A stretch of DNA of 64,000 bases from Haladaptatus paucihalophilus DX253 (lineage in GTDB: Archaea > Halobacteriota > Halobacteria > Halobacteriales > Haladaptataceae). Where the stretch lies: contig NZ_AQXI01000001.1 in assembly GCF_000376445.1 (NCBI RefSeq), positions 1 to 64,000 of the forward strand. The letters run 5' to 3'. This document shows, piece after piece, positions 1 to 64,000 of the stretch. The notes beneath the pieces are model-generated. The model saw only the letters and a program-made list of their open reading frames with translations. It did not search any database and had not been told where the DNA came from. The translations under genes were made by a program, and so were the position numbers. The stretch's first letter is position 1, and every line of letters begins with the position of its first letter.

Positions 1-139
1 GGTGTGCCGGTTCGCGGCGGTCGCCCCCTCCCGCCTCGTCGTCCACGAACATGGCTTGCGAGGCGCGAGCCAGCGCGATGAGGACGACGAGGACGACGAG
101 CGCGACACCGGCGAAGGCGTTCCAGTTCGGCGAGGGCAT
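1..139 (-). CDS. Membrane protein downstream of lonB, N-terminal fragment (possible CPBP/CAAX-type protease)
   Basis: Only the first 46 codons are in the window; the gene runs off the left edge. The reading frame starts at an ATG read leftwards from position 139 and gives a short polar N-terminus, one hydrophobic helix of about 20 residues rich in Val, Leu and Ala, then an acidic/glycine stretch. It follows lonB on the same strand with a gap of about 110 bases. In haloarchaea lonB is often followed by a gene for a CPBP (CAAX/Abi-type) intramembrane protease, so that is the best guess, but no catalytic motif lies in the visible part. Confidence 0.45.
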   Translation of the reverse strand, partial: MPSPNWNAFAGVALVVLVVLIALARASQAMFVDDEAGGGDRREPAH

Positions 140-250
140 TCGCTTTCGGGTTCGGACGCCGACGCTGAAAAGCTATCTCTCCGTCGGTGCGGTCGGTGCC
201 GTCGCTGTGGGACGGAAATCGAATAGAAAAGAATTCTCGTTGCCGAACGC

Positions 251-2251
251 TTACTGCGGGCTCGGACTGCTACCGGGTTGAGTGCCGCCGACCTTGCGGT
301 CGAGGGCGTGGCCGGTGATGTCCTTCAGCCGGTTGATGAGGCTGTCCTTCTCGGACTCGCCCGTGAGCGCGACTTCGAGGACTTCGCTGATGTGCGAGAC
401 GGGGATGATTTCGACCATCTCCTCGTACTCTTCTTCTATCATCACGTCCTGCTCGTTGGCCTTCGGGATGATGACCGTCTCGACGCCCGCCTTCGCTGCG
501 GCCTCGATTTTGTGCGTGACGCCGCCGACCGGGAGCACGTCGCCGCGGACCGACAGCGAACCGGTCATGGCGATGCTCTGGTCGATGGGGATGTTCTCCA
601 GCGCGCTGATGACCGCGGTGGCCATCGTCACCGACGCGGAGTCACCTTGGACACCCTCGTACGCCTGGACGTACTGGATGTGGATGTCCTTCTCCGAGAT
701 GTCCTCGTCGCTGAACTTCTTGATGATGGCGCTGACGTTCTGGACGGCCTCCTCGGCGATGTCCTGCAGTTTCCCGGTGGCGATGACCTTGCCGGGACCC
801 TGCGACGGTGCGACTTCGGCCATGACGGGCATGACGATACCGCTGTCCTCGCCCATGACGGCCAGACCGTTGACCCGACCCACCACGTCGCCAGCGGAGA
901 CGGTGAGGTCGTAGTCCTTGCGCCGCTCGATGTAGTCGTCGGCGATCTGCTGTTCGATGGAGCGCGAGCGCTGTTTCGCCTGCAGCACGTGGTCGCGCGT
1001 GGTGTTCTCGGCGTCCTCGGCGCGGGCGATGTCGCCAGCAACGCGCACCAGTCCACCGAGATCACGCAGCTTGAGCGTGAGGTGGTCTTTGCGCATCGCA
1101 CGGCGCTGGGCTTCGAGGATGACCTCCTCGACGGCCGTGTCCGTGAAGTGCGGGAGCCGACCGTCCTTTTCGACTTCCTGGGCGACGAAGCGCGCGTACT
1201 TGCGGCGCATCTCCGGCGTGTCGTCGATGGTGTCGTCCATGTAGACTTCGTACCCGTATCCCTTGATACGCGAGCGAAGCGCCGGGTGCATGTTCTCCAT
1301 GGCGTCGAGGTTCCCCGCCGCGACCATCACGAAGTCGGTCGGAACGGGTTCCGTGTGCACCATCGCACCGGACGAGCGCTCGGACTGACCGGTGATGGAG
1401 AACTCGCCCTCCTGAATCGCCGTCATCAGCTTCTGCTGACTGCGGATGTCGAGGGTGTTGATTTCGTCCACGAACAGCACGCCCTTGTTCGCCTTGTGGA
1501 TGGCACCGGGTTCCACGCGGTCGTGGCTCGGCGTCTCCATGCCGCCGGACTGGAACGGGTCGTGGCGCACGTCGCCCAGCAGCGCACCAGCGTGGGCACC
1601 CGTCGCGTCCTCGAAGGGAGCGCTGGTGACGTCGCTGTTGTTGACCAGCAGGTTCGGAATCATGGCGTCGGTGCCACGCGAGCCGTAGCGGAACGCGAGG
1701 TAGATGACACCGGCCGCGAGGATTCCGAGGAGCGGTCTTCCGGCGAGGAGGAGCGCGTACCCCACCACGATGGCGATGATGACCCACATCAAAAAGGAGC
1801 GCATCTGGTTGCGCTTCCGGGCCTCCTCCTTGTGCGCCTCGATGATCTGTTCGCCCTTTCCGGCGGGAACGGTTCGGACCTTCGGCTCGTTCCCGTCGTC
1901 GGGGTTGTGATAGACGAGGACGTCTTGCAAGTCCTCCTTCGGGAGGAGTTGGCTCATCGCCTTCGCCAGCATCGATTTCCCGGTCCCGGGCGACCCTATC
2001 ATCATCACGTGACGGCGCTGCTTTGCCGCCTTCAGGATGATGTCGCGGGCGTGGTCCTGCCCGATGACCTGATCGACCAGTCGGTCGGGGATTTCGACTT
2101 CGTCCGTACTTTCTATCTCCAACCCACCCAGCAGGTCGTCCTCTGCAATGTCATCGGCGACCTTGGCGTCCACCTCGCTCCCAAGGCTATCGACGTCGAT
2201 GTCTTGCTCGGCTTCCTGCTCCGGTGGTGAAGCTTCGGTGTCGTTACTCAT
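251..2251 (-). CDS. lonB: Membrane-bound ATP-dependent protease LonB
   Basis: Archaeal Lon protease of 666 residues, the usual length. An acidic N-terminal tail (about 1-50) leads into an AAA+ domain with Walker A GSPGTGKS at 86-93 and Walker B LFVDEIN near 259-265. Two transmembrane helices (about 152-190) are inserted in the ATPase domain, as in archaeal LonB, and hold it on the cytoplasmic face of the membrane. The C-terminal protease domain has the Ser/Lys dyad: Ser538 in GDSAS and Lys581 following His580. Family knowledge: it degrades misfolded and regulatory proteins and is essential in Haloferax. Transcription reads leftwards and may continue into the membrane protein at 1-139. Confidence 0.97.
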   Translation of the reverse strand: MSNDTEASPPEQEAEQDIDVDSLGSEVDAKVADDIAEDDLLGGLEIESTDEVEIPDRLVDQVIGQDHARDIILKAAKQRRHVMMIGSPGTGKSMLAKAMSQLLPKEDLQDVLVYHNPDDGNEPKVRTVPAGKGEQIIEAHKEEARKRNQMRSFLMWVIIAIVVGYALLLAGRPLLGILAAGVIYLAFRYGSRGTDAMIPNLLVNNSDVTSAPFEDATGAHAGALLGDVRHDPFQSGGMETPSHDRVEPGAIHKANKGVLFVDEINTLDIRSQQKLMTAIQEGEFSITGQSERSSGAMVHTEPVPTDFVMVAAGNLDAMENMHPALRSRIKGYGYEVYMDDTIDDTPEMRRKYARFVAQEVEKDGRLPHFTDTAVEEVILEAQRRAMRKDHLTLKLRDLGGLVRVAGDIARAEDAENTTRDHVLQAKQRSRSIEQQIADDYIERRKDYDLTVSAGDVVGRVNGLAVMGEDSGIVMPVMAEVAPSQGPGKVIATGKLQDIAEEAVQNVSAIIKKFSDEDISEKDIHIQYVQAYEGVQGDSASVTMATAVISALENIPIDQSIAMTGSLSVRGDVLPVGGVTHKIEAAAKAGVETVIIPKANEQDVMIEEEYEEMVEIIPVSHISEVLEVALTGESEKDSLINRLKDITGHALDRKVGGTQPGSSPSPQ

Positions 2252-2288
2252 AGAATTCGTTCTGTGTAGTTGAAAACATGGCTGGCGA

Positions 2289-2298
2289 ACTGATATAC
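2289..2298 (-). promoter_or_regulatory. TATA box of lonB
   Basis: Read on the minus strand there is a purine-rich BRE-like stretch followed by AGTATATCAG. The element lies about 40 bases before the lonB ATG, which would put transcription start near 2268 and give a short leader of under 20 bases. Identified by inspection only. Confidence 0.5.
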
Positions 2299-2455
2299 TT
2301 TCTCCCTCTTCCCAACCGCTTGGACTCCATTTCAGGCCGTGAGACTATTGAATTGAACGGGTATAGCCGTATCGCTCTCGGCGTCGAGCACCGGGTTCGA
2401 AACAGTAACCCCACTTTCGCCGGGGATGCTCGCTCGGACGAACGACTCGTCACCC

Positions 2456-2463
2456 TTATAAAA
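2456..2463 (+). promoter_or_regulatory. TATA box of the nadM operon
   Basis: TTATAAAA centred about 25 bases before the nadM ATG. With the archaeal spacing of about 25-27 bases from TATA box to start site, the transcript would begin at or next to the ATG, so nadM is probably leaderless. This supports the start at 2485 rather than an in-frame upstream one. Confidence 0.65.
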
Positions 2464-2484
2464 ATCCTACCCGACGGGTTCACC

Positions 2485-3006
2485 ATGACCCGCGGGTTCT
2501 ACATCGGTCGCTTCCAACCTTATCACAACGGCCACCACAACGTGGTCGACACTATCGCCGAGGAGGTCGACGAACTCGTCCTCGGCATCGGAAGCGCGGG
2601 CGACTCACACAGCCGTCACGACCCATTCACGGCCGGCGAACGAATCATGATGATAACCAAATCCCTCGTGGATTACGACCTCGTGACGTACGCCGTCCCC
2701 ATCGAGGACCTAGACCGGAACTCCGTGTGGGTGAGTCACGTCCAGAGCATGAGCCCGGACTTCGACGTGGCCTACTCGAACAACCCCCTCGTCATCCGGC
2801 TGTTCGAGGAAGCGGGCGTCGAGGTTCGCCAATCCCCGATGTTCAACCGCGACGTGCTGGAGGGAACCGAAGTCCGCGACCGGATGGTCGAGGGCGGCGA
2901 CTGGCAGCGGTTGGTCCCCGACTCGGTGGTAGAAGTCATCGAAGAAATCGACGGCATCGACCGCATCCAACAGGTCAGCGACTCGGACTCGAACGGACCG
3001 ACATGA
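2485..3006 (+). CDS. nadM: Nicotinamide-nucleotide adenylyltransferase, archaeal NadM
   Basis: Nucleotidyltransferase of 173 residues that joins ATP and NMN to make NAD+, the last step of NAD synthesis. The N-terminus GFYIGRFQPYHNGHH carries the HxGH-type signature of the family, and a C-terminal GTEVRDRM segment matches the second nucleotide-binding motif. An open frame extends upstream, but the TATA box at 2456-2463 and the conserved protein start at MTRGF argue for 2485. The stop overlaps the start of the next gene (ATGA), so the SAM hydrolase is translated from the same message. Confidence 0.95.
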   Translation: MTRGFYIGRFQPYHNGHHNVVDTIAEEVDELVLGIGSAGDSHSRHDPFTAGERIMMITKSLVDYDLVTYAVPIEDLDRNSVWVSHVQSMSPDFDVAYSNNPLVIRLFEEAGVEVRQSPMFNRDVLEGTEVRDRMVEGGDWQRLVPDSVVEVIEEIDGIDRIQQVSDSDSNGPT

Positions 3007-3818
3007 TTACGCTCTCCTCCGATTTCGGAACCCCCTATCCGGCAGCGATGAAGGGCGTCATGCTGCAGCACAGCGACGCCCGTCTCGTGGACGTCGCCCA
3101 CGACTTCCCACGACAGGACGTTCGGGCAACCGCCTTTTGGCTCCGCGAGGTGTTGCCGTACTTCCCGCCCGCCGTCCACCTCGTCGTGGTGGACCCCGGC
3201 GTCGGCACCGACCGGGCGGCGCTGGCGATTCGGGCGGGCGAGCACGCCCTCGTCGGACCGGACAACGGCGTCCTGCTCCCCGTCGCCCGCAAACTGGCCG
3301 ATACCGACCGATTCGACGTCTTCCGCGTCAACTACGAAAACGCGGACAGCGCGACGTTCCACGGGCGGGACGTGTTCGCGCCCGCCGCCGCCCGGGTCCA
3401 CGAAGCGGGCGTGGACGCGCTCGACGAACTCGAAGGCGTCGTACCGACCGAGGAGTTCGAAGACCTCCGGTTTCCCGACCCGACCGTCCGCGACCGCACC
3501 GCGACCGGCGAACTGCTCGTCGTGGACGACTTCGGCAACGCCATCACCAACGTTCCGGGCGAGTTCCTGGACGGCGTAGACGAAATCGACGTGAACGGCC
3601 TCCCCGCGCCCGTCGAACCCTCCTACGCCCACGTCGCCCCCGGTCAACGCCTCGTGACGGTCGGCAGTCACGGCAACGTCGAGCTCGCGGTCAATCGAGG
3701 CCGCGGCGACGAGGCGTTCAGTGTCTCCGCGAGCGAAGCGAGCGGCGGCTCGTCGGACGAGTCCACTGGCATCGAGGTCGGCGACGAGATTCGCCTCGAT
3801 ACCCGACCGAAACGGTGA
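3003..3818 (+). CDS. SAM hydrolase (DUF62 / S-adenosyl-L-methionine hydroxide adenosyltransferase)
   Basis: Member of the fluorinase/chlorinase-related family, 271 residues. The non-halogenating members split S-adenosylmethionine into adenosine and methionine using water. The N-terminus ITLSSDFG, the VVVDPGVG segment and the late DDFGNAITN segment are the conserved blocks of the family. Its ATG overlaps the nadM stop by four bases, so the two form an operon. Near the C-terminus lies a Ser/Glu/Gly-rich low-complexity stretch (about residues 240-252) encoded by a GCGAGCGAAGCGAGCGG run, which looks like a local insertion. Enzyme family is clear; the biological role in archaea is not. Confidence 0.9.
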   Translation: MITLSSDFGTPYPAAMKGVMLQHSDARLVDVAHDFPRQDVRATAFWLREVLPYFPPAVHLVVVDPGVGTDRAALAIRAGEHALVGPDNGVLLPVARKLADTDRFDVFRVNYENADSATFHGRDVFAPAAARVHEAGVDALDELEGVVPTEEFEDLRFPDPTVRDRTATGELLVVDDFGNAITNVPGEFLDGVDEIDVNGLPAPVEPSYAHVAPGQRLVTVGSHGNVELAVNRGRGDEAFSVSASEASGGSSDESTGIEVGDEIRLDTRPKR

Positions 3819-3843
3819 ACCCGATTCGGTCGTCCCTTTTCGC

Positions 3844-4329
3844 ATGGAGACGACGCGACATTTCACGGCCACGACGTACGTCGTCCACGACGGCGAGTGT
3901 TTGCTCCACGACCACGACCGACTCGGTATGCTCCTCCCCCCGGGCGGCCATCTCGACCGGGACGAACTCCCCCGAGAGGCTGCGATGCGCGAAATACACG
4001 AGGAGACGGGGTTGGACGTGACGCTCCTCGAACCGGAGACGAGCATCGATGCCGACTTCGGTCGGGAACTCGCGCCCGCGGAACACACTATGCTCTACGA
4101 CATCGACTCGTTCGACGGCGAGGTCGCACACCAGCACATCGATTTCGTCTACTACGGCGAGGCGTCCGATCGGGACCTCGCGCCGGACGACGGCGAACGC
4201 GCGACCGATTGCTGGCGGTGGTTCTCGCCGGACGAACTCAGAACGCACGACGGCGTGACCGAGGAGGTCGTGACGCTCGGCATCGAGGCCATCGAACGCG
4301 TCGAATCTCGACCGCGTAACCGGGATTAG
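3844..4329 (+). CDS. Nudix hydrolase
   Basis: 161-residue protein with a complete Nudix box beginning GGHLDRDELPREAAMREIHEETG, cited here by its key residues: Gly, the REIHEETG core and flanking hydrophobics. Such enzymes cleave nucleoside diphosphates linked to another group. The substrate cannot be told from the sequence. An upstream in-frame extension exists, but the ATG at 3844 is close to the conserved start and lies 25 bases after the SAM hydrolase stop, so it may belong to the nadM operon. Confidence 0.9.
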   Translation: METTRHFTATTYVVHDGECLLHDHDRLGMLLPPGGHLDRDELPREAAMREIHEETGLDVTLLEPETSIDADFGRELAPAEHTMLYDIDSFDGEVAHQHIDFVYYGEASDRDLAPDDGERATDCWRWFSPDELRTHDGVTEEVVTLGIEAIERVESRPRNRD

Positions 4330-4369
4330 GTGGTGTATAATAAGGTCCGTTCGGTGATTGCTGGCGTTT

Positions 4370-4519
4370 ATGAGTATCATCGACCGCCTGCTCGGAACCG
4401 ACGACGACGAAGACCCCCGACCGACCTACGTCTGTACCGGGTGTGGAAAGGCATTCGACGACGAGCGGGAACGCTGTCCGGATTGTGGCAGCGAGCAGGT
4501 CGTCTCTCCACGCCACTGA
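4370..4519 (+). CDS. Tiny zinc-ribbon protein (49 aa)
   Basis: Forty-nine residues with two CxxC knuckles, CTGCGKAF and CPDCGS, spaced about 13 residues apart, preceded by an acidic linker. This is the one- or two-CPxCG zinc-finger type common among haloarchaeal microproteins. A TATAATAA box at 4336-4343 sits about 30 bases before the ATG, fitting a nearly leaderless transcript. The function is unknown; some relatives affect swarming or biofilm formation in Haloferax, but no specific role can be inferred here. Confidence 0.75.
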   Translation: MSIIDRLLGTDDDEDPRPTYVCTGCGKAFDDERERCPDCGSEQVVSPRH

Positions 4520-4657
4520 CGACTGGTCAGCTCTCTTTCAGTGTCGGAGTTTTCGAATAACGGATATTTATAAGAAATCAAACAGTCGTGAACGAGGGCT
4601 TTGAGGGGTTTAGCAGGCGTATAATAATGACGCTACCTACACTCGAACAAATCGAGA

Positions 4658-4852
4658 ATGGGATTTGTCAGCCGGGTCGGTATGGGGCTGGGGCACGCGG
4701 ACTCGACGCGGTTCGAGTGTAAATCGTGCGGTGCGTCGTACGAACTCGACCGGCAGATGTGCACCGAATGTGGTGGGCATTGCATCGGGTATTGCGAGTC
4801 CTGGCTCCAGGAAGAACTTCGCTCGCGGACATCGAGCGATCGGTTCGACTGA
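4658..4852 (+). CDS. Small zinc-finger protein (64 aa)
   Basis: Contains CKSCG and CTECGGHC, two CxxC knuckles about 14 residues apart plus extra Cys/His (HCIGYC), so up to two metal sites are possible. The start could be this ATG or the one eight codons later, which begins directly before the acidic segment; a TATAATAA element at 4620-4627 lies about 34 bases upstream of the first. It is the second microprotein of this kind within 300 bases, transcribed in the same direction. No function is recognisable. Confidence 0.65.
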   Translation: MGFVSRVGMGLGHADSTRFECKSCGASYELDRQMCTECGGHCIGYCESWLQEELRSRTSSDRFD

Positions 4853-4906
4853 GAGGGCGACCGTACGGAGAAGGCGACCGTAAGCACCCGCAGAAGCGAA
4901 CCGCCG

Positions 4907-5974
4907 TCATTCCAGTCGCGAGCGAACGTACTTCGTCACGTGGTCGTCCATCCGCCGTTTGTACCCGGCTTGTCGCGCGAGTCGGTCGAGTTCACGCGCG
5001 ACGAGACTGCCGTACTGCACCGCCTTCTTGTCCCGCATCGCTATCTCGTCGGGGACGAACTCCCGAGCGGCTCGCCTGAACGTCCACTTTCGAACGCCGT
5101 CCGAGACGAGCATCGACCCCGGAAGGCGGAGCGCTTCCCGAACGATTCGGTCGTCGAGGAGGGGGGCGACCGGTTCGACGCCCGCGGCGCGAAGCGTCAG
5201 CGCGTCCCGCGGCAACTGCTCGGAGAGCGTTCGAATCGTCTCGCGGGCCGCACCGCGCACCGTTTCCGCCTCGACGCGGTGGTCCGCGCGGGCGACCTTC
5301 TCGTACCCGCCGAACAACTCGTCCGCGCCTTGTCCCACCGCGAGTCGCTCGTAGCCGTCGGCCCGCGCCCGCTCGGCGGTCAGGTAGAGCGGGAGCGCGA
5401 TTTGCACGTCCATCGCGTTGGTTCGACCGATGGCGCGGGCGACTTCGGGAACGGCGCGTTCGATGTCTTCGTGGGTTATCTCGACGACGCGAAGGTCGCG
5501 GTCCATCAGGTCGGCCGCGGTTCGCGCGGCCGCTACGTCGTGACTGCCGGAGTACCCGGCGACGTACAGCGGGCAGTCGAAGGCGCTCCCGACGACGGCG
5601 GAATCGACGCCGCCCGAAAACGCGACCGCGAGGCCGTCCGTCGAAACCGCACCGAGACTGCCCTCGATGGCCGTTCGAACCGCCGAAACCGCGCTTTCTT
5701 CGTCCTCGAACGGCGACGGGTCGGGGAGGTCCCACAGTCGTTCGTCGCCCTCCCCGGTTCGCGCGTGGCCCGCCGGAACCGGGTCGGGAACGTCGAGGTC
5801 GGTGGGGTCGTGACTCCACGTCGTCGCGTCGTCTTCCTCCGAGAACAGCGGATAGCGTCCGAGTACGTCGCGGACGAGGGACCCGTCTACTTCGCCCGCG
5901 AATCCGCCGCCGCCCGGCAGCGGGTCGTTCGTTTCGATGGCGCGCCGAACGGCGTCCGGTGATCGCCCCCGCAT
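4907..5974 (-). CDS. Asparagine-synthase-like protein with degenerate glutaminase domain
   Basis: 355 residues. The C-terminal two thirds are an asparagine synthetase ATP-pyrophosphatase domain: the PP-loop AFSGGVDSA, then GQGADELFGGY and a late RDKKAVQYGS segment. The first 80 residues resemble the end of a class-II glutaminase domain (GGGGFAGEVDG, GRYPLF), but the catalytic N-terminal Cys and most of the domain are missing. It therefore probably uses ammonia or activates a different substrate. The ATG overlaps the stop of the upstream PHP gene (TGATG), which fixes the start and implies translational coupling. Confidence 0.85.
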   Translation of the reverse strand: MRGRSPDAVRRAIETNDPLPGGGGFAGEVDGSLVRDVLGRYPLFSEEDDATTWSHDPTDLDVPDPVPAGHARTGEGDERLWDLPDPSPFEDEESAVSAVRTAIEGSLGAVSTDGLAVAFSGGVDSAVVGSAFDCPLYVAGYSGSHDVAAARTAADLMDRDLRVVEITHEDIERAVPEVARAIGRTNAMDVQIALPLYLTAERARADGYERLAVGQGADELFGGYEKVARADHRVEAETVRGAARETIRTLSEQLPRDALTLRAAGVEPVAPLLDDRIVREALRLPGSMLVSDGVRKWTFRRAAREFVPDEIAMRDKKAVQYGSLVARELDRLARQAGYKRRMDDHVTKYVRSRLE

Positions 5975-6660
5975 CAGCCGAAGTACTGTCCGACGCGGCT
6001 GATGACGCGGCGCTTCGCGCCGCCCGCGGCCTGTCGGAAACTGATGTGCCACGGCGTTCGTTTCCCGTCGACTTCGGTTCGGCCGTCGACGATAGCGCCG
6101 AGGATGGCCCGCTTGTCGGGGGTGTTCACGTCGATTTTCGTTACAGCCTGCCCGACCATCTCGCTGATGTGGGCGTCGCTTCCGGCCGTCATCGGCACGT
6201 CCTGGTCGTTGGCGAACGACCGCGCTTTCCGGTTGCCACGCCCCGTCAGCAGGCGAGAGTTGTACACCTCGATAGCGTCCGCTTCCGCGAGCTTCTTTCC
6301 GGTGATGTTCGCGGCGACGCCGCTCCGTGATTTCTGAAACGGATGGGGGACGACGGCGACGCCGCCCTGCTCCCGGATTCTGTCGAGCGTCTCGCCGAAC
6401 GAGAGTCCCGGCGAGATGCGCTCTTCGATACCTAACCCGAGGACGTGCCCCGCGCGGGACGTGATTTCCATGCCGGGGATGCCGACCAATCCGTATTCGG
6501 GGGCGAGTTCCGCGGCCTTGAGGCTCGCGTCGATCTCGTCGTGGTCGGTAACGGCGATGGCGTCCAAGTCAACCGCCTTGGCTTGCTCCAAGAGCAGTTC
6601 GACGGGGTCACGGCCATCGTGGGAAAGTGCGGAATGACAATGCAACTCGACCGATAGCAC
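5974..6660 (-). CDS. PHP-domain metal-dependent phosphoesterase
   Basis: 228 residues starting with a GTG. The metal-binding PHP motifs are in order: ELHCHSALSHDG near the N-terminus, VTDHDEID around residue 40, VPHPF in the middle and GSDAH near 175. The family hydrolyses phosphoester bonds (trpH/COG0613 group: for example nucleotide 3',5'-bisphosphates or short RNA). Longer upstream frames exist, but the protein family starts at LSVELHCHS. Its stop codon overlaps the ATG of the asparagine-synthase-like gene, so the two are one transcript. Confidence 0.9.
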   Translation of the reverse strand: MLSVELHCHSALSHDGRDPVELLLEQAKAVDLDAIAVTDHDEIDASLKAAELAPEYGLVGIPGMEITSRAGHVLGLGIEERISPGLSFGETLDRIREQGGVAVVPHPFQKSRSGVAANITGKKLAEADAIEVYNSRLLTGRGNRKARSFANDQDVPMTAGSDAHISEMVGQAVTKIDVNTPDKRAILGAIVDGRTEVDGKRTPWHISFRQAAGGAKRRVISRVGQYFG

Positions 6661-7437
6661 GGGAGAACGTTGGCAGTACGCCGGGAAAAGCACCTCGGTC
6701 CGTGGTCGGCGGTCGGAAGTCGCCGCGAGACGGCGCTTTCGCTGGAATGTGTTCGCTGGTGGAACTCTCGAATAAATCGGGGACCACGGAATGGGATGAC
6801 CGGAGCAGAACGGTCGGGCGTACGACTGAACTGGAACTAGGGACGTTTCAACGCATGAATACGGGCGATGGAGGCAGCATCGCCCGCGGAGTGGGTGGGT
6901 GAAAACGGTCACTCGCGTTCATGCAATCATAGGCATCGATTTTGTCGGCTGTATGGTCCGTCTCTTATCGTTCCCCTCCTTGTGAGCGTTTCATGGCAGT
7001 TGATACCAATGGCAACGAAGTATTTAGCTATTGTGGTGGAATGGGCCACTAACAATGACATTGGAGTTTCAAAAGCGAAAAAATGAACAGAGTGTGGGTA
7101 AAGTCCGCACCAAAACTGTATGTTCGACAAATTCTTCTCGGCTCCGTGTCGGTCCTTTCCCGAGTAATCCGCGCGTGGTTGCTACCGCGCGGTCACTCGC
7201 CTGTGGACTGATGAGGATGGTACGGAGCCGACCACCGGGATGGAAAATTTGCCTCGCAAGCAGACACGTTTCTCCCGGATGGTTTCAAAACAATCTCGTC
7301 GGGTTTCGTATCGCCGTTCTTACGCGGGTGACACGCACTCATCCGTGAACATCCCTCTTTATTGTGTTATGTCTGAATGTCTGTGTGAAGAAGATATACA
7401 GAAAGCTTTTACCGAAATACGATCTCCAAATAGTTAC
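6661..7437. other. Gene-poor stretch between the PHP gene and a small membrane ORF
   Basis: About 780 bases without a convincing gene. Base composition looks lower in GC than the flanks and the open frames do not show haloarchaeal codon bias. It contains the structured segment at 6853-6924, a short hairpin CCGCGCG/CGCGCGG at 7169-7192, and presumably the PHP promoter next to 6660. No transposase remnant or tRNA could be made out. Confidence 0.5.
6853..6924. other. Compact three-stem inverted-repeat structure (possible structured RNA or mobile-element end)
   Basis: Outer arms GCATGAA (6853-6859) and TTCATGC (6918-6924) enclose two hairpins. Hairpin A is GGGCGATG (6863-6870) with CATCGCCC (6878-6885). 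Hairpin B pairs 6886-6893 with 6910-6916 with one bulged G. Together they draw as a three-way junction with little unpaired sequence. It lies in non-coding DNA, about 200 bases upstream of the divergent PHP start. Could be a non-coding RNA, a regulatory leader or a remnant end of a mobile element. Confidence 0.3.
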
Positions 7438-7608
7438 ATGAACAACAAGATCGGACACGAGAGCTTTACCGAACGGGTCATATTGAAGACGCTCACGTTC
7501 GCGGTGACCCCGCTCGTCGTCATGATGGTGGCGACAGGTCTCTTGTTCAAAGGTCAGTTCACGGCCGCAGGTCAATGGATTGTGCGCGATTGGCGTGAAC
7601 CACTGTAG
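7438..7608 (+). CDS. Possible single-pass membrane microprotein
   Basis: Fifty-six residues: a charged N-terminus (MNNKIGHESF), one hydrophobic helix at about 18-38, and a tail ending in REPL. The frame is open further upstream, but the ATG at 7438 is the natural start before the helix. Codon use is less GC-biased than in the neighbours and there is no recognisable family, so it could be a real microprotein or a chance frame. Confidence 0.35.
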   Translation: MNNKIGHESFTERVILKTLTFAVTPLVVMMVATGLLFKGQFTAAGQWIVRDWREPL

Positions 7609-7700
7609 CGTCGTCAGTTCTCTTCGAGTGTCGTCGGAATGAACAAATATGGGACGAGCCAGTGGGAACGGTAGCGAGATAGCGATGACTCATCGTGGCT

Positions 7701-7761
7701 GCACGAATGCCCACACGTTCGTGCACATGGAAAGGCATTAATCCGCCCTGTTTGTACAAAC
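7701..7761 (+). promoter_or_regulatory. purL promoter region with two dyads
   Basis: A TATA-like GCATTAATCC at 7735-7744 lies about 28 bases before the purL ATG, so the transcript is probably leaderless. It is flanked by an inverted repeat GCACGAA (7701-7707)/TTCGTGC (7718-7724) upstream and a perfect 12-base palindrome GTTTGTACAAAC at 7750-7761 between TATA box and ATG. The placement suggests activator and repressor sites respectively; the regulators are unknown. Confidence 0.5.
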
Positions 7762-7767
7762 CAGTGA

Positions 7768-9885
7768 ATGAGTTTGGACGACTCCGACCGAGAGTTGGTC
7801 GTCGCGGAACTCGGCCGCGACCCCACTTCGGCCGAGGAAGCGCTGTTCGAGAACCTCTGGAGTGAACACTGTGCGTATCGGTCGTCGCGGCCCCTGCTGT
7901 CGGCGTTCGAGTCCGAGAGCGACGACGTCGTCATCGGACCGGGTGACGACGCCGCGGTGGTCGCGCTAGACGACTCGACCTACATCACGATGGGTATCGA
8001 GAGCCACAACCACCCGTCCTACGTCGACCCGTACGACGGCGCGGCGACGGGCGTCGGCGGCATCGTCCGTGACACGCTGTCGATGGGGGCGTACCCCATC
8101 GCGCTCGCGGACAGCCTCTACTTCGGGGGCTTCGACCGCGAACACTCCCGGTACCTGCTGGAAGGCGTCGTGGAGGGAATCGCCGATTACGGCAACTCCA
8201 TCGGCGTGCCGACCGTGACCGGGAGCACGCAGTTCCACCCCGACTACGAGGGCAACCCGCTCGTCAACGTGGCCTGCGTCGGACTGCTTCCCGCCGAGCG
8301 CCTCATAACGGCCGAAGCGCAGACGCCGGGCAACAAACTGCTCCTCGTCGGCAACTCGACGGGGCGGGACGGACTCGGCGGCGCGAGCTTCGCCAGCGAG
8401 GACCTCGCGGAGGACGCGGAAACGGAGGACCGCCCGGCGGTGCAGGTCGGCGACCCGTACACCGAGAAGCTCCTCATCGAGGCGAACGAGGAACTCGTGG
8501 ACGGCGCACTCGTCGAATCGGCCCGCGACCTCGGCGCGGCGGGACTCGGCGGCGCGTCCAGCGAACTGGTCGCCAAGGGCGGTCTCGGAGCCGACATCGA
8601 CCTCGAACGCGTCCACCAGCGCGAACCGAACATGAACGCGCTCGAAATCCTGCTCGCCGAATCGCAAGAGCGGATGGTGTACGAAGTCCGTCCCGAGAAC
8701 GTCGATGCGGTGGCCGAGGTTGCCGAGAAGTACGACCTCGGTTGTTCGGTCATCGGCGACGTGACCGACGGCAACTACGTCTGTGAGTTCGAGGGGGAGA
8801 CGGTCGTGGACGTGCCCGCCGAGTTCATCGGCGACGGTGCGCCGATGAACGACCTCCCGTCGGAGGAGCCGACCCAACCCGACCGCGACCTGCCGGACGC
8901 GGACGTCCGCGAGGCGTTCGAGGCGGTCGTCGGGTCGCCCAACTGCGCGAGCAAGCGGTGGGTGTACCGACAGTACGACCACGAAGTCCAGACTCGAACC
9001 TCGGTCCTTCCCGGCGACGACTCGGCCGTCCTCGCCATTCGGCGAGCGGAACTCGGTCTCGCCTTCTCGTCCGGTGCGAACCCCAGTTGGACGACGACGG
9101 CGCCCTACGACGGTGCCCGCGCGGTCGCCCTCGAAAACGCGACGAACCTCGCCGCCAAGGGCGCGACGCCGCTCGCCGCGGTCGATTGTCTGAACGGCGG
9201 CAACCCCGAGAAGCCGGACGTGTACGGCGGCTTCAAGCGCATCGTGGACGGCCTCGCCGACATGTGTTCGGCCCTCGACGTGCCCGTCGTCGGCGGGAAC
9301 GTCTCGCTGTACAACGACTCGCCGAGCGGCCCGATTCCGCCGACGCCGACGCTGGCGATGACCGGCACCACGGCGGAGTACGACGCACCACCCGCGGAAC
9401 TCTCCGGCGAGGGAACCCTCCTATTCGTCGGCGAACCCACCGCCGACCTCGGCGGCTCGGAGTACCTCGCACAGATGGGCGGCAGCGACCGCTTCCCGGA
9501 ACTTCCGGGGAACGCGCCCGAACTCCTTTCCCGACTTCGTGAGGTCGCCACGGCGGACGGCACGCTCGCGGTCCACGACGTGAGCGACGGCGGCCTCGCG
9601 GTGACGCTCGCCGAGATGGTGTCGGACGACGCGGGTGCATCGGTGTCGCTCGGCGACGCCGACGCCGCGGAGACGCTGTTCAGCGAACTCCCCGGCCGCG
9701 CGGTGGTAGAGACGACCGACCCGGACGCCGTTTTCGACGCGTTCGATGGCGTCGCCCCCGTCACCGAACTCGGCGAGGCGAACGACTCGGGAACCCTCCA
9801 ACTCGAAGTCGATGGCGAGGGACTCCGCTACGCGGCGAGCGAAATCGCGGCGCTCCGCGACGTTCTCGTCCGGGAACTGGAGTAA
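7768..9885 (+). CDS. purL: Phosphoribosylformylglycinamidine synthase subunit PurL
   Basis: 705 residues, the normal length of small-type PurL. It is the ATP-dependent synthetase subunit of step four of purine synthesis, converting FGAR to FGAM with ammonia delivered by PurQ and PurS. The N-terminal SEHCAYRSS motif, GPGDDAAVV, the [15 protein letters not shown] block and the two AIRS-synthase-like repeats are conserved. purQ and purS are not nearby. The ATG fits the leaderless promoter at 7735-7744. Two inverted repeats frame that promoter. Confidence 0.97.
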
Positions 9886-10004
9886 GGGACGTCCGAGGAG
9901 AACGGAGCGGACGACCGTCTCGGCTTTTCGACTCGAAGCGAGGCGCTGGTCACGGAGAAACGTCGGAGCGCCGTTCGATACCGTCGAGAGAAGAAGTTCG
10001 TCGC

Positions 10005-10157
10005 TCAGAGCAGGAGCGGAACGCCGAACACGACGGCGACGCCGATGACGAAGACGACGAGACCGGTCGTCACCTGACTCATCGTGAACTCCTGCATCGG
10101 GGACGTCAATCGCGTCAGTCCGTCGGCGTGCTGTACCGGGTCGGTGTCTTCTTGCAT
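10005..10157 (-). CDS. Small haloarchaeal membrane protein (50 aa)
   Basis: Fifty residues: a polar N-terminal half containing TSPMQEF, then one hydrophobic helix (about 29-49) ending at the C-terminus. An in-frame upstream ATG exists, but its extension lacks haloarchaeal codon bias, so the start at 10157 is preferred. Short proteins of this layout are widely conserved in haloarchaea next to purL or hisF without an assigned role. The gene points towards purL and ends about 120 bases from it. Confidence 0.6.
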   Translation of the reverse strand: MQEDTDPVQHADGLTRLTSPMQEFTMSQVTTGLVVFVIGVAVVFGVPLLL

Positions 10158-10782
10158 GGTTGCAGTTCTGCGTGCCCGGTACTTCGATGTATCGGTGTCC
10201 GAGGCGCGGGAGGACGTAGTATGATACAGTGTCATTTAGTATTATTCAGTATATTTTAGTGCTCTACGTGAGAGAATAGTGAAATCCGTTGGGATTCAGT
10301 ATTCTCATCTTCGTTCTTTCTCGACGTGTCCCATCGTCGGCAACCGCTCGCTACGAGAAAACGGCGACTTTGCTGTGATTGCCATCGCTACGAGAAAATC
10401 CCCGAACGTTCCCACTATACTCGTGACGAGTAAAACCCGTGCCAACGCTCCCAACGACATCGATAAGAAGCCCCCGAAAGCCCCCGTCCGCTCGTAACGA
10501 GGTGGTGTTGGTTTGTCTGTGACTGCGACTACAGACGTCACTGAAACCGCAACCGCCCCGCATCAGCCACACCCTCCCCAACCGATTCCTTCGCATTCGC
10601 TCAGCCACCCACCGTCAGAGCAACGCTCTGACGAGCCATCCGTTCGTTCCGTTATCACTCACGAAGACCTCGTACGCTTCAGCGCGCGCCACGGTGGAAC
10701 GTCGGATATCGGGCGACGATGTGTTCGCAACGGTTTCCCGTAACCCGACTCCTTTTGCCGACCGGTTCCCAACCCACTCCCA
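10158..10782. other. Intergenic region upstream of hisF
   Basis: About 620 bases with no supported gene. The first 150 bases are AT-rich (TATTATTCAGTATATTTTAG around 10230-10258) and probably hold the promoter of the leftward small gene. A 13-base direct repeat CGCTACGAGAAAA occurs at 10349-10361 and 10386-10398, followed by related ACGAG-containing motifs. A strong hairpin is at 10613-10633. A 78-codon minus-strand frame at 10305-10541 could encode one membrane helix but has weak codon bias. Confidence 0.5.
10613..10633. repeat. Perfect hairpin CGTCAGAGC/GCTCTGACG
   Basis: Nine-base perfect inverted repeat with a three-base AAC loop, about 150 bases before hisF. There is no T-tract after it, so it is not a typical terminator. 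It might be a regulator site or part of a hisF leader RNA. Confidence 0.4.
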
Positions 10783-11598
10783 ATGACGCTCACGAAGCGG
10801 ATAATCCCGTGCATCGACGTGGATTTGGACGACGACGGGAACCCGGCGGTGTACACCGGTGTCAACTTCGAGGACCTGCAGTACACCGGCGACCCGGTGG
10901 AGATGGCGCGACAGTACAACGAGGCGGGCGCGGACGAGTTCGTCTTCCTCGATATCACGGCCAGCGCGGACGGCCGCGAGACGATGCTGTCCGTCGTCTC
11001 GGAGGTGGCCGACGAGGTGTTCATCCCCCTGACGGTCGGCGGCGGAATTCGAACGCGCGAGGACATCAAGGAGACGCTCCGCGCGGGGGCGGACAAGGTG
11101 TCCATCAACACCGCCGCGCTGGAGCGCCCGGAACTCATCACCGAGGGCGCGACGGCGTTCGGCAACCAGTGTATCGTCATCAGCGTGGACGCCCGACGGC
11201 GCTTCGACGAGGCGGGCGAACACTACGCGGAAGTGGACGGCGAGTCCTGCTGGTTCGAGTGTACCGTGAAGGGCGGCCGCGAGGGAACCGGTATCGACGT
11301 GGTGGAGTGGGCGAACGAAGCCGAATCGCGCGGCGCTGGCGAACTGTTCGTCAACTCCATCGACGCGGACGGGACGAAGGACGGCTACGACATCCCGCTG
11401 ACGAAGGCGGTCTGTGACTCGGTTTCGACGCCCGTCATCGCCTCCTCCGGCTGCGGCGGCCCGGAGGACGCCTACGAGGTGTTCGCCGACGCGAACGCGG
11501 ACGCGGCGCTCGCGGCGTCCATCTTCCACTTCGGCGAGTATTCGATCCGGGAGGTCAAAGAGTACCTCGCGGACCGCGACGTTCCGGTTCGGTTGTAG
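10783..11598 (+). CDS. hisF: Imidazole glycerol phosphate synthase subunit HisF
   Basis: Cyclase subunit, 271 residues, of the HisFH complex of histidine biosynthesis: it uses ammonia from HisH to convert PRFAR into imidazole glycerol phosphate and AICAR. It is a (beta/alpha)8 barrel with the catalytic aspartates in IPCIDVD near the start and SVDARR in the middle, and the phosphate-binding TVGGGIRT and ASSGCGG loops. Histidine genes are usually scattered in haloarchaea and none of the others is in the window. Confidence 0.97.
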
Positions 11599-11615
11599 CG
11601 TCGGTCGTCGCCGAC

Positions 11616-12362
11616 CTACCCGCTGATCGCGTCTTCGTTCGTTTCGGCTCGGTTCGCCCCGGTTCGCTGTTCCGTAAAGAGGAGCGAGAGGACTTTCTGC
11701 TCGGCCCGCCGGAGGTGCTGAAAGAACGTCGGGGACGACACCCCGAGTTCGGCCGCCACTTCCTCGCCGGATTTCTTTCGCGGCCAGTCGAAATACCCGC
11801 CCGCGTACGCCGCCAACAGCGCCTCGTGTTGTCGGGTCGTCAGCGTTTTGTTCATCGCCATCTGCAATTCGCGGTGACTGAACAGCGGTGTGGTGTACTC
11901 TTTCTGTCGCCGGGCGACGATTTCCACGGCGGGGTGGTCCGAACTGAACCGGTCGATGACGTCGCTCGCGGAGCGGTTCGGCGGGATGTCGGCCACGATG
12001 TGCGCGACGCCGTTCGCGCTCCACATGTGTTTGGGAATCGCACCGGCGTCGGTCAGCGTGACGACGAAGAACTCTTCCACGTTACTGACGTCCACTTCGA
12101 GGATACCCTCCTTCTCGCTGGCGCCGATCAGTCGCGCTTCCAGACGGTCGTCCTCGTTGGCGACGTCGAGAACGCGACCCGGGTCGACGTCGGAGACGCG
12201 ATAAAAAACGGTGTACGTCCCGTCGCTCCGTGGCAGTATCTGTTGCAGAGAAGCCCGGCACCCCGTTCGTTGTGAGACGGCCACGAGCGGATATCGTGGG
12301 TCATCGACCTGAAATTCGACTTCTACTACTCTATTGGTTGTCTCGCCATCCTCAACTGTCAC
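11616..12362 (-). CDS. Bat-type HTH transcriptional regulator
   Basis: 248 residues with a GTG start. The C-terminal 60 residues (LTTRQHEALLAAYAGGYFDWPRK through GVSSPTFFQHLRRAEQKVL) are the HTH-10 domain of the bacterio-opsin-activator family, in which this Thr-x-Arg-Gln start and the GYFDWPR segment are diagnostic. The N-terminal part is the usual variable sensor-like region, without recognisable PAS or GAF motifs. No later in-frame start would keep the N-terminal domain. An inverted repeat at 12364-12380 abuts the start codon and could mediate autoregulation. Target genes cannot be told. Confidence 0.88.
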   Translation of the reverse strand: MTVEDGETTNRVVEVEFQVDDPRYPLVAVSQRTGCRASLQQILPRSDGTYTVFYRVSDVDPGRVLDVANEDDRLEARLIGASEKEGILEVDVSNVEEFFVVTLTDAGAIPKHMWSANGVAHIVADIPPNRSASDVIDRFSSDHPAVEIVARRQKEYTTPLFSHRELQMAMNKTLTTRQHEALLAAYAGGYFDWPRKKSGEEVAAELGVSSPTFFQHLRRAEQKVLSLLFTEQRTGANRAETNEDAISG

Positions 12363-12363
12363 T

Positions 12364-12380
12364 ATCTATCGTCAATAGAT
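12364..12380. promoter_or_regulatory. Inverted repeat at the start of the bat-type regulator
   Basis: ATCTAT, five bases, ATAGAT, ending two bases before the GTG of the regulator at 12362. The position covers the expected transcription start, which fits an autoregulatory operator. Short arms make chance possible. Confidence 0.35.
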
Positions 12381-12509
12381 GGGCGCGTTTAGCTATTGTG
12401 TGACAATCGTGGCCAGACGACACCCGCGCGGCACACGACGCTAGCGGGGCGAAAATCGTCCGTGGGTCGTCCCCGAGCGGAAAGAGACGAGAACGGAAAC
12501 CGAGAAAAT

Positions 12510-12791
12510 TCAGGCGCTGGTGAACGCTTCGCGGAAGGCGCTCGTCTTGTCTTTGACGTTCTGTGCTCCGGCCTCCAACGCGTCGATTGGGTCGACGTTC
12601 CCCTCGGTCTTGACCGTGAGGATGGGGTCCGTCTGCCCACCCGACTGTTCGGGGTTCAGGTCGTAGGTCGCCGCGGCGACGCCCTCGGTTTCGAGGAGCG
12701 AACCCTTCAGCACGTTCATGAACGTGTGGTCTTCGCCCCCGATTTCGATTTGGAGTTCCGTATCGCTCTTCTCGATAACCCGCAGTTCCAT
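12510..12791 (-). CDS. rpoL: DNA-directed RNA polymerase subunit L (Rpo11)
   Basis: 93 residues, the usual size. Small alpha-like subunit that dimerises with subunit D in the polymerase assembly platform. The conserved segment HTFMNVLKG near residue 22-30 and the C-terminal NVKDKT helix are present. An upstream in-frame extension is open but lacks family similarity, so the start at MELRVIEK is chosen. It follows the cox genes on the same strand with a gap of about 150 bases. Confidence 0.95.
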
Positions 12792-12941
12792 ACCACCGAA
12801 TTCTCCATTGTCGCGTTTCAATCTTGCGAAGCGCGCGTTTTCGTGTTCGAGGGGGTCACCCGCCGTTCGAACGCGACCGTCACCCGTTGGATGGCGTCGC
12901 AACTCGGGGATGGAATAAAAACGAATGTAACGGATTCGCGG

Positions 12942-13805
12942 TTAGAACTTCATTTCCGCGCCGACGTACAGCACGACGACGAGGAAGATCCATACCGCGT
13001 CCACGAAGTGCCAGTACATCGAGACGGTCGACACGGAGACGTGACGCTCCGGCGAGTACTGTCCGTAGAGCGAGCGAACGAAGACGATGCCGATGAGCAC
13101 CGCACCCATGGTCACGTGCAGTCCGTGCAGTCCCGTCAGACCGAAGAACGCGCTGTTGAACACGCCGCCGGTGAACGTGAAGTTCTCGTGGACGATGAAC
13201 TCGTAGTATTCGAGCACTTGCCCGCCGATGAACACGGCTCCGAGGAGGAGCGTCGCGCCGAGACCGGCGATGAACCGACTGCGGTTGTTCTTGCGCAGTT
13301 CGATGTGTGCCCAGTGGAGCGTGATACTGCTGGCGACCAGCAGCGCCGTGTTGGCCAGCACGAGCGAGCCAACGAGGTCGGGTATTTCAGCACCCGTCGG
13401 GGGCCACGTCCCCGTGCGGATGAAGAAGTAGTAGACGAACCCGGCGCCGAACGTCGCGATTTCGGACCCGAGGAACGAGATCATCCCCCAGCGTAACGCG
13501 TTCGAGCCTGCTTCGTGCGTATCCCTGCTCCAGAAGTGTTTGACGAATGCGTGATACACCCAGCCGTACAACCCAATGAGGAAGACCAAGACGCTGGCGA
13601 TGAACACAGCGGGACCGATGGTCGGGCCGACCATCGGATCTGCACCGCGTCCCAGAATGAACAACGCGGCACCGATGTAGAATCCCGCCCCGCCGATCGC
13701 GGTGATGAAGGGCCACCACGACGCCTCGCCGAAGCCTTTCGGCCAGTCTTCGACGGCCGGGAGGTGATGGCCGTGCTCCTCTGTCGAATCGTCCGTTACC
13801 GTCAT
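12942..13805 (-). CDS. coxC: Cytochrome c oxidase subunit III
   Basis: 287 residues with seven predicted membrane helices, the number in a standard subunit III. A His-rich cytoplasmic N-terminus precedes the first helix. Conserved features include WGMISFLGSEIATFG (helix III with Glu), the HWAHIELRKNN stretch and the final GLHGLHVTMG and YWHFVDAVWI segments. It follows coxB on the same strand after about 110 bases. Subunit I is not in the window, so the catalytic subunit is encoded elsewhere. Confidence 0.95.
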   Translation of the reverse strand: MTVTDDSTEEHGHHLPAVEDWPKGFGEASWWPFITAIGGAGFYIGAALFILGRGADPMVGPTIGPAVFIASVLVFLIGLYGWVYHAFVKHFWSRDTHEAGSNALRWGMISFLGSEIATFGAGFVYYFFIRTGTWPPTGAEIPDLVGSLVLANTALLVASSITLHWAHIELRKNNRSRFIAGLGATLLLGAVFIGGQVLEYYEFIVHENFTFTGGVFNSAFFGLTGLHGLHVTMGAVLIGIVFVRSLYGQYSPERHVSVSTVSMYWHFVDAVWIFLVVVLYVGAEMKF

Positions 13806-13917
13806 ACAGAGACGGTTACGCCCCGACTACTAAAAATGCACCCAAAGGCGCTCGGCGGAGGGGGGGTTCGAGAGATTTCACTCCCGGTTCGTCGCGGAAA
13901 TGAAAGAAGAGACCGTT

Positions 13918-14706
13918 TCAGGCCGAGGTGCTGTTGCCGCCAGACGTGCTGTTACCCGCGGTGCTGTTAGAGGTGCTGTTCGAGCCACCGTCCGCCGGGT
14001 ACTTCTTCTGTTGCTGCTTGAGCCACTGCTCGTACTCCTCGTTGGAGACGACCCTGACCTTACTGAGCATGTTGGAGTGACCGACACCACAGTATTCGGC
14101 ACAGTAGACCTGATACGTGCCTTTCTCTGTGACCTTCGTCTTGATGGTGTGGTGCTGGTTCGGGATGGCGTCCTGTTTCAACCCGAGTTCGGGAACGTGG
14201 AACGAGTGTATCCAGTCTACCGAAGTGACGTTGAAGTACACCGGTCGTCCCTCCGGGATGACGAGTTCGGGGGAGTCCTGGATGTTCTCGCCGGGGTAGT
14301 TGTACGTCCAGACGTAGCGCTGTCCGACGACTTCCACGTTGACCGCGTTCGCTTCCTTGTGCATCGTGTCCTGTGGCGTCGTCGTGATGTACTGGTTCGC
14401 CATCACGCCGTAGGAAGCGTAGCCGACGAAAAGGAGGACGATTGCCGTGGCGACCGTCCACGTGATTTCGAGGCGTCGGTTCTCTTTCGTGGGGAGGGGT
14501 TCGTCGTTGTTGCGGAACTTCCACACGGTGTAGATGAGGATACCCTCAACGAGTACCGCGATGGGAATCCCTGCGTACAGCAACTGTTGGTTCAGCGTCC
14601 GAATGAGACTCTCGGTCGTCGAACTGTACGCCGCTACAGGATCGACGGCGACCGCGAGGAGCGTCGCGCCGAGCGCCGCGACGAACGCTATCCGCTTGGA
14701 ATCCAT
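13918..14706 (-). CDS. coxB: Cytochrome c oxidase subunit II (CuA)
   Basis: 262 residues: a signal-like first helix, two membrane anchors (about 43-62 and 84-104), then the extracellular cupredoxin domain. All CuA ligands are present: His170, Cys202, Cys206, His210 and Met213 (YCAEYCGVGHSNM). The C-terminus is a Ser/Asn/Thr/Gly-rich tail of about 25 residues with several N-glycosylation sequons, plausible for an exposed haloarchaeal surface tail. The ATG is close to a TATA-like ATATTTATGG on the minus strand, in a promoter region shared with the divergent haem synthase gene. Confidence 0.96.
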   Translation of the reverse strand: MDSKRIAFVAALGATLLAVAVDPVAAYSSTTESLIRTLNQQLLYAGIPIAVLVEGILIYTVWKFRNNDEPLPTKENRRLEITWTVATAIVLLFVGYASYGVMANQYITTTPQDTMHKEANAVNVEVVGQRYVWTYNYPGENIQDSPELVIPEGRPVYFNVTSVDWIHSFHVPELGLKQDAIPNQHHTIKTKVTEKGTYQVYCAEYCGVGHSNMLSKVRVVSNEEYEQWLKQQQKKYPADGGSNSTSNSTAGNSTSGGNSTSA

Positions 14707-14809
14707 ACTGTCTAAGGCTTCGGAAGTGACCCATAAATATGTGCTGTCTTCGTCGTCGGGCGAAAGTCGGATAGTCTAAGTACGCGGGGAATAAAATCGT
14801 CAAACAACG

Positions 14810-16198
14810 GTGCCATTGCAGGATTCCTCATCAGGACGGTTCGAACGTGCGCTGACAGCGACTGCAGTCGGCGTCTACGTGTTGGTCGTCGTCGGTGCGA
14901 CGACTTCGCTCGTCAACGCCGCGTCCGCGTGTGCGACGTGGCCCGCCTGCAACGGCCATTGGTTCATCCCGTTCAACGACCCCAAGCTCGTCATCGCGTG
15001 GCTGCACCGCGCCGTCGCACTCGTCGTCGGCCTGTGTCTGCTCGCGACGACCGCGATGGCGTTGCTCGCAGAGACACGACCGCGCGTGACGGCCGCGGTC
15101 GGGTTCGCCGCCGTGCTCTACCCGGTGCAGGTCGTGTTGGGCGCGTACGCGGCGACGAACGCGACGACGACCTCGTTCGCCGCCGTCCACCTCGTCGTCG
15201 GCATGACTATCTTCGTCGGCGTCGTCCTCGCGCTCGCGTGGACACTTGAACCCGAGGAGACCGGCGGACCGGTCGGCATGAGCTTCGCCGACCCGGACCC
15301 CGCCGACGCGTCGGGCACGACCGGGAACCTCTCCGGTATTCGGGCGACCGCCTTCGCTTACTTCCGGCTGATGAAGCCGCGGCTGATGTGGTTGCTCTGT
15401 CTCGTCGCCTCCGCCGGGATGGCGCTCGCGGCGGGACCGAACCTCGAAGTCGGAACCGTCGTCGCGACGCTCACGGGTGGCGTCCTCTCCATCGGCGCGA
15501 GCGGGACGTTCAACCACGTCCTCGAACGCGACGTGGACCAGCGCATGAACCGCACCGCCGACCGCCCGGCCGCGACGGCACAGATTCCGGTGCGGAACGC
15601 CATCGCCTTCGGTCTGCTGTTGGCCGCCGCGTCGCTGGCCGTCTTCCTTTCGGTGAACCTGCTCGTCGCGGTCTTCGGCCTGACCGCCATCGTCTTCTAC
15701 AGCGTGATTTACACGCTCATCCTGAAGCCGAACACGGTACAGAACACCGTCATCGGCGGCTTGGCGGGGTCGCTTCCGGCGCTCATCGGATGGGCCGCCG
15801 TCACGGACGACGTTGGCTTGCCCGCGCTGGTGTTGGCCGGTGTCATCTTCCTGTGGACCCCCGCCCACTTCTACAACCTCGCGCTGGCGTACAAGGACGA
15901 CTACGCGCGCGGCGGTTTCCCGATGATGCCCGTCGTCCGCGGGGAGGCCGAAACCCGAAAACACATCCTGCTGTGGTTGGGTGCGACGCTCCTCGCGTCG
16001 GGCGTCCTCGCCACGGTGACGACCCTCGGCTGGCTGTACGCCGTCACGACGGTCGTCTTCGGCGCGATTTTCCTCATAACCGTCGTCCAACTCCATCACA
16101 AGCGGGACGATACGGCGGCGTTCCGCTCCTTCCACGCGTCGAACGCCTACCTCGGCGCGCTTCTCCTCGCCATCGTCGTCGATGCACTGGTACTATGA
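14810..16198 (+). CDS. ctaB: Fusion of a half-size haem A synthase-like domain and haem O synthase
   Basis: 462 residues, GTG start. Residues 1-155 form four helices resembling one half of CtaA/COX15, with Cys41 and Cys47 in a CATWPAC loop and histidines 65 and 126 in WLHRAV and AVHLVVG, matching the Cys pair and haem-ligand His pair of an N-terminal CtaA half. Residues 175-462 are protohaem IX farnesyltransferase (UbiA fold) with NHVLERDVDQRMNRT and the second Asp motif YKDDYARGG. Thus it makes haem O, and the first half may help convert it to haem A. The stop overlaps the next ATG (ATGA). Confidence 0.93.
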   Translation: MPLQDSSSGRFERALTATAVGVYVLVVVGATTSLVNAASACATWPACNGHWFIPFNDPKLVIAWLHRAVALVVGLCLLATTAMALLAETRPRVTAAVGFAAVLYPVQVVLGAYAATNATTTSFAAVHLVVGMTIFVGVVLALAWTLEPEETGGPVGMSFADPDPADASGTTGNLSGIRATAFAYFRLMKPRLMWLLCLVASAGMALAAGPNLEVGTVVATLTGGVLSIGASGTFNHVLERDVDQRMNRTADRPAATAQIPVRNAIAFGLLLAAASLAVFLSVNLLVAVFGLTAIVFYSVIYTLILKPNTVQNTVIGGLAGSLPALIGWAAVTDDVGLPALVLAGVIFLWTPAHFYNLALAYKDDYARGGFPMMPVVRGEAETRKHILLWLGATLLASGVLATVTTLGWLYAVTTVVFGAIFLITVVQLHHKRDDTAAFRSFHASNAYLGALLLAIVVDALVL

Positions 16199-16857
16199 GT
16201 ACTGCATTCGCACGCTACCGACCGAGCGGTGAATCGTTGCTGTGGGCAGCGGTGGTACTGAACGCGGAGCTGTTTGCGTTGCTGTTGTACTTCGCCACGT
16301 CGAACTACACCAGCGGCGAACTCCGCTATCTTCTGTACCCGTTCATCTGGATAAACGTCGCCGTCCTCGCGGTGTGGAAGACGAACCCCATCGCGGGAAA
16401 CGACCGCGATAAGCTGGTCGGACTCGCCGTCGCGGCGGGATACTTCCTGCTCGTCGGTTACTTCGGCGGCCTGTTCGGTCCCGCCCACTCGATGCCCGGT
16501 ATGGCCGATAGCAGCCTCCGAATCGCGTGGCTGCCGCCGGGATGGGGGCCGGCGTTGCTCTTTCACAACAGCCTCGTCCGGGTGTCGATTCTCCCGTTCA
16601 AACTCGTCGGGTATCTGGCGCTCGCGTACCTCGTGTACGCGACCATCCTCGACGCGGCCGGGTCCGCGATTTCGGGCATCCTCGGTCTGTTCTCCTGTGT
16701 CAGCTGTTCGTGGCCCATCGTGGCGTCGCTCGTCACGGGAGTCGCCGGGGCCGGGTCGGGACTCGCCGCCACGGTTTCGTCGGGGTCCTACGACATCTCG
16801 ACGGTCGTTTTCGTCGTGACCGTTGCGTTGCTGTACTGGCGGCCGACGATTCGGTGA
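16195..16857 (+). CDS. Haloarchaeal membrane protein with intramembrane CxxC, next to haem synthase
   Basis: 220 residues with about six hydrophobic helices. The odd feature is Cys168 and Cys171 in SCVSCSWP inside or at the edge of a helix, followed by a Gly/Ala-rich segment. Met and His near 98-104 (HSMPGM) may be exposed. The ATG overlaps the stop of the haem synthase, so they are co-translated. I know of no assigned function. Position in a cytochrome oxidase gene cluster and the thiol pair suggest metal or haem handling, which is inference. Confidence 0.85.
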   Translation: MSTAFARYRPSGESLLWAAVVLNAELFALLLYFATSNYTSGELRYLLYPFIWINVAVLAVWKTNPIAGNDRDKLVGLAVAAGYFLLVGYFGGLFGPAHSMPGMADSSLRIAWLPPGWGPALLFHNSLVRVSILPFKLVGYLALAYLVYATILDAAGSAISGILGLFSCVSCSWPIVASLVTGVAGAGSGLAATVSSGSYDISTVVFVVTVALLYWRPTIR

Positions 16858-17039
16858 CGACACTCATCTCCGAGCATCGGCCGCCGTCCGGGGCGTCGTT
16901 TCTCCCTCGGTACGTGTCGTTCGTCCGGCGACGAAGCCGTCTTCGCTCTCCGTCGTCTTTTCTTTTGAGAAAGTCGTGATACGAAACATGTGGTGGTCGA
17001 ATCGAACTCCTTACCTAGGAACGGCGAGAAGTTTGGGAC

Positions 17040-17978
17040 ATGTCCGACGCACTCGTCGCCGAGAACGTTCGGAAGGAGTACGGCGATACCGTCGCACTGG
17101 ACGGTGTTTCCCTCTCGGTCGGCGCGGGCGAGGTGTTCGCGCTCATCGGGCCGAACGGTGCGGGCAAGACAACGCTCATCCGGTCACTGACCGGGACGAC
17201 GACTCCCGACGGCGGGAGCGTCTCCGTCCTCGGTGTTCCGCCCGGTTCCGTCGAAAAATCGCGGGTCGGTCTGTTGCCACAGTCGTTCGACCCGCCGGCT
17301 CGCCTCTCGGCGCGGGAGCTCGTCGCGTACTACGCGGGACTGTACGACGGTGCTCGGGACCCCGACGACGCGCTCGCGGACGTGGGACTTTCCGACACCG
17401 GCGACACGTGGTACGAGAACCTCTCCGGGGGACAGCAACGCCGGGTGTGCGTGGCCGCGACGCTGGTCAACGACCCAGACATCCTGTTTCTGGACGAACC
17501 GACGACGGGAATCGACCCGGCGGGACGCCGCGCGCTCTGGTCGCTCGTCGAGGACCTCGCGGCGGGCGGGACGACGGTGTTCCTGACGACCCACTACATG
17601 GCCGAGGCCGAGCAACTGGCCGACCGCGTCGGCCTGCTCGCGGACGGCGAAATCGTCGCCGTCGGCACGCCCGAATCGCTCATCGGCGAACACGGCGGCG
17701 AGAGCCGCCTCGTCGTGGAGACGGCGACACCGCGCACCTCTGTCGAGATGGGCTATACGGTCGAGGAAACCGAATCCGGACTGGTCTTCGACGGCGTGAC
17801 GCCCGCCGACATCGGCGAGGTCGTTTCGGATTTGAACGCGCGTGGCGTGGAGTACGAGTCGCTGACGTGGACCGAACCCGACTTGGAGGACGTGTACCTT
17901 CGACTGACGGGCGCGTCGCTCGGCCCGGAGGCGACGAGACGCGCTGGCGAGGCCGCAATCGCCGGAGGTGACCGATGA
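17040..17978 (+). CDS. ABC transporter ATP-binding protein
   Basis: 312 residues. Walker A GPNGAGKTT at 37-45, signature LSGGQQRR, Walker B ILFLDEPTTGID and the switch His in TTHYMAE are all present; the C-terminal 80 residues form the accessory domain typical of ABC-2 type (drug/NosF-like) ATPases. Its stop overlaps the permease ATG (ATGA). It lies 180 bases after the membrane protein at 16195 on the same strand. Substrate unknown; the cox/haem surroundings suggest a role in oxidase assembly, but multidrug-type exporters look the same. Confidence 0.93.
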   Translation: MSDALVAENVRKEYGDTVALDGVSLSVGAGEVFALIGPNGAGKTTLIRSLTGTTTPDGGSVSVLGVPPGSVEKSRVGLLPQSFDPPARLSARELVAYYAGLYDGARDPDDALADVGLSDTGDTWYENLSGGQQRRVCVAATLVNDPDILFLDEPTTGIDPAGRRALWSLVEDLAAGGTTVFLTTHYMAEAEQLADRVGLLADGEIVAVGTPESLIGEHGGESRLVVETATPRTSVEMGYTVEETESGLVFDGVTPADIGEVVSDLNARGVEYESLTWTEPDLEDVYLRLTGASLGPEATRRAGEAAIAGGDR

Positions 17979-18736
17979 CGTCGGTCGGCCGCGTTCGGTC
18001 GGAGGCCGGTGCGGCGTGGCGGTCGTTCCTCCGTCGCCGTACCGCGGTGTTCTTCACGTTCTTCTTCCCGGTCATCCTCATCCTCATCTTCGCGGTGCTG
18101 GTGCAGACGAACCCCGGGTCCGGCGGGTCCGGCGGCCTGTTCTCGAAACCGGCGGCGTACTACCTGCCGGGGTATCTCGCCGTCGTCGTGCTGTTCACGC
18201 CCCTCTCACGTGTGGGGAGTTCGGTATCTCGTCACCGCGAGTCAAACCGGTTCGAAAAGCTGGCGACGACGCCGCTCACCCGCGCCGAGTGGTTGCTCGC
18301 CCACACGCTCGTCAACGTCGTCATCATCGGACTGGCGGGCATCATCATCCTCGCGCTGATGGCGCTCGTGACGAACGCGGGCGTCTCGTTCGGCGCGTTG
18401 CCCCTCGTCGCGGTGTTCATCGCGCTCGCGGTCGGGTTGTTCTGCGGCCTCGGCGCGCTCCTCGGTAGTTTCGCCGGGTCGGCGGACGGCGTTATCGCCG
18501 CCAGCAACGCCATCGCCCTCCCGCTCCTCTTCCTCTCGGATACCTTCGTCACGCCTGACCTCCTGCCGTCGTGGTTCCAACCGGTGATGAACCTCTCGCC
18601 GCTCACCTACTTCGCACGCGGCGTGCGGATTTTGACCTACTCCGGCGGGTCGAGCGGCGGCGACTTGGTGGTCCTCGCGGTGCTCGCGGTGGCGTTCTTC
18701 CTCGCCGGAGCGTACGCGATTCCCGAGACGGACTGA
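17975..18736 (+). CDS. ABC-2 type transporter permease
   Basis: 253 residues with six predicted helices and the ABC-2 family pattern: an N-terminal cytoplasmic Arg-rich segment, first helix, a loop with SSVSRHRESNRFEKLATTPL, and a late MNLSPLTYFARGVR motif. Partner of the ATPase immediately upstream, with which it overlaps by four bases; together they would form a homodimeric exporter. It ends five bases before the convergent stop of the next gene. Confidence 0.92.
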   Translation: MTSVGRVRSEAGAAWRSFLRRRTAVFFTFFFPVILILIFAVLVQTNPGSGGSGGLFSKPAAYYLPGYLAVVVLFTPLSRVGSSVSRHRESNRFEKLATTPLTRAEWLLAHTLVNVVIIGLAGIIILALMALVTNAGVSFGALPLVAVFIALAVGLFCGLGALLGSFAGSADGVIAASNAIALPLLFLSDTFVTPDLLPSWFQPVMNLSPLTYFARGVRILTYSGGSSGGDLVVLAVLAVAFFLAGAYAIPETD

Positions 18737-18741
18737 GCATA

Positions 18742-19362
18742 CTATCGAGATTCTACACGACCCGTTTCCGTCTCCAGCTTTTCTCTCCGATTTCCGTCTC
18801 GACTCCCCTCGATTTCGGTTCGGCGACTCCAATCGTCGAGGTCGAAAACGTGGATTCCCTTGTAGCGAAGCAACTGCGCCGCCCGTCCGGCCGCCTCCTC
18901 GCTCGGGAATTCGATTTCCGTCTCGTCGTCGTCGCCCTCCGGGGTGTGGATGAGCCTGAGTGTCGGCACCTCCGTTCCGTCCTCGCCGTCCCGTTTCCCG
19001 TTCGCCCGCTCCCGTTCGACCTCGCGTATCGCGGAGAGCGGTATCGTCGAATCCCGTCGGAGCCGCGAAATCGACCATCGAAGTCCGATGGTGGCGACGA
19101 GAACGACGCCGAGCGAGACGATGGTTCCGACCGAGAGCAACCGGTCGGAGAACCCGAACACGTCTCGAACCATGTCGGCGAAGGTTCCGACCGTGAACAG
19201 CGTCGTCACGACGTACAACCCGCGGCGAAGGAGACCTCTGTCCGTCCAGTTACCGAGGTACTCCTCTCGGAACGCGCCGCGCGGAGTCGTCCGCATCCTG
19301 ACTTCGCCGTCCCGGACGACGAGTTCCCCGCGGTCGGTTCGGACGCTATCGTCTCGGGTCAT
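18742..19362 (-). CDS. Conserved haloarchaeal membrane protein, possible PH-like domain
   Basis: 206 residues. Two adjacent hydrophobic helices (about 48-64 and 76-94) are surrounded by charged segments; the C-terminal half (STIPLSAIREVERER, then LRLIHT and EIEFPSEEAAGRAAQLLRYKG) resembles the strand-helix layout of bacterial PH-like membrane proteins. The start is fixed by an ATGA overlap with the upstream 68-residue gene. No function assigned. It sits between the ABC exporter and the DUF420 gene. Confidence 0.75.
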   Translation of the reverse strand: MTRDDSVRTDRGELVVRDGEVRMRTTPRGAFREEYLGNWTDRGLLRRGLYVVTTLFTVGTFADMVRDVFGFSDRLLSVGTIVSLGVVLVATIGLRWSISRLRRDSTIPLSAIREVERERANGKRDGEDGTEVPTLRLIHTPEGDDDETEIEFPSEEAAGRAAQLLRYKGIHVFDLDDWSRRTEIEGSRDGNRREKLETETGRVESR

Positions 19363-19565
19363 TCGTTCGCGTTCGGCCCGTCCTCCGCGGTAGCGTCCGC
19401 GTCCGACACCGCGTCCGACTCGGTTGTCGTCGCCACGTCGTGGAGTTCGACCATCGCGGCCGTGAGTTCGTCCACGATTCGTTCGCGGTCCACGGTGTCG
19501 AAGGCGTCGAGGATAGCCCGCGCCTGTGCTGCGTCCTCGGCCTCGGGTTCGCCGTCGTCGTCCAT
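19359..19565 (-). CDS. Small acidic soluble protein (68 aa)
   Basis: Highly acidic protein with a probable helix spanning ARAILDAFDTVDRERIVDELTAAM and a disordered Thr/Asp/Ala tail. It overlaps the next gene by four bases, so it is part of a leftward operon after the DUF420 gene (gap about 75 bases). No known domain; the helical core could mediate protein contact. Confidence 0.65.
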   Translation of the reverse strand: MDDDGEPEAEDAAQARAILDAFDTVDRERIVDELTAAMVELHDVATTTESDAVSDADATAEDGPNANE

Positions 19566-19640
19566 CGGATGGGAGTACGGCCGTCGGCGATGTCACTGTT
19601 TCCCTACAGTTCGACTTGATGAAAAGGAGGCGGGGGCAGG

Positions 19641-20228
19641 TTACGCCGGAATCGTCCAGCCGTAGATGTGATTGAGCATGACGTAGGTGATGACGCCGAG
19701 CGAGAGCGAGAGAATCCACGCCGAGGCCGCGATTTTGCCGACCTTCGCGTGCGCCGTCTCGCGGAGTTCGGCGGGCGTGTGGGTGAGTCCGAGCACGAGG
19801 GCGTACAGCACGACCGGAACGGAGACGACCGAGAGGATGATGTGAATCGCCAGCATGATGAGGTAGGCGTAGTAGACGAATCCCTCCACGAGGATGTGTT
19901 TCTCGCCGCCGCTCCCACCGACCTTCGTGAGGTAGAGCGCGAGGAAGACGAGGATGAGACTGAACGACGTTATCATCGCGGCGCGGTGTTTCTGGACTTC
20001 GCCGTTGCGAATCCAGTACCAACCGAGCGCGAGCGAGACGGTCGCCACCGTGTTGACGACCGCGATGGCGTCCGAGAGCAGGTTGACGGTTCCCCGTCCG
20101 ATGGACGGATAAATCGGCAGGATGCCCGCGAACGTCCCGAGAACCAGAACGTACCCGATAACCGAGAGGACTGCCGTCACTTTCACCGGACTCTCCCGCG
20201 CTCGTTGTCGCGCGTTCGCCGTAGCCAT
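19641..20228 (-). CDS. DUF420 membrane protein, CtaM-like cytochrome oxidase maturation factor
   Basis: 195 residues with five to six helices. The conserved DUF420 features are present: an early helix with TVNLLSDAIAVVNT, WYWIRNGEVQKHRAAM with the His-Arg pair, the central HILVEGF and the helix with IHIILS. The Bacillus/Staphylococcus relative (YozB/CtaM) is needed for maturation of haem-A type oxidases. Together with coxB, coxC and the haem synthase nearby this supports the same role here. It is divergently oriented to the membrane protein at 20355. Confidence 0.88.
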   Translation of the reverse strand: MATANARQRARESPVKVTAVLSVIGYVLVLGTFAGILPIYPSIGRGTVNLLSDAIAVVNTVATVSLALGWYWIRNGEVQKHRAAMITSFSLILVFLALYLTKVGGSGGEKHILVEGFVYYAYLIMLAIHIILSVVSVPVVLYALVLGLTHTPAELRETAHAKVGKIAASAWILSLSLGVITYVMLNHIYGWTIPA

Positions 20229-20354
20229 GGTCGGCGATTGGGACTGCCGGGGTAAGGTGGCTTCGCTTCGTTCCCGGTCGATGAGGACGACGCTCCTGCA
20301 CGTTCAGCACCTCCGAAGGAATTATCGTATCCGATATCGTATCAGAACATATCA

Positions 20355-20975
20355 ATGTGCTCCTTCGATAGGATTCCCTCCCCGCGTGCCCTGTTGTTGC
20401 TCCTATTCATGGGAATGCTCGCCCTCGCGGCCTTCACCGGCCTCACCGACAGCGACGCGGCCCGGAAACTCCTCCGCGTTTTCATCCCGGTCGCTGGGGT
20501 GCTGTTCGCGGTCAGCGTCGCCCGAGACGCACAGTCGCGCCCGGAATTCGCCGCGGTCCTCGTGCTCGGCGCGTCCTGCGTCGTCGGCCTCTCCCTCGAA
20601 CTCGCCGGTGGCGGCGTCTTCTCCAACCTGTACGTGAACGTCGCCATCATCGGGAGCGGCCTCGGGATTCGAGCGACCACGTTGCGACGCGAGGAGGGGA
20701 GCCACCACGTACCGACGACCACGGACACCGACTTCTGGGACGACCCGAAATCGGCGCTCCCGGACGCGGAGTCGGTGCTCATCGTCGCGCTCGTCGTCGT
20801 CGGTACGGTCGTGTTCCTCGACGCCTCGGGATTCCACACGATAGCGAACATCGAGGAAGCGCTCCGATCCGACCCGCTGGATTTCGTCTGGCCCGTCGCG
20901 CTGGCCGTGGGAGCGAAGGTCGTCTCGGTCCTCACAAACCGAGTTGAGGAGTCGGGAGCGATGGGTGACGAGTAA
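20355..20975 (+). CDS. Unknown membrane protein (206 aa)
   Basis: Five or six hydrophobic helices, with a hydrophilic loop at about 115-135 (REEGSHHVPTTTDTDFWDD). I do not recognise a family. Upstream are a repeated ATCGTATC (20324-20331 and 20336-20343) and an 8-base palindrome CGATATCG between them, just before the ATG. It might be a regulated promoter shared with the divergent DUF420 gene. Confidence 0.7.
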   Translation: MCSFDRIPSPRALLLLLFMGMLALAAFTGLTDSDAARKLLRVFIPVAGVLFAVSVARDAQSRPEFAAVLVLGASCVVGLSLELAGGGVFSNLYVNVAIIGSGLGIRATTLRREEGSHHVPTTTDTDFWDDPKSALPDAESVLIVALVVVGTVVFLDASGFHTIANIEEALRSDPLDFVWPVALAVGAKVVSVLTNRVEESGAMGDE

Positions 20976-21074
20976 TCGGTCACCGCCGCACAACAACCGG
21001 ACTTGTTTTTCCGCAATTCGTTTTTCACATGTATTTCCGTTAAAGTGAAACCCGAACGCGGGGAAGGGTGGTGT

Positions 21075-21491
21075 ATGAGCGCAGATCAGGAACAGCAGTC
21101 GATTCGCTGCCTCGTCGCCAAGGTCGGACTCGACGGGCACGACCGCGGCGCACACGTCATCGCGCGGGCCTTCCGCGACGCCGGATTCGAAGTCATCTAC
21201 TCGGGATTGCACAACGCGCCCGACGAAATCGTGCAGGCCGCCGTACAGGAGGACGTGAACGTCCTCGGCATCTCCATCCTCTCGGGGGCACACGACACGC
21301 TCGTCCCGAAAATCATCGACGGGCTGAAGGAGTACGACGCGTTCGAGGACACCCTCATCCTCGTCGGCGGCGTCGTCCCGGACGACGACAAGGCGGAACT
21401 CAAGGAACTCGGCGTCGCGGAGGTGTTCGGTCCGGGCACGCCGATGGAAGAGACTATCCAGTTCGTCCGCGAAAACGCGCCCGAACGATGA
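21075..21491 (+). CDS. mcmA2: Methylmalonyl-CoA mutase, B12-binding small subunit
   Basis: 138 residues. The cobalamin-binding domain: DGHDRG carries the lower-axial His of the DxHxxG motif, SILSGAH is the SxL block, and VVGG-type Gly residues follow (VGGVVPDDD). It combines with the large subunit encoded at 56407-58107 to interconvert methylmalonyl-CoA and succinyl-CoA. A purine-rich GGGTGGTG stretch precedes the ATG. The stop overlaps the MeaB start (ATGA). Confidence 0.95.
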   Translation: MSADQEQQSIRCLVAKVGLDGHDRGAHVIARAFRDAGFEVIYSGLHNAPDEIVQAAVQEDVNVLGISILSGAHDTLVPKIIDGLKEYDAFEDTLILVGGVVPDDDKAELKELGVAEVFGPGTPMEETIQFVRENAPER

Positions 21492-22487
21492 GCGCGACGC
21501 ACGCGGACCTGCTTTCGGACCTCCTCGACGGGAAGCACCGGGCACTGGCACGTGTCATCACGAAGATAGAGAACCGCGAACCCGGATACCGGGAACTCGT
21601 CTCGGAACTCCACTCCCACACGGGCGACGCCGAAGTCATCGGCATCACGGGCAGTCCCGGCGCGGGCAAATCGACGCTCGTGGACAAGGTGGCGAACTAC
21701 TACCGCGAGCGCGGCGAGACGGTCGGCGTCATCGCCATCGACCCCTCCTCGCCGTTCACGGGTGGAGCCGTCCTCGGCGACCGCATCCGCATGGGCGCCG
21801 AGCAACGTCGGCGACATGGACGTGTTCTTCCGGTCGATGAGCGCACGCGGCAGTCTCGGCGGCCTTTCGACCGCCACGTCGGACGCCGTGAAGGCCCTCG
21901 ACGCGTTCGGCAAGGACAAAATCATCATCGAGACGGTCGGCGCGGGCCAAAACGAGATCGACATCGTGAAGACCGCCGATACGGTCGCGGTGTTGATGCC
22001 CCCCGAGAGCGGCGATAACGTGCAGATGCTCAAGGCGGGCATCCTCGAAATCGCCGACGTGTTCGTCGTGAACAAGGCGGACCTCCCGGGTGCGAACCGG
22101 ACGGTCACGGAACTCACCGAGATGGTCCACATGCGCGACGGACAACCCACGCCCGAGTTCGGCGACGACGTGGAGTACGACTGGGAGCCGGAGATCGTCG
22201 AGACGGTGGCGAAGGACGGCGAGGGCGTCGCGGAGTTCGTCGGCGTGCTCGACGAGCACTACGACGTTCTCGAAGCTACGGGGATGCTCGACGCGAAAGC
22301 GCGAACCAGATACGCCGAGGAGATACGGGCGCTCCTCCGCGAGGACGCGAACCGACTCGTCGCGTCCGAAATCGAATCGCAGGGCGGCATCGAGGAGTTG
22401 GTCGAATCCGTCTTCGAGCGCGAGACGGACCCGTATTCGGTCGCCGCCGAGGTAATTTCCCCCATCGAGGACTGTCTTCACGACTGA
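21488..22487 (+). pseudogene. meaB: Methylmalonyl-CoA mutase-associated GTPase MeaB, interrupted by a frameshift
   Basis: Two frames together encode one MeaB/ArgK-family G protein, a chaperone that protects and reloads B12 in the mutase. The first part (from the ATG at 21488) holds the P-loop GITGSPGAGKST and ends in GDRIRMG; the second part continues with SNVGDMDVFFRSMSARG, ETVGAGQNEID and NKAD. Seven bases (21794-21800) separate ATG of RIRM from AGC of SNVGD, where a multiple of three is expected, so one base is extra (or two missing). Both halves are well conserved, so a sequencing error or a very recent mutation is likely. The first frame alone reads on through unrelated residues. Confidence 0.9.
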
Positions 22488-22531
22488 TTGCTGGCATAAC
22501 GGATAAACCCGTTCGCGTTCCCCTTTTAGGT

Positions 22532-23470
22532 ATGAATCTTCGACGACTCGCCACGGCGACCGCCGGTGGCGTCGGTCTCACAGCACTCGTCAATCGAACG
22601 CTTGCGGCGCGTGCCGACCCGCTCGACCCGCCGCTGGAAGGGTATCAGGGAACCTACCGCTGGCGCGGATTCGACGTCGCCTACACCGAGGCGGGCGACC
22701 CGGAGGCCCCCGACGTCCTCCTGCTCCACGGCATCCACGCCGCCGCGTCGAACAAGGAGTTCGACCAGATATTCAAGCAACTCGCGCGGAAATATCACGT
22801 CATCGCGCCCGACCTGCCGGGATTCGGCCGGTCGTCGCGCCCGCCGGTGGACTACACCGCCTCGCTCTACTCCTCGTTCGTCGCGGACTTCGCGGACGAC
22901 ATGACGGACGACGCCATCTGTCTCGCGTCGTCGCTCTCCGGGGCCTACGCCGTGCTCGCACAGGTCGAGACGGGTGCGTTCTCCCAACTGGAGCTGATTT
23001 GCCCGACCGACGATGCCGGGGCACGTCGCGGATGGCTTCGAACGCTCGTTCGCTCGCCGCTCGTCGGGACCGCCCTGTTCAACGCGCTCGCAAGCAAACG
23101 CTCTATTCGTCGGTTCAACGACCGTGACGGCTACTTCACCGAGGTGTCGTACACGGAGAAGGACGTGGAGTTCGAGTGGCAGACCGCCCACCAACCGGGC
23201 GCGCGGTTCGCTCCGGCGTCGTTCGTCTCTGGCTACCTCAACCCCGACGCCGACCTCGGCGACGAACTCCCGCGGGTGGACGTGCCGGTGACGCTCGTCT
23301 GGGGACGGGACGCGAAAGTCACGCCGCTCGAAGACGGGCAAGAACTCGCCGACGAAGGGGATACGCGCCTCATCGTGTTCGACGAGGCGCGACTGCTTCC
23401 GCACGTCGAACACCCCGGTCCGTTCTTGGACGTGCTGTTCGACGAACTAGAACCGCTCGAACTGCAGTAG
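22532..23470 (+). CDS. Alpha/beta hydrolase with atypical nucleophile elbow
   Basis: 312 residues. Fold markers are LLLHGIHA (oxyanion loop) at 62-70, APDLPGFGRSSRP, the acid loop LVWGRDAKVTP and a late LPHVEHP histidine. The nucleophile elbow reads LASSLSGAYA, with Ser134 in place of the usual G-x-S-x-G frame (first Gly replaced by Ala, last by Ser). An N-terminal 25 residues are weakly hydrophobic, perhaps a membrane contact. Its 3' end overlaps the convergent DUF35 gene by 24 bases. Substrate unknown. Confidence 0.85.
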   Translation: MNLRRLATATAGGVGLTALVNRTLAARADPLDPPLEGYQGTYRWRGFDVAYTEAGDPEAPDVLLLHGIHAAASNKEFDQIFKQLARKYHVIAPDLPGFGRSSRPPVDYTASLYSSFVADFADDMTDDAICLASSLSGAYAVLAQVETGAFSQLELICPTDDAGARRGWLRTLVRSPLVGTALFNALASKRSIRRFNDRDGYFTEVSYTEKDVEFEWQTAHQPGARFAPASFVSGYLNPDADLGDELPRVDVPVTLVWGRDAKVTPLEDGQELADEGDTRLIVFDEARLLPHVEHPGPFLDVLFDELEPLELQ

Positions 23471-23824
23471 GCGGTCGCCGTTCGTTTTCGATTCGCCGAC
23501 CGTCAGCGACACCGACTCCCCGACGTCCACGTCGTCGGGTGCCATCGCGGTGACGCGGACCGGTCCGAAGTCGGCGATGGCCGTCGTGTACGGCGCGTCG
23601 TCCGCGAACGACGGCGTTGCGACGTGGACGACGGTGTACGTGTCGATGTCGCCCGTTTCGGGGAGCGGCGTGTCTTCGAGGTTCGTTTCGCCACACTCGG
23701 GGCAGATTCGACGCGGCGGGAGCGACCCGTGTCCATTCGGACATTCGAGGTAGTACGCGTCGCCCTCGTCGATTGCGTCCAACCACTCGTCGTAGCCGCT
23801 GTTTCCGTGTTCGTTCTCGCTCAT
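23447..23824 (-). CDS. Zn-ribbon OB-fold protein (DUF35), thiolase partner
   Basis: 125 residues with an N-terminal helix YDEWLDAIDEGD, a zinc-ribbon (one knuckle degenerate: CPNGHG, then CPECG) and an OB-fold C-terminus (TVVHVATPSF to GESVSLTV). Family members form complexes with thiolases and HMG-CoA synthase and help channel acyl-CoA. The ATG overlaps the thiolase stop (ATGA) and thus is co-transcribed with it. Confidence 0.93.
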   Translation of the reverse strand: MSENEHGNSGYDEWLDAIDEGDAYYLECPNGHGSLPPRRICPECGETNLEDTPLPETGDIDTYTVVHVATPSFADDAPYTTAIADFGPVRVTAMAPDDVDVGESVSLTVGESKTNGDRLLQFERF

Positions 23825-24987
23825 TGTTCGACCTCCAAAACGTGAACCGTCGCACTGGCGACCGTGCCACCCGCGTTGTGGGTGACGCCGACCGTCGCGT
23901 CCGGTACGGCGTCGCTGTTGGGGTGGTCGCCGCGCAGGATGCGCGTCATCTCGACCAGTTGGCTGGCACCCGTCGCGCCGACCGGGTGACCCTTCGCCTT
24001 CAGGCCGCCGGAGAGGTTGACCGGTCGGTCGCCGTCGCGGGTCGTCTCGCCGCGCCGCGCCGCACCGATTCCCTCGCCGGGCGCGTAGAAGTCGAGGGCT
24101 TCGAGCGCCAGCACTTCCGCGATGGTGAAACAGTCGTGGACCTCGGCTACGTCCACGTCACCGCCGTCGATTCCCGCCTCCGCGTAGGCTTCCTCGGCGG
24201 CCTCCTCCGCCGCGGGCGAGCGAGCGAGGTGGTCGCGCCCCTGTAGCGCCATCCGGTCGCCGCCCTGTCCGGTTCCGGTGACGGAAACCGGCGCGTACAG
24301 GTCGTGTTCCTCGGCGTACTCGTCGCTGACGAGGACGACGGCGGCCGCCCCGTCCGTGATGGGGCAGGCGTCGAACAGGCCGAGCGGTTCGGCGATCATC
24401 GGCGCGTCGAGCGCCTCTTCGAGTTCTATCTCTCGCTGAAACTGGGCGTGTTCGTTCGGCACGGCGTTCTCGTGGTTTTTGACCGCGATGTGGGCCAAAT
24501 CCTCGCGCGAACCGCCGTACTGCTCGAAGTAGGCCCGCGCCATCAGCGCGTACGCGCCGGGGAACGTCATCCCGGCCCGTACCTCGTAGAGGTCGTCGGC
24601 CGCGATGGCGAGGGCTTCCGTCGTCTTCGCCGTTCCGAGGTTGTTCATCCGCTCCGCACCGCCGACGAGGATGGCGTCGGCTTCCCCGTTCCGAACGTCC
24701 TTGACGGCCTGTCGTATGGCGACGCCGCTCGACGCACACGCGCTCTCGTAGCGCGTTGCCGGGGCGCGAACGCCCGCGGCCTCGGCCATCAGCGGCCCTT
24801 GGTGGCCCTGATGTTCGGCCAGTTCGCCCATGAAGTTCCCGTAGTAGAGTGCCTCGATGTCGTCCCGGGAAACCTCGGCGTCGGCGAACGCGCTGTCGCT
24901 CGCTTCGGCGAAGAGGTCTCTGCCGGTCCGCTCGGGATGCTTCCCGAAGTGAGTCAATCCGACTCCCGCAATCCGAACGCCTGTCAT
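23821..24987 (-). CDS. Thiolase-family protein (acetyl-CoA C-acetyltransferase-like)
   Basis: 388 residues of the archaeal SCP-x/thiolase group. Catalytic Cys lies in ESACASSG near residue 86; the C-terminal His motifs are AEVHDCFTIAE and LKAKGHPVGATGASQ, and NAGG closes the active site. Paired with DUF35, such enzymes condense or cleave acyl-CoA in mevalonate synthesis or beta-oxidation-like pathways. A longer upstream frame is open but the family starts at MTGVRIAGVG. Confidence 0.93.
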   Translation of the reverse strand: MTGVRIAGVGLTHFGKHPERTGRDLFAEASDSAFADAEVSRDDIEALYYGNFMGELAEHQGHQGPLMAEAAGVRAPATRYESACASSGVAIRQAVKDVRNGEADAILVGGAERMNNLGTAKTTEALAIAADDLYEVRAGMTFPGAYALMARAYFEQYGGSREDLAHIAVKNHENAVPNEHAQFQREIELEEALDAPMIAEPLGLFDACPITDGAAAVVLVSDEYAEEHDLYAPVSVTGTGQGGDRMALQGRDHLARSPAAEEAAEEAYAEAGIDGGDVDVAEVHDCFTIAEVLALEALDFYAPGEGIGAARRGETTRDGDRPVNLSGGLKAKGHPVGATGASQLVEMTRILRGDHPNSDAVPDATVGVTHNAGGTVASATVHVLEVEQ

Positions 24988-25348
24988 GGGAGAACGTACG
25001 AGCGGCGCGGTTAAGAAAGCCACTCCTTTCGATTTCCGGGCGAATGGCAGAAATTTCAGCCGGTTGTCCATCGAACTTCTGCACGAATGGGCAGTTTGGT
25101 GCCGACGAATTCGTAATTAATTTTCGAAACCGACCGATTCGGCGGGAAATCGACAGTTCGTGAACCGTCGCGGGAATCGTCCGGCGTGCACACCGGTACC
25201 GTCGTGCACTTTTCGCGGTGTTAGCACGGCTTCCGAGCGGGAGACTCGCTAGTCGCTCGTGGGTCAGCGAGGGGAACCGAGCGGTTCGGTCCCGTGGGTG
25301 AAGTGACTGTGCGGGGAGGAGAGAGGGAGAAGCCGAAATCGAGTCGAA
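24988..25348. other. Intergenic region between thiolase and the 89-residue gene
   Basis: About 360 bases with no supported gene. It carries the thiolase promoter near 25000-25040 (AT-rich), an AATTAATTTTCG stretch at about 25113-25124, and then GC-rich sequence without coding bias that matches neither neighbour. I saw no repeats or RNA-like structure. Confidence 0.5.
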
Positions 25349-25618
25349 CTATTCGACCGCGAGTTCGTCGGCGTGTTTGACGACTTCGACGGCACCGGCG
25401 TCGATGGATTCGGTGTCGAGCCAGTGGGGGACGTAGTTTCGGCGTTCGAAATCGCCGCGTTCCTCTTCGGCACCGATGACGCACCACAACTGGGGTTCGT
25501 TCGGGCCGTGCCAGTCGCCCTGACGGCTGATGGAGAAACAGACCTGCTCTTCGTCGTCGTAGTCGATGATGGCGTTCTTGCGGATACCGGGGTCCCCGTG
25601 GATGATGAGCCGCTTCAT
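25349..25618 (-). CDS. HAH_0734-family small haloarchaeal protein
   Basis: 89 residues beginning MKRLIIHGDPGIRKNA, a start that I recognise as the haloarchaeal HAH_0734 family, which is conserved across the class and uncharacterised. It has a mixed beta/alpha composition, an SISRQGDWHGPNEPQLWC core and acidic C-terminus. No catalytic motif is obvious. Transcribed leftwards as a single gene. Confidence 0.8.
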   Translation of the reverse strand: MKRLIIHGDPGIRKNAIIDYDDEEQVCFSISRQGDWHGPNEPQLWCVIGAEEERGDFERRNYVPHWLDTESIDAGAVEVVKHADELAVE

Positions 25619-25710
25619 ACGAGGCGATTTGTAAGGCGGTCAATTAAGCGCTTCGCAACCGCCTTTCCGCGTCGCCCCTTCGTCCTCGTTTCTTCCTCGT
25701 CCGCGTTCCG

Positions 25711-26610
25711 TTAGCCGTAGTAGGAGTCGTTGGCCATGTGATACACGATTTCGTCGGCGCAGTTGACCATGTAGCTCGAGTGGTCCGACCCGACCTGCGA
25801 TGTCACGTCGTTCTCGACGTAGTTCGGGGCGGGGGTGTTGCCGTCCTCGTAGCCCGTCTCGCCGAGCGCGCGGTCGAGTTCGCGGGGCCAGTAGAGGTTC
25901 TGGAGCGTGCTGTCGTCCTCGCTGTGATAGCCGAAGGTGGCGACGGTTTCGTCGCTGATGGCGTTGTAGGTGTCCATCCACTCCGTGGTCGGCGCTTCGT
26001 TGTCCTGTGCCGCGCCGAGCATGTGAACGCTGGCGAATCGGTAGTTCCCACCGTTCCAATCGTCGTTCACGTTCAGGATTCGGAGCGCGTTCAAGACCAC
26101 CTGTGCGCCGAGGGAGTGACAGGTGAGCCGGAGGTCGCTGTTCGGACACCAGTACTTGTAGTTGAGCGCGAACTGCGCGAGCGCGTAGCCGTTCTGTTGG
26201 GCGATCTCCTGTCCGGTGCCGAAGCCGCCCCAGTCGAGCGGGTCGTACTTGTTGGGAGCGTTCGAATCCCACGTGAAGCCCGCGATTTCGCCGCCGTACC
26301 CCGCGCCGATGAGGTTGTCGTAGGCCTCTTGGAAGTTGGTCAGCGCGGTCTGCTCGTCGTTGTCGTAGCCGTGGACGTGGACGGTGAGTTCGCTCACGCA
26401 TCCGGTGTCCTCGCCGGGAACGCTTCCGTCCGTCTCGTAGTCCAACACCGAGTAGCCCGAGTTGAGGTCGCCATCGCCGCTGTAGTGACCGCGGGTCGAG
26501 ATGACCGAATAGCCGCTGGCCGACGCAACCCCGGCCGCGCCGAGGACGCCGAGGCCCGCGGTCGCCGCCGTCGCGCTTTGCACGTATCGTCTGCGGGTGA
26601 ATTCTTTCAT
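25711..26610 (-). CDS. Tat-exported alpha/beta hydrolase-like protein, paralogue A
   Basis: 299 residues. The N-terminus has a Tat signal, RRRYVQ followed by an Ala/Gly-rich core, likely cut after ASAS, with no lipobox, so a soluble secreted protein. Hydrolase features: HVHGYDND as oxyanion loop, CHSLGAQV with the Ser in the nucleophile elbow (Cys replaces the usual Gly), an Asp-rich central segment, and His in GSDHSSY near the C-terminus. It is a tandem duplicate of the next gene upstream (11 bases apart). Lipase or esterase activity is inferred, not proven. Confidence 0.82.
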   Translation of the reverse strand: MKEFTRRRYVQSATAATAGLGVLGAAGVASASGYSVISTRGHYSGDGDLNSGYSVLDYETDGSVPGEDTGCVSELTVHVHGYDNDEQTALTNFQEAYDNLIGAGYGGEIAGFTWDSNAPNKYDPLDWGGFGTGQEIAQQNGYALAQFALNYKYWCPNSDLRLTCHSLGAQVVLNALRILNVNDDWNGGNYRFASVHMLGAAQDNEAPTTEWMDTYNAISDETVATFGYHSEDDSTLQNLYWPRELDRALGETGYEDGNTPAPNYVENDVTSQVGSDHSSYMVNCADEIVYHMANDSYYG

Positions 26611-26621
26611 GTCGAGTCACC

Positions 26622-27524
26622 TCAGACGTAGGACGAGACGTTGTTCATGTGGTAAACCATCTCGTCGCCGAGGGTGTCGAGATAGTTCGAGTGGTCGTCG
26701 CCGACCTGCGAGGTCGCGTCGTACTCGACGTAGTTCGGGGCGGGGGTGTTGCCGTCCTCGTACCCCGTCTCGCCGAGCGCTTGGTCGAACTCGATGGTGT
26801 TGTACACCCACTGGAGCACGTCGTCGGCCTCGTTGTGGTAGTTGAACGTCGCCGTCGTCTGGTTCGTGATGGCGTTGTAGGTGTCCATCCACTCCGTGGT
26901 CGGCGCTTCGTTGTCCTGTGCCGCGCCGAGCATGTGAACGGAGTCCACCTCGTAACCCCTGTCGGTCCACCACGAGGTCACGTCGAGCGAGCGAAGCGAA
27001 CTCAAGAGCACCTGCGCGCCGAGCGAGTGACTGGAAAAGCGGAGCGTCACGTTCGGACAGTAGTATTTGAGGTCCACGGCGAACTGCGCGAGTTTGACGC
27101 CGTTTTTCTGCGCGACGGTTTGAGCTTCGCCCCAGCCGAAGTCGACACCGCCGCCGGCGTCGTTGTCCCACGAATAGCCGACGAGCGCGCCGTCGTAGCC
27201 CGCGGCTTCGAGGTTGTTCTTCGCCGAGAGGAACTTGTCCTTCGCGTTCTGCTCGGGCGTATCGCCGGATTTGTGCCAGCCGTGGATGAAGACGGTCAGT
27301 TCGTCCACACAGCCGGTATCGACGCCCGGCACGTCGCCCGTCGTGTCGTACCCCGTCTGCGTGTGGCCCGCGGTGAGGTTGCCGTCGTCGTCGAAGTGAC
27401 CCCGCGTCGAGACGATGGGGATGCCGTACCGTTCAGCGCTCGCGGTCCCCGCCCCGAGCACCGCGAGTCCGGTCGCCGTCACGCCTGTTCGCTTGAGAAA
27501 TCGTCGTCGATTGATGTTTGTCAT
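26622..27524 (-). CDS. Tat-exported alpha/beta hydrolase-like protein, paralogue B
   Basis: 300 residues, start chosen at MTNINRRRF so that the Tat motif RRRFLK follows directly; an ATG four codons earlier is possible. Signal cleavage near ASA-E. It has FIHGWHKSGD (oxyanion), SHSLGAQV (nucleophile elbow) and DDHSNY (His) in the same order as paralogue A. The segment VHMLGAAQDNEAPTTEW and the C-terminal GYEDGNTPAPNYVE are almost identical in both, whereas the first half differs more. An AT-rich promoter is upstream (27560-27590). Confidence 0.82.
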   Translation of the reverse strand: MTNINRRRFLKRTGVTATGLAVLGAGTASAERYGIPIVSTRGHFDDDGNLTAGHTQTGYDTTGDVPGVDTGCVDELTVFIHGWHKSGDTPEQNAKDKFLSAKNNLEAAGYDGALVGYSWDNDAGGGVDFGWGEAQTVAQKNGVKLAQFAVDLKYYCPNVTLRFSSHSLGAQVLLSSLRSLDVTSWWTDRGYEVDSVHMLGAAQDNEAPTTEWMDTYNAITNQTTATFNYHNEADDVLQWVYNTIEFDQALGETGYEDGNTPAPNYVEYDATSQVGDDHSNYLDTLGDEMVYHMNNVSSYV

Positions 27525-27693
27525 CGATGTCCACACGCTCTTTCAGCACCTCTCGACTTCAAAATTTTTATTTCTATAATAGAATAAAACTGACTCACGG
27601 GGAGAACTATATATCCGTGTTCTCGCTCTCCCGAAGCGGAAACCAAACGGGTTTTAAGTCCCGACGCGCAATTTCTCCGTAAGGTCGATATCT

Positions 27694-27975
27694 ATGCAGA
27701 TGCCACGTCGATTTAACACGTACTGTCCGCACTGCCACTCGCACCACGAACACGAAGTCGAGAAGGTCCGCTCCGGCCGACGAACCGGCATGAAGTGGGA
27801 CGCTCGCCAGCAGAAGCGCGGCAAAGCCGTCATCGGTAACGCCGGTGGTTTCTCGAAGGTACCCGGTGGGGACAAACCGACGAAGAAGACCGACTTGAAG
27901 TACCGTTGCAGCGAGTGTGGCAAAGCACACCTCCGTCCCGGATGGCGTGCTGGCCGACTCGAATTCCAGGAGTAA
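27694..27975 (+). CDS. rpl44e: Large-subunit ribosomal protein L44e (eL42)
   Basis: 93 residues beginning [14 protein letters not shown]. Two CxxC pairs (CPHC and CSEC) form the zinc site, and the Lys/Arg-rich middle includes the GGFSKVPGG segment near the ribosomal E site. It is the first gene of a five-gene operon, and a TTTTAAG box about 40 bases upstream is a probable TATA element. Confidence 0.97.
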
Positions 27976-27979
27976 AACA

Positions 27980-28153
27980 ATGGCAGGAAACTTCTACAAA
28001 GTGCAGTGCCCGGACTGTGAGAACGAACAGACCGTCTTCGGAAAGGCGGCAAGCGAAATCAACTGCGTCGTCTGCGGTCACAAGCTCGCCACGCCGACCG
28101 GCGGCAAGGCCGAAATCGACGGCGACGTTGTGGAAACCATAGCATCCCGATGA
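27980..28153 (+). CDS. rps27e: Small-subunit ribosomal protein S27e (eS27)
   Basis: 57 residues with a complete zinc finger, CPDC and CVVC, separated by 15-17 residues. It starts four bases after the rpl44e stop and its stop overlaps the start of the aIF2-alpha gene. Standard euryarchaeal gene order. Confidence 0.96.
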
Positions 28154-28950
28154 AATACAGTGGCTGGCCCGACACTGGCGAACTCGTCGTCGGTAAGGTC
28201 GACGAGATAGAGGACTTCGGGGTCTTCGTTGACCTCGAAGAGTACGAGGACAAGCGTGGTCTCGTTCACGTCAGCGAGGTCGCCAGTGGCTGGATCAAAA
28301 ACGTCCGCGATCACGTGAACACCGGACAGACCGTCGTCTGCAAGGTGCTCGACGTGGACGAGGGGTCACAGCAGATAGACCTCTCCATCAAGGACGTCAA
28401 CGAACATCAGCACAGCGATAAGATTCAGGACTGGAAGAACGAGCAGAAGGCCGATAAGTGGATGTCGCTCGCATTCGGCGAGGACATGGGCGACGAGCAG
28501 TACACGCACGTCGCAAACGAACTCCTCGCCGAGTTCGGCAGCATCTACGACGGCTTCGAACAGGCGGCAATCCACGGTCCTGAGGCGCTCGACGACACCG
28601 ACCTCGCGGACGAGGACGTCGAGCGACTGGTCGAAACCGCCCGGGAAAACGTCTCGGTTCCCTACGTCACCGTCACCGGCTACGTCGACCTCCGCAATCC
28701 GGGGAAGGACGGCGTTGACGGCATCAAGGAAGCGCTCAAGGCCGCTGAAGGCAACGGCGACATTCCCGACGAAGTGGAGCTCGACGTGACCTACGTCGGT
28801 GCGCCCGAATACCGGGTTCGCGTCAAGGCACCGAACTACAAGACGGCGGAGTCCCAGCTCGAAGAGAGCGTCCGTCGTGCCGAGGTCGTGATGGAAGGCA
28901 TTTCCGGCACCGCCGACTTCCACCGCGAACGTCACACCGACGACGAATGA
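28150..28950 (+). CDS. Translation initiation factor aIF2 subunit alpha
   Basis: 266 residues. The N-terminal S1-like OB fold ([20 protein letters not shown]) is followed by an alpha-helical domain and a C-terminal ferredoxin-like domain ([13 protein letters not shown]). In the aIF2 heterotrimer it strengthens Met-tRNAi binding to the gamma subunit. The ATG overlaps the rps27e stop and the stop overlaps the nop10 start. Confidence 0.96.
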
Positions 28951-29129
28951 AATCGAACATCCGGGTGTGTTCCGCGTGGAACGCCGAACACGACCGCCCG
29001 GTGTACACCCTTTCTGCGACGTGTCCGAAGTGCGGAGCCGAGGCCGTAAACAGCGCACCCGCACCGTTCGACCCCGACGACCCGTACGGGGAGTACCGAC
29101 GCGCACTTAAGCGGCGCGCCCACGAATAA
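28947..29129 (+). CDS. nop10: H/ACA ribonucleoprotein protein Nop10
   Basis: 60 residues. N-terminal zinc ribbon with CSAW in place of the first usual knuckle and CPKCG as the second, then the conserved [16 protein letters not shown] segment. It connects Cbf5 and L7Ae in the H/ACA pseudouridylation complex. Overlaps the preceding gene by four bases. Confidence 0.95.
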
Positions 29130-29134
29130 GGTAC

Positions 29135-29893
29135 ATGGACGAAATCGACATCGAAATCGTCGCCAATCCCGATTTGGAAGCCCCCGTCCTCATCGAAGGA
29201 CTGCCGGGCGTCGGTCACGTCGGCAAACTCGTCGTCGAGCATCTACTCGAAGAGAAAGAGAGCGAGCTCGTTCGACGGGTGTACTCCGAACACCTCCCCC
29301 CACAGGTTGGCGTCGGTGACGACGGTACCGCCTCGTTGGTCTGTATCGAACTCTACGCCCTGACCCTCGACGAACAGGACGTCCTCGTCCTCACCGGCGA
29401 CTATCAAGCTCAGGATTCCGTCGGCCACTATCGCTTGACGAACGCGTTTCTCGACATCGCCGACGAATTCGGCGTCGAACGAATCTTCGCGCTCGGCGGC
29501 GTGCCGACCGGCGAACTCATCGAGGAGTACGCCGTGCTCGGCGCGGCCGCGACCACGGACTTCGTGGACGAACTCGAAGACGCGGGCGTCGAGTTCCGCG
29601 AGGACGAACCCGCGGGCGGCATCGTCGGGACGAGCGGTCTCCTGCTCGGCCTCGGCGGACGGCGCGGTCTCGAAGCGACGTGCCTGATGGGCGAGACGAG
29701 CGGCTATCTGGTCGACCCAAAGAGCGCACAGGCGGTGCTCGAAGTCCTCCAGACGATGCTCGACTTCGAAGTCGATTTCAGCTCGCTCGAAGACCGTGCG
29801 GAGGAGATGGAAGAGGTCGTCAACAAAATCGAGGAGATGGAGTCTCAACAGGCTCCTATCGCGTCCGACGACGACCTCCGGTACATCGGCTAA
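29135..29893 (+). CDS. PAC2-family proteasome assembly chaperone-like protein
   Basis: 252 residues. Family block LIEGLPGVGHVGKL near residue 16, LALGGVPTG-type loop (FALGGVPTGEL) and SGLLLGLGG are typical of archaeal PAC2 proteins. A coiled-coil-like C-terminus (about 205-240) follows. It ends the ribosomal/translation operon, as in many euryarchaea, five bases after nop10. Role in proteasome assembly is inferred from eukaryotic relatives. Confidence 0.9.
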   Translation: MDEIDIEIVANPDLEAPVLIEGLPGVGHVGKLVVEHLLEEKESELVRRVYSEHLPPQVGVGDDGTASLVCIELYALTLDEQDVLVLTGDYQAQDSVGHYRLTNAFLDIADEFGVERIFALGGVPTGELIEEYAVLGAAATTDFVDELEDAGVEFREDEPAGGIVGTSGLLLGLGGRRGLEATCLMGETSGYLVDPKSAQAVLEVLQTMLDFEVDFSSLEDRAEEMEEVVNKIEEMESQQAPIASDDDLRYIG

Positions 29894-29914
29894 GCGGACC
29901 GCCGATTTCGCCGG

Positions 29915-30442
29915 TTAAAATAGCGAGCGCTCCTGTCCGTTGTAGATGTGATACACTGCGGAAACGAGGAAGAACGTGAGAAAGAACCACGTCCAGAACT
30001 CGAAGTCGAGCATTCGTATCGAGAAGAGGTCGAGTTTCGCCGCGAACAAAACGACGAACTCCAGTAGACCGAGGCCGAGATAGTAGGTCGCCCAGGAGAC
30101 GTCGTGTTCGGGGACGACTTCCATATACACCTCGACCTGTCGCGCTTGGTCTTCGAGCGTTAGCTCCTTCGACTGCTGGTCGTACTCCACGATACCGAGG
30201 TCATCGAGCTTCGGGAGGTGCGTCTGGTGGAGCGAGACGTAGACGCTCTTTCTGACGTTTCGTGGTGGCGGTGACTCGCCGGTTTCCAGCGTGGCGATGT
30301 GTTCGGCGAGGTCATCGACAGCCAGTGAATCTCCTGTCTCCCGGAGATAGCGAATCGTTTCGCGCCGTCGCTCGTTCCGCAAGACGTTATGGATCTGACT
30401 CTCGTCGAGTTCCCCTTTCGTCTCCGGTTCGGTGAGTTTCAT
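29915..30442 (-). CDS. Winged-helix protein with C-terminal membrane helices
   Basis: 175 residues. The N-terminal 95 residues form a winged helix (VLRNERRRETIRYLRE, AEHIA, VSLHQTHLPKLDDLGIVEYD), a type found in very many haloarchaeal regulators. The last 60 residues contain two hydrophobic helices (about 118-138 and 148-166) so the DNA-binding part would sit on the inner face of the membrane. A membrane-tethered regulator is the likely reading; the signal is unknown. Convergent with the PAC2 gene. Confidence 0.82.
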   Translation of the reverse strand: MKLTEPETKGELDESQIHNVLRNERRRETIRYLRETGDSLAVDDLAEHIATLETGESPPPRNVRKSVYVSLHQTHLPKLDDLGIVEYDQQSKELTLEDQARQVEVYMEVVPEHDVSWATYYLGLGLLEFVVLFAAKLDLFSIRMLDFEFWTWFFLTFFLVSAVYHIYNGQERSLF

Positions 30443-30700
30443 GGCTTGGAGGCAAACATGATATTATCTCTGGGTCCGATACACGCACATATATTATAAC
30501 CAAGGGTATTAACTTTGCCACCCGTCTAGTATTTATTTCATGAATGTTTTTTTCGCAATGTGCTGTCCTCGTCCGGTTATTGGTCTATCGGTGCGGACAC
30601 CGTTCCACCGGGGGGAGTCTCCGTTTCTTCCCTACGAACGCCTCACCGAGCGTCTCACTTGGCGAGGATTTGATTACCGTTCGAGTCCTACACGCATAGC

Positions 30701-31267
30701 ATGCCAGACTGGCTGGTCCTCGGCTTGTGGCTCACGCTAGCGGCCGCTGTCGTCATCGCCGGAATCTTCGTCGTCGGCGTTCGGCTGTTTCCGACGCACC
30801 AGTCCACGAACGCCACCTACATCTTCGGGGAGGGTCGGCGACGGATCGAAATCCGTCAGTATCTCCGCGCCATCGACGAGAACTTCGCCGAGGACCACTT
30901 CGTGGAGGGCCAACACGTCGCGTTTTACCTTCCCGAGCGGGACGTCGCCATCACCTTCGACGCGCGAGCCTTCTTCCGCATCGAAAAGTCGCCGACGTAC
31001 GCCGTACTCGTCGAACACGAGATGCCGGGCCACCACCTCGGTGACCGACTTCCCTTCGAAACCCCGACCTTGGAACAGGAGGCGGACGTGGACACGAAAC
31101 AGGCCGCATTTGCCATCCTCGGCGTCCCCTCGGGCGCGACGCTCTCGGAGGTCAAATCGGCCTACCGGGAGAAGGTAAAGGACGTGCATCCCGACCACGG
31201 CGGCTCGCGCGAGGAGTTCCAACGGGTTCGGGAGGCGTACACGACCGCGAAAAATCACTGCACCTGA
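30701..31267 (+). CDS. Membrane-anchored J-domain protein
   Basis: 188 residues: one N-terminal membrane helix (about 4-27), a 90-residue soluble domain without a recognised fold, and a C-terminal J-domain (AAFAILGVPSGATLSEVKSAYREKVKDVHPDHGG) with the essential HPD. The J-domain would recruit DnaK to the membrane. Type III J protein, without Gly/Phe or zinc regions. Partner substrate unknown. Confidence 0.9.
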   Translation: MPDWLVLGLWLTLAAAVVIAGIFVVGVRLFPTHQSTNATYIFGEGRRRIEIRQYLRAIDENFAEDHFVEGQHVAFYLPERDVAITFDARAFFRIEKSPTYAVLVEHEMPGHHLGDRLPFETPTLEQEADVDTKQAAFAILGVPSGATLSEVKSAYREKVKDVHPDHGGSREEFQRVREAYTTAKNHCT

Positions 31268-31293
31268 TTCCCCCGTCGTCCACCGCTTTTGTC

Positions 31294-32076
31294 TCAATCC
31301 AGATTCGCCACTTCGTAGGCGACGCCGACGTCTCGAAGGGCGTCGGTGACGCGCCCCACGCTGTCGGCGGTGGCGACGATAACGACGTTCAAGCCGCGTT
31401 CGGCGGCCTCGGCAGCGACTTCACCCGGAGCGAACGTCGTATCCGGTTCGATACCGGCGGATCGGAGGGCGACGACGGCTTCGACGCCGGTCGCGGCGAG
31501 CACCGGAGCGTCCTCACACGCGGCCGCGAGCGACCCTCCGTCCACCGTTCGACTGCCGCCGGAGCGAACCGGCGGCACCTGATACACCGTCACCCGTCCC
31601 GGTTCGAGGTCGATGATGCCCTCGAACTCGGTGACGCCGACGTCCTCGCCCGATTCGGCGTCAGTCGTGGCGATGCCCGTCGCGGGTCCCTCGTCGTTCG
31701 GCGTCGCGTGGAGCAGGCCGTCTTCGAGCGAGAGCGAGACGGTCGTCCCCGCTTCGATATCGGTGCGAGCAATCGCCGCGTCCTCTCCGACGTTGCCGAG
31801 GATGTCGTCGGTCACGTGGTCCGCGAACCGGCGAACGTCCGTCGCGGACTGGAGGAGCCAATCGACGCCCTCCTTCGTCACCCGATAGCGTGAGCGACCT
31901 TCCTTCTCCACGAGTCCGTCCTCCACGAGGCCGCGGGTGTACTCGCTGACGGCCTGACTCGTCACGCCGACGGCATCGGCGATCTCGCCTTGGCTCACCG
32001 CCGGTTGTCGGTCAGCGATTTCGGCGAGGATGCGAAACCGGGTTGCGGTTCGTTTGTCCTCCAACACGTCGGCCAT
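31294..32076 (-). CDS. MarR/TrmB-like winged-helix regulator with C-terminal ligand-type domain
   Basis: 260 residues. The N-terminal winged helix (RFRILAEIADRQPAVSQGEIADAVGVTSQAVSEYTRGLVEDGLVEKE) is followed by a long beta-rich domain and a C-terminal Rossmann-like segment with VLAATGVEAVVALRSAG and NVVIVATAD, as in COG1497-type regulators. An upstream in-frame ATG exists, but MADVLEDKRT is the conserved start. The 27-bp repeats begin about 85 bases upstream of this start. Confidence 0.85.
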   Translation of the reverse strand: MADVLEDKRTATRFRILAEIADRQPAVSQGEIADAVGVTSQAVSEYTRGLVEDGLVEKEGRSRYRVTKEGVDWLLQSATDVRRFADHVTDDILGNVGEDAAIARTDIEAGTTVSLSLEDGLLHATPNDEGPATGIATTDAESGEDVGVTEFEGIIDLEPGRVTVYQVPPVRSGGSRTVDGGSLAAACEDAPVLAATGVEAVVALRSAGIEPDTTFAPGEVAAEAAERGLNVVIVATADSVGRVTDALRDVGVAYEVANLD

Positions 32077-32160
32077 ACCCGAATCCTCGGGCGGGACGAT
32101 AAAAATACCAGCGGTCGGCGAGTGAAAACCGCGTTCCGTGAGACGCACGAACGGTAACGG

Positions 32161-32268
32161 ATGGCGGAATCGTCCATTCGACGACGGATGGTGGAATCGT
32201 CCATTCGACGACGGATGGTGGAATCGTCCATTCGACGACGGATGGCGGAACCGTCCACTCGCCGGGTG
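32161..32268. repeat. Four-copy 27-bp tandem repeat (minisatellite)
   Basis: Units at 32161-32187, 32188-32214, 32215-32241 and a degenerate fourth at 32242-32268. Copies two and three are identical; the first differs in one base and the fourth in several. Because 27 is a multiple of three all six frames stay open, so the ORFs here (for example repeated MVESSIRRR on the plus strand) need not be real. The array lies between the divergent wHTH regulator and artA, upstream of the artA TATA box. Confidence 0.9.
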
Positions 32269-32308
32269 GTACGTCCCCGCGGACGGCGGATTCGGAGAGC
32301 GTCAACTC

Positions 32309-32316
32309 TATATTTT
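32309..32316 (+). promoter_or_regulatory. TATA box of artA
   Basis: TATATTTT about 25 bases before the GTG at 32337, so the message is probably leaderless. This supports the GTG start. Confidence 0.55.
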
Positions 32317-32336
32317 CTGAGAACAACGGACGAATC

Positions 32337-33278
32337 GTGATTGGAGTCGTCCCCGCCGCCCTCCCCGGCCCGCTCCCGTGGCTGACAACGACCTTCCCCG
32401 ACTACCTCGTTTGGGTCGTCATCGCCGCCTTCGTCGCCACCGCCGCGCTCGAACGATACGACCGCGAGCTGGCGCGGACCGTCGGCGCGGGCGCGTGGGT
32501 TCTGTTCGGGGTGTTCTGGGGCGTCCTCTTTCCCCGTTTCGCGTTCGAGATGCGGAGTTTCATCGAGGGGACCCTCAGCCTCGTCGCGGTCCCTCTGTGC
32601 GTCTACGCGGGGTATCAGCTCTACTCGGGACGGGATTCGCTGTTCGTCCTGTCCCGCGGCGTCGCCGCGATGGGGCTCATCTACGTCCCCTTCCTGACGG
32701 TCGAACCGCTCCGCGAGTGGCTCGTCGAACTGGTGAGCGTCCAGACCAACGCCGTCATCCAACTGCTCGGATACGACCCCGCGTTCACCATTGCGAAGGA
32801 AAACGGCTACCACAGCGCCTTCATCTTCACCGACAGCACGGGTCACGAGTACTACACCTACCTCGTCCTCGCCTGCACGGGTATCGGCAGCATGAGCATC
32901 TTCGGCGGCCTCATCGCCGCCGTCCGGGCACCCCTCCGACGAAAGCTCCGCGGATTCACGCTCGCCATCGTCATCATTTGGGTGTTGAACGTCGTCCGCA
33001 ACGTCTTCATCGCGGTGGCGTTCGGCAACCAGTGGTTCCAGTTCTTCGTCGGTCCCGTCACCACGATCACGGGTTACACCGACCCTCGGATGGTCTCGTT
33101 TTTCATCGCGGACAGGGTGCTCAGCCAACTGCTCGCCGTCGTCGCGCTCGTCTTCATCCTCTGGTTGGTCGTCCGCGACCTCCCGGAACTGCTGACGGTC
33201 ATCGAGGACGTCATCTACCTCGTCTCCGGGCGAGAGTACGACCTTCACCGGAGCATCCGGGCCGATGGCGGCCGTTGA
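32337..33278 (+). CDS. artA: Archaeosortase A
   Basis: 313 residues, GTG start, eight or so membrane helices. The catalytic residues are Cys180 in LACTGIGSMS, Arg221 in NVVRNVF and Arg260 in IADRVLS; their spacing of 41 and 39 residues equals that of the characterised Haloferax enzyme (Cys173, Arg214, Arg253). ArtA cleaves the PGF-CTERM tail of surface proteins such as the S-layer glycoprotein and attaches them to membrane lipid. Its 3' end overlaps the next gene by 14 bases. Confidence 0.97.
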   Translation: MIGVVPAALPGPLPWLTTTFPDYLVWVVIAAFVATAALERYDRELARTVGAGAWVLFGVFWGVLFPRFAFEMRSFIEGTLSLVAVPLCVYAGYQLYSGRDSLFVLSRGVAAMGLIYVPFLTVEPLREWLVELVSVQTNAVIQLLGYDPAFTIAKENGYHSAFIFTDSTGHEYYTYLVLACTGIGSMSIFGGLIAAVRAPLRRKLRGFTLAIVIIWVLNVVRNVFIAVAFGNQWFQFFVGPVTTITGYTDPRMVSFFIADRVLSQLLAVVALVFILWLVVRDLPELLTVIEDVIYLVSGREYDLHRSIRADGGR

Positions 33279-33951
33279 GTTCGCGGACCGAGCGGCCTAC
33301 CTCGCGGACGCCGACGCGCTCGTCCTCGCCGACCTCCACATCGGCCGGGACTCGGCATCGAACGTCTCGCTGCCGCTCGGCGAACGGACCGATTTGACGG
33401 CGCGATTCGACGCCCTCCTCGATCGATTTTCACCCGCCGAAGTCGTTCTCGCCGGAGACGTTCTCCACGCGTTCGACCGACTGCCGAACGGCGTCTCCGA
33501 GACGTTCGCGGACCTCGAAGCGCTCGAGGCGGGCGCGGGCGCGACCCTCGTCGCCGTGCGCGGAAACCACGATACGCGGCTGGACGAACTCGCGTCCCCG
33601 AACGACGAGTACCGACTCGCGGACGACACGCTGGTCTGTCACGGCCACGAGGAACCCGACGGGGAGGCACCGCGGTACGTCGCGGGACACGACCATCCGG
33701 CGATCGAAATCGAGGGAAAGCGCCGACCGTGCTACCTCTCGGGATCGGAAACGTACCGCGATTCGGACGTCCTCGTCCTCCCCGCGTTCACCCGCCTCGC
33801 CAGCGGACTGGTGGTAAACGACGTTCGCGGATCCGGTTTCCAGTCTCCGCTCGTCGCCGGCACGGACCCGCTCCGTCCCATCGTCCGCGACGAGGACGCC
33901 GACGAGACCTATCGCTTCCCGCCGCTCGGAGAGTTTCGGAAGCTGTTGTAG
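33265..33951 (+). CDS. Metallophosphoesterase (calcineurin-like)
   Basis: 228 residues with the full set of dimetal motifs: DLHIG, GDVLH, GNHD, CHGHE and GHDHP. It belongs to the archaeal Icc-like group (COG1407), for which the substrate is unsettled. Translation begins within the artA coding end, so it is co-expressed with archaeosortase; a functional link is not known. Confidence 0.9.
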   Translation: MAAVEFADRAAYLADADALVLADLHIGRDSASNVSLPLGERTDLTARFDALLDRFSPAEVVLAGDVLHAFDRLPNGVSETFADLEALEAGAGATLVAVRGNHDTRLDELASPNDEYRLADDTLVCHGHEEPDGEAPRYVAGHDHPAIEIEGKRRPCYLSGSETYRDSDVLVLPAFTRLASGLVVNDVRGSGFQSPLVAGTDPLRPIVRDEDADETYRFPPLGEFRKLL

Positions 33952-34010
33952 TCGGTGGGTGGCTGTAGCCTGTGATCTGCCGTCGCCGCCGATACCTTCG
34001 CGGTGGCGCG

Positions 34011-35270
34011 TTATCGCATATCGTCGTACACGGCCAGCGCGGCCTTTCGCCCGCTCTCCATCGCGGCGTTGAGCGACGAGGCCTCCGTGTAGTCCCCGGC
34101 GAGATACACCGATTCGTCGCCGGTTCGGTTGCCGGGGAGACCGTCGAACACTCCCGGCGGCTGGGCGAACTGCGCGAACTCGATGCGGTCCGTGTGCAGG
34201 CGTTCGAGGTTCGGGAACTGCCGGTCGGGGAACCACTGCCGGAGCGTCTTCCGGACCTTCCCCGCGAGTTCGTCGTCCGACTCCGCGGGCGTCCCGAGAA
34301 ACGTCGCAGAGAACAGCTCCCAGTCGTCGGGTGCGAACTCGGGTGCGACGACCGACAACGGCACGATTTCGTTCGGCGCGTCGTCCCCGACGTTGAGCAC
34401 GATTCTGTTCCCGCCGGGGAGCGGTTCGTCGTGGGCGAAATACTGGGTGACACAGCCGCGTGCGTCGGTCGGAATCGACTCGACACCCGTCAGTTCGCGG
34501 GCGGATTTCGGGTCGGTGGCGACGATGGCCGCGTCGGCGGTGACGGTTTCGCCGCCGACCTCGACGCTCACCTCGTCGTCCGTCGATTCGACCGCCGACA
34601 CTCCCTCTCCGAGGTGAATCGTCGCGCCAGCGAGCCGCGCCGACTCGGCCAATTGGTTGGAAATCGCACCCATGCCGTCGGCGGGAACGGCGATTTTACC
34701 CGTCGAGAGCATCTTGAACGTGAATTCGAACACCTTCTTCGAGGTCGCAAGCGACCTGTCGAGGGTGATGCCGCCGTAGAACGGCCCGGCGAAGTTCTCG
34801 CGGAAGGAGTCGGAAAAACCCCGTGCGCGGAGGTACTCCTCGATGGACTGATCCTCGCCCGAAAAAATCTCGCGCGTCGGCTTGCGGGCCAGCTCCCGTC
34901 GAAGTCGAAGGGTTCGGAGTTTGTCGCGGAAGCGGACCTCCCGGTTCGTCGCCGACCCGAACAGCGCGCCCGGGTCACGAATCGGGTCCGCCAGTACCGA
35001 CCGACGACCGGGACGGGCGAGCACCGCGCCGGGTGCGAAGTACCGCAAATCGAGGTCGCCGTAGTCGAGTTCCCGCCGCGCGGCGGGATAGGCCGTAAAG
35101 AGCACCTGAAATCCGCGGTCGAGGACGAATCCGTTTTCGTATCGCGTCCGCACTCGACCGCCGACGTCCGGCCCGCGTTCGAACACCTGTACGTCGAGTC
35201 CTAACCGAGCGAGATGTCGGGCGGCGACGAGTCCCGCGAGACCCGCCCCGGCGACGATGACAGTGGTCAT
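34011..35270 (-). CDS. FAD-dependent oxidoreductase of the phytoene desaturase/protoporphyrinogen oxidase type
   Basis: 419 residues. N-terminal Rossmann motif VIVAGAGLAGLVAARHLA, then ERGPDVGGRVRT; C-terminal FAD-binding segment VYLAGDYTEASSLNAAMESG. The middle part matches amine-oxidase-like flavoproteins such as carotenoid or haem-related oxidases. The exact substrate cannot be assigned; carotenoid genes are not nearby. Convergent with the metallophosphoesterase. Confidence 0.88.
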   Translation of the reverse strand: MTTVIVAGAGLAGLVAARHLARLGLDVQVFERGPDVGGRVRTRYENGFVLDRGFQVLFTAYPAARRELDYGDLDLRYFAPGAVLARPGRRSVLADPIRDPGALFGSATNREVRFRDKLRTLRLRRELARKPTREIFSGEDQSIEEYLRARGFSDSFRENFAGPFYGGITLDRSLATSKKVFEFTFKMLSTGKIAVPADGMGAISNQLAESARLAGATIHLGEGVSAVESTDDEVSVEVGGETVTADAAIVATDPKSARELTGVESIPTDARGCVTQYFAHDEPLPGGNRIVLNVGDDAPNEIVPLSVVAPEFAPDDWELFSATFLGTPAESDDELAGKVRKTLRQWFPDRQFPNLERLHTDRIEFAQFAQPPGVFDGLPGNRTGDESVYLAGDYTEASSLNAAMESGRKAALAVYDDMR

Positions 35271-35339
35271 GGAGGATGGTCGGTCGTCCGTAATAAACGT
35301 CTCTCGGCCGACCTGGTTAGGGAGCCGAACCGAGGGCCC

Positions 35340-35969
35340 CTACCGTGACGTCCGCAGCGATTCGATTTCCGCGGCGAACTGCGTTCCGTCCGGGAGGTCG
35401 GAACACGGGTACCACGACACGTTCTCGATGGCCGCCGCAGTTGGTCGAATCGCCCCGCCGACCCGACGGGCGACGAATCCGGCCTGCAACACCGGCACGT
35501 GGACGCCGTTCCCGTAGTCGAACCGGAGCGTTTCGGTGAACAGCAGGTCGGTGACGTCGCACTCGATGCCGGTCTCCTCGCGGGTTTCCCGCTCGGCGGT
35601 TTCGGCGACCGATTCGACGGGTTCGCGGCGTCCGCCGCTCGCTTTTTCCGAAGCGCGGAGCGCTTCGCCCTGCTCACGGTATTCACCGTTCACTTTCTTC
35701 GAGGTGCTACGCACCTCGCCTTTCCCTCCCGGCGGTTCCCACACCGACGAGTGGCCGGAGTCCTGTACCAACAAAACGCGTCCGTCCTCGACGACGAAAC
35801 AGACCGCGACCCACGGAAATATCTCGTCCGGCGTCGCCGGGAAGTCGTACTCCGCGACGCCGGTGACGGGACGAACCCGGTGTGGAGCGTCGCCCCACCG
35901 TTCCGAAAGGGCTTCGCGGCGGGTTTCGGCGCGGTCGGCGAGCACGGACCGGACGGCTTCCGGTTTCAT
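35340..35969 (-). CDS. Nudix hydrolase with a long insert before the Nudix helix
   Basis: 209 residues. The Nudix box is split: WEPPGGKGE at about 77-85, then an extra segment of about 30 residues (SKKVNGEYREQGEALRASEKASGGRR), then ESVAETAERETREETGIE. In ordinary family members GG and the helix are adjacent in sequence (about eight residues). The insert is encoded by a palindrome-rich stretch (35622-35717). It keeps the frame, so the enzyme may still fold with a loop. The C-terminal half is a normal Nudix beta-fold. Start at MKPEAVRSVL rather than the longer upstream frame. Confidence 0.85.
   Translation of the reverse strand: MKPEAVRSVLADRAETRREALSERWGDAPHRVRPVTGVAEYDFPATPDEIFPWVAVCFVVEDGRVLLVQDSGHSSVWEPPGGKGEVRSTSKKVNGEYREQGEALRASEKASGGRREPVESVAETAERETREETGIECDVTDLLFTETLRFDYGNGVHVPVLQAGFVARRVGGAIRPTAAAIENVSWYPCSDLPDGTQFAAEIESLRTSR
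35622..35717. repeat. Palindrome-rich in-frame insert inside the Nudix gene
   Basis: About 96 bases, a multiple of three. It holds two perfect short hairpins: GAAGCGC-GGA-GCGCTTC (about 35670-35686) and, just at its right edge, GAGGTGC-TAC-GCACCTC. Codon use is less typical than the flanks. It looks like a small palindromic element inserted without breaking the frame; boundaries are estimated from protein family comparison and are approximate. Confidence 0.5.
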
Positions 35970-36046
35970 ATCCGACAGTTGCGGTGCAGGGGCAAAAGGG
36001 ACGGGGGATGAACAGGGCTTAGTGGTCCGCCTTCCCACCTTCGGGC

Positions 36047-37240
36047 ATGGAGACGACGGACGCATTCATCGGACTGACGTGCGTAGACTGCGGGGAGACG
36101 TTCGACGCCGACGAGGGGACACACCGCTGTCCCGACTGCGGCGGCATCCTCGACCCGGACTACGACTACGACGAAATCGACGTGTCGCGTGCGGACCTCG
36201 AATCCCGCCCGTTCGAGACGATGTGGAAGTACGCGGAACTGCTACCGTTCACCCGCGAGTCGGCGGTGACGATGGACGAGGGAGCCACGCCGCTCGTCGA
36301 GTGTCCGAACCTCGCCGAGGAGATGGGCGTCGGGCGCGTCCTGTTCAAGGACGAGGGGCGCAACCCGACGGGGACGTTCAAGGACCGCGGTCAGACGATG
36401 GCCGTGACCGCGGCGGCCCAACACGGCGCGACGGACATCGCGCTCGCTTCGGCCGGAAACGCCGGGCAATCCGCCGCGGCGTACGCCGCCCGCGCCGACC
36501 TCGAATCGCACGTCTTCCTCCCGACGCGCGCCGGGTTCACGAACAAGGCGATGGTTAACGTCCACGGCGGCGACATGACCGTCGTCGAGGGGCGCATCGG
36601 CGACGCGGGAGCGGCCTACGCCGACGCGATGGAGGAGGAAGACGACTGGTACTCCGTCAAGACGTTCGTCACGCCCTATCGCCACGAGGGAAAGAAGACG
36701 ATGTTCTACGAAATCGCCGAACAGATGGACTGGGAGGTCCCGGACGCCATCGTCTACCCGACCGGCGGCGGCGTCGGTCTCGTCGGAATGCACAAGGCCG
36801 CAACGGAGTTCCGCGACTTGGGACTGACCGACGACCTCCCGTCGATGTACGCCGCCCAAGCGACCGGGTGTGCGCCCATCGTGAAGGCGTGGGACGAAGG
36901 AAAGGACGTTCACGAGGCGTGGGAAACGCCGGACACCATCTGCGGCGGCATCGAGATTCCCGACCCCGGCGCGAGCCCGCTCATCCTCGACGCGCTCCGC
37001 GAGAGCGACGGCGGCGCGGTGGCGACCAGCGACGAGGACATCCTCGATTCGGCGGTCGCGGTTGCACAGAAGGAGGGCCTGGAGATGGGCGCGACATGCG
37101 CCGCCGCCGCGAGCGGGGCGTGGGAACTCGCCCAGCAGGGAGAGTTCGGCGAGGACGACACCGTCGTCATCCTCAACACCGGCGAGGGCAACAAGGACGA
37201 CGACGTGCTCCGCAGTCACCTGATGGGCATGGGAATCTGA
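36047..37240 (+). CDS. thrC: Threonine synthase
   Basis: 397 residues. PLP enzyme that turns O-phosphohomoserine into threonine. An N-terminal zinc ribbon (Cys12, Cys15, Cys28, Cys31) precedes the catalytic domain; the PLP lysine is Lys112 in GTFKDRG, and the phosphate loop is PTGGGVGL. It is the archaeal short type. Divergent from the Nudix gene, with starts about 80 bases apart. Confidence 0.95.
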   Translation: METTDAFIGLTCVDCGETFDADEGTHRCPDCGGILDPDYDYDEIDVSRADLESRPFETMWKYAELLPFTRESAVTMDEGATPLVECPNLAEEMGVGRVLFKDEGRNPTGTFKDRGQTMAVTAAAQHGATDIALASAGNAGQSAAAYAARADLESHVFLPTRAGFTNKAMVNVHGGDMTVVEGRIGDAGAAYADAMEEEDDWYSVKTFVTPYRHEGKKTMFYEIAEQMDWEVPDAIVYPTGGGVGLVGMHKAATEFRDLGLTDDLPSMYAAQATGCAPIVKAWDEGKDVHEAWETPDTICGGIEIPDPGASPLILDALRESDGGAVATSDEDILDSAVAVAQKEGLEMGATCAAAASGAWELAQQGEFGEDDTVVILNTGEGNKDDDVLRSHLMGMGI

Positions 37241-37385
37241 GGCGGAACTCACATCGTCGCCATTTTCGACCGTAGATTTATATCAGAAGCCGGGGACAGC
37301 ACGGCCCGGATGTCGAAAGAAATAACAGAGAATGACCGCGTGGTTCTTAGGACGGAAACGTTCCTCGAATCCTATTCCGACCCCT

Positions 37386-38528
37386 TCAGAGCAGGTCGCT
37401 CTCGACCAACCGCTCGACCGCTTCCTCGATTCGCTCCAAGTTCGCCGCGTAGGAGACGCGAGCGTAGCCGGGCGCGCCGAATGCGCTGCCCGGAACGGTA
37501 GCGACGTGCGCCTGCTCCAGCGCGTCCTCGCACCACTGCTGGTCGTCTTCGGCCACGGGAATCATCAGATAGAACGCACCGTCCGGCGTTCCGGCGTCCA
37601 CGCCGTGCTGTTTCAACAGGGCGACGAGGCGGTCGCGGCGCTCGTGGAACGCCTCGACCATCTCGCTCACGTCGTCCTCGGTGTTCCGGAGGGCTTCGAC
37701 GCCCGCGCGTTGGACGAAGTTCGTCGCCGACGAGACGGAGTGCGAGTGGAGTTTCGCCGCTTGCGAGACGAGTTCCTCCGGGGCGGCGAGGTAGCCGAGC
37801 CGCCAGCCGGTCATCGAGTAGGCTTTCGAGAAGCCGTTGACCGTGATGGTGCGCTCGTACATTCCGTCGAGCGTGGCGAGGCTGGTGCACTCCGCGCCGT
37901 AGGTGATCCGCTCGTAAATCTCGTCGCTGATGACCGTGATGTCGTGTTCGACCGCCAAGTCGCGGACGCCTTCCAGTGCGGCGTCGGAGTAGACCGCGCC
38001 GGTCGGGTTCGACGGCGAGTTGACGATGAGCAGTTCGGTGTCGTCCGAGACGGCCGCAGAGAGGTCGTCGAGAGCGGGTTCGAGTTTGAAGTCGTGCGGC
38101 GCGAGGTCCACGCGGTTCAGGTCGCCGCCCGCGAGTTTCACCATCGCCTCGTAGGACACCCACGCGGGGTCGAGGAGGACGACCTCGTCCCCGTCGTCCA
38201 CGACCGTCTGTACCGTCTCGTAGAGCGCCTGCTTCGCGCCGGGCGTGACGATGACGTTATCCGCCTCGTACGGCAGACCGTCGTCCTGCAGTTTCGCCGC
38301 GATAGCCTCGCGGAGTTCGGGGACGCCCTTGGACGGCGGGTAGCCCGTGTGACCTTCCTCCATCGCTGTTTCGGCGGCGTCAACGACGTTCGCCGGGGTC
38401 GGGAAGTCCGGTTCCCCGACGCTCAGGTCGATGACGTCTACGCCGTCGGCTTCCAGTTCCGACGCGAGGCTGCTGATAGCGAGCGTCGCGCTCGGTTCGA
38501 CACGTTGAATCCTGTCGGAAAAGTCCAT
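37386..38528 (-). CDS. Class I PLP-dependent aminotransferase (aspartate aminotransferase-like)
   Basis: 380 residues. The PLP lysine is Lys235 in NGFSKAYSMTGWRLGY; NPTG at about 174-177 and the substrate-binding Arg near the C-terminus (GYARVSYA) are in place. The family makes aspartate or aromatic amino acids. Its ATG shares one base with the stop of ribH (TAATG), so it follows ribH in one transcript. Confidence 0.92.
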   Translation of the reverse strand: MDFSDRIQRVEPSATLAISSLASELEADGVDVIDLSVGEPDFPTPANVVDAAETAMEEGHTGYPPSKGVPELREAIAAKLQDDGLPYEADNVIVTPGAKQALYETVQTVVDDGDEVVLLDPAWVSYEAMVKLAGGDLNRVDLAPHDFKLEPALDDLSAAVSDDTELLIVNSPSNPTGAVYSDAALEGVRDLAVEHDITVISDEIYERITYGAECTSLATLDGMYERTITVNGFSKAYSMTGWRLGYLAAPEELVSQAAKLHSHSVSSATNFVQRAGVEALRNTEDDVSEMVEAFHERRDRLVALLKQHGVDAGTPDGAFYLMIPVAEDDQQWCEDALEQAHVATVPGSAFGAPGYARVSYAANLERIEEAVERLVESDLL

Positions 38529-38932
38529 TATTGTAGTTCCTCCACTAAGTCGAGTGCACCTTCGACCGCCCGTGCACCGTAGTCGGTACGCTCTCGGGCC
38601 TCCGCCGCGGACATGCCGGGGCCGGTGATGCCGAGTGCGACCGGCGTGTCCCGGTTCAGGCTGACGTCGGTGAGTTTCTGCGTCGTTGCGGTCGTGATAA
38701 CGTGGTCGTGGTCGGTGTCGCCGGTGATGACGGCACCGAGGACCGCAACCCCGTCGATGTCGTCCCGGCGGGCGAGTCGGTCCGCCGCGAGCGGCGAATC
38801 GTACGCGCCGGGGACGTGTAGCGTTTCGACGATTTCTGCACCTCGCTCGGCGGCAGCCTCGCGCGCCGACTCCTCCATCTGCTCCGTTATCGGCGCGTTG
38901 AACTCCGCGACGACGAGTCCGAGCGTTACCAT
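38528..38932 (-). CDS. ribH: 6,7-dimethyl-8-ribityllumazine synthase
   Basis: 134 residues. It condenses the pyrimidine and butanone-phosphate precursors in riboflavin synthesis. Motifs: VAEFN near the start, VPGAYDSP (PGA-S/F-like), AVLGAVITGDTDHDH with the catalytic His, and TPVALGI. Archaeal short type. The upstream frame is open for hundreds of bases but only as an antisense shadow of the membrane protein gene. Confidence 0.95.
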   Translation of the reverse strand: MVTLGLVVAEFNAPITEQMEESAREAAAERGAEIVETLHVPGAYDSPLAADRLARRDDIDGVAVLGAVITGDTDHDHVITTATTQKLTDVSLNRDTPVALGITGPGMSAAEARERTDYGARAVEGALDLVEELQ

Positions 38933-39013
38933 GTGTGGCGGGAAGCCAGCACGGCTAAAAGAACTACCGCTCTCCGCAAGGCTTGTATCCCCCCTGCGTC
39001 TTGAGGGAAAACA

Positions 39014-40765
39014 ATGAGTTCGAGCGAACACCCGCTTTCCGGGTGGACGGCCCGAAATCGGGGTTTCGCTTCCATCTGTGCGGTCACGGTTGTCGCGCTG
39101 GTGCTCCGACTGTTCGCCCTCGGAGACCGGTTCGCCCATTGGGACGAAGCTCGCGTCGGCTACTGGATTCTCAGGTATCAGAAAACCGGCATCTGGCACT
39201 ACCACGCCGACATCCACGGCCCGTTCTTCCCGCAAGTGAACAGCGTCCTCTTCGAACTGTTCGGCGCGAGCGACTTCATGGCGCGGCTGCCCGTCGCGCT
39301 CGTCACCGGCCTGCTCCCCCTCGCGGCGTGGTTGTACCGCGACCACCTCCGCGACTCCGAACTGGTCGCCTTCGCGCTCCTGCTCGCGGTCAATCCGGTC
39401 GCGCTCTACTACTCTCGGGTCATGCGGTACGACATGCTTCTCGCGGCGTTCATGGTGTTCGCGCTCGGCTTCTACCTCCGTGCGCAGGCGACGGGGAAGG
39501 CGAGGTACCTGTACGCCGGAACGCTGGCGTTGGCGCTCGGCTTCACGACGAAGGAAAACGCCCTGCTCTACGTCGCCTCGTGGCTCGGCGCGGCCGTCCT
39601 GTTGTTCGACCATCGGTTGTTCCTCGCGCGGAACTACGACCGAGAATGGACGGGGACGTTCGTCGATACCGTCACCGAAACGGGGCGGGGCCTCCTCCGA
39701 TTCGCCCCCCACATCGCCCTGTGTGTGGTGGAGTTCTTCGTCGTCATCGTCTACTTCTACGCCCCGCGGACGAACGGCACCAGCGGTCCCGGACTGTGGA
39801 AAGCCGTCTCCAACCCGAGTATGTTCGGCGCGGTGATTTCGGAAGCGACGGTCGGGTCGTGGAACGAGTTCACCGGCCAGTGGGTCAAGAGTCAGGGCCA
39901 CGCCTACCTCCCGTATCTCGAGCACTTCATCGCCGTCCTGGAACAGGGCGCGTTCGTGGTGGTCGTCCTCGCGGTTCTGGGCTTCCTCGCGGCGCGGTAC
40001 GTCGATGACCGTCCGCGCGACCTCGTTTCGTTCGCGTTCTACTGGGGCGCTGTGAGCGTCCTCGGCTACCCGCTCGTGACTGACATTCAGGCCGGATGGG
40101 TGACCGTCCACGCCATCGTCCCGCTGATGATTCCCGCGGCGGTCGGCGCGAGCATCATCTACCACTGGGGTCGGGAGGCGTACGAGGACGACGACACGTT
40201 CTCGACCGCCGCCGCGGGCGTCATCGCGCTCTTCCTCGTCGTGCAGGTCGCGTTCCCGGCGATAACGGTGGTGTATCTCCACCCGCAGGACGCGAACGCG
40301 CCGGGACTGTTCGGCGGCCAACACCACAACGACATCGTGCAGTGGGGTCAACCCGCTGACGGAATCAAGCCGACGATGGAGAAGGTACAGCGTGTCTCGC
40401 AGGCGAACCGGGAAGGAACCGACGTGTTGTACTACGGCTATCTGAACGAGGACAGTTCGTACGTTTTCTACGTCCCGAACGAGGACGGAAATACCGACTA
40501 TCGCAACAATGGCGGCTGGTACAACCGCCTCCCGCTCCCGTGGTACACCGAGATGGTGGACGCGAACGTGGACAGCACGCTGGACAACGAATCCCTCCAA
40601 ACCCGCCAACCGCCGGTCGTCATCACGCGAGCGTCGCGCAAGGAGGACGTCGAGAAGTACCTCGACGGCTATCGCGTCTACGACCACGAACTCACGCTCT
40701 GGGGCGCGCCGACGACGATTTATATCAAGGAAAGCGCGCTTCGGGAAGCGAACCGGGCCGCGTAA
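39014..40765 (+). CDS. Agl23-like flippase-associated membrane protein (TIGR03663 family)
   Basis: 583 residues with about 12 hydrophobic helices and a C-terminal extracytoplasmic domain of about 150 residues. The N-terminal DRFAHWDEARVGYW segment and HGPFFPQ loop are like GT39/GT-C glycosyltransferases, with an acidic residue in the first external loop. Haloarchaeal members of this family have been named Agl23 and linked to flipping or presentation of lipid-linked sugars for N-glycosylation. No other glycosylation gene is adjacent; the assignment is by family resemblance. Confidence 0.82.
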   Translation: MSSSEHPLSGWTARNRGFASICAVTVVALVLRLFALGDRFAHWDEARVGYWILRYQKTGIWHYHADIHGPFFPQVNSVLFELFGASDFMARLPVALVTGLLPLAAWLYRDHLRDSELVAFALLLAVNPVALYYSRVMRYDMLLAAFMVFALGFYLRAQATGKARYLYAGTLALALGFTTKENALLYVASWLGAAVLLFDHRLFLARNYDREWTGTFVDTVTETGRGLLRFAPHIALCVVEFFVVIVYFYAPRTNGTSGPGLWKAVSNPSMFGAVISEATVGSWNEFTGQWVKSQGHAYLPYLEHFIAVLEQGAFVVVVLAVLGFLAARYVDDRPRDLVSFAFYWGAVSVLGYPLVTDIQAGWVTVHAIVPLMIPAAVGASIIYHWGREAYEDDDTFSTAAAGVIALFLVVQVAFPAITVVYLHPQDANAPGLFGGQHHNDIVQWGQPADGIKPTMEKVQRVSQANREGTDVLYYGYLNEDSSYVFYVPNEDGNTDYRNNGGWYNRLPLPWYTEMVDANVDSTLDNESLQTRQPPVVITRASRKEDVEKYLDGYRVYDHELTLWGAPTTIYIKESALREANRAA

Positions 40766-40852
40766 TCCATCCGCGAACCGATACACGTTCGTGCTCATTT
40801 CCCGTCCGAGTTGGCAAATCTTATGCACCCACAGGGATAGCCTTCGGACGAC

Positions 40853-42019
40853 ATGGTTACGGCATCACCGCTCACCCTCGGCGTCGTCGGCGGCGGGCAA
40901 CTCGGTCGGATGCTCGCGGAGGCGGCATCGCCGCTCGGCGTCGAACTGGTCGTCCTCGACCCGACGCCGGACTGTCCCGCGTCGTTGGTCGCTCGGGACC
41001 AAATCGTCGGCGACTTCGACGACGAGGAGGCGATTCGAGAACTGGCGGAGCGAAGCGACGCGCTGACCTTCGAAATCGAACTCGCCGACCCCGACGTGCT
41101 CGAAGCGGTCGGCGAGGAGTACGACGTTCCGGTCCACCCCGACCCGGCCACGCTTCGAACCATTCAGGACAAACTCGTCCAGAAGCGCGCACTGCAGGAC
41201 CGCGGAATTCCGGTCCCCGACTTCCGCCCCGTCGATTCCCGCGAGGACCTCCTCGAAGCGGGCGAGGAGTTCGGCTACCCGATGATGCTGAAAGCGCGGC
41301 GCGGCGGCTACGACGGGCGCGGAAACGTCCCCGTCGAGGACGAGGACGACGTGGACAACGCGCTCTCGCAAGTCTCGGGCGAGTTGATGGTCGAGGAGTT
41401 CGTCCCCTTCGAGCGCGAACTCTCGGTCATCGCCGTCAAGGGCGACGACGAGGTGGCGACGTTCCCCGTCGGGGAGAACGTCCACGAGGAGGAAATCCTT
41501 CGGCAGACGGTCGTTCCCGCGCGGACCTCCGACGAGGTTCGGGAGCGCGCCGAGGACGTCGCCCGCGAGGTTCTTTCGGCACTCTCCGGGAGAGGGACGT
41601 ACGGAATCGAGCTATTTGAAGGGGAAGACGGGGATATTTCGGTCAACGAAATCGCACCCCGACCGCACAACTCCGGTCACTACACCATCGAAGGCGCGCT
41701 GACCTCGCAGTTCGAACAGCACGCCCGCGGCGTCCTCGGGTATCCGCTTGGCGCGACGGACCTCCGCGGTCCGGTCGTGAGTTCGAACATCCTCGGCGAC
41801 GTCGACGAACCCGAAACCGCCGCCCTCTCCGGGGTCGAGGGAGTCCTCTCGAGCGACGGCGCGGCGTTCCACTGGTACGGCAAACGCCAAGTCCGCCCGC
41901 TCCGGAAGATGGGACACGTCACGCTCGTCGGCGACGACCTCGATGCGGACGACGAATCGACGCTCACCGACCTGCTCGAAGAGGCGCGCGAACTCACCGA
42001 CTCACTCACGTTCCAATGA
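40853..42019 (+). CDS. purK: N5-carboxyaminoimidazole ribonucleotide synthase
   Basis: 388 residues, ATP-grasp enzyme that carboxylates AIR with bicarbonate. LGVVGGGQLGRML at the N-terminus, the ATP-grasp core KARRGGYDGRGN, VEEFVPFERELS and the end NEIAPRPHNSGH are diagnostic. It overlaps purE by four bases. Together with purL, two loci of the purine pathway are in the window. Confidence 0.97.
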   Translation: MVTASPLTLGVVGGGQLGRMLAEAASPLGVELVVLDPTPDCPASLVARDQIVGDFDDEEAIRELAERSDALTFEIELADPDVLEAVGEEYDVPVHPDPATLRTIQDKLVQKRALQDRGIPVPDFRPVDSREDLLEAGEEFGYPMMLKARRGGYDGRGNVPVEDEDDVDNALSQVSGELMVEEFVPFERELSVIAVKGDDEVATFPVGENVHEEEILRQTVVPARTSDEVRERAEDVAREVLSALSGRGTYGIELFEGEDGDISVNEIAPRPHNSGHYTIEGALTSQFEQHARGVLGYPLGATDLRGPVVSSNILGDVDEPETAALSGVEGVLSSDGAAFHWYGKRQVRPLRKMGHVTLVGDDLDADDESTLTDLLEEARELTDSLTFQ

Positions 42020-42636
42020 CCACCGCAGAATCAGTTACGACGCTCATCGAACAGTTCGAAGCCGAGGCGAACCGCGACCGACCGACGGAGGAGACGCCCG
42101 AAGTCGGCATCATCATGGGGAGCGACTCCGACTTGGACGTGATGTCGGGCGCCTACGACGCGCTCACCGAACTCGGTTTCGAGGAAGTGACGGACGTCGA
42201 GAACCCGCCCGAATCGCGGTTCACGTTCGAAACCTACGTCGTCTCGGCCCACCGAACCCCCGAGTTGATGTACAGTTACGCGAAGACGGCCGAAGCACGC
42301 GGATTGGACGTCATCATCGCCGGGGCGGGCGGGAAGTCCGCCGACCTCCCCAACATGACGGCCTCGCTCGCGTACCCGCTTCCCGTGGTCGGCGTTCCCG
42401 TCCAGGAAAAATCCGTCTCGTCGGTTATCGGCATGCCGACCGGCGCGCCCATCGTCGCGGTGGACGCGGGCAAATCGTTCAACGCGGCGCTTTCCGCGGT
42501 GCAAATCCTCGCGCGTGAACACGACGACCTTCGGAAACGACTGGTTACCTACCACGACGAGTTACAGATGGACGTCGGTGCGGTATCTCGCCGCCTGCAC
42601 GAGGAGGGCACGCCGTCGTTCCGCGACGGCGAATAA
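42016..42636 (+). CDS. purE: N5-carboxyaminoimidazole ribonucleotide mutase
   Basis: 206 residues. The core MGSDSDLDVM, SAHRTPE, AGAGGKSADLPNM and GVPVQ form the active site that moves the carboxylate to C4 of AIR. An N-terminal extension of about 30 residues before GIIMGSDSD is present, as in haloarchaeal homologues. Starts within the purK stop codon. Confidence 0.97.
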   Translation: MTTAESVTTLIEQFEAEANRDRPTEETPEVGIIMGSDSDLDVMSGAYDALTELGFEEVTDVENPPESRFTFETYVVSAHRTPELMYSYAKTAEARGLDVIIAGAGGKSADLPNMTASLAYPLPVVGVPVQEKSVSSVIGMPTGAPIVAVDAGKSFNAALSAVQILAREHDDLRKRLVTYHDELQMDVGAVSRRLHEEGTPSFRDGE

Positions 42637-42776
42637 CGGGTATCTTTTCCGCATATACCATCGTTCAGTACATACCTTTCGTCGGTAAGAAAGGGTGCGT
42701 TACTGAATAGAAAGCGTCAGTTGCCGGAATGCGGGCGGGAGCGGCGCTGTCCGGCCAGAATCTCAAGAATCAACGC

Positions 42777-42814
42777 TTATAGGGGTGCGCTCACAAAACA
42801 CCGCCTGCTAGGAG
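42777..42814 (+). promoter_or_regulatory. nuo operon promoter and ribosome-binding site
   Basis: TTATAG at 42777-42782 is placed about 45 bases before the nuoA ATG, which predicts a leader of about 20 bases. That leader contains GGAG at 42811-42814, ten bases before the ATG, a plausible Shine-Dalgarno site. Several later nuo genes also have GGAGGTGA-like sites. Confidence 0.5.
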
Positions 42815-42824
42815 AAAACCGGTA

Positions 42825-43232
42825 ATGAATCCATGGGTAGCCATTGGCGCGCTAGTGCTGGTGGGCCTCGCCATACCATTCAGTATGATGGCTGTGTCGA
42901 GTCTCCTCAGACCGAGCGTGCCTGAACAGGGAAAATCCGCCACCTACGAGAGCGGTGAAATTCCAACCGGGACGACGCGCATTCGGTTCAACATCCAATA
43001 CTACATGGTTGCGCTGCTGTTCGTCGTCTTCGACATCGAGACGGTCCTCATCTTCCCTTGGACCGTCATCTATCGCAACGCTATCGACAGCGGCGTCAGC
43101 CTTGCGACGGTGCTCGTCCCGATGTTGGTTTTCATCGCGGTTCTCGTCGTCGGGCTCGCGTGGGCCTGGCGCAACGGAGCGGTGCGGTGGGTTCGTAGCC
43201 CCCGCGGAACGCAACGGAGTATGGAACAATGA
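42825..43232 (+). CDS. nuoA: NADH-quinone oxidoreductase-like complex, subunit A
   Basis: 135 residues, three helices. First gene of the eleven-gene nuo operon. The conserved acidic loop SATYESGEIPTGTTRIRFNIQYY and the second helix with FDIETV are in place. Stops four bases into the nuoB ATG. In haloarchaea this complex lacks the NADH-input module, so the electron donor is not NADH by that route. Confidence 0.95.
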   Translation: MNPWVAIGALVLVGLAIPFSMMAVSSLLRPSVPEQGKSATYESGEIPTGTTRIRFNIQYYMVALLFVVFDIETVLIFPWTVIYRNAIDSGVSLATVLVPMLVFIAVLVVGLAWAWRNGAVRWVRSPRGTQRSMEQ

Positions 43233-43933
43233 GCAACGAACCACGGGAATACATACACGGTAGTACAGCCCCCCAGACGAAGACCCGCGAGGCTCGGATG
43301 GGCGAGGGTGTCGATGACCGCTTTAACTCGAAACTCCGTGAGGCCTTCGGCGCGTCGCCGTTCATCCTCACGAAGTTCGACAAGTTCATGAACTGGGTGC
43401 GGGGGTCGTCGATGTTCATGCTGCAGTTCGGTATCGCGTGCTGCAGTATCGAGATGATGCACACCTACGCGGTGAAACACGACTTGGACCGCTTCGGGTC
43501 CGGCGTCCCGCGTGCGTCGCCGCGGCAGGCCGACGTGATGATCGTCCCCGGGACGGTCGTCTCGAAGTTCGCGCCGCGGATGAAGCGCGTCTACGACCAG
43601 ATGCCCGAACCCAAGTTCGTCGTGAACATGGGGTCGTGTGCCATCAGCGGCGGCCCGTTCCAAGAAGGATACAACGTCATCAAGGGCGCAGAAGAGGTCA
43701 TCCCCATCGACATTCACGTCCCCGGATGCCCGCCGCGCCCCGAGGCACTCGTCTACGGCGTCGTCAAGCTCCAAGAGCGCGTCGCCAACGGCGAGACCAG
43801 TCCGGTGACGGTCAAGCCCTACGAACTCGAACAGTTCGGGGACCTGGAACAGGACGAACTGGTAGACACGCTCGCCGACAGAATCGACGAGGACTCGCTC
43901 GTCATGCGCTACAACTGGGCTGATTCACCATGA
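43229..43933 (+). CDS. nuoB: NADH-quinone oxidoreductase-like complex, subunit B
   Basis: 234 residues. Holds the N2 4Fe-4S cluster: the vicinal Cys pair in [18 protein letters not shown] and [10 protein letters not shown]. The N-terminal 60 residues are longer than in bacteria. Overlaps nuoCD by four bases. Confidence 0.97.
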
Positions 43934-45585
43934 GTTCGCAACGAGAAGTACCGGCAGCGCAGGAACTCGACGGCGACCAGCTCGCCGCGTTGCTCGGTGA
44001 CCACGTTATCGGCCGCGAGGAACATCTCAACGCGCCGGGATTCGTCGTTCGACCCGACGAAGTGCAGGACGCACTGACAATCCTGCGCGACGAGGCCGGA
44101 TTCGACCACCTCTCGATGGTCACGGCACAGGACTACGAGGACCGCTACGAGAGCGTCTACCACCTGAAGAAGTACGCCGACCCGACCCAAGAGGTGAGCG
44201 TCGTCGTTCCGACGCCGACCGATGCGCCCGCGAGCCAGACCGCGGAACCCGTCTATCGATCCGCCGACTGGCACGAGCGGGAGGCCTACGACCTCGTGGG
44301 CATCGACTACGACGGTCATCCGGACCTTCGTCGTATCCTCCTCCCCGAGACGTGGCAGGGCCACCCCCTGGCGCAGAACTACGACCAAGACCGGCCACAA
44401 ATCGTCTCGTTCGAGGAGCACAAGAACCCGATTCAGGACGACCACTACGACGCGGATTCGGACACGATGTTCCTGAACATCGGGCCGCACCACCCGGCAA
44501 CCCACGGTGTGTTGCACCTGAAGACGACGCTCGACGGCGAACAAGTCGCCGACGTCGACCCGGACATCGGCTACCTCCACCGCTGTGAGGAGCAGATGGC
44601 CCAGAACGGGACCTACCGGCACCAGATCATGCCGTACCCCGACCGCTGGGACTACGCGTCCGCCGGGCTGCTCAACGAGTGGGCCTACGCGCGCGTGGCC
44701 GAAGATTTGAACGACCTCGACGTGCCCGAGTACGCGCAGATAATTCGGACGATGGGTGCCGAACTCTGCCGTATCGCATCGCACATGCTGGCGCTGGGGA
44801 CGTTCTGTCTCGACATCTACGGCGACTTCACTGCTATCTTCATGTACGCGATGCGCGACCGCGAAATCGTCCAGAACATCCTGGAGGACCTGACCGGCCA
44901 GCGCATGATGTTCAACTACTTCCGCCTCGGCGGCGTCGTCTGGGACATCCCGGAACCGCGTCAGGACTTCTTCGACAAGATTCGGGACTTCCTCGACGAC
45001 CTCCCGCCGACGCTGGAGGAGTACCACGACCTCATCACGAGCAACGAGCTGTTCCAGATTCGGACCATCGGAACCGGCGTTCTCGAACCCGAGGTCGCCA
45101 AACAGTACGGCGTCACCGGTCCCGTCGCTCGCGCATCGGGCATCGACTACGACCTGCGCCGCGACGACCCCTACGGCTACTACGACCAACTCGATTGGGA
45201 CGTCGTGACCGAGGACGGCTGTGACAACTACGCGCGCCTCCTCGTTCGGATGCGCGAAGTCGAGGAGTCGGCGAAGATCATCGACCAGTGTGTCGACCTG
45301 CTCGAAGACTGGCCGGAGGACGAACGCGAAATTCAGTCGAACGTCCCCCGGACCCTCAAACCGGACGCGGACACGGAAACGTACCGCGCGGTCGAGGGCG
45401 CGAAAGGAGAACTCGGCATCTACATCCGCTCGGACGGGACGGACAAACCCGGCCGATTCAAGATTCGAAGTCCGTGTTTCTGCAACCTCTCCGCGCTCGG
45501 TGAGATGTCCAACGGGGAGTACATCCCCGACCTCGTCGCCACGCTCGGCAGCCTCGACGTGATTCTCGGGGAGGTCGACCGATGA
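43930..45585 (+). CDS. nuoCD: NADH-quinone oxidoreductase-like complex, fused subunits C and D
   Basis: 551 residues. The NuoC part is about residues 1-170 (SADWHEREAYDLVGIDYDGHPDLRRI motif), then a linker and NuoD, with NIGPHHPATHGVLHL at about 180 and the quinone-site segments downstream (FRLGGVVWDIP, ARASGIDYDLRRDDPYGYYD). Fusion as in many bacteria and haloarchaea. Starts inside the nuoB stop. Confidence 0.97.
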   Translation: MSSQREVPAAQELDGDQLAALLGDHVIGREEHLNAPGFVVRPDEVQDALTILRDEAGFDHLSMVTAQDYEDRYESVYHLKKYADPTQEVSVVVPTPTDAPASQTAEPVYRSADWHEREAYDLVGIDYDGHPDLRRILLPETWQGHPLAQNYDQDRPQIVSFEEHKNPIQDDHYDADSDTMFLNIGPHHPATHGVLHLKTTLDGEQVADVDPDIGYLHRCEEQMAQNGTYRHQIMPYPDRWDYASAGLLNEWAYARVAEDLNDLDVPEYAQIIRTMGAELCRIASHMLALGTFCLDIYGDFTAIFMYAMRDREIVQNILEDLTGQRMMFNYFRLGGVVWDIPEPRQDFFDKIRDFLDDLPPTLEEYHDLITSNELFQIRTIGTGVLEPEVAKQYGVTGPVARASGIDYDLRRDDPYGYYDQLDWDVVTEDGCDNYARLLVRMREVEESAKIIDQCVDLLEDWPEDEREIQSNVPRTLKPDADTETYRAVEGAKGELGIYIRSDGTDKPGRFKIRSPCFCNLSALGEMSNGEYIPDLVATLGSLDVILGEVDR

Positions 45586-46676
45586 ATCCCGTTCCGCTGC
45601 AGGGGACGGGAACGGTCCTTCTCCCCGAACAGATAGCGCGTGCGCTGGGCGGCAACAACCCCGGCGCGCCGATAGAGCTGCTCTCGGCGCTCATCGCGGC
45701 GGCCGTCATCGGCACCATCATGCTGACGATGACGGCGTTCGCGGGTCCGTGGGCGAAACGGAAAATCACCGCCGCGTTCACCGATCGTATCGCGGTCAAT
45801 CGTGTCGGGCCGTTCGGCCTGTTCATCATCGTGGCCGACGCGGTGCGGCTGCTGTCGAAAGAACTCATCATCCCGGAAGGTGCGGACCGTCCGGCATTCG
45901 ACCTCGCGCCCGTCGTCATGGCGGGTTCGGCGCTGCTCGGTTTTGCGGTCATTCCGATGGGTTCCCTTTTCGGCATCAATCTGCAACTCGCTGACCCCGA
46001 GACGGGGCTGGCGTACGTGTTCGCCGTCGCCTCCATCGCTACGCTCGGACTGACGATGGGTGGCTACGCGTCGAACAACAAATACTCGCTTCTCGGTGGC
46101 CTTCGCGCGGTGGCACAGAACATCGCGTACGAGATTCCGCTCGTCGTGACGGCGGCGTCCGTCGTCCTCTTCACGGGGACGCTCCAGATGAGCCAAATCG
46201 TCGCCCAACAGCAGGAGACGCTCATCACCATCGGCGGCATCGCGATTCCGTCGTGGTACGCGTTCGTGAACCCGTTCGCGTTCGTGCTGTTCCTCGCGGC
46301 GAACCTCGCGGAAGTCGGGCGGAACCCGTTCGACACCCCCGAGGCACCCACCGAAATCGTCGCCGGATACCAGACGGAGTACTCCAGCGTGTACTTCGTG
46401 CTGTTCTACCTCGGCGAGTTCATCCACATCTTCCTCGGCGGTGCGATCATCGCCACGCTGTTCCTCGGCGGTCCGTCCGGTCCCGCTTCGGGCTCCATCG
46501 GATTCGTCTGGTTCACCGTGAAGATCTGGGCGGTGTTCCTGTTCACGCAGTGGGCGCGTTCGGCGCTTCCGCGCGTGCGCATCGACCAACTCATCGAAAT
46601 CGGTTGGAAGGGCATGCTCGTGCTCTCGTTCGCCAACCTGGTTCTCACGGCCATCATCGTGGGGGTGGTGCTATGA
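45582..46676 (+). CDS. nuoH: NADH-quinone oxidoreductase-like complex, subunit H
   Basis: 364 residues, eight or nine helices. Conserved blocks: KRKITAAFTDRIAVNRVGPFG, LLSKE, the NRNPFDTPEAPTEIVAGYQTEYS-like loop (here preceded by AEVGRNPFD) and the final ARSALPRVRIDQL. Forms the quinone entry with NuoB and D. Confidence 0.97.
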   Translation: MNPVPLQGTGTVLLPEQIARALGGNNPGAPIELLSALIAAAVIGTIMLTMTAFAGPWAKRKITAAFTDRIAVNRVGPFGLFIIVADAVRLLSKELIIPEGADRPAFDLAPVVMAGSALLGFAVIPMGSLFGINLQLADPETGLAYVFAVASIATLGLTMGGYASNNKYSLLGGLRAVAQNIAYEIPLVVTAASVVLFTGTLQMSQIVAQQQETLITIGGIAIPSWYAFVNPFAFVLFLAANLAEVGRNPFDTPEAPTEIVAGYQTEYSSVYFVLFYLGEFIHIFLGGAIIATLFLGGPSGPASGSIGFVWFTVKIWAVFLFTQWARSALPRVRIDQLIEIGWKGMLVLSFANLVLTAIIVGVVL

Positions 46677-47134
46677 TCGGACTACTCAAATCGATGGCAA
46701 CGACGATGAAACACGCACTGGGCGGGACGACGTTCACGGTCGAATACCCGGACGTCGCACCCGAAGTAAGCCCACGCTTCCGTGGGATTCACAAGTTCAG
46801 CCAAGAGCGCTGCATCTGGTGTCGCCAGTGCGAGAACGTCTGTCCGAACGACACGATTCAGATCGTTCAGGACGACCAGCGCAACGGCGAACAGTACAAC
46901 CTCCACGTCGGCCAGTGTATCTACTGCCGACTCTGTGAGGAAGTGTGCCCGGTCGACGCCATTCTGCTCACCCAGAACTTCGAGTTCACGGGTGACACGA
47001 AGGACGACTTGGTGTACAACAAAGAACAGTTGAAGAACGTCCCCTGGTACAAAGACATCGACCCACTCGAATCGCGCGAACCGGACCGTAGCGCGTGGAT
47101 AGGAGAGGGCGAAGGAGCAGTCGATTACCAGTAA
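46673..47134 (+). CDS. nuoI: NADH-quinone oxidoreductase-like complex, subunit I
   Basis: 153 residues with two 4Fe-4S ferredoxin motifs: CIWCRQCENVCP and CIYCRLCEEVCP. It links the peripheral arm to NuoB. The start shares bases with the nuoH stop (CTATGATC). Followed by a gap of about 55 bases before nuoJ1 with a TTAAAAG element at about 47154. Confidence 0.97.
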   Translation: MIGLLKSMATTMKHALGGTTFTVEYPDVAPEVSPRFRGIHKFSQERCIWCRQCENVCPNDTIQIVQDDQRNGEQYNLHVGQCIYCRLCEEVCPVDAILLTQNFEFTGDTKDDLVYNKEQLKNVPWYKDIDPLESREPDRSAWIGEGEGAVDYQ

Positions 47135-47190
47135 TCACGCCCGTCTCGAAATCTTAAAAGGGCGTTTACCCAAACCCAAAGGTGACTGAA

Positions 47191-47457
47191 ATGGCATATG
47201 AAATGATCGCGTTCGCGTTGTTCGCCATCCTGACGGTGGCGAGTAGCGTGGGCGCCGTCCTGGTGCGGGACGTGTGGCATTCGGCGTTGTTGCTCGGCGC
47301 TTCGTTGCTGAGCTTCGCCGCCCATTACGTCATGTTACAGGCGGAATTCGTTGCGGCGATGCAGATCCTCGTCTACGTGGGCGGGGTTCTCATCCTGATA
47401 ACGTTCGCCGTCATGCTCACACGTCGTTCAAGTACAGAGGAGGTGACTAACGCATGA
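47191..47457 (+). CDS. nuoJ1: NADH-quinone oxidoreductase-like complex, subunit J, N-terminal half
   Basis: 88 residues, three helices, homologous to the first half of bacterial NuoJ (YVGGVLILITFAVML). A GTG nine bases earlier is in frame, but an AGGTGA Shine-Dalgarno sits just before the ATG at 47191, so that ATG is preferred. Split nuoJ is typical of haloarchaea. Overlaps nuoJ2. Confidence 0.92.
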   Translation: MAYEMIAFALFAILTVASSVGAVLVRDVWHSALLLGASLLSFAAHYVMLQAEFVAAMQILVYVGGVLILITFAVMLTRRSSTEEVTNA

Positions 47458-47825
47458 CATCACGGCCACGAATGCGTGACCCAAGCACGATGCTTCCCGG
47501 CGTCGTCGCGGTGGCGCTGTTCGCCATCCTCGCTGTGGTGTTCCTCGGCGCGTCGTTCGGCGACGCAGGTGGCTTCGGAGCCGGAGCCAACATCACGGCG
47601 AGCATCGGCTACGCGATGTTCAACATCGGAAACGTCGGCGGTGACGCTCTCGTCCAGAGCGAGGGATTCCTCGTCGCGTTCGAGATTATCGACCTCGTGC
47701 TCGTCGCGGCGCTGGTGGGTGCAGTGATGCTCGCCAGCCGTGACGACGGTGAAGACAGCGAGAGCGGAACGCCGTCGGCGGTCATGGCGGACGGCGGTCG
47801 AAACGCGGGAGGTGACGAGGAGTAA
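47454..47825 (+). CDS. nuoJ2: NADH-quinone oxidoreductase-like complex, subunit J, C-terminal half
   Basis: 123 residues with two helices, matching the last two helices of NuoJ (GFLVAFEIIDLVLVAALVGAVML), plus a hydrophilic Asp/Glu/Gly-rich tail. It starts inside the nuoJ1 stop, preceded by GAGGAGGTGA about eight bases before the ATG, a strong ribosome-binding site. Shares one base with nuoK. Confidence 0.9.
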   Translation: MTSRPRMRDPSTMLPGVVAVALFAILAVVFLGASFGDAGGFGAGANITASIGYAMFNIGNVGGDALVQSEGFLVAFEIIDLVLVAALVGAVMLASRDDGEDSESGTPSAVMADGGRNAGGDEE

Positions 47826-48127
47826 TGGTACCAGTCGAATACTACCTGTTGCTCTCCGCCGCCGTGTTCTGTTCGGGGCTGTTCGGAATCCTGACCCGGA
47901 AGAACGCGCTGATGTTCCTCATCAGCGTCGAGCTGATGCTGAACGCGGCGAACATCAACCTCGTCGCGTTCTCCAGCTATCACGGCAATCTGACCGGGCA
48001 GACGTTCAGCCTGTTCACGCTGGCGCTCGCCGCCGCGGAAGTCGCAGTGGGAATCGGTATCATCCTCGTGCTGTATCGTAACTTCAACGACGTGGACGTG
48101 ACCCAAGCGACGACTATGAGGTGGTAA
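47825..48127 (+). CDS. nuoK: NADH-quinone oxidoreductase-like complex, subunit K
   Basis: 100 residues, three helices, with the proton-channel Glu residues in the helices SVELMLNAANIN and AAAEVAVGIG. Starts one base into the nuoJ2 stop and ends two bases before nuoL. Confidence 0.95.
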   Translation: MVPVEYYLLLSAAVFCSGLFGILTRKNALMFLISVELMLNAANINLVAFSSYHGNLTGQTFSLFTLALAAAEVAVGIGIILVLYRNFNDVDVTQATTMRW

Positions 48128-48129
48128 CA

Positions 48130-50157
48130 ATGGCGGCAACAGCATTCCAACTGGCACCGGTAATCGCACTCTTGCCGTTCGTATCGTTCCTGATCGCACT
48201 GTTCGGCGGCGAGTACGCCCGCAAGATGCTACCCAAGGGTGGCGCGATTCCGGGCATCGCCGCGACGGCCGGGTCGCTCCTCCTGTCGCTGTGGGTCTTC
48301 CTCACGGTGTCGGGTGGCGAATCCTACCACGAGACCATCGTGTGGGTCGAAGGACTCGACACCTTCAACCTGCACTTCGGCATCTTCCTCGACCCGCTGT
48401 CGGCGATGATGCTCGTCATCGTCTCGCTGGTCGCGTGTCTCGTGCACATCTTCAGTCTCGGCTACATGAACGACGAGGGCGAAACCGGTCTCCCGCGCTA
48501 CTACGCCGGTCTCGGCCTGTTCACCTTCAGCATGCTCGCGTTCGTCTTCGCGGACAACCTGCTGATGGCGTTCATGTTCTTCGAACTCGTCGGGCTGTGT
48601 TCGTACCTGCTCATCGGGTTCTGGTTCCGCGAACCCGGCCCACCGAGCGCAGCGAAGAAGGCGTTCCTCGTCACCCGCTTCGGTGACTACTTCTTCCTCA
48701 TCGGCGTGGTGGCGGTGTTCGCCACCTTCGGCACGGCGCAGTTCACGGGCGACCACTCGTTCGTGCACATGGCCGAGCAGGCAATTGCGGGCGAGGGCGG
48801 AGAGGTGACGACCCTCTTCGGTCTCGACCCGAAGATGTGGTTCAACATCGTCGGCCTGCTCGTGTTGGGCGGCGTGGTCGGGAAATCGGCGCAGTTCCCG
48901 CTCCACACGTGGCTTCCCGACGCGATGGAAGGCCCGACGCCCGTTTCCGCGCTGATTCACGCGGCGACCATGGTCGCGGCGGGTGTCTACCTCGTCGCGC
49001 GCATGTACGGCTTCTACGCCCTGCTCCCGCAGGTGCTCGCCATCATCGCGTTCATCGGCGGCTTCACGGCGCTGTTCGCGGCGACGATGGGCGTCGTCAA
49101 ACGCGAAATCAAACAGGTGCTCGCGTACTCTACCATCTCCCAGTACGGGTACATGATGCTCGCGCTGGGGTCGGGTGGCTACGTCGCGGCGACCTTCCAC
49201 CTGATGACTCACGCCTTCTTCAAGGCGCTCCTGTTCCTCGGAGCGGGGTCGGTCATCATCGCCATGCACCACAACGAGAACATGTGGGACATGGGCGGCC
49301 TGAAAAAGCGCATGCCCGTGACCTACTGGACGTTCCTCGCCGGGTCGCTCGCGCTCGCGGGAATCGTCCCGTTCGCTGGGTTCTGGTCGAAAGACGAAGT
49401 GCTCTACGAGGCGCTCGTCCACGGTCTCGGCGGCAACCCGCTCCTCCTCGGAGCGTACGCGATGGGTCTCATCGCGGTGTTCTTCACCGGATTCTACACC
49501 TTCCGGATGGTCTTCCTGACCTTCCACGGTGAACCCCGGAGCGACACCGCGCGGAGCCCGCACGGCGTGCGCTGGAACGTGAAGTTCCCGCTCGTCGTTC
49601 TCGGTATCCTCGCCACCGTCATCGGTCTCGTCAACATGACGCCGGTGGCGGAGCTGACGGGTGCCCACATCGAGTTCCTCCACACGTGGCTCAACGGACC
49701 GGTCGGCGCGACCGGTGCTCACCACTACGAGGAACTCATCAACCGGTTCGCCTACGGCGATCCGGCGGAGTTCTCGGGACTCGTTTCGAGCGGCATCTCG
49801 CTCGCGTTCGCACTCGCCGGTCTCGGACTGGCGTGGGTGCTCTACAACGTCCCGCAACCCGTCGAGCACACCGACAAGTTGGGCAGCGTGAAGACGCTCC
49901 TGTTCAACAACTACTACCAAGACGAGTATCAGGTCTGGCTCGCAACCGGCGTCACGCTCCCCGTCTCGCGCGCGGCGGACAAGTTCGACCAAGGCGTCAT
50001 CGACGGCGTGGTCAACGGCGTCTCCAGCGTGAGTCTGTTCGGCGGCAGCCGAGTGAAGCGGATTCAGAGCGGCATCGTGACGAACTACGCGCTCATGTTG
50101 GTGCTCTCGTTCGTCGTCCTGCTTCTCGTCTTCGGCTTCACGGGAGGTTGGTTCTAG
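48130..50157 (+). CDS. nuoL: NADH-quinone oxidoreductase-like complex, subunit L
   Basis: 675 residues with about 16 helices. Antiporter-like subunit: FFELVGLCSYLLIGFW, KSAQFPLHTWLPDAMEGPTPVSALIHAATMV and the long lateral helix at the C-terminus. An in-frame GTG overlapping the nuoK stop is possible, but a GAGGTGG site places translation at the ATG at 48130. Confidence 0.96.
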   Translation: MAATAFQLAPVIALLPFVSFLIALFGGEYARKMLPKGGAIPGIAATAGSLLLSLWVFLTVSGGESYHETIVWVEGLDTFNLHFGIFLDPLSAMMLVIVSLVACLVHIFSLGYMNDEGETGLPRYYAGLGLFTFSMLAFVFADNLLMAFMFFELVGLCSYLLIGFWFREPGPPSAAKKAFLVTRFGDYFFLIGVVAVFATFGTAQFTGDHSFVHMAEQAIAGEGGEVTTLFGLDPKMWFNIVGLLVLGGVVGKSAQFPLHTWLPDAMEGPTPVSALIHAATMVAAGVYLVARMYGFYALLPQVLAIIAFIGGFTALFAATMGVVKREIKQVLAYSTISQYGYMMLALGSGGYVAATFHLMTHAFFKALLFLGAGSVIIAMHHNENMWDMGGLKKRMPVTYWTFLAGSLALAGIVPFAGFWSKDEVLYEALVHGLGGNPLLLGAYAMGLIAVFFTGFYTFRMVFLTFHGEPRSDTARSPHGVRWNVKFPLVVLGILATVIGLVNMTPVAELTGAHIEFLHTWLNGPVGATGAHHYEELINRFAYGDPAEFSGLVSSGISLAFALAGLGLAWVLYNVPQPVEHTDKLGSVKTLLFNNYYQDEYQVWLATGVTLPVSRAADKFDQGVIDGVVNGVSSVSLFGGSRVKRIQSGIVTNYALMLVLSFVVLLLVFGFTGGWF

Positions 50158-51711
50158 ATGATAGTCGAAGCACTTCTCGCGGTAACCTTGGTGAGCGCGT
50201 TCGCGGTGTTCCTTGCGCCGGACAAAATCGCAGGGAAACTCGCGTTCGTGCTGAGCCTGCTCCCCGCGGCCGGGAGCATCTGGATGTACAGTGACTTCAA
50301 CGGCAGCGGGAACGCCCTGTTGGGCGGGAAGCTCGCCTTCGAAGAGACGTTCAAGTGGGTCACGTTCGGCCCCTACGCGCTGAACTGGCACGTCGGCCTC
50401 GACGGCATCAGCATGCCGTTGTTGGTGTTGACGGCGGTGCTCACGCCCCTTGCGATTCTGGCGGCGTGGACGCCGATTCAGTCCCGACAGAGCCAGTTCT
50501 TCGGTCTGATGCTCTTCATGGAGATGAGCCTCCTCGGCGTCTTCTCGGCGCTCGACTTCTTCATCTGGTTCATCTTCTGGGAGATGGTGCTGGTTCCGAT
50601 GTACTTCCTCATCGGCATCTGGGGCGGCCCGCGGCGCAAGTACGCGGCGATCAAGTTCTTCGTGTACACCAACGTCGCCTCGCTGCTGATGTTCATCGGG
50701 TTCATCGCCCTCGTCTTCGGACTGGGCGATTCCATCACATCGCTCGATATGCCCGTCATCGCGCAAGCGTTGAACGACGGGCAGTTGGGAAGCCTCGGTG
50801 GCATCGGCGCGGGCACGCTGAAAGCGCTCGCGTTCTTCGCGATGTTCATCGGATTCGGCGTCAAGGTCCCGATTGTCCCGTTCCACACGTGGCTGCCGGA
50901 CGCCCACGTCGAGGCACCGACGCCGGTGTCCATCATGCTGGCGGGCGTCATGCTGAAGATGGGTACCTACGCGCTGCTCCGATTCAACTTCACCATGCTT
51001 CCCGGCGTGGCGAAGGATTACGCGTTCATCATCGCCCTCGTGGCGGTCGTGAGCGTCATCTACGGTGCGCTCCTCGCGTTGGCACAGTCCGACCTGAAGC
51101 GTATCGTGGCGTACTCCTCGGTGTCCTCGATGGGGTACGTCATCCTCGGACTCGTCGCGTTCAACATGTACGGCGTCGGCGGTGCGACCTTCCAGATGGT
51201 CGCCCACGGTCTCATCTCGGGACTGATGTTCATGGCGGTCGGCGTCATCTACAACACGACGCACACCCGGATGGTCTCGGACATGTCCGGGCTGGCGGAC
51301 AAGATGCCGATTACGGTCGCGGTGTTCGTCGCGGGCGCGTTCGGCTACATGGGCTTGCCACTGATGGCTGGCTTCGCGGCGGAGTTCTTCATCTTCGTCG
51401 GGGCCTTCCACTCGACCGTGCTTGCAGGGACAGTAGCGGGAACCAATGGACTCGCGCTGTTCACGGGAGCGGCGATGTTCGGCATCGTCATCGTGGCTGG
51501 CTACCTGCTGTTCGCCATGCAGAGAACGCTGTTCGGGCCGTTCCGGCTCGAAACCGACTACGAGGTCGGCCGCGCGTCGTTCCACGACGTCGCGCCCCTC
51601 GTGGTCCTCATCCTGCTGGTCATCCTGCTGGGTGTTCAACCGAACATCTTCTACCACATGATTCAGGATGCCGTGGGTGAAATGGCGCTCCTCGCCGGAG
51701 GTGGTGCCTGA
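50158..51711 (+). CDS. nuoM: NADH-quinone oxidoreductase-like complex, subunit M
   Basis: 517 residues, about 14 helices. Antiporter-like subunit with VKVPIVPFHTWLPDAHVEAPTPVSIMLAGVMLKMG, the helix break and conserved Lys. Begins immediately after the nuoL stop. Confidence 0.96.
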   Translation: MIVEALLAVTLVSAFAVFLAPDKIAGKLAFVLSLLPAAGSIWMYSDFNGSGNALLGGKLAFEETFKWVTFGPYALNWHVGLDGISMPLLVLTAVLTPLAILAAWTPIQSRQSQFFGLMLFMEMSLLGVFSALDFFIWFIFWEMVLVPMYFLIGIWGGPRRKYAAIKFFVYTNVASLLMFIGFIALVFGLGDSITSLDMPVIAQALNDGQLGSLGGIGAGTLKALAFFAMFIGFGVKVPIVPFHTWLPDAHVEAPTPVSIMLAGVMLKMGTYALLRFNFTMLPGVAKDYAFIIALVAVVSVIYGALLALAQSDLKRIVAYSSVSSMGYVILGLVAFNMYGVGGATFQMVAHGLISGLMFMAVGVIYNTTHTRMVSDMSGLADKMPITVAVFVAGAFGYMGLPLMAGFAAEFFIFVGAFHSTVLAGTVAGTNGLALFTGAAMFGIVIVAGYLLFAMQRTLFGPFRLETDYEVGRASFHDVAPLVVLILLVILLGVQPNIFYHMIQDAVGEMALLAGGGA

Positions 51712-53201
51712 TGGCGGCATTCGCGTGGCCCGACTGGGCCGCACTCGCGCCCGCCATCGTCCTCGGCCTGACGGCGCTGCTGTTGCTGGTTGTGGACAGC
51801 ATCTACCCGCACACGCGGGACAACCCGATTCTCGCGGGTATCTCGACGCTCGGTGCGGTCGTTGCAGGCGGTCTCGCGGCGTGGTTCATCACCTCCGGAA
51901 CGGGCGAGAACCCGATTCCGCTGTACGGGAACGCGATGGTCGTCGACACGATGAGCCTGTTCTTCGTGCTCATCTTCGCCAGCGTCACCGCGCTGGTGAG
52001 CATCGCCAGCTACGATTACCTGAAGGGTAATTCCTATCAGGCGGAGTACTACACGCTGGTCGTCCTCGCGGCGACCGGAATGACGCTGATGGCGAGCTCG
52101 AACAGCCTCGCCACGGTGTTCATCAGCCTGGAACTGGCCAGCCTCCCGTCCTACGCGCTGGTCGCGATGCTGAAGAAGAACCGCGGAAGCGTCGAGGCGG
52201 GACTCAAGTACTTCCTCATCGGTGCGCTCTCGTCGGCCATCTTCGCCTACGGTATCAGCCTCGTGTACGGTGTCACCGGACACCTGCAGCTGGACCTCAT
52301 CGCCACCACGCTCGGCCAAGGGTTCAGCGGGCTGGGCGGCGTGCTCGGCGTCGGCGTGCTGATGGTGGTCGCTGGCTTCGCGTTCAAGACGGCCTCCGTC
52401 CCGTTCCACTTCTGGGCACCGGAAGCGTACGAAGGCGCACCAGCGCCGATTTCGGGCTTCCTCTCGTCGGCTTCGAAGGCCGCCGGGTTCGCAGTCGCCT
52501 TCCGCGTGTTCGTCACGGCGTTCCCGTTCGCACTGGTTTCGGGAACCATCGACTGGGTGCTGGTCTTCCAGATTCTCGCAGTCGTCACGATGACGCTCGG
52601 GAACTTCGCAGCCGCCACGCAGGACAAGGTGAAACGGATGCTCGCGTACTCCTCGATCGGACACGCGGGCTACGTGCTCATCGGACTGGCCGCTCTCTAC
52701 GGCGGTAACAACAGCGGCGTGCTGAGCGGTGCGATGCTCCACCTGCTCGTCTACGGCTTCATGAACACGGGTGCGTTCCTGTTCATCGCGCTGGTCGAGT
52801 ACTGGGGCGTCGGTCGGACGTTCGAGGATTACAACGGACTGGCGGAGAAGGCACCCATCGCCTGTCTCGCCATGACCGTGTTCCTGTTCAACCTCGCCGG
52901 TCTCCCGATCGGTGCAGGATTCATGAGCAAGTACATCCTGTTCGGTGCCGCGGTCGGTGCCGGATTCTGGTGGCTCGCCGCGGTCGGTGCGATAAACAGC
53001 GCGCTGTCGCTGTTCTACTACAGCCGCGTCGTGAAAGCGATGTGGATCGAGGACCCGGAGGGCGACTTCACGATTCGAAGCACGCCGACGGGCCTCTACG
53101 TTGCGGTCGTCGCCGCCGCAGTCGTGACGGTCGCATTGCTGTTCGCGTTCGGGCCGGTGGCGGACACGGCGTACAACGCCGCCGCCACGCTGTTCGCCTG
53201 A
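51711..53201 (+). CDS. nuoN: NADH-quinone oxidoreductase-like complex, subunit N
   Basis: 496 residues, about 14 helices, third antiporter-like subunit: ASVPFHFWAPEAYEGAPAPISGFLSSASKAAG and KRMLAYSSIGHAGY. Its ATG shares one base with the nuoM stop. Last gene of the operon; a Shine-Dalgarno GGAGGTGGTG precedes it. Confidence 0.96.
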   Translation: MAAFAWPDWAALAPAIVLGLTALLLLVVDSIYPHTRDNPILAGISTLGAVVAGGLAAWFITSGTGENPIPLYGNAMVVDTMSLFFVLIFASVTALVSIASYDYLKGNSYQAEYYTLVVLAATGMTLMASSNSLATVFISLELASLPSYALVAMLKKNRGSVEAGLKYFLIGALSSAIFAYGISLVYGVTGHLQLDLIATTLGQGFSGLGGVLGVGVLMVVAGFAFKTASVPFHFWAPEAYEGAPAPISGFLSSASKAAGFAVAFRVFVTAFPFALVSGTIDWVLVFQILAVVTMTLGNFAAATQDKVKRMLAYSSIGHAGYVLIGLAALYGGNNSGVLSGAMLHLLVYGFMNTGAFLFIALVEYWGVGRTFEDYNGLAEKAPIACLAMTVFLFNLAGLPIGAGFMSKYILFGAAVGAGFWWLAAVGAINSALSLFYYSRVVKAMWIEDPEGDFTIRSTPTGLYVAVVAAAVVTVALLFAFGPVADTAYNAAATLFA

Positions 53202-53255
53202 ACCGCACGATTTCCGTTCGCGTTTTCCGCCTTTTTCGATTCGACGATTTCGGTC

Positions 53256-53305
53256 GTGAGTCGCCCGTATCGTACAAATCGTGAGCCATCCGTATCGTAC
53301 AAAAC
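53256..53305. repeat. Two-copy 25-bp tandem repeat before the DHH gene
   Basis: GTGAG...CGTATCGTACAAATC at 53256-53280 and a near copy at 53281-53305. The shared core CCGTATCGTACAAA (14 bases) is identical. The repeats lie in the 250-base gap between nuoN and the RCK-DHH gene, about 150 bases upstream of the latter. Confidence 0.75.
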
Positions 53306-53451
53306 GACCCGGGTGATATCGATGCCGTTCGGACACGTTTTCGCCGATCGAATCGCCGCGTAAAGTGCGTCTTTCGTCCGATTTTTGCAGCTCGACGCTG
53401 TAAACGGATTCCCAACAAGTTTTAGGTGTCCGACTATGAATCGGGGGTAAG

Positions 53452-54933
53452 ATGGTTTCGCGGCTCATGCTCGGCTGTGGTTCCGTCGGGCATGCCATCG
53501 TTGAATCGGTGGCCGACTGGTCCGGAAGCCTCGTCGTCGTCGACGAGAGCGAAAGTAGAGTCGAAACGCTCCGGACGGAGGGCGTTTCGGCGACCCGCGG
53601 CGACCCGACGGACACGGAGGTAGTCGCACAGAGACCAGCCGTCGACCTCGCCTTCGTCTTCGGGGACGACCCGGAGCAAAACCGACAGGCCGCACGTGCG
53701 TTGCGCGACGTCCATCCCGACGCCTATCTCGTCGTCTACGCCGGTGACGGCCCATCGACGGAGATGCGGGCGGACCTCGACGAACTGGCGGACGAGTTCA
53801 TCGACCCCGGCGCGGCGCTCGTCGACCACCTGCTTCCGCTGACGGACGGGGATACCGCGTTTCGTACGCACGAACTGCAACGAACCCTCCGCGACATCGA
53901 CGGCAAGCTCGGTATTTTCATGCACGACAACCCCGACCCGGACGCCATCGCCAGCGCGGTCGCACTGGAAGGGATGGCCGAATCGGTCGGGACGGAGGCC
54001 GAGGCGTGCTATTTCGGGGCGATTTCGCATCAGGAGAATCGCGCGTTCGTCAACTTGCTCGATTTGGATCTCAGGAACCTCGAAGTCGGTGCCGACATAT
54101 CGGAGTTCGCCGGACTCGCGCTGGTCGACCACTCCAGTCCGGGCGTCAACGACCAACTGCCGGAGGAGATTCCCGTCGATGTCGTCATCGACCACCACCC
54201 ACCGAACCACCCCGTCGAAGCGCGATTCGTCGACCTTCGAAGCGGCGTCGGGGCGACGAGTTCGCTGCTCGCGGACCACTTGGAACAGCTCGGCATCTCC
54301 CCCGACGAGCGGGTCGCGACCGGATTACTGTACGGCATTCGCGTCGATACGAAGGACTTCACCCGCGAGGTGTCCGTCGCCGACTTCGAGGCGGCGTCGT
54401 TTTTGCTCCCGCACGCCGATACGAGCACCTTGGACCGCGTCGAGACGCCCTCCATCAGCGCCGATACGTTCGAGACTATCTCCCGGGCGATTCGGAACCG
54501 CGAACTCGACGGGACGGTGCTGGCGAGCTGTGTTGGGTCGCTGTCCGACCGCGATGCGCTCGCGCAGGCGGCGGATCGATTGCTCAACATGGACGGCGTG
54601 ACGGTCACGCTCGTGTTCGGCTTCATGGACGGAACCGTGTATGTTTCCGCGCGCGCACGCGGCACCGACGTCGACCTCGGGGAAACCATGCGGGCGGCGT
54701 TCGGGCAGATAGGCAGCGCGGGCGGCCACGCCGACATGGCGGGCGCACAGATTCCGTTGGGCCTGCTCGGTGAGGTCGAGGACGACGAGGAGGAGTCCCT
54801 CTCGACCATCGTGGGCGATATCATCACCGACCGGTTCTTCGAGACGGTCCGCTCCCGTCCGGGACCCGACGATTTCGATTCGGACCGCGAGCGAGTCGCA
54901 GCGTTCGACATTCAACTCGCGGACGACGAGTGA
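53452..54933 (+). CDS. RCK-domain DHH-family phosphoesterase
   Basis: 493 residues. Residues 1-110 form a TrkA-N/RCK Rossmann domain (LMLGCGSVGHAIVE with Gly-rich loop). The DHH part has HDNPDPDAIAS at 158-168 and DHH at 247-249, the DHHA1 end GGHADMAGA at about 422-430. DHH proteins cleave cyclic dinucleotides or short oligonucleotides (NrnA/GdpP type). The RCK-DHH combination is widespread in archaea. TATA-like TTTTAGG about 30 bases before the ATG. Confidence 0.92.
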   Translation: MVSRLMLGCGSVGHAIVESVADWSGSLVVVDESESRVETLRTEGVSATRGDPTDTEVVAQRPAVDLAFVFGDDPEQNRQAARALRDVHPDAYLVVYAGDGPSTEMRADLDELADEFIDPGAALVDHLLPLTDGDTAFRTHELQRTLRDIDGKLGIFMHDNPDPDAIASAVALEGMAESVGTEAEACYFGAISHQENRAFVNLLDLDLRNLEVGADISEFAGLALVDHSSPGVNDQLPEEIPVDVVIDHHPPNHPVEARFVDLRSGVGATSSLLADHLEQLGISPDERVATGLLYGIRVDTKDFTREVSVADFEAASFLLPHADTSTLDRVETPSISADTFETISRAIRNRELDGTVLASCVGSLSDRDALAQAADRLLNMDGVTVTLVFGFMDGTVYVSARARGTDVDLGETMRAAFGQIGSAGGHADMAGAQIPLGLLGEVEDDEEESLSTIVGDIITDRFFETVRSRPGPDDFDSDRERVAAFDIQLADDE

Positions 54934-54979
54934 CGGGCGGTCGGGAAGTTTTTCCCTCACCGGGGCATCGATACTCTAC

Positions 54980-55834
54980 ATGGACGAGGCCGAGGAAGAA
55001 GCGGGCCGCAAGTCACCGTCTCGCGTTCGCATCGCTTCCGACGGCGGAACCGAGGGCATCAAAGCGAAAGTCAAGGAGTACATGACCCGCGACGTGGCGA
55101 CAGTTTCTCCCGATGCGACCGTCGAGGAGGTCGCCCGGCGAATCGCCGAGAGCGACGGACACAACGGATTCCCGGTGTGTGACGGCCGACGCGTGGAAGG
55201 ATTCGTCAGCGCCCGCGACCTCCTTCTCGCCGACGAGAAGGAACCGATTTTCAAGGTGATGACGCAGGAACTCATCGTCGCCCACCCGGACATGGTGGTC
55301 AACGACGCCGCGCGGGTCATCCTCCGGTCGGGCATCCAGAAGCTCCCGGTCGTGGACGACGCGGGCAACCTCGTCGGCATCATCACCAACACCGACTTCA
55401 TCCGGAGCCAAATCGAGCGCGTCACCCCCGAGAAGGTGGGGAAGCTCATGCGCACCCTCGAATCCATCCACGATACGGAGGTCACACAGAGTCGCCGGAA
55501 GGTTCGACTCGCCGACCTCGTACCGACGCAGGGCAAGGTCTACGCCGACGAACTGGAGGGTCGCGTGTACGAGATGAAGCGCGGACTGGCCGAACCGCTG
55601 GTCGTCATCGAGAACGGCAGCACCCTCCTGCTTGCGGACGGGCACCACCGCGCGAAAGCCGCCGACAGGCTCGATATCGAGCGGATGGACGCCTACGTCA
55701 TCATCACCGACCATCGGGTCGAACTCGGCATGGCGGAGACGGCGCGCAAGGAGGGCCTCGAAAGCATCGACGACATTCAGGTCGTGGACTACGCTCGCCA
55801 CCCGCTGATGGAGACGACGAAACGGTTGCAGTAG
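54980..55834 (+). CDS. CBS-domain protein with ParB-like nuclease domain
   Basis: 284 residues. Two CBS modules (about 33-150; KEYMTRDVATVSPDATVEEVARR and KVMTQELIVAHPDMVVNDAARVI) are followed by a ParB/sulfiredoxin-like fold (about 170-265) with EPLVVIENGSTLLLADGHHRAKAA, the substrate-loop His pair. CBS modules may bind adenosine ligands. Function unknown. It follows the DHH gene by about 45 bases in the same direction. Confidence 0.88.
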   Translation: MDEAEEEAGRKSPSRVRIASDGGTEGIKAKVKEYMTRDVATVSPDATVEEVARRIAESDGHNGFPVCDGRRVEGFVSARDLLLADEKEPIFKVMTQELIVAHPDMVVNDAARVILRSGIQKLPVVDDAGNLVGIITNTDFIRSQIERVTPEKVGKLMRTLESIHDTEVTQSRRKVRLADLVPTQGKVYADELEGRVYEMKRGLAEPLVVIENGSTLLLADGHHRAKAADRLDIERMDAYVIITDHRVELGMAETARKEGLESIDDIQVVDYARHPLMETTKRLQ

Positions 55835-55903
55835 CTATTTTCTCGTTCGGTTGCTTCGTCATTCAGCGGTACCTACAACTCGCTCCGTGACCCATCGGAA
55901 CGC

Positions 55904-56344
55904 ATGCCGGGCGAGAGCAGGGACCCGACGGTCATCCGCGTCGTGGTGGTCCACGCGGACGACGTGGTGACCGCGCTCGAAGCGAACGAGCGGGGGCGGG
56001 AGGCGGTGCTTCGAATCACGGCCCCGTTCGCCGGGCGGGTGCGGGCCAGACTCCACGTGGTCCAGGGGAGCGAACCGGTGGACGACGGTCTCGGCGGTCC
56101 CGCCCCGATTCGAATTCCGCCGCGAAAACTCGTCGCCGAGGATGCGCCGAGCTATCCGCGGGTCGACGAAACCGACCCGACCGTCGCCGACTCCGACGGA
56201 GAGTACGACGTGGAGGTCCACCACGACCGACACGCGGCCGCGGTCGCGGCGTGGCGCGAGCGGGTCCGCGACCACCTCGTCAGGGAGATCGAACTCGACA
56301 CGACGGCGGGACCACACCGCGTGTCCGTCGCCGTCCTCGGCTGA
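55904..56344 (+). CDS. Hypothetical haloarchaeal protein (146 aa)
   Basis: Predicted soluble mixed alpha/beta protein without a family that I recognise. It has two strand-rich parts (RVVVVHADDVVTAL and EAVLRITAPFAGRVRARLHVV), a polar middle with PRKLVAEDAPSYPRVDET, and an amphipathic helix HAAAVAAWRERVRDHLVREI. Haloarchaeal codon bias is strong, so it is a real gene. The 3' end is followed by the mutase promoter. Confidence 0.75.
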   Translation: MPGESRDPTVIRVVVVHADDVVTALEANERGREAVLRITAPFAGRVRARLHVVQGSEPVDDGLGGPAPIRIPPRKLVAEDAPSYPRVDETDPTVADSDGEYDVEVHHDRHAAAVAAWRERVRDHLVREIELDTTAGPHRVSVAVLG

Positions 56345-56406
56345 CGGAAACCGACGCAAAAATCGCCACCGAATCCTTAATGGATTGCCCGGCAGAAACT
56401 ACCTGC

Positions 56407-58107
56407 ATGTACGACGAGGACGACCTGCAGGAAATCCGGCAGGCCAGAGAGGAGTGGGAGGACGAGACCCACTCGCCCGTTCTGGAGCGATTCGGGGAGC
56501 GGAAGGACCGCTTTGCCACCGTCTCGAATCTGGAAGTGGACGACCTGTACGACCCGACGGACGTGTCCGACCTCGACTACGGGGAGGACCTCGGCTATCC
56601 GGGTGAAGACCCCTACACGCGCGGGGTCTACCCGACGATGTACCGCGGACGAACGTGGACGATGCGCCAGTTCGCCGGGTTCGGGACGGCCGAGGAGACC
56701 AACGAGCGGTTCCATTATCTCATCGACAACGGGCAGACCGGACTCTCGACAGCGTTCGACATGCCGAGCCTGATGGGTAAGGACTCGGACGACCCGCTTT
56801 CCGACGGGGAGGTCGGCAAGGAGGGCGTGGCGGTGGACACCCTCCGCGACATGGAAATCCTCTTCGACGGCATCGATTTGGACGAGGTTTCGACCAGCTT
56901 CACCATCAACCCGAGCGCGCCCGTCATCTTCGCCATGTACGTCGCGCTGGCCGACCAGCAGGGCGTCCCCCGCGACGAGATTCGCGGCACCTTCCAGAAC
57001 GACATGCTGAAGGAGTTCATCGCGCAGAAGGAGTGGGTCATCCCGCCCGAACCGTCGCTCGACATCGTTACCGACACGGTGGAGTTCGCCGTGGACGAGA
57101 CGCCGAACATCAAGCCCATCTCGATTTCGGGCTACCACATCCGCGAGGCGGGTTCGACCGCGGTGCAGGAACTCGCGTTCACGCTCGCCGACGGCTTCGC
57201 CTACGTCGAGGACGCGATGGAGCGCGGCCTCGACGTGGACGAGTTCGCGCCGCAACTCTCCTTCTTCTTCAACTCGCACAACTCCCTGTTCGAGGAAGTC
57301 GCGAAGTTCCGGGCCGGTCGCCGCATCTATTCGACCGTGATGGACGAGTGGTACGGCGCGGAATCCGAGAAGTCGAAACAGCTCAAGTTCCACACGCAGA
57401 CGGCCGGGCAGTCGCTCACCGCACAACAGCCCCTGAACAACATCGTCCGCGTGACGATTCAGGCGCTCGCGGGTGTCCTGGGCGGCACCCAGAGCCTCCA
57501 CACGAACAGCTTCGACGAGGCGCTCGCGCTCCCGAGCGAGCAGTCCGTCCGCGTCGCCCTGCGAACCCAGCAGATAATCGCGGAGGAGAGCGGCGCGGCG
57601 GACATCATCGACCCGCTCGGCGGCAGCTTCGCCGTCGAATCGCTGACGGAGGAAGTCGAGGAGAAGACGATGGCCTACATCGAGGAAATCAAGGAGATGG
57701 GCGACGGTTCGGTGCGAGACGGCGTGCTCGAAGGCATCGACCGCGGCTACTTCCACCGCGAGATTCAGGAGGCGTCCTACGAGTACCAAGAGCGCGTCGA
57801 GGACGGCGAGGAAATCGTCGTCGGCGTCAACAAGTACGACATCGAGGAGGACACCAAACCGGAAATCCTGAAGGTGGACGAGGAGACCCAAGAGCGCCAA
57901 CTCGCCCGACTGTCCGAGGTCAAGGAGGAACGCGACGACGAGGCGGTCGAAGCGGCTCTCGACGACCTGCAGACGGCCATCGACGAGGACGAGAACGTCA
58001 TGCCCGCAATCGTGGACGCGGTGAAGGCGTACGCCACGATGGGCGAAATCATGGACGTGTTCGAGGCCGAACACGGCACGTATCAGGAGAAGATCGGACT
58101 GGCCTGA
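56407..58107 (+). CDS. mcmA1: Methylmalonyl-CoA mutase, large subunit
   Basis: 566 residues, the catalytic barrel without the B12 domain. RGVYPTMYRGRTWTMRQFAGFGTAEETNERF and the SISGYHIREAGSTAVQE segment, with the conserved Tyr and His around the substrate, are typical. Start: a TTAATGG box at about 56376 predicts a leaderless message beginning at the ATG at 56407, so the earlier ATG at 56380 is less likely. Works with mcmA2 at 21075-21491. Confidence 0.96.
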   Translation: MYDEDDLQEIRQAREEWEDETHSPVLERFGERKDRFATVSNLEVDDLYDPTDVSDLDYGEDLGYPGEDPYTRGVYPTMYRGRTWTMRQFAGFGTAEETNERFHYLIDNGQTGLSTAFDMPSLMGKDSDDPLSDGEVGKEGVAVDTLRDMEILFDGIDLDEVSTSFTINPSAPVIFAMYVALADQQGVPRDEIRGTFQNDMLKEFIAQKEWVIPPEPSLDIVTDTVEFAVDETPNIKPISISGYHIREAGSTAVQELAFTLADGFAYVEDAMERGLDVDEFAPQLSFFFNSHNSLFEEVAKFRAGRRIYSTVMDEWYGAESEKSKQLKFHTQTAGQSLTAQQPLNNIVRVTIQALAGVLGGTQSLHTNSFDEALALPSEQSVRVALRTQQIIAEESGAADIIDPLGGSFAVESLTEEVEEKTMAYIEEIKEMGDGSVRDGVLEGIDRGYFHREIQEASYEYQERVEDGEEIVVGVNKYDIEEDTKPEILKVDEETQERQLARLSEVKEERDDEAVEAALDDLQTAIDEDENVMPAIVDAVKAYATMGEIMDVFEAEHGTYQEKIGLA

Positions 58108-58195
58108 CGACCGGCGAAGATTGAACTGGCCTGGCGAGTAGCGTCGGTGGGACCGAATTCACGACCTTTATTTTTCTAGCCGTTGCGTGAGAAGT

Positions 58196-58375
58196 ATGAG
58201 CGCAGACGAGCTTCGAGCGCCGATTATCGGCCTGCAGTGTACGCTGCTCGCCGTCTTTCTCGTGATAGTCGTTCCACACACGCCGTGGGTAGTCCTCGCT
58301 TTCCTCCTCGTTGCCGTCGGAACCCTGTTCACCGTCGGGTGGGCAGTAGCGCCGACGGACACCGACACGCGATAG
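58196..58375 (+). CDS. Two-helix membrane microprotein (59 aa)
   Basis: Two hydrophobic helices (about 10-28 and 32-50) separated by a short HTPWV turn, with a polar end. A TTTATTTTT box at 58167-58175 lies about 25 bases upstream of the ATG, fitting a leaderless gene. No function known. Confidence 0.6.
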   Translation: MSADELRAPIIGLQCTLLAVFLVIVVPHTPWVVLAFLLVAVGTLFTVGWAVAPTDTDTR

Positions 58376-58431
58376 GTCCCGAAGACACCCAGCGGAGCGA
58401 TTTTATTCGTCGAGTGCGATAGCTCGAACCC

Positions 58432-59193
58432 ATGGAAGTGGCTATTCTCACCGTCGGCGACGAAATCCTCGCGGGCGACACGGTGAATACGAACGCGACG
58501 TGGTTGGCGACGGAAATCCACGACCGGGGCGGGTCGGTTCGGAGAATCACGACCGTCCCCGACGAGGAGGGAATAATCGAAAACACGGTTCGAGAGTGGA
58601 ACGAGTCGTTCGATGCGGTCATCGTGACCGGTGGACTCGGTGGGACGCCGGACGACGTGACGATGGACGCGGTGGCGTCAGCGCTCGACCGGGAACAAGC
58701 CGTCGATACGGACGTCCGGGAGCGTCTCGAAGCGAAGGCGCGCCGGTTCGCGGAGGAAAACCCCGAGTTGACCGACGAGTACGACCTCGATTTGGACCTC
58801 GACGAGGCCGCGACGCTGCCCGCGGGTGGGCGGTCCCTGTTCACGGACGTCGGGTGGGCCCCGGGGTGTGCGGTCGAGGGCGTCTACGTTTTTCCCGGCA
58901 TTCCCCGCGAAATGAAGGCCATGTTCGAACTCGTCGCGGACGAGTTCGGCGGGGAAGTCGTCTCGGAGACGATGTACACACCGGCACCCGAGGGCGCGCT
59001 CGGCGACGTTCTCGAAACGGCCAGGGAGCGCTTCGACGTGGCCGTCGGAAGTTATCCGGGACGTGACGACGACCCGGGCCGATTGAAGGTCACATCGACC
59101 GACGCCGAAGCGGTCGCCGCCGCGACGACGTGGTTGCGCGATAACGTCGAGGAAGTGACACCGGATGCGGCGGGCGAACGACGCGCCGAGTGA
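58432..59193 (+). CDS. CinA-like molybdopterin-binding-fold protein
   Basis: 253 residues. The N-terminus AILTVGDEILAGDTVNTNATWLA and VIVTGGLGGTPDDVT are the signature of the CinA/MoCF domain; PGIPREMKAMFE is the third block. The C-terminal deamidase domain of bacterial CinA is missing, so this is the short archaeal type. It may hydrolyse ADP-ribose or related nucleotides, as the CinA N-domain does, but this is inferred. TATA-like TTTTATTCG about 25 bases upstream. Confidence 0.88.
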   Translation: MEVAILTVGDEILAGDTVNTNATWLATEIHDRGGSVRRITTVPDEEGIIENTVREWNESFDAVIVTGGLGGTPDDVTMDAVASALDREQAVDTDVRERLEAKARRFAEENPELTDEYDLDLDLDEAATLPAGGRSLFTDVGWAPGCAVEGVYVFPGIPREMKAMFELVADEFGGEVVSETMYTPAPEGALGDVLETARERFDVAVGSYPGRDDDPGRLKVTSTDAEAVAAATTWLRDNVEEVTPDAAGERRAE

Positions 59194-59320
59194 GCGGACC
59201 GAACCGGGCGCGAGATAGGCGGTGAAATCGGGCGAAACGACGGGGGCCGAAGGGGGCAGTTTTCATCCCGATTCTGTCGATGGATTTCAACTTCGATTCT
59301 CGAAATGGTCGTCGAACATA

Positions 59321-59358
59321 GCATATCTTTATGCACCTCGTAAAAGCATGCTAGCATG
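59321..59358. promoter_or_regulatory. acs promoter with two dyads
   Basis: GCATA-TCTT-TATGC at 59321-59334 overlaps the TATA-like element, and a perfect 12-base palindrome CATGCTAGCATG at 59347-59358 lies over the predicted start site, six bases before the acs ATG. Such positions fit a repressor site. The regulator is unknown. Confidence 0.5.
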
Positions 59359-59363
59359 GATAT

Positions 59364-61334
59364 ATGACAGACGATACCGTGGAACTCGAAGCGCGGCTCG
59401 AAGAGGCAGAATCGTTTGAGCCACCGGAATCGTTCGTCGAGCAGGCGAACGTATCGGACCCCGAGATTTACGACGAGTTCGAGGACAACTGGCCGGAGTG
59501 CTGGGAGCGCGCGGCCGACCTGCTCGATTGGTACGAGGACTACGACACCGTGCTGGAAGACGACGACGCGCCGTTTTACAAGTGGTTCACCGGCGGGTCG
59601 CTGAACGCATCGTATAACTGCCTCGACCGACACCTCGACGACCGAGGGGACGAGGTAGCCATCGAATGGATCGGCGAACTCGGCGAGACGCGGACGTTCA
59701 CGTACGAGGAACTCCACCGCAAGGTGAACGAGTTCGCGGCCGCACTCCGCGAGATGGGCGTCGGCGAGGACGACGTGGTGACGATGTACCTGCCGATGAT
59801 ACCGGAACTGCCCATCGCCATGCTGGCGTGTGCGCGCATCGGCGCCCCCCACAGCGTCGTTTTCGCCGGGTTCTCGGCCGACGCGCTCGCCACGCGGATG
59901 GAGAGCGCGGTGTCCGAGTACCTCATCACCTGTGACGGGTACTATCGGCGCGGCGACCCGCTCCATCACAAGGAGAAGGCGGACAAAGGTGTCTCGCAAG
60001 TCGACCACGACGTGGAGACCGTCGTCGTGGACCGACTCGGCGACGAGTACGACCACCCGATGGGTGCCGACGAACACGACTACGGTGACCTCGTGGCCGA
60101 ACAGGAGGGCGCGGAGGTCGAACCAGTCGAGCGCGACGCCGAGGACATGCTGTTCCTGATGTACACCTCGGGAACGACGGGCGAGCCGAAAGGCGTCAAA
60201 CACACCACGGCGGGCTATCTCTCCTACGTGTCGTGGACTTCGCACGCCGTCCTCGACATCAAACCCGAGGACACCTACTGGTGTGCCGCCGACATCGGAT
60301 GGATTACGGGTCACTCCTACATCGTCTACGGTCCGCTTTCGCTCGGGACGACCAGCGTGATGTACGAGGGAACCCCCGACTATCCCGAGAAGGACCGCCT
60401 CTGGGAGATCGTCGAGGATTACGAGGTGGACATCTACTACACCGCGCCGACGGCGATTCGGGCGTACATGAAGTGGGGGTCGGAGTATCCCGACAAACAC
60501 GACCTCTCCAGTCTTCGACTGATGGGAACGGTCGGCGAACCCATCAACCCGCGGGCGTGGAAGTGGTACTACAAACACATCGGCCACGAGAACTGCCCAA
60601 TCGTGGACACGTGGTGGCAGACCGAGACGGGCGGCATGATGGTCACGACGCTTCCGGCCATCGGCACGATGAAACCCGGCAGCGCCGGGCCGCCGCTTCC
60701 GGGCATCGACGCGCAAATCGTGGACACCCAGGGCGAACCGGTCGAGGCGGGACGCGCGGGCTACCTCACGGTACAGAAGCCGTGGCCGGGAATGCTACGC
60801 ACCGTCTACAAGAACGACGACCGCTACATCAGCGAGTACTGGACCGAGTACTCCGATCCCGACGCGGACGAGTGGGTGTACTTCCCGGAGGACGGCGCGA
60901 AGTTGGACGAGGACGGGTACATCACCGTTCTCGGCCGCGTGGACGACGTTCTCAACGTCTCCGGGCACCGCCTCGGGACGATGGAGATCGAGAGCGCCAT
61001 CGTCGGCGTGAAGGGCGTCGCCGAAGCGGCCGTCGTCGGCGGCCACCACGACGTGAAAGGCGAGGCGGTCTACGCCTACGTCATCACCGAGGAAGGTTAC
61101 GAAGGCGACGAGGAACTGTACGACCGCATCGTGGAGGGCGTCGAGGACGGCATCGGACCCATCGCCCGCCCCGAGGACATAATCTTCACACCCGAACTGC
61201 CGAAGACGCGCTCGGGCAAAATCATGCGGCGCTTGTTGGAGGACATCGCCAACGAGGACGAACTGGGTGATACGTCGACGCTCCGCAACCCGGATGTCGT
61301 CGAAGATATTCAGGAGAAAGTTCAAAAAGATTAA
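59364..61334 (+). CDS. acs: Acetyl-CoA synthetase
   Basis: 656 residues. It activates acetate to acetyl-CoA with ATP, via acetyl-AMP. Adenylate-forming motifs: YTSGTTGEPKG, the later WWQTETGG, and VDDVLNVSGHRLG; the regulatory lysine is in TRSGKIMRR near the C-terminus. The acetate transporter gene follows about 190 bases downstream, so uptake and activation are adjacent. Upstream palindromes suggest repression. Confidence 0.97.
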   Translation: MTDDTVELEARLEEAESFEPPESFVEQANVSDPEIYDEFEDNWPECWERAADLLDWYEDYDTVLEDDDAPFYKWFTGGSLNASYNCLDRHLDDRGDEVAIEWIGELGETRTFTYEELHRKVNEFAAALREMGVGEDDVVTMYLPMIPELPIAMLACARIGAPHSVVFAGFSADALATRMESAVSEYLITCDGYYRRGDPLHHKEKADKGVSQVDHDVETVVVDRLGDEYDHPMGADEHDYGDLVAEQEGAEVEPVERDAEDMLFLMYTSGTTGEPKGVKHTTAGYLSYVSWTSHAVLDIKPEDTYWCAADIGWITGHSYIVYGPLSLGTTSVMYEGTPDYPEKDRLWEIVEDYEVDIYYTAPTAIRAYMKWGSEYPDKHDLSSLRLMGTVGEPINPRAWKWYYKHIGHENCPIVDTWWQTETGGMMVTTLPAIGTMKPGSAGPPLPGIDAQIVDTQGEPVEAGRAGYLTVQKPWPGMLRTVYKNDDRYISEYWTEYSDPDADEWVYFPEDGAKLDEDGYITVLGRVDDVLNVSGHRLGTMEIESAIVGVKGVAEAAVVGGHHDVKGEAVYAYVITEEGYEGDEELYDRIVEGVEDGIGPIARPEDIIFTPELPKTRSGKIMRRLLEDIANEDELGDTSTLRNPDVVEDIQEKVQKD

Positions 61335-61380
61335 AATAGGTATCTTTTCTTAATTTCCTTTAACTTTTAGTAATATTTTC
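61335..61380 (+). terminator. T-rich terminator after acs
   Basis: Several runs of T (TTTTCTTAATTTCCTTTAAC and following TTTT tracts) directly after the acs stop, in otherwise GC-rich DNA. Haloarchaeal termination uses such T-rich stretches. A new TATA-like element (about 61392-61399) follows, so the transporter is likely transcribed separately. Confidence 0.5.
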
Positions 61381-61438
61381 CCCATAGAAAGATATTATAT
61401 GTGGGTTCCCGGTAACAACCACGAGGAGAGTATAACGA

Positions 61439-61588
61439 ATGTCAACTGAAAATAGGACACAGGCAACGGCCTACGGGGAAATAGCTGAGCGATTACGTAG
61501 AGTAGACACGCTGTGGGGGGAAAATAGATGCCCGCAGATACGAGAACCGGAAACCCGGCACCGCTCGGACTCGTCGGCTTCGGGCTGA
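61439..61588 (+). CDS. Possible short upstream ORF overlapping the acetate transporter start
   Basis: Forty-nine codons beginning MSTENRTQATAYGEIAER, ending 60 bases inside the transporter gene in another frame. The ATG is preceded by GAGGAG at about eight bases. The first 30 codons are non-overlapping and plausible; the rest is constrained by the overlap. A translated leader peptide or a chance frame are both possible. Confidence 0.25.
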   Translation: MSTENRTQATAYGEIAERLRRVDTLWGENRCPQIREPETRHRSDSSASG

Positions 61589-62139
61589 CGACCGTTCTGT
61601 TGAGCATGATAAACGCAAAACTGCTCCCCGCGGAGGGGGAATTCGTCGTTGTTCCGCTCGCGTTCGCGTTCGGCGGGACGATTCAGCTGATGGCGGGAAT
61701 GCTCGAGTACCGCGAGGGGAACACGTTCGGTACCGTCGCGTTCACCAGCTACGGCGCGTTCTGGTGGTGGTTCGGTCTGCTCGTCATCTTCACCGAGACC
61801 GGGTGGATTCCCCTCAACGTGCCCACCCTCGGGATGGCGCTCATCCTCTGGGGCGTCTTCACGACGTACATGTGGGTCGCCACGTTCAAACTGAACTGGG
61901 CGCTCTGGAGCGTGTTCCTCCTGCTATCGGTCACGTTCTACCTGCTCGGCTTCGGCGACTACCTCGGTATCGGTTGGCTGGGCGTCGCCGGTGGCTGGGT
62001 CGGCATCATTACCGGTCTCGACGCGATGTTCGTCAGCTTCGCCGAGGTGGTCAACTGGGCGTACGATAGGGAAGTCGTGCCGCTAGGGAGCACACCCATC
62101 GGATCGAGCTCGAGTCAGCAGACACAGCCCGCGGATTGA
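61528..62139 (+). CDS. Acetate uptake transporter (GPR1/FUN34/YaaH family)
   Basis: 203 residues, six helices. The family signature NPAPLGLVGFG is near the N-terminus and the central YGAFWWW segment is conserved. Related proteins (SatP/YaaH) carry acetate or succinate. Next to acs, which supports acetate uptake. The tail is Ser-rich and polar. Confidence 0.93.
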   Translation: MPADTRTGNPAPLGLVGFGLTTVLLSMINAKLLPAEGEFVVVPLAFAFGGTIQLMAGMLEYREGNTFGTVAFTSYGAFWWWFGLLVIFTETGWIPLNVPTLGMALILWGVFTTYMWVATFKLNWALWSVFLLLSVTFYLLGFGDYLGIGWLGVAGGWVGIITGLDAMFVSFAEVVNWAYDREVVPLGSTPIGSSSSQQTQPAD

Positions 62140-62355
62140 GCGTTCGAGCTCGCTTTTAAGAGAACGGGAAACATCGAAGCGCGATTCTGCGAAGTATGTA
62201 TTTTTTAACATTAATCCGATGCTGATACAAGTCAGACATAACTGTTACCGTAGTGGTGGAAATATATGCTCTCCCCTTTCGGCATTTATTATGCGTTCTA
62301 TCTGCGCTGAAATAATACGTTAACTATTATTATGGACTGATTGGTGGGTGTTAGT

Positions 62356-63723
62356 ATGGCACACGTCAAAGATGGGCTAACTCGTCGAGATGTCGTTAAG
62401 GTCGCGGGAGCGGCTGGAACAACTGGTATCGCGGGTCTGACCGGCTGCTTGAGCGACGACGGTGGCAGCGGTGACGGCGGTGGCGGTGGGGGTGATGAGG
62501 ATTACCCGGCACTTGGTAACTATCCCGTCGAGGGGGACAAAGTGACGTTCGGATTTAACGTTCCGCAGTCCGGTTCCTATGCTTCGGAGGGGAAGGACGA
62601 ACTTCGGGCGTACAAGTTGGCGGTAAAGCATCTGAACAACGGCGGCGGCTGGGTCGATAGCTGGGACGATCTGTCGGGCGACGGCGTTCTCGGCAAACAA
62701 GTCGATTACGTGACCGGCGACACCGGGACCGACGCCGACCGAGCCCGTAAGCAAGCTTCACGAATGATAAGCCGTGACAACGTCATGATGATCTCCGGTG
62801 GCTCATCGAGCGCGGTGGCCATCGCCGTCCAAGGCCTTTGTCAGAAGGAGAAGGTGATGTTCATGGCCTGTCTAACTCACTCCAACGATACGACAGGAAA
62901 GGACTGTGCGCGATACGGCTTTCGTGAAATGTTCAACGCCTACATGACGGGGCAGGCACTCGCACCCGTGGTGACAGAAGAGTACGGGAAGGACCTCAAG
63001 TTCTATCAACTGTACGCCGACTACAGTTGGGGGAAAACCCAGCAGGCATCGATGAAGAAATTCTTCGAGGAGGAGGGGTGGTCGCAAGTCAAAAGCGTTG
63101 CTACGCCACTGGGAACCAAGGATTTCTCCTCGTACCTTTCGGAAGCGTCCAATTCCGGAGCCGACGCCCTGTTCTTGAATCACTACGGACTGGACGGTGC
63201 GAACTCCCTCAAAGGGGCGATTCAAGCGGGGTTGGACCAGGACATGGAAATCGTGATGCCTCTCTACAACCGGCCGATGGCACAAGCCGCGGGCGGCGCG
63301 ATCGATGGCATCTACGGCACCGTCGCGTGGGACTCACAAATCGACAACGAACCCTCGAACTCGTTCACGAAGTTCTTCGGGGAGGAGTACAACGGACGGG
63401 TTCCGTCGGGTCCGGCACAGCTCGCCTACGCCCAAACACTCCAGTACGCGGCGGCGGCGGAGCGAGCCGAGACGTTCTATCCACCGGAGGTCATCAAGCA
63501 GCTCGAAGACTACGAGTACAGCGACCTCGGGATGGAACAGGAGACGATGCGCAAGTGTGATCACCAGGCCCAGCGCGCGGTACCGGTCGTGAAGGGACTG
63601 CCGAAATCGGAGCAGAAGTCGGGGAAGTATTTCGAAATCGTCCAGATCACCTCCCGCGACCAACTCGGTTACGAGTGCGGACAGGGTCCGGCCTCGAAGT
63701 GTGAGCTAGGTTCCTACAAATAA
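62356..63723 (+). CDS. ABC transporter substrate-binding lipoprotein (branched-chain amino acid/urea type)
   Basis: 455 residues. The N-terminus has a Tat motif (LTRRDVVK) and a lipobox TGC, so a Tat-exported lipoprotein with a Gly/Asp linker. The type I periplasmic fold is marked by GFNVPQSGSYASEG, DTGTDADRARKQ and FYQLYADYSWGK segments, as in LivJ/UrtA. The last 50 residues add Cys residues (CDHQAQ, YECGQGPASKC). TATA-like TATTATTATGG about 28 bases upstream. Followed by its permease. The solute is unknown; the neighbours suggest short organic acids or amides. Confidence 0.9.
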   Translation: MAHVKDGLTRRDVVKVAGAAGTTGIAGLTGCLSDDGGSGDGGGGGGDEDYPALGNYPVEGDKVTFGFNVPQSGSYASEGKDELRAYKLAVKHLNNGGGWVDSWDDLSGDGVLGKQVDYVTGDTGTDADRARKQASRMISRDNVMMISGGSSSAVAIAVQGLCQKEKVMFMACLTHSNDTTGKDCARYGFREMFNAYMTGQALAPVVTEEYGKDLKFYQLYADYSWGKTQQASMKKFFEEEGWSQVKSVATPLGTKDFSSYLSEASNSGADALFLNHYGLDGANSLKGAIQAGLDQDMEIVMPLYNRPMAQAAGGAIDGIYGTVAWDSQIDNEPSNSFTKFFGEEYNGRVPSGPAQLAYAQTLQYAAAAERAETFYPPEVIKQLEDYEYSDLGMEQETMRKCDHQAQRAVPVVKGLPKSEQKSGKYFEIVQITSRDQLGYECGQGPASKCELGSYK

Positions 63724-63851
63724 TCGATTCGATCACGATGCACACCGACGTTTCCGTTCGGTAGCGCCTGACCACACTGATAGAGAATGACTACCATTGA
63801 TGATACAAACTACAGACACATGATATCTGAACACGGCGGGGAGGGGTAGAC

Positions 63852-64000
63852 GTGAGTATCGTTTCACAACTAGCGACGATCTTACTAAACGGGCTTCAGC
63901 AGGGTGCCATTTACGTGTTGGTCGCCATTGGACTGTCGATAATTCTCGGCACGCTGAAGTTCGTCAACTTCGCTCACGGGGCGTTGTACCTCATCGGGAC
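63852..64000 (+). CDS. Branched-chain-type ABC transporter permease, N-terminal fragment (LivH-like)
   Basis: Only 49 codons are in the window; the gene continues past 64000. GTG start after a GGAGGGG ribosome-binding site. The conserved N-terminus QLATILLNGLQQGAIYVLVA, the IGLSIILG stretch and LKFVNFAHGALY are the hallmark of LivH-type permeases. It is the second gene of the operon begun by the substrate-binding protein. Confidence 0.9.
   Translation, partial: MSIVSQLATILLNGLQQGAIYVLVAIGLSIILGTLKFVNFAHGALYLIG

Follow-up and report, generated by a model that had tools for sequence, protein, structure and literature searches.

Tandem copies of a dispersed double-hairpin element very likely split the Nudix box of a haloarchaeal hydrolase gene

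The window analysed here, by which we mean the whole 64,000-nucleotide stretch of Haladaptatus paucihalophilus DX253 DNA, carries on its minus strand an open reading frame at 35340–36065 that encodes a Nudix protein (Pfam NUDIX, 3.6e-14). Translation of this frame likely starts at 35969, giving a Nudix hydrolase gene of 209 aa at 35343–35969 with its stop codon at 35340–35342. The Nudix box of the protein reads WEPPGGK-GEVRSTSKKVNGEYREQ-GEALRASEKASGGRREP-V-ESVAETAERETREETG, with two tandem 51-nt units between PPGGK and ESVAETAERETREETG. Orthologues without the insert have PPGGKGEAGESPAETA (genome G010) or PPGGKGEPDESVSETA (genome G029) at this place, and the net gain relative to them is ~31 residues. 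The original prediction had proposed that a palindrome-rich, in-frame insert of about 30 residues splits the Nudix box, and this part held. Its description of the insert as one 96-base segment (35622–35717) with two hairpins failed: the insert measures 102 nt, in which a 51-nt unit stands twice, head to tail, and each copy has two hairpins of its own.

Both units lie in frame on the minus strand, unit 1 (encoding GEVRSTSKKVNGEYREQ) at 35670–35720 and unit 2 (encoding GEALRASEKASGGRREP) at 35619–35669, and their DNA reads GGCGAGGTGCGTAGCACCTCGAAGAAAGTGAACGGTGAATACCGTGAGCAG and GGCGAAGCGCTCCGCGCTTCGGAAAAAGCGAGCGGCGGACGCCGCGAACCC. A covariance model made from 12 units scored them at 68.8 bits (E 7e-16 in the genome) and 66.6 bits (E 3e-15), respectively, against 14.6 bits for the best unrelated position in the rest of the window; this maximum excludes a second match to hairpin A of the insert on the opposite strand (20.3 bits). 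Hairpin A, with 8 bp and a 3-nt loop, lies at 35700–35718 in unit 1 and at 35649–35667 in unit 2 (minus strand), and is supported in both by the covariance model and by DNA and RNA folds. Hairpin B, with 5 bp and a 4-nt loop, lies at 35676–35689 in unit 1, where it is supported by folds and its outer pair covaries between G-C and A-U across the family, and at 35625–35638 in unit 2, where it is supported by the RNA fold and the DNA fold prefers a shifted variant (both minus strand). Unit 1 folds far beyond chance (z −6.1 as DNA, −5.0 as RNA). Unit 2 alone is indistinct from chance (z −1.5 as DNA, −0.9 as RNA) because it is GC-rich.

The number of units at this site varies among Nudix orthologues: G004 has two, G001 has one, G007 has a degenerate one, and G002, G010 and G029 have none, G004 and G007 being the closest relatives of H. 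paucihalophilus. Between unit 1 of H. paucihalophilus and that of G004, double changes keep both stems paired (GTGC/GCAC versus GCGC/GCGC in one, CGGTGAATACCG versus CGGAGAATTCCG in the other), and the paired changes in the first stem alter the amino acids as well. In an AlphaFold2 model of the protein the fold is kept (mean pLDDT 88), most of the insert has pLDDT 48–66, and the catalytic helix of the Nudix box (residues 121–133; 35571–35609, minus strand), which lies downstream of the insert, is predicted intact with pLDDT ~97. The two units are thus predicted to form an extra flexible loop that separates the glycines from the catalytic helix, and the model makes it likely that the Nudix fold is left intact. 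The insert in TrpA, described below, is likewise of low confidence in a structural model. On these predictions, and without activity data, the inserted peptide is most likely a tolerated flexible loop.

The original prediction had also suggested that a word in the low-complexity tail of a SAM hydrolase elsewhere in the window belongs to the same class, and this remains unproven. The shared word, AAGCGAGCGGCGG, has one other exact occurrence in the window, in that tail (3736); allowing up to two mismatches, its occurrences in the window show no excess over chance (4 found, 5.4 expected). At 3720–3770, close to the C-terminus of the SAM hydrolase, 17 residues (SVSASEASGGSSDESTG) are inserted that are absent from the tails of 22 of the 22 relatives examined. 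This tail is thus an insertion of its own lineage, but we rejected it as a further copy, as it scores only 11.1 bits with the covariance model (E 0.31 in the window) and kinship was not shown.

Across the family, the element is ~45–51 nt long and takes the form AGCGAGGCGC-loop-GCGCCTCG followed, after a spacer that measures 7 or 10 nt where the copy is coding, by GCGAGCGGY-GAA-RCCGCGAGC, with a GAA loop closing most of the short hairpins. In 94 distinct copies, 99.4% of stem cells were paired and 9 of the 13 stem pairs showed two-sided changes; pairing fell to 28–47% in a control with slid partners. The outer pair of hairpin B was G-C in 73 cases and A-U in 17, though it lies outside the search model. 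Comparison of the copies therefore shows that the stems are kept paired through compensatory change, with the caveat that template switching can restore hairpin perfection without selection. The ends of the element, AGCGAG at the start and GCGAGC at the finish, are not inverted repeats of one another, and the GTAG/CGTC tag of REPs is absent from the element alignment.

We found 30 copies in the H. paucihalophilus genome with the covariance model (E<1e-3), of which 11 were called coding and 19 non-coding by a heuristic based on open frame, acidity and codon-position GC. Coding copies lie in the Nudix gene (two units) and in genes for ribosomal protein S3, TrpA, PheT, LeuS, a MetE-like protein, asparaginase, L-aspartate oxidase and MoeA; except for Nudix and TrpA, these names were read off the sequence without Pfam confirmation. 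Order-wide, strict matches were present in 95 of 118 Halobacteriales genomes, with up to 32 per genome. These included in-frame copies in the housekeeping genes TrpA, CarB, LeuS, PheT, GlyS and MoeA as well as copies in intergenic DNA, so that dispersal of the element is directly shown by comparison of genomes. In a phylum sample, all 20 genomes with matches belonged to Halobacteriales, and none of ~124 genomes outside the order had any (Methanocaldococcus jannaschii was not in this search). No Rfam family matched the double-hairpin element, no solved structure was found to contain its peptide, and a search of a phage collection did not find it; in a separate observation, 13 stretches of viral contigs (L217–L229) hold a perfect long hairpin. 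The prediction would have been refuted if every close homologue had carried this insertion as an ordinary loop and copies had been lacking elsewhere, and neither was the case: orthologues carry 0, 1 or 2 units, the genome holds ~30 copies and the family spreads across the order.

Several individual copies have features of their own. Two or three units or partial units occur in a row at L010 (genome G012) and in the PheT and LeuS genes of H. paucihalophilus (L048 and L051); since several genes thus have consecutive units, local tandem growth is not confined to the Nudix gene. The copy L057 (1327218–1327269 in the H. paucihalophilus genome) belongs to an asparaginase of the Ntn type; it ends a few residues short of the catalytic threonine, within the linker whose cleavage is required for maturation. 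Five intergenic copies in the same genome (L043, L047, L052, L053 and L058) are preceded by a repeated stretch, AATCGGTTGGGGAGGGTGTGGC, often after GCGAGGGATGA. This stretch has no Rfam match and appears to represent a separate intergenic repeat family.

Copies in genes show a regular reading frame. Among the 86 best-scoring copies, 70 were coding on the sense strand, one was a doubtful antisense call (L148) and 15 were non-coding, such that 70 of the 71 coding calls were on the sense strand in phase 0 (element base 1 at codon position 1). None of these 70 copies contained a stop in phase 0, compared with 8 of the 15 non-coding copies, and the coding copies nearly always had a spacer of 10 or 7 nt, as against 8, 9 or 10 nt in the non-coding ones. 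Coding copies add 15–17 residues with the hydrophilic consensus S/G-E-A-x-x-A-S-(E/D/N-x)-A-S-G-E-x-A-S. In-frame residence is thus shown by comparison; that the inserts are translated we infer from sequence alone. Of the six possible frames, phase 0 alone is acidic (net +0.97, against −1.0 to −5.5 for the other five), so selection in acidic proteomes suffices to explain the uniform frame. The class-wide loci are those with the highest scores under a model for which coding copies supplied part of the input, which biases their coding share upward; the H. paucihalophilus genome (11 of 30) gives a fairer share.

Related genomes are polymorphic for presence or absence of the element at Nudix, TrpA, CarB and LeuS, and the length by which a filled site exceeds an empty one is exactly divisible by three (indels of 45, 48 or 51 nt), a precise presence/absence pattern that is plain from the aligned genes. 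A filled CarB gene exceeds an empty one by exactly 48 nt, as in G019 (filled) compared with G026 (empty), whose flanks are 97% identical. The CarB core is identical at 45 of 45 positions between G014, which we take to be of the genus Halorussus, and the Haladaptatus genomes G007 and G002, with flanks only 79–84% identical, and the codon adjoining the element follows the local lineage (GAG or GAA). An identical core in two genera with diverged flanks suggests that the element is mobile, though the identity could also come from transfer or gene conversion of short tracts. In TrpA, the 51 nt present in H. paucihalophilus and G001 are missing from G004, and six more of the 30 genes examined are filled at the same loop with differing sequences. 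On the tree, the TrpA filled/empty state requires 7 changes, and well-supported branches make at least 3 of these unavoidable. At the LeuS site compared, H. paucihalophilus is empty and G004 and G002 are filled; the direct repeat AGCGAGGC, which is also the left end of the element, stands on both sides of the insert and once in the empty site. Copies in different genera can occupy one and the same codon. No general target duplication was detected (k-mer and codon tests were null, and flanking repeats gave 7 matches against 4.5 expected), and the local repeats at CarB and LeuS are suggestive despite these null tests. As a separate observation, the CarB loop in other families (L277, L278, L283, L285 and L286) carries an unrelated insertion of ~7–8 residues (TGVHDPDA...), indicating that this loop tolerates insertions generally.

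We considered whether the insert could be something other than a dispersed element. It might be an ordinary haloarchaeal linker, in which the GC-rich DNA of S/E/A-rich, low-complexity surface loops arrives at similar codons by convergence, with palindromes as a mere by-product. The peptide does resemble typical halophile linkers, and loops in TrpA and CarB also tolerate other insertions. However, DNA identity exceeds what the peptide needs (45 of 45 positions across genera with diverged flanks), the compensatory stem changes are not silent (Ala-Ala becomes Val-Thr), and non-coding DNA holds 19 of the 30 copies in the H. paucihalophilus genome. We consider this explanation very unlikely, and the non-coding copies, the covariation and the cross-genus identity of inserts rule out reading the insert as an ordinary loop. 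Equally hard to sustain is a mini-intron or mini-intein, that is, a unit removed from the RNA or protein before maturity. Introns too show hairpins and insertion into conserved genes, but coding copies avoid stops and keep multiples of three, neither of which an excised element would need; in addition, there is no Rfam match, and the length and motifs of an intein are absent.

The remaining alternatives concern how the element spreads. A REP/RAYT-like or IS605-derived (PATE-like) element would depend for its movement on a Y1 (HUH) transposase that recognises the hairpins as single-stranded DNA. This would fit the short hairpins and the lack of target duplication. IS605 and PATE elements can also be numerous in haloarchaea, and some of them measure just 52 bp (PMC3119063). 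Against it, no Y1_Tnp protein is present in the H. paucihalophilus genome, copy number does not correlate with Y1 count over 117 genomes (Spearman 0.04, p 0.67), the three TnpB loci of H. paucihalophilus (the only genome considered for these) lack matching hairpins, and the REP tag is not seen. We regard this origin as unlikely: Y1/RAYT mobilisation was rejected on the missing Y1 protein and the absent correlation, and the TnpB loci of this one genome were rejected as a source because none of the three has hairpins of the family. A possible explanation, and the main alternative to mobilisation in trans, is copying at GCGAG-like sites by recombination or template switching (ectopic gene conversion, microhomology), combined with short-tract transfer between species and without a dedicated transposase. 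The LeuS insert flanked by AGCGAGGC, the GAG or GAA codon on both sides of the CarB insert and the tandem units of the Nudix gene speak for it, but flanking direct repeats are not general (the same 7 matches against 4.5 expected, with a null k-mer test) and the motif is missing from most empty TrpA sites.

Several known systems resemble the element in part. Protein-coding palindromes are regarded as a source of extra sequence for functional proteins, and their mode of movement is unknown. The RPEs of Rickettsia and the palindromic elements of Wolbachia are in-frame palindromes in unrelated genes, often in unstructured segments, that are also found outside genes (PMC10969869, PMC2996958). Like them, the haloarchaeal unit is a hairpin-forming palindrome that lies in frame in many unrelated genes and is also extragenic. 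It meets the criteria of an RPE-type functional class, namely a hairpin unit, in-frame insertion in multiple genes and presence/absence polymorphism. The likeness is one of function, drawn by analogy, and we do not claim membership of the RPE sequence family: RPEs are ~150 bp, encode a different peptide and occur in alpha-proteobacteria, whereas the haloarchaeal unit has 45–51 nt and two small hairpins, is found across an archaeal order and can occupy an identical codon position in different genera. A palindromic coding element in an archaeon has been cited for Methanocaldococcus jannaschii (PMC2996958), and is like ours in that respect but, according to the citing text, confined to one methanogen species. 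The original prediction of an RPE-like in-frame mobile palindrome in archaea is therefore supported (by the dispersed copies, in-frame residence and 0, 1 or 2 units), but its claim of novelty for archaea failed in part: what appears new, judged from open-access papers, is the haloarchaeal family, palindromic coding elements of Rickettsia, Wolbachia and Methanocaldococcus being already known.

Haloquadratum walsbyi has transposase-free short repeats, the PATEs (~52 bp for those consisting of termini only) and the small mobile repeats (SMRs) (PMC3119063). PATEs are related to IS605-type ends, and SMRs are 80–110 bp long, have terminal inverted repeats and target other mobile elements; in-frame insertion into genes is not described for either in the relevant sections of that paper. 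REP/BIME elements with RAYT transposases are small dispersed palindromes that sometimes lie within genes (PMC3733652), and in contrast to them the haloarchaeal element has no GTAG or CGTC tag, no Y1 association and a regular in-frame habit. It qualifies neither as a MITE, having no terminal inverted repeats and no general target-site duplication, nor as a REP/RAYT element, having no RAYT/Y1 association in the H. paucihalophilus genome or over the 117 genomes. In open-access full texts, neither an in-frame family of haloarchaea nor the consensus words of the element turned up (subscription literature was outside the scope of this search).

Taken together, the Nudix insert very likely consists of two tandem copies of a double-hairpin element that is non-autonomous and dispersed over most of Halobacteriales. 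We infer that the element would be mobilised in trans by an unidentified activity, which may recognise hairpins in single-stranded DNA. Insertions in genes would be retained mainly where the 15–17-residue peptide falls in a flexible loop and mainly in the sole acidic frame, so that selection would yield the uniform frame. The Y1 survey and the TnpB loci of H. paucihalophilus revealed no mobilising enzyme, and no insertion has been observed in real time. A bolder reading, against which we lean slightly, is that an order-wide element of ~45 nt enters the same codons of essential enzymes in repeated, independent events, by a mechanism unrelated to known transposases; if true, the element would be a natural source of new loops for halophilic proteins. 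The family is short, abundant and present in dozens of genera, including culturable species, and sequenced relatives differ by one clean insertion in essential enzymes. With culturable hosts and clean filled and empty relatives, movement of the element and its effects on proteins are directly testable. The family also carries a warning, that some 'halophile-specific' loops in host proteins may be traces of mobile elements, not adaptations.
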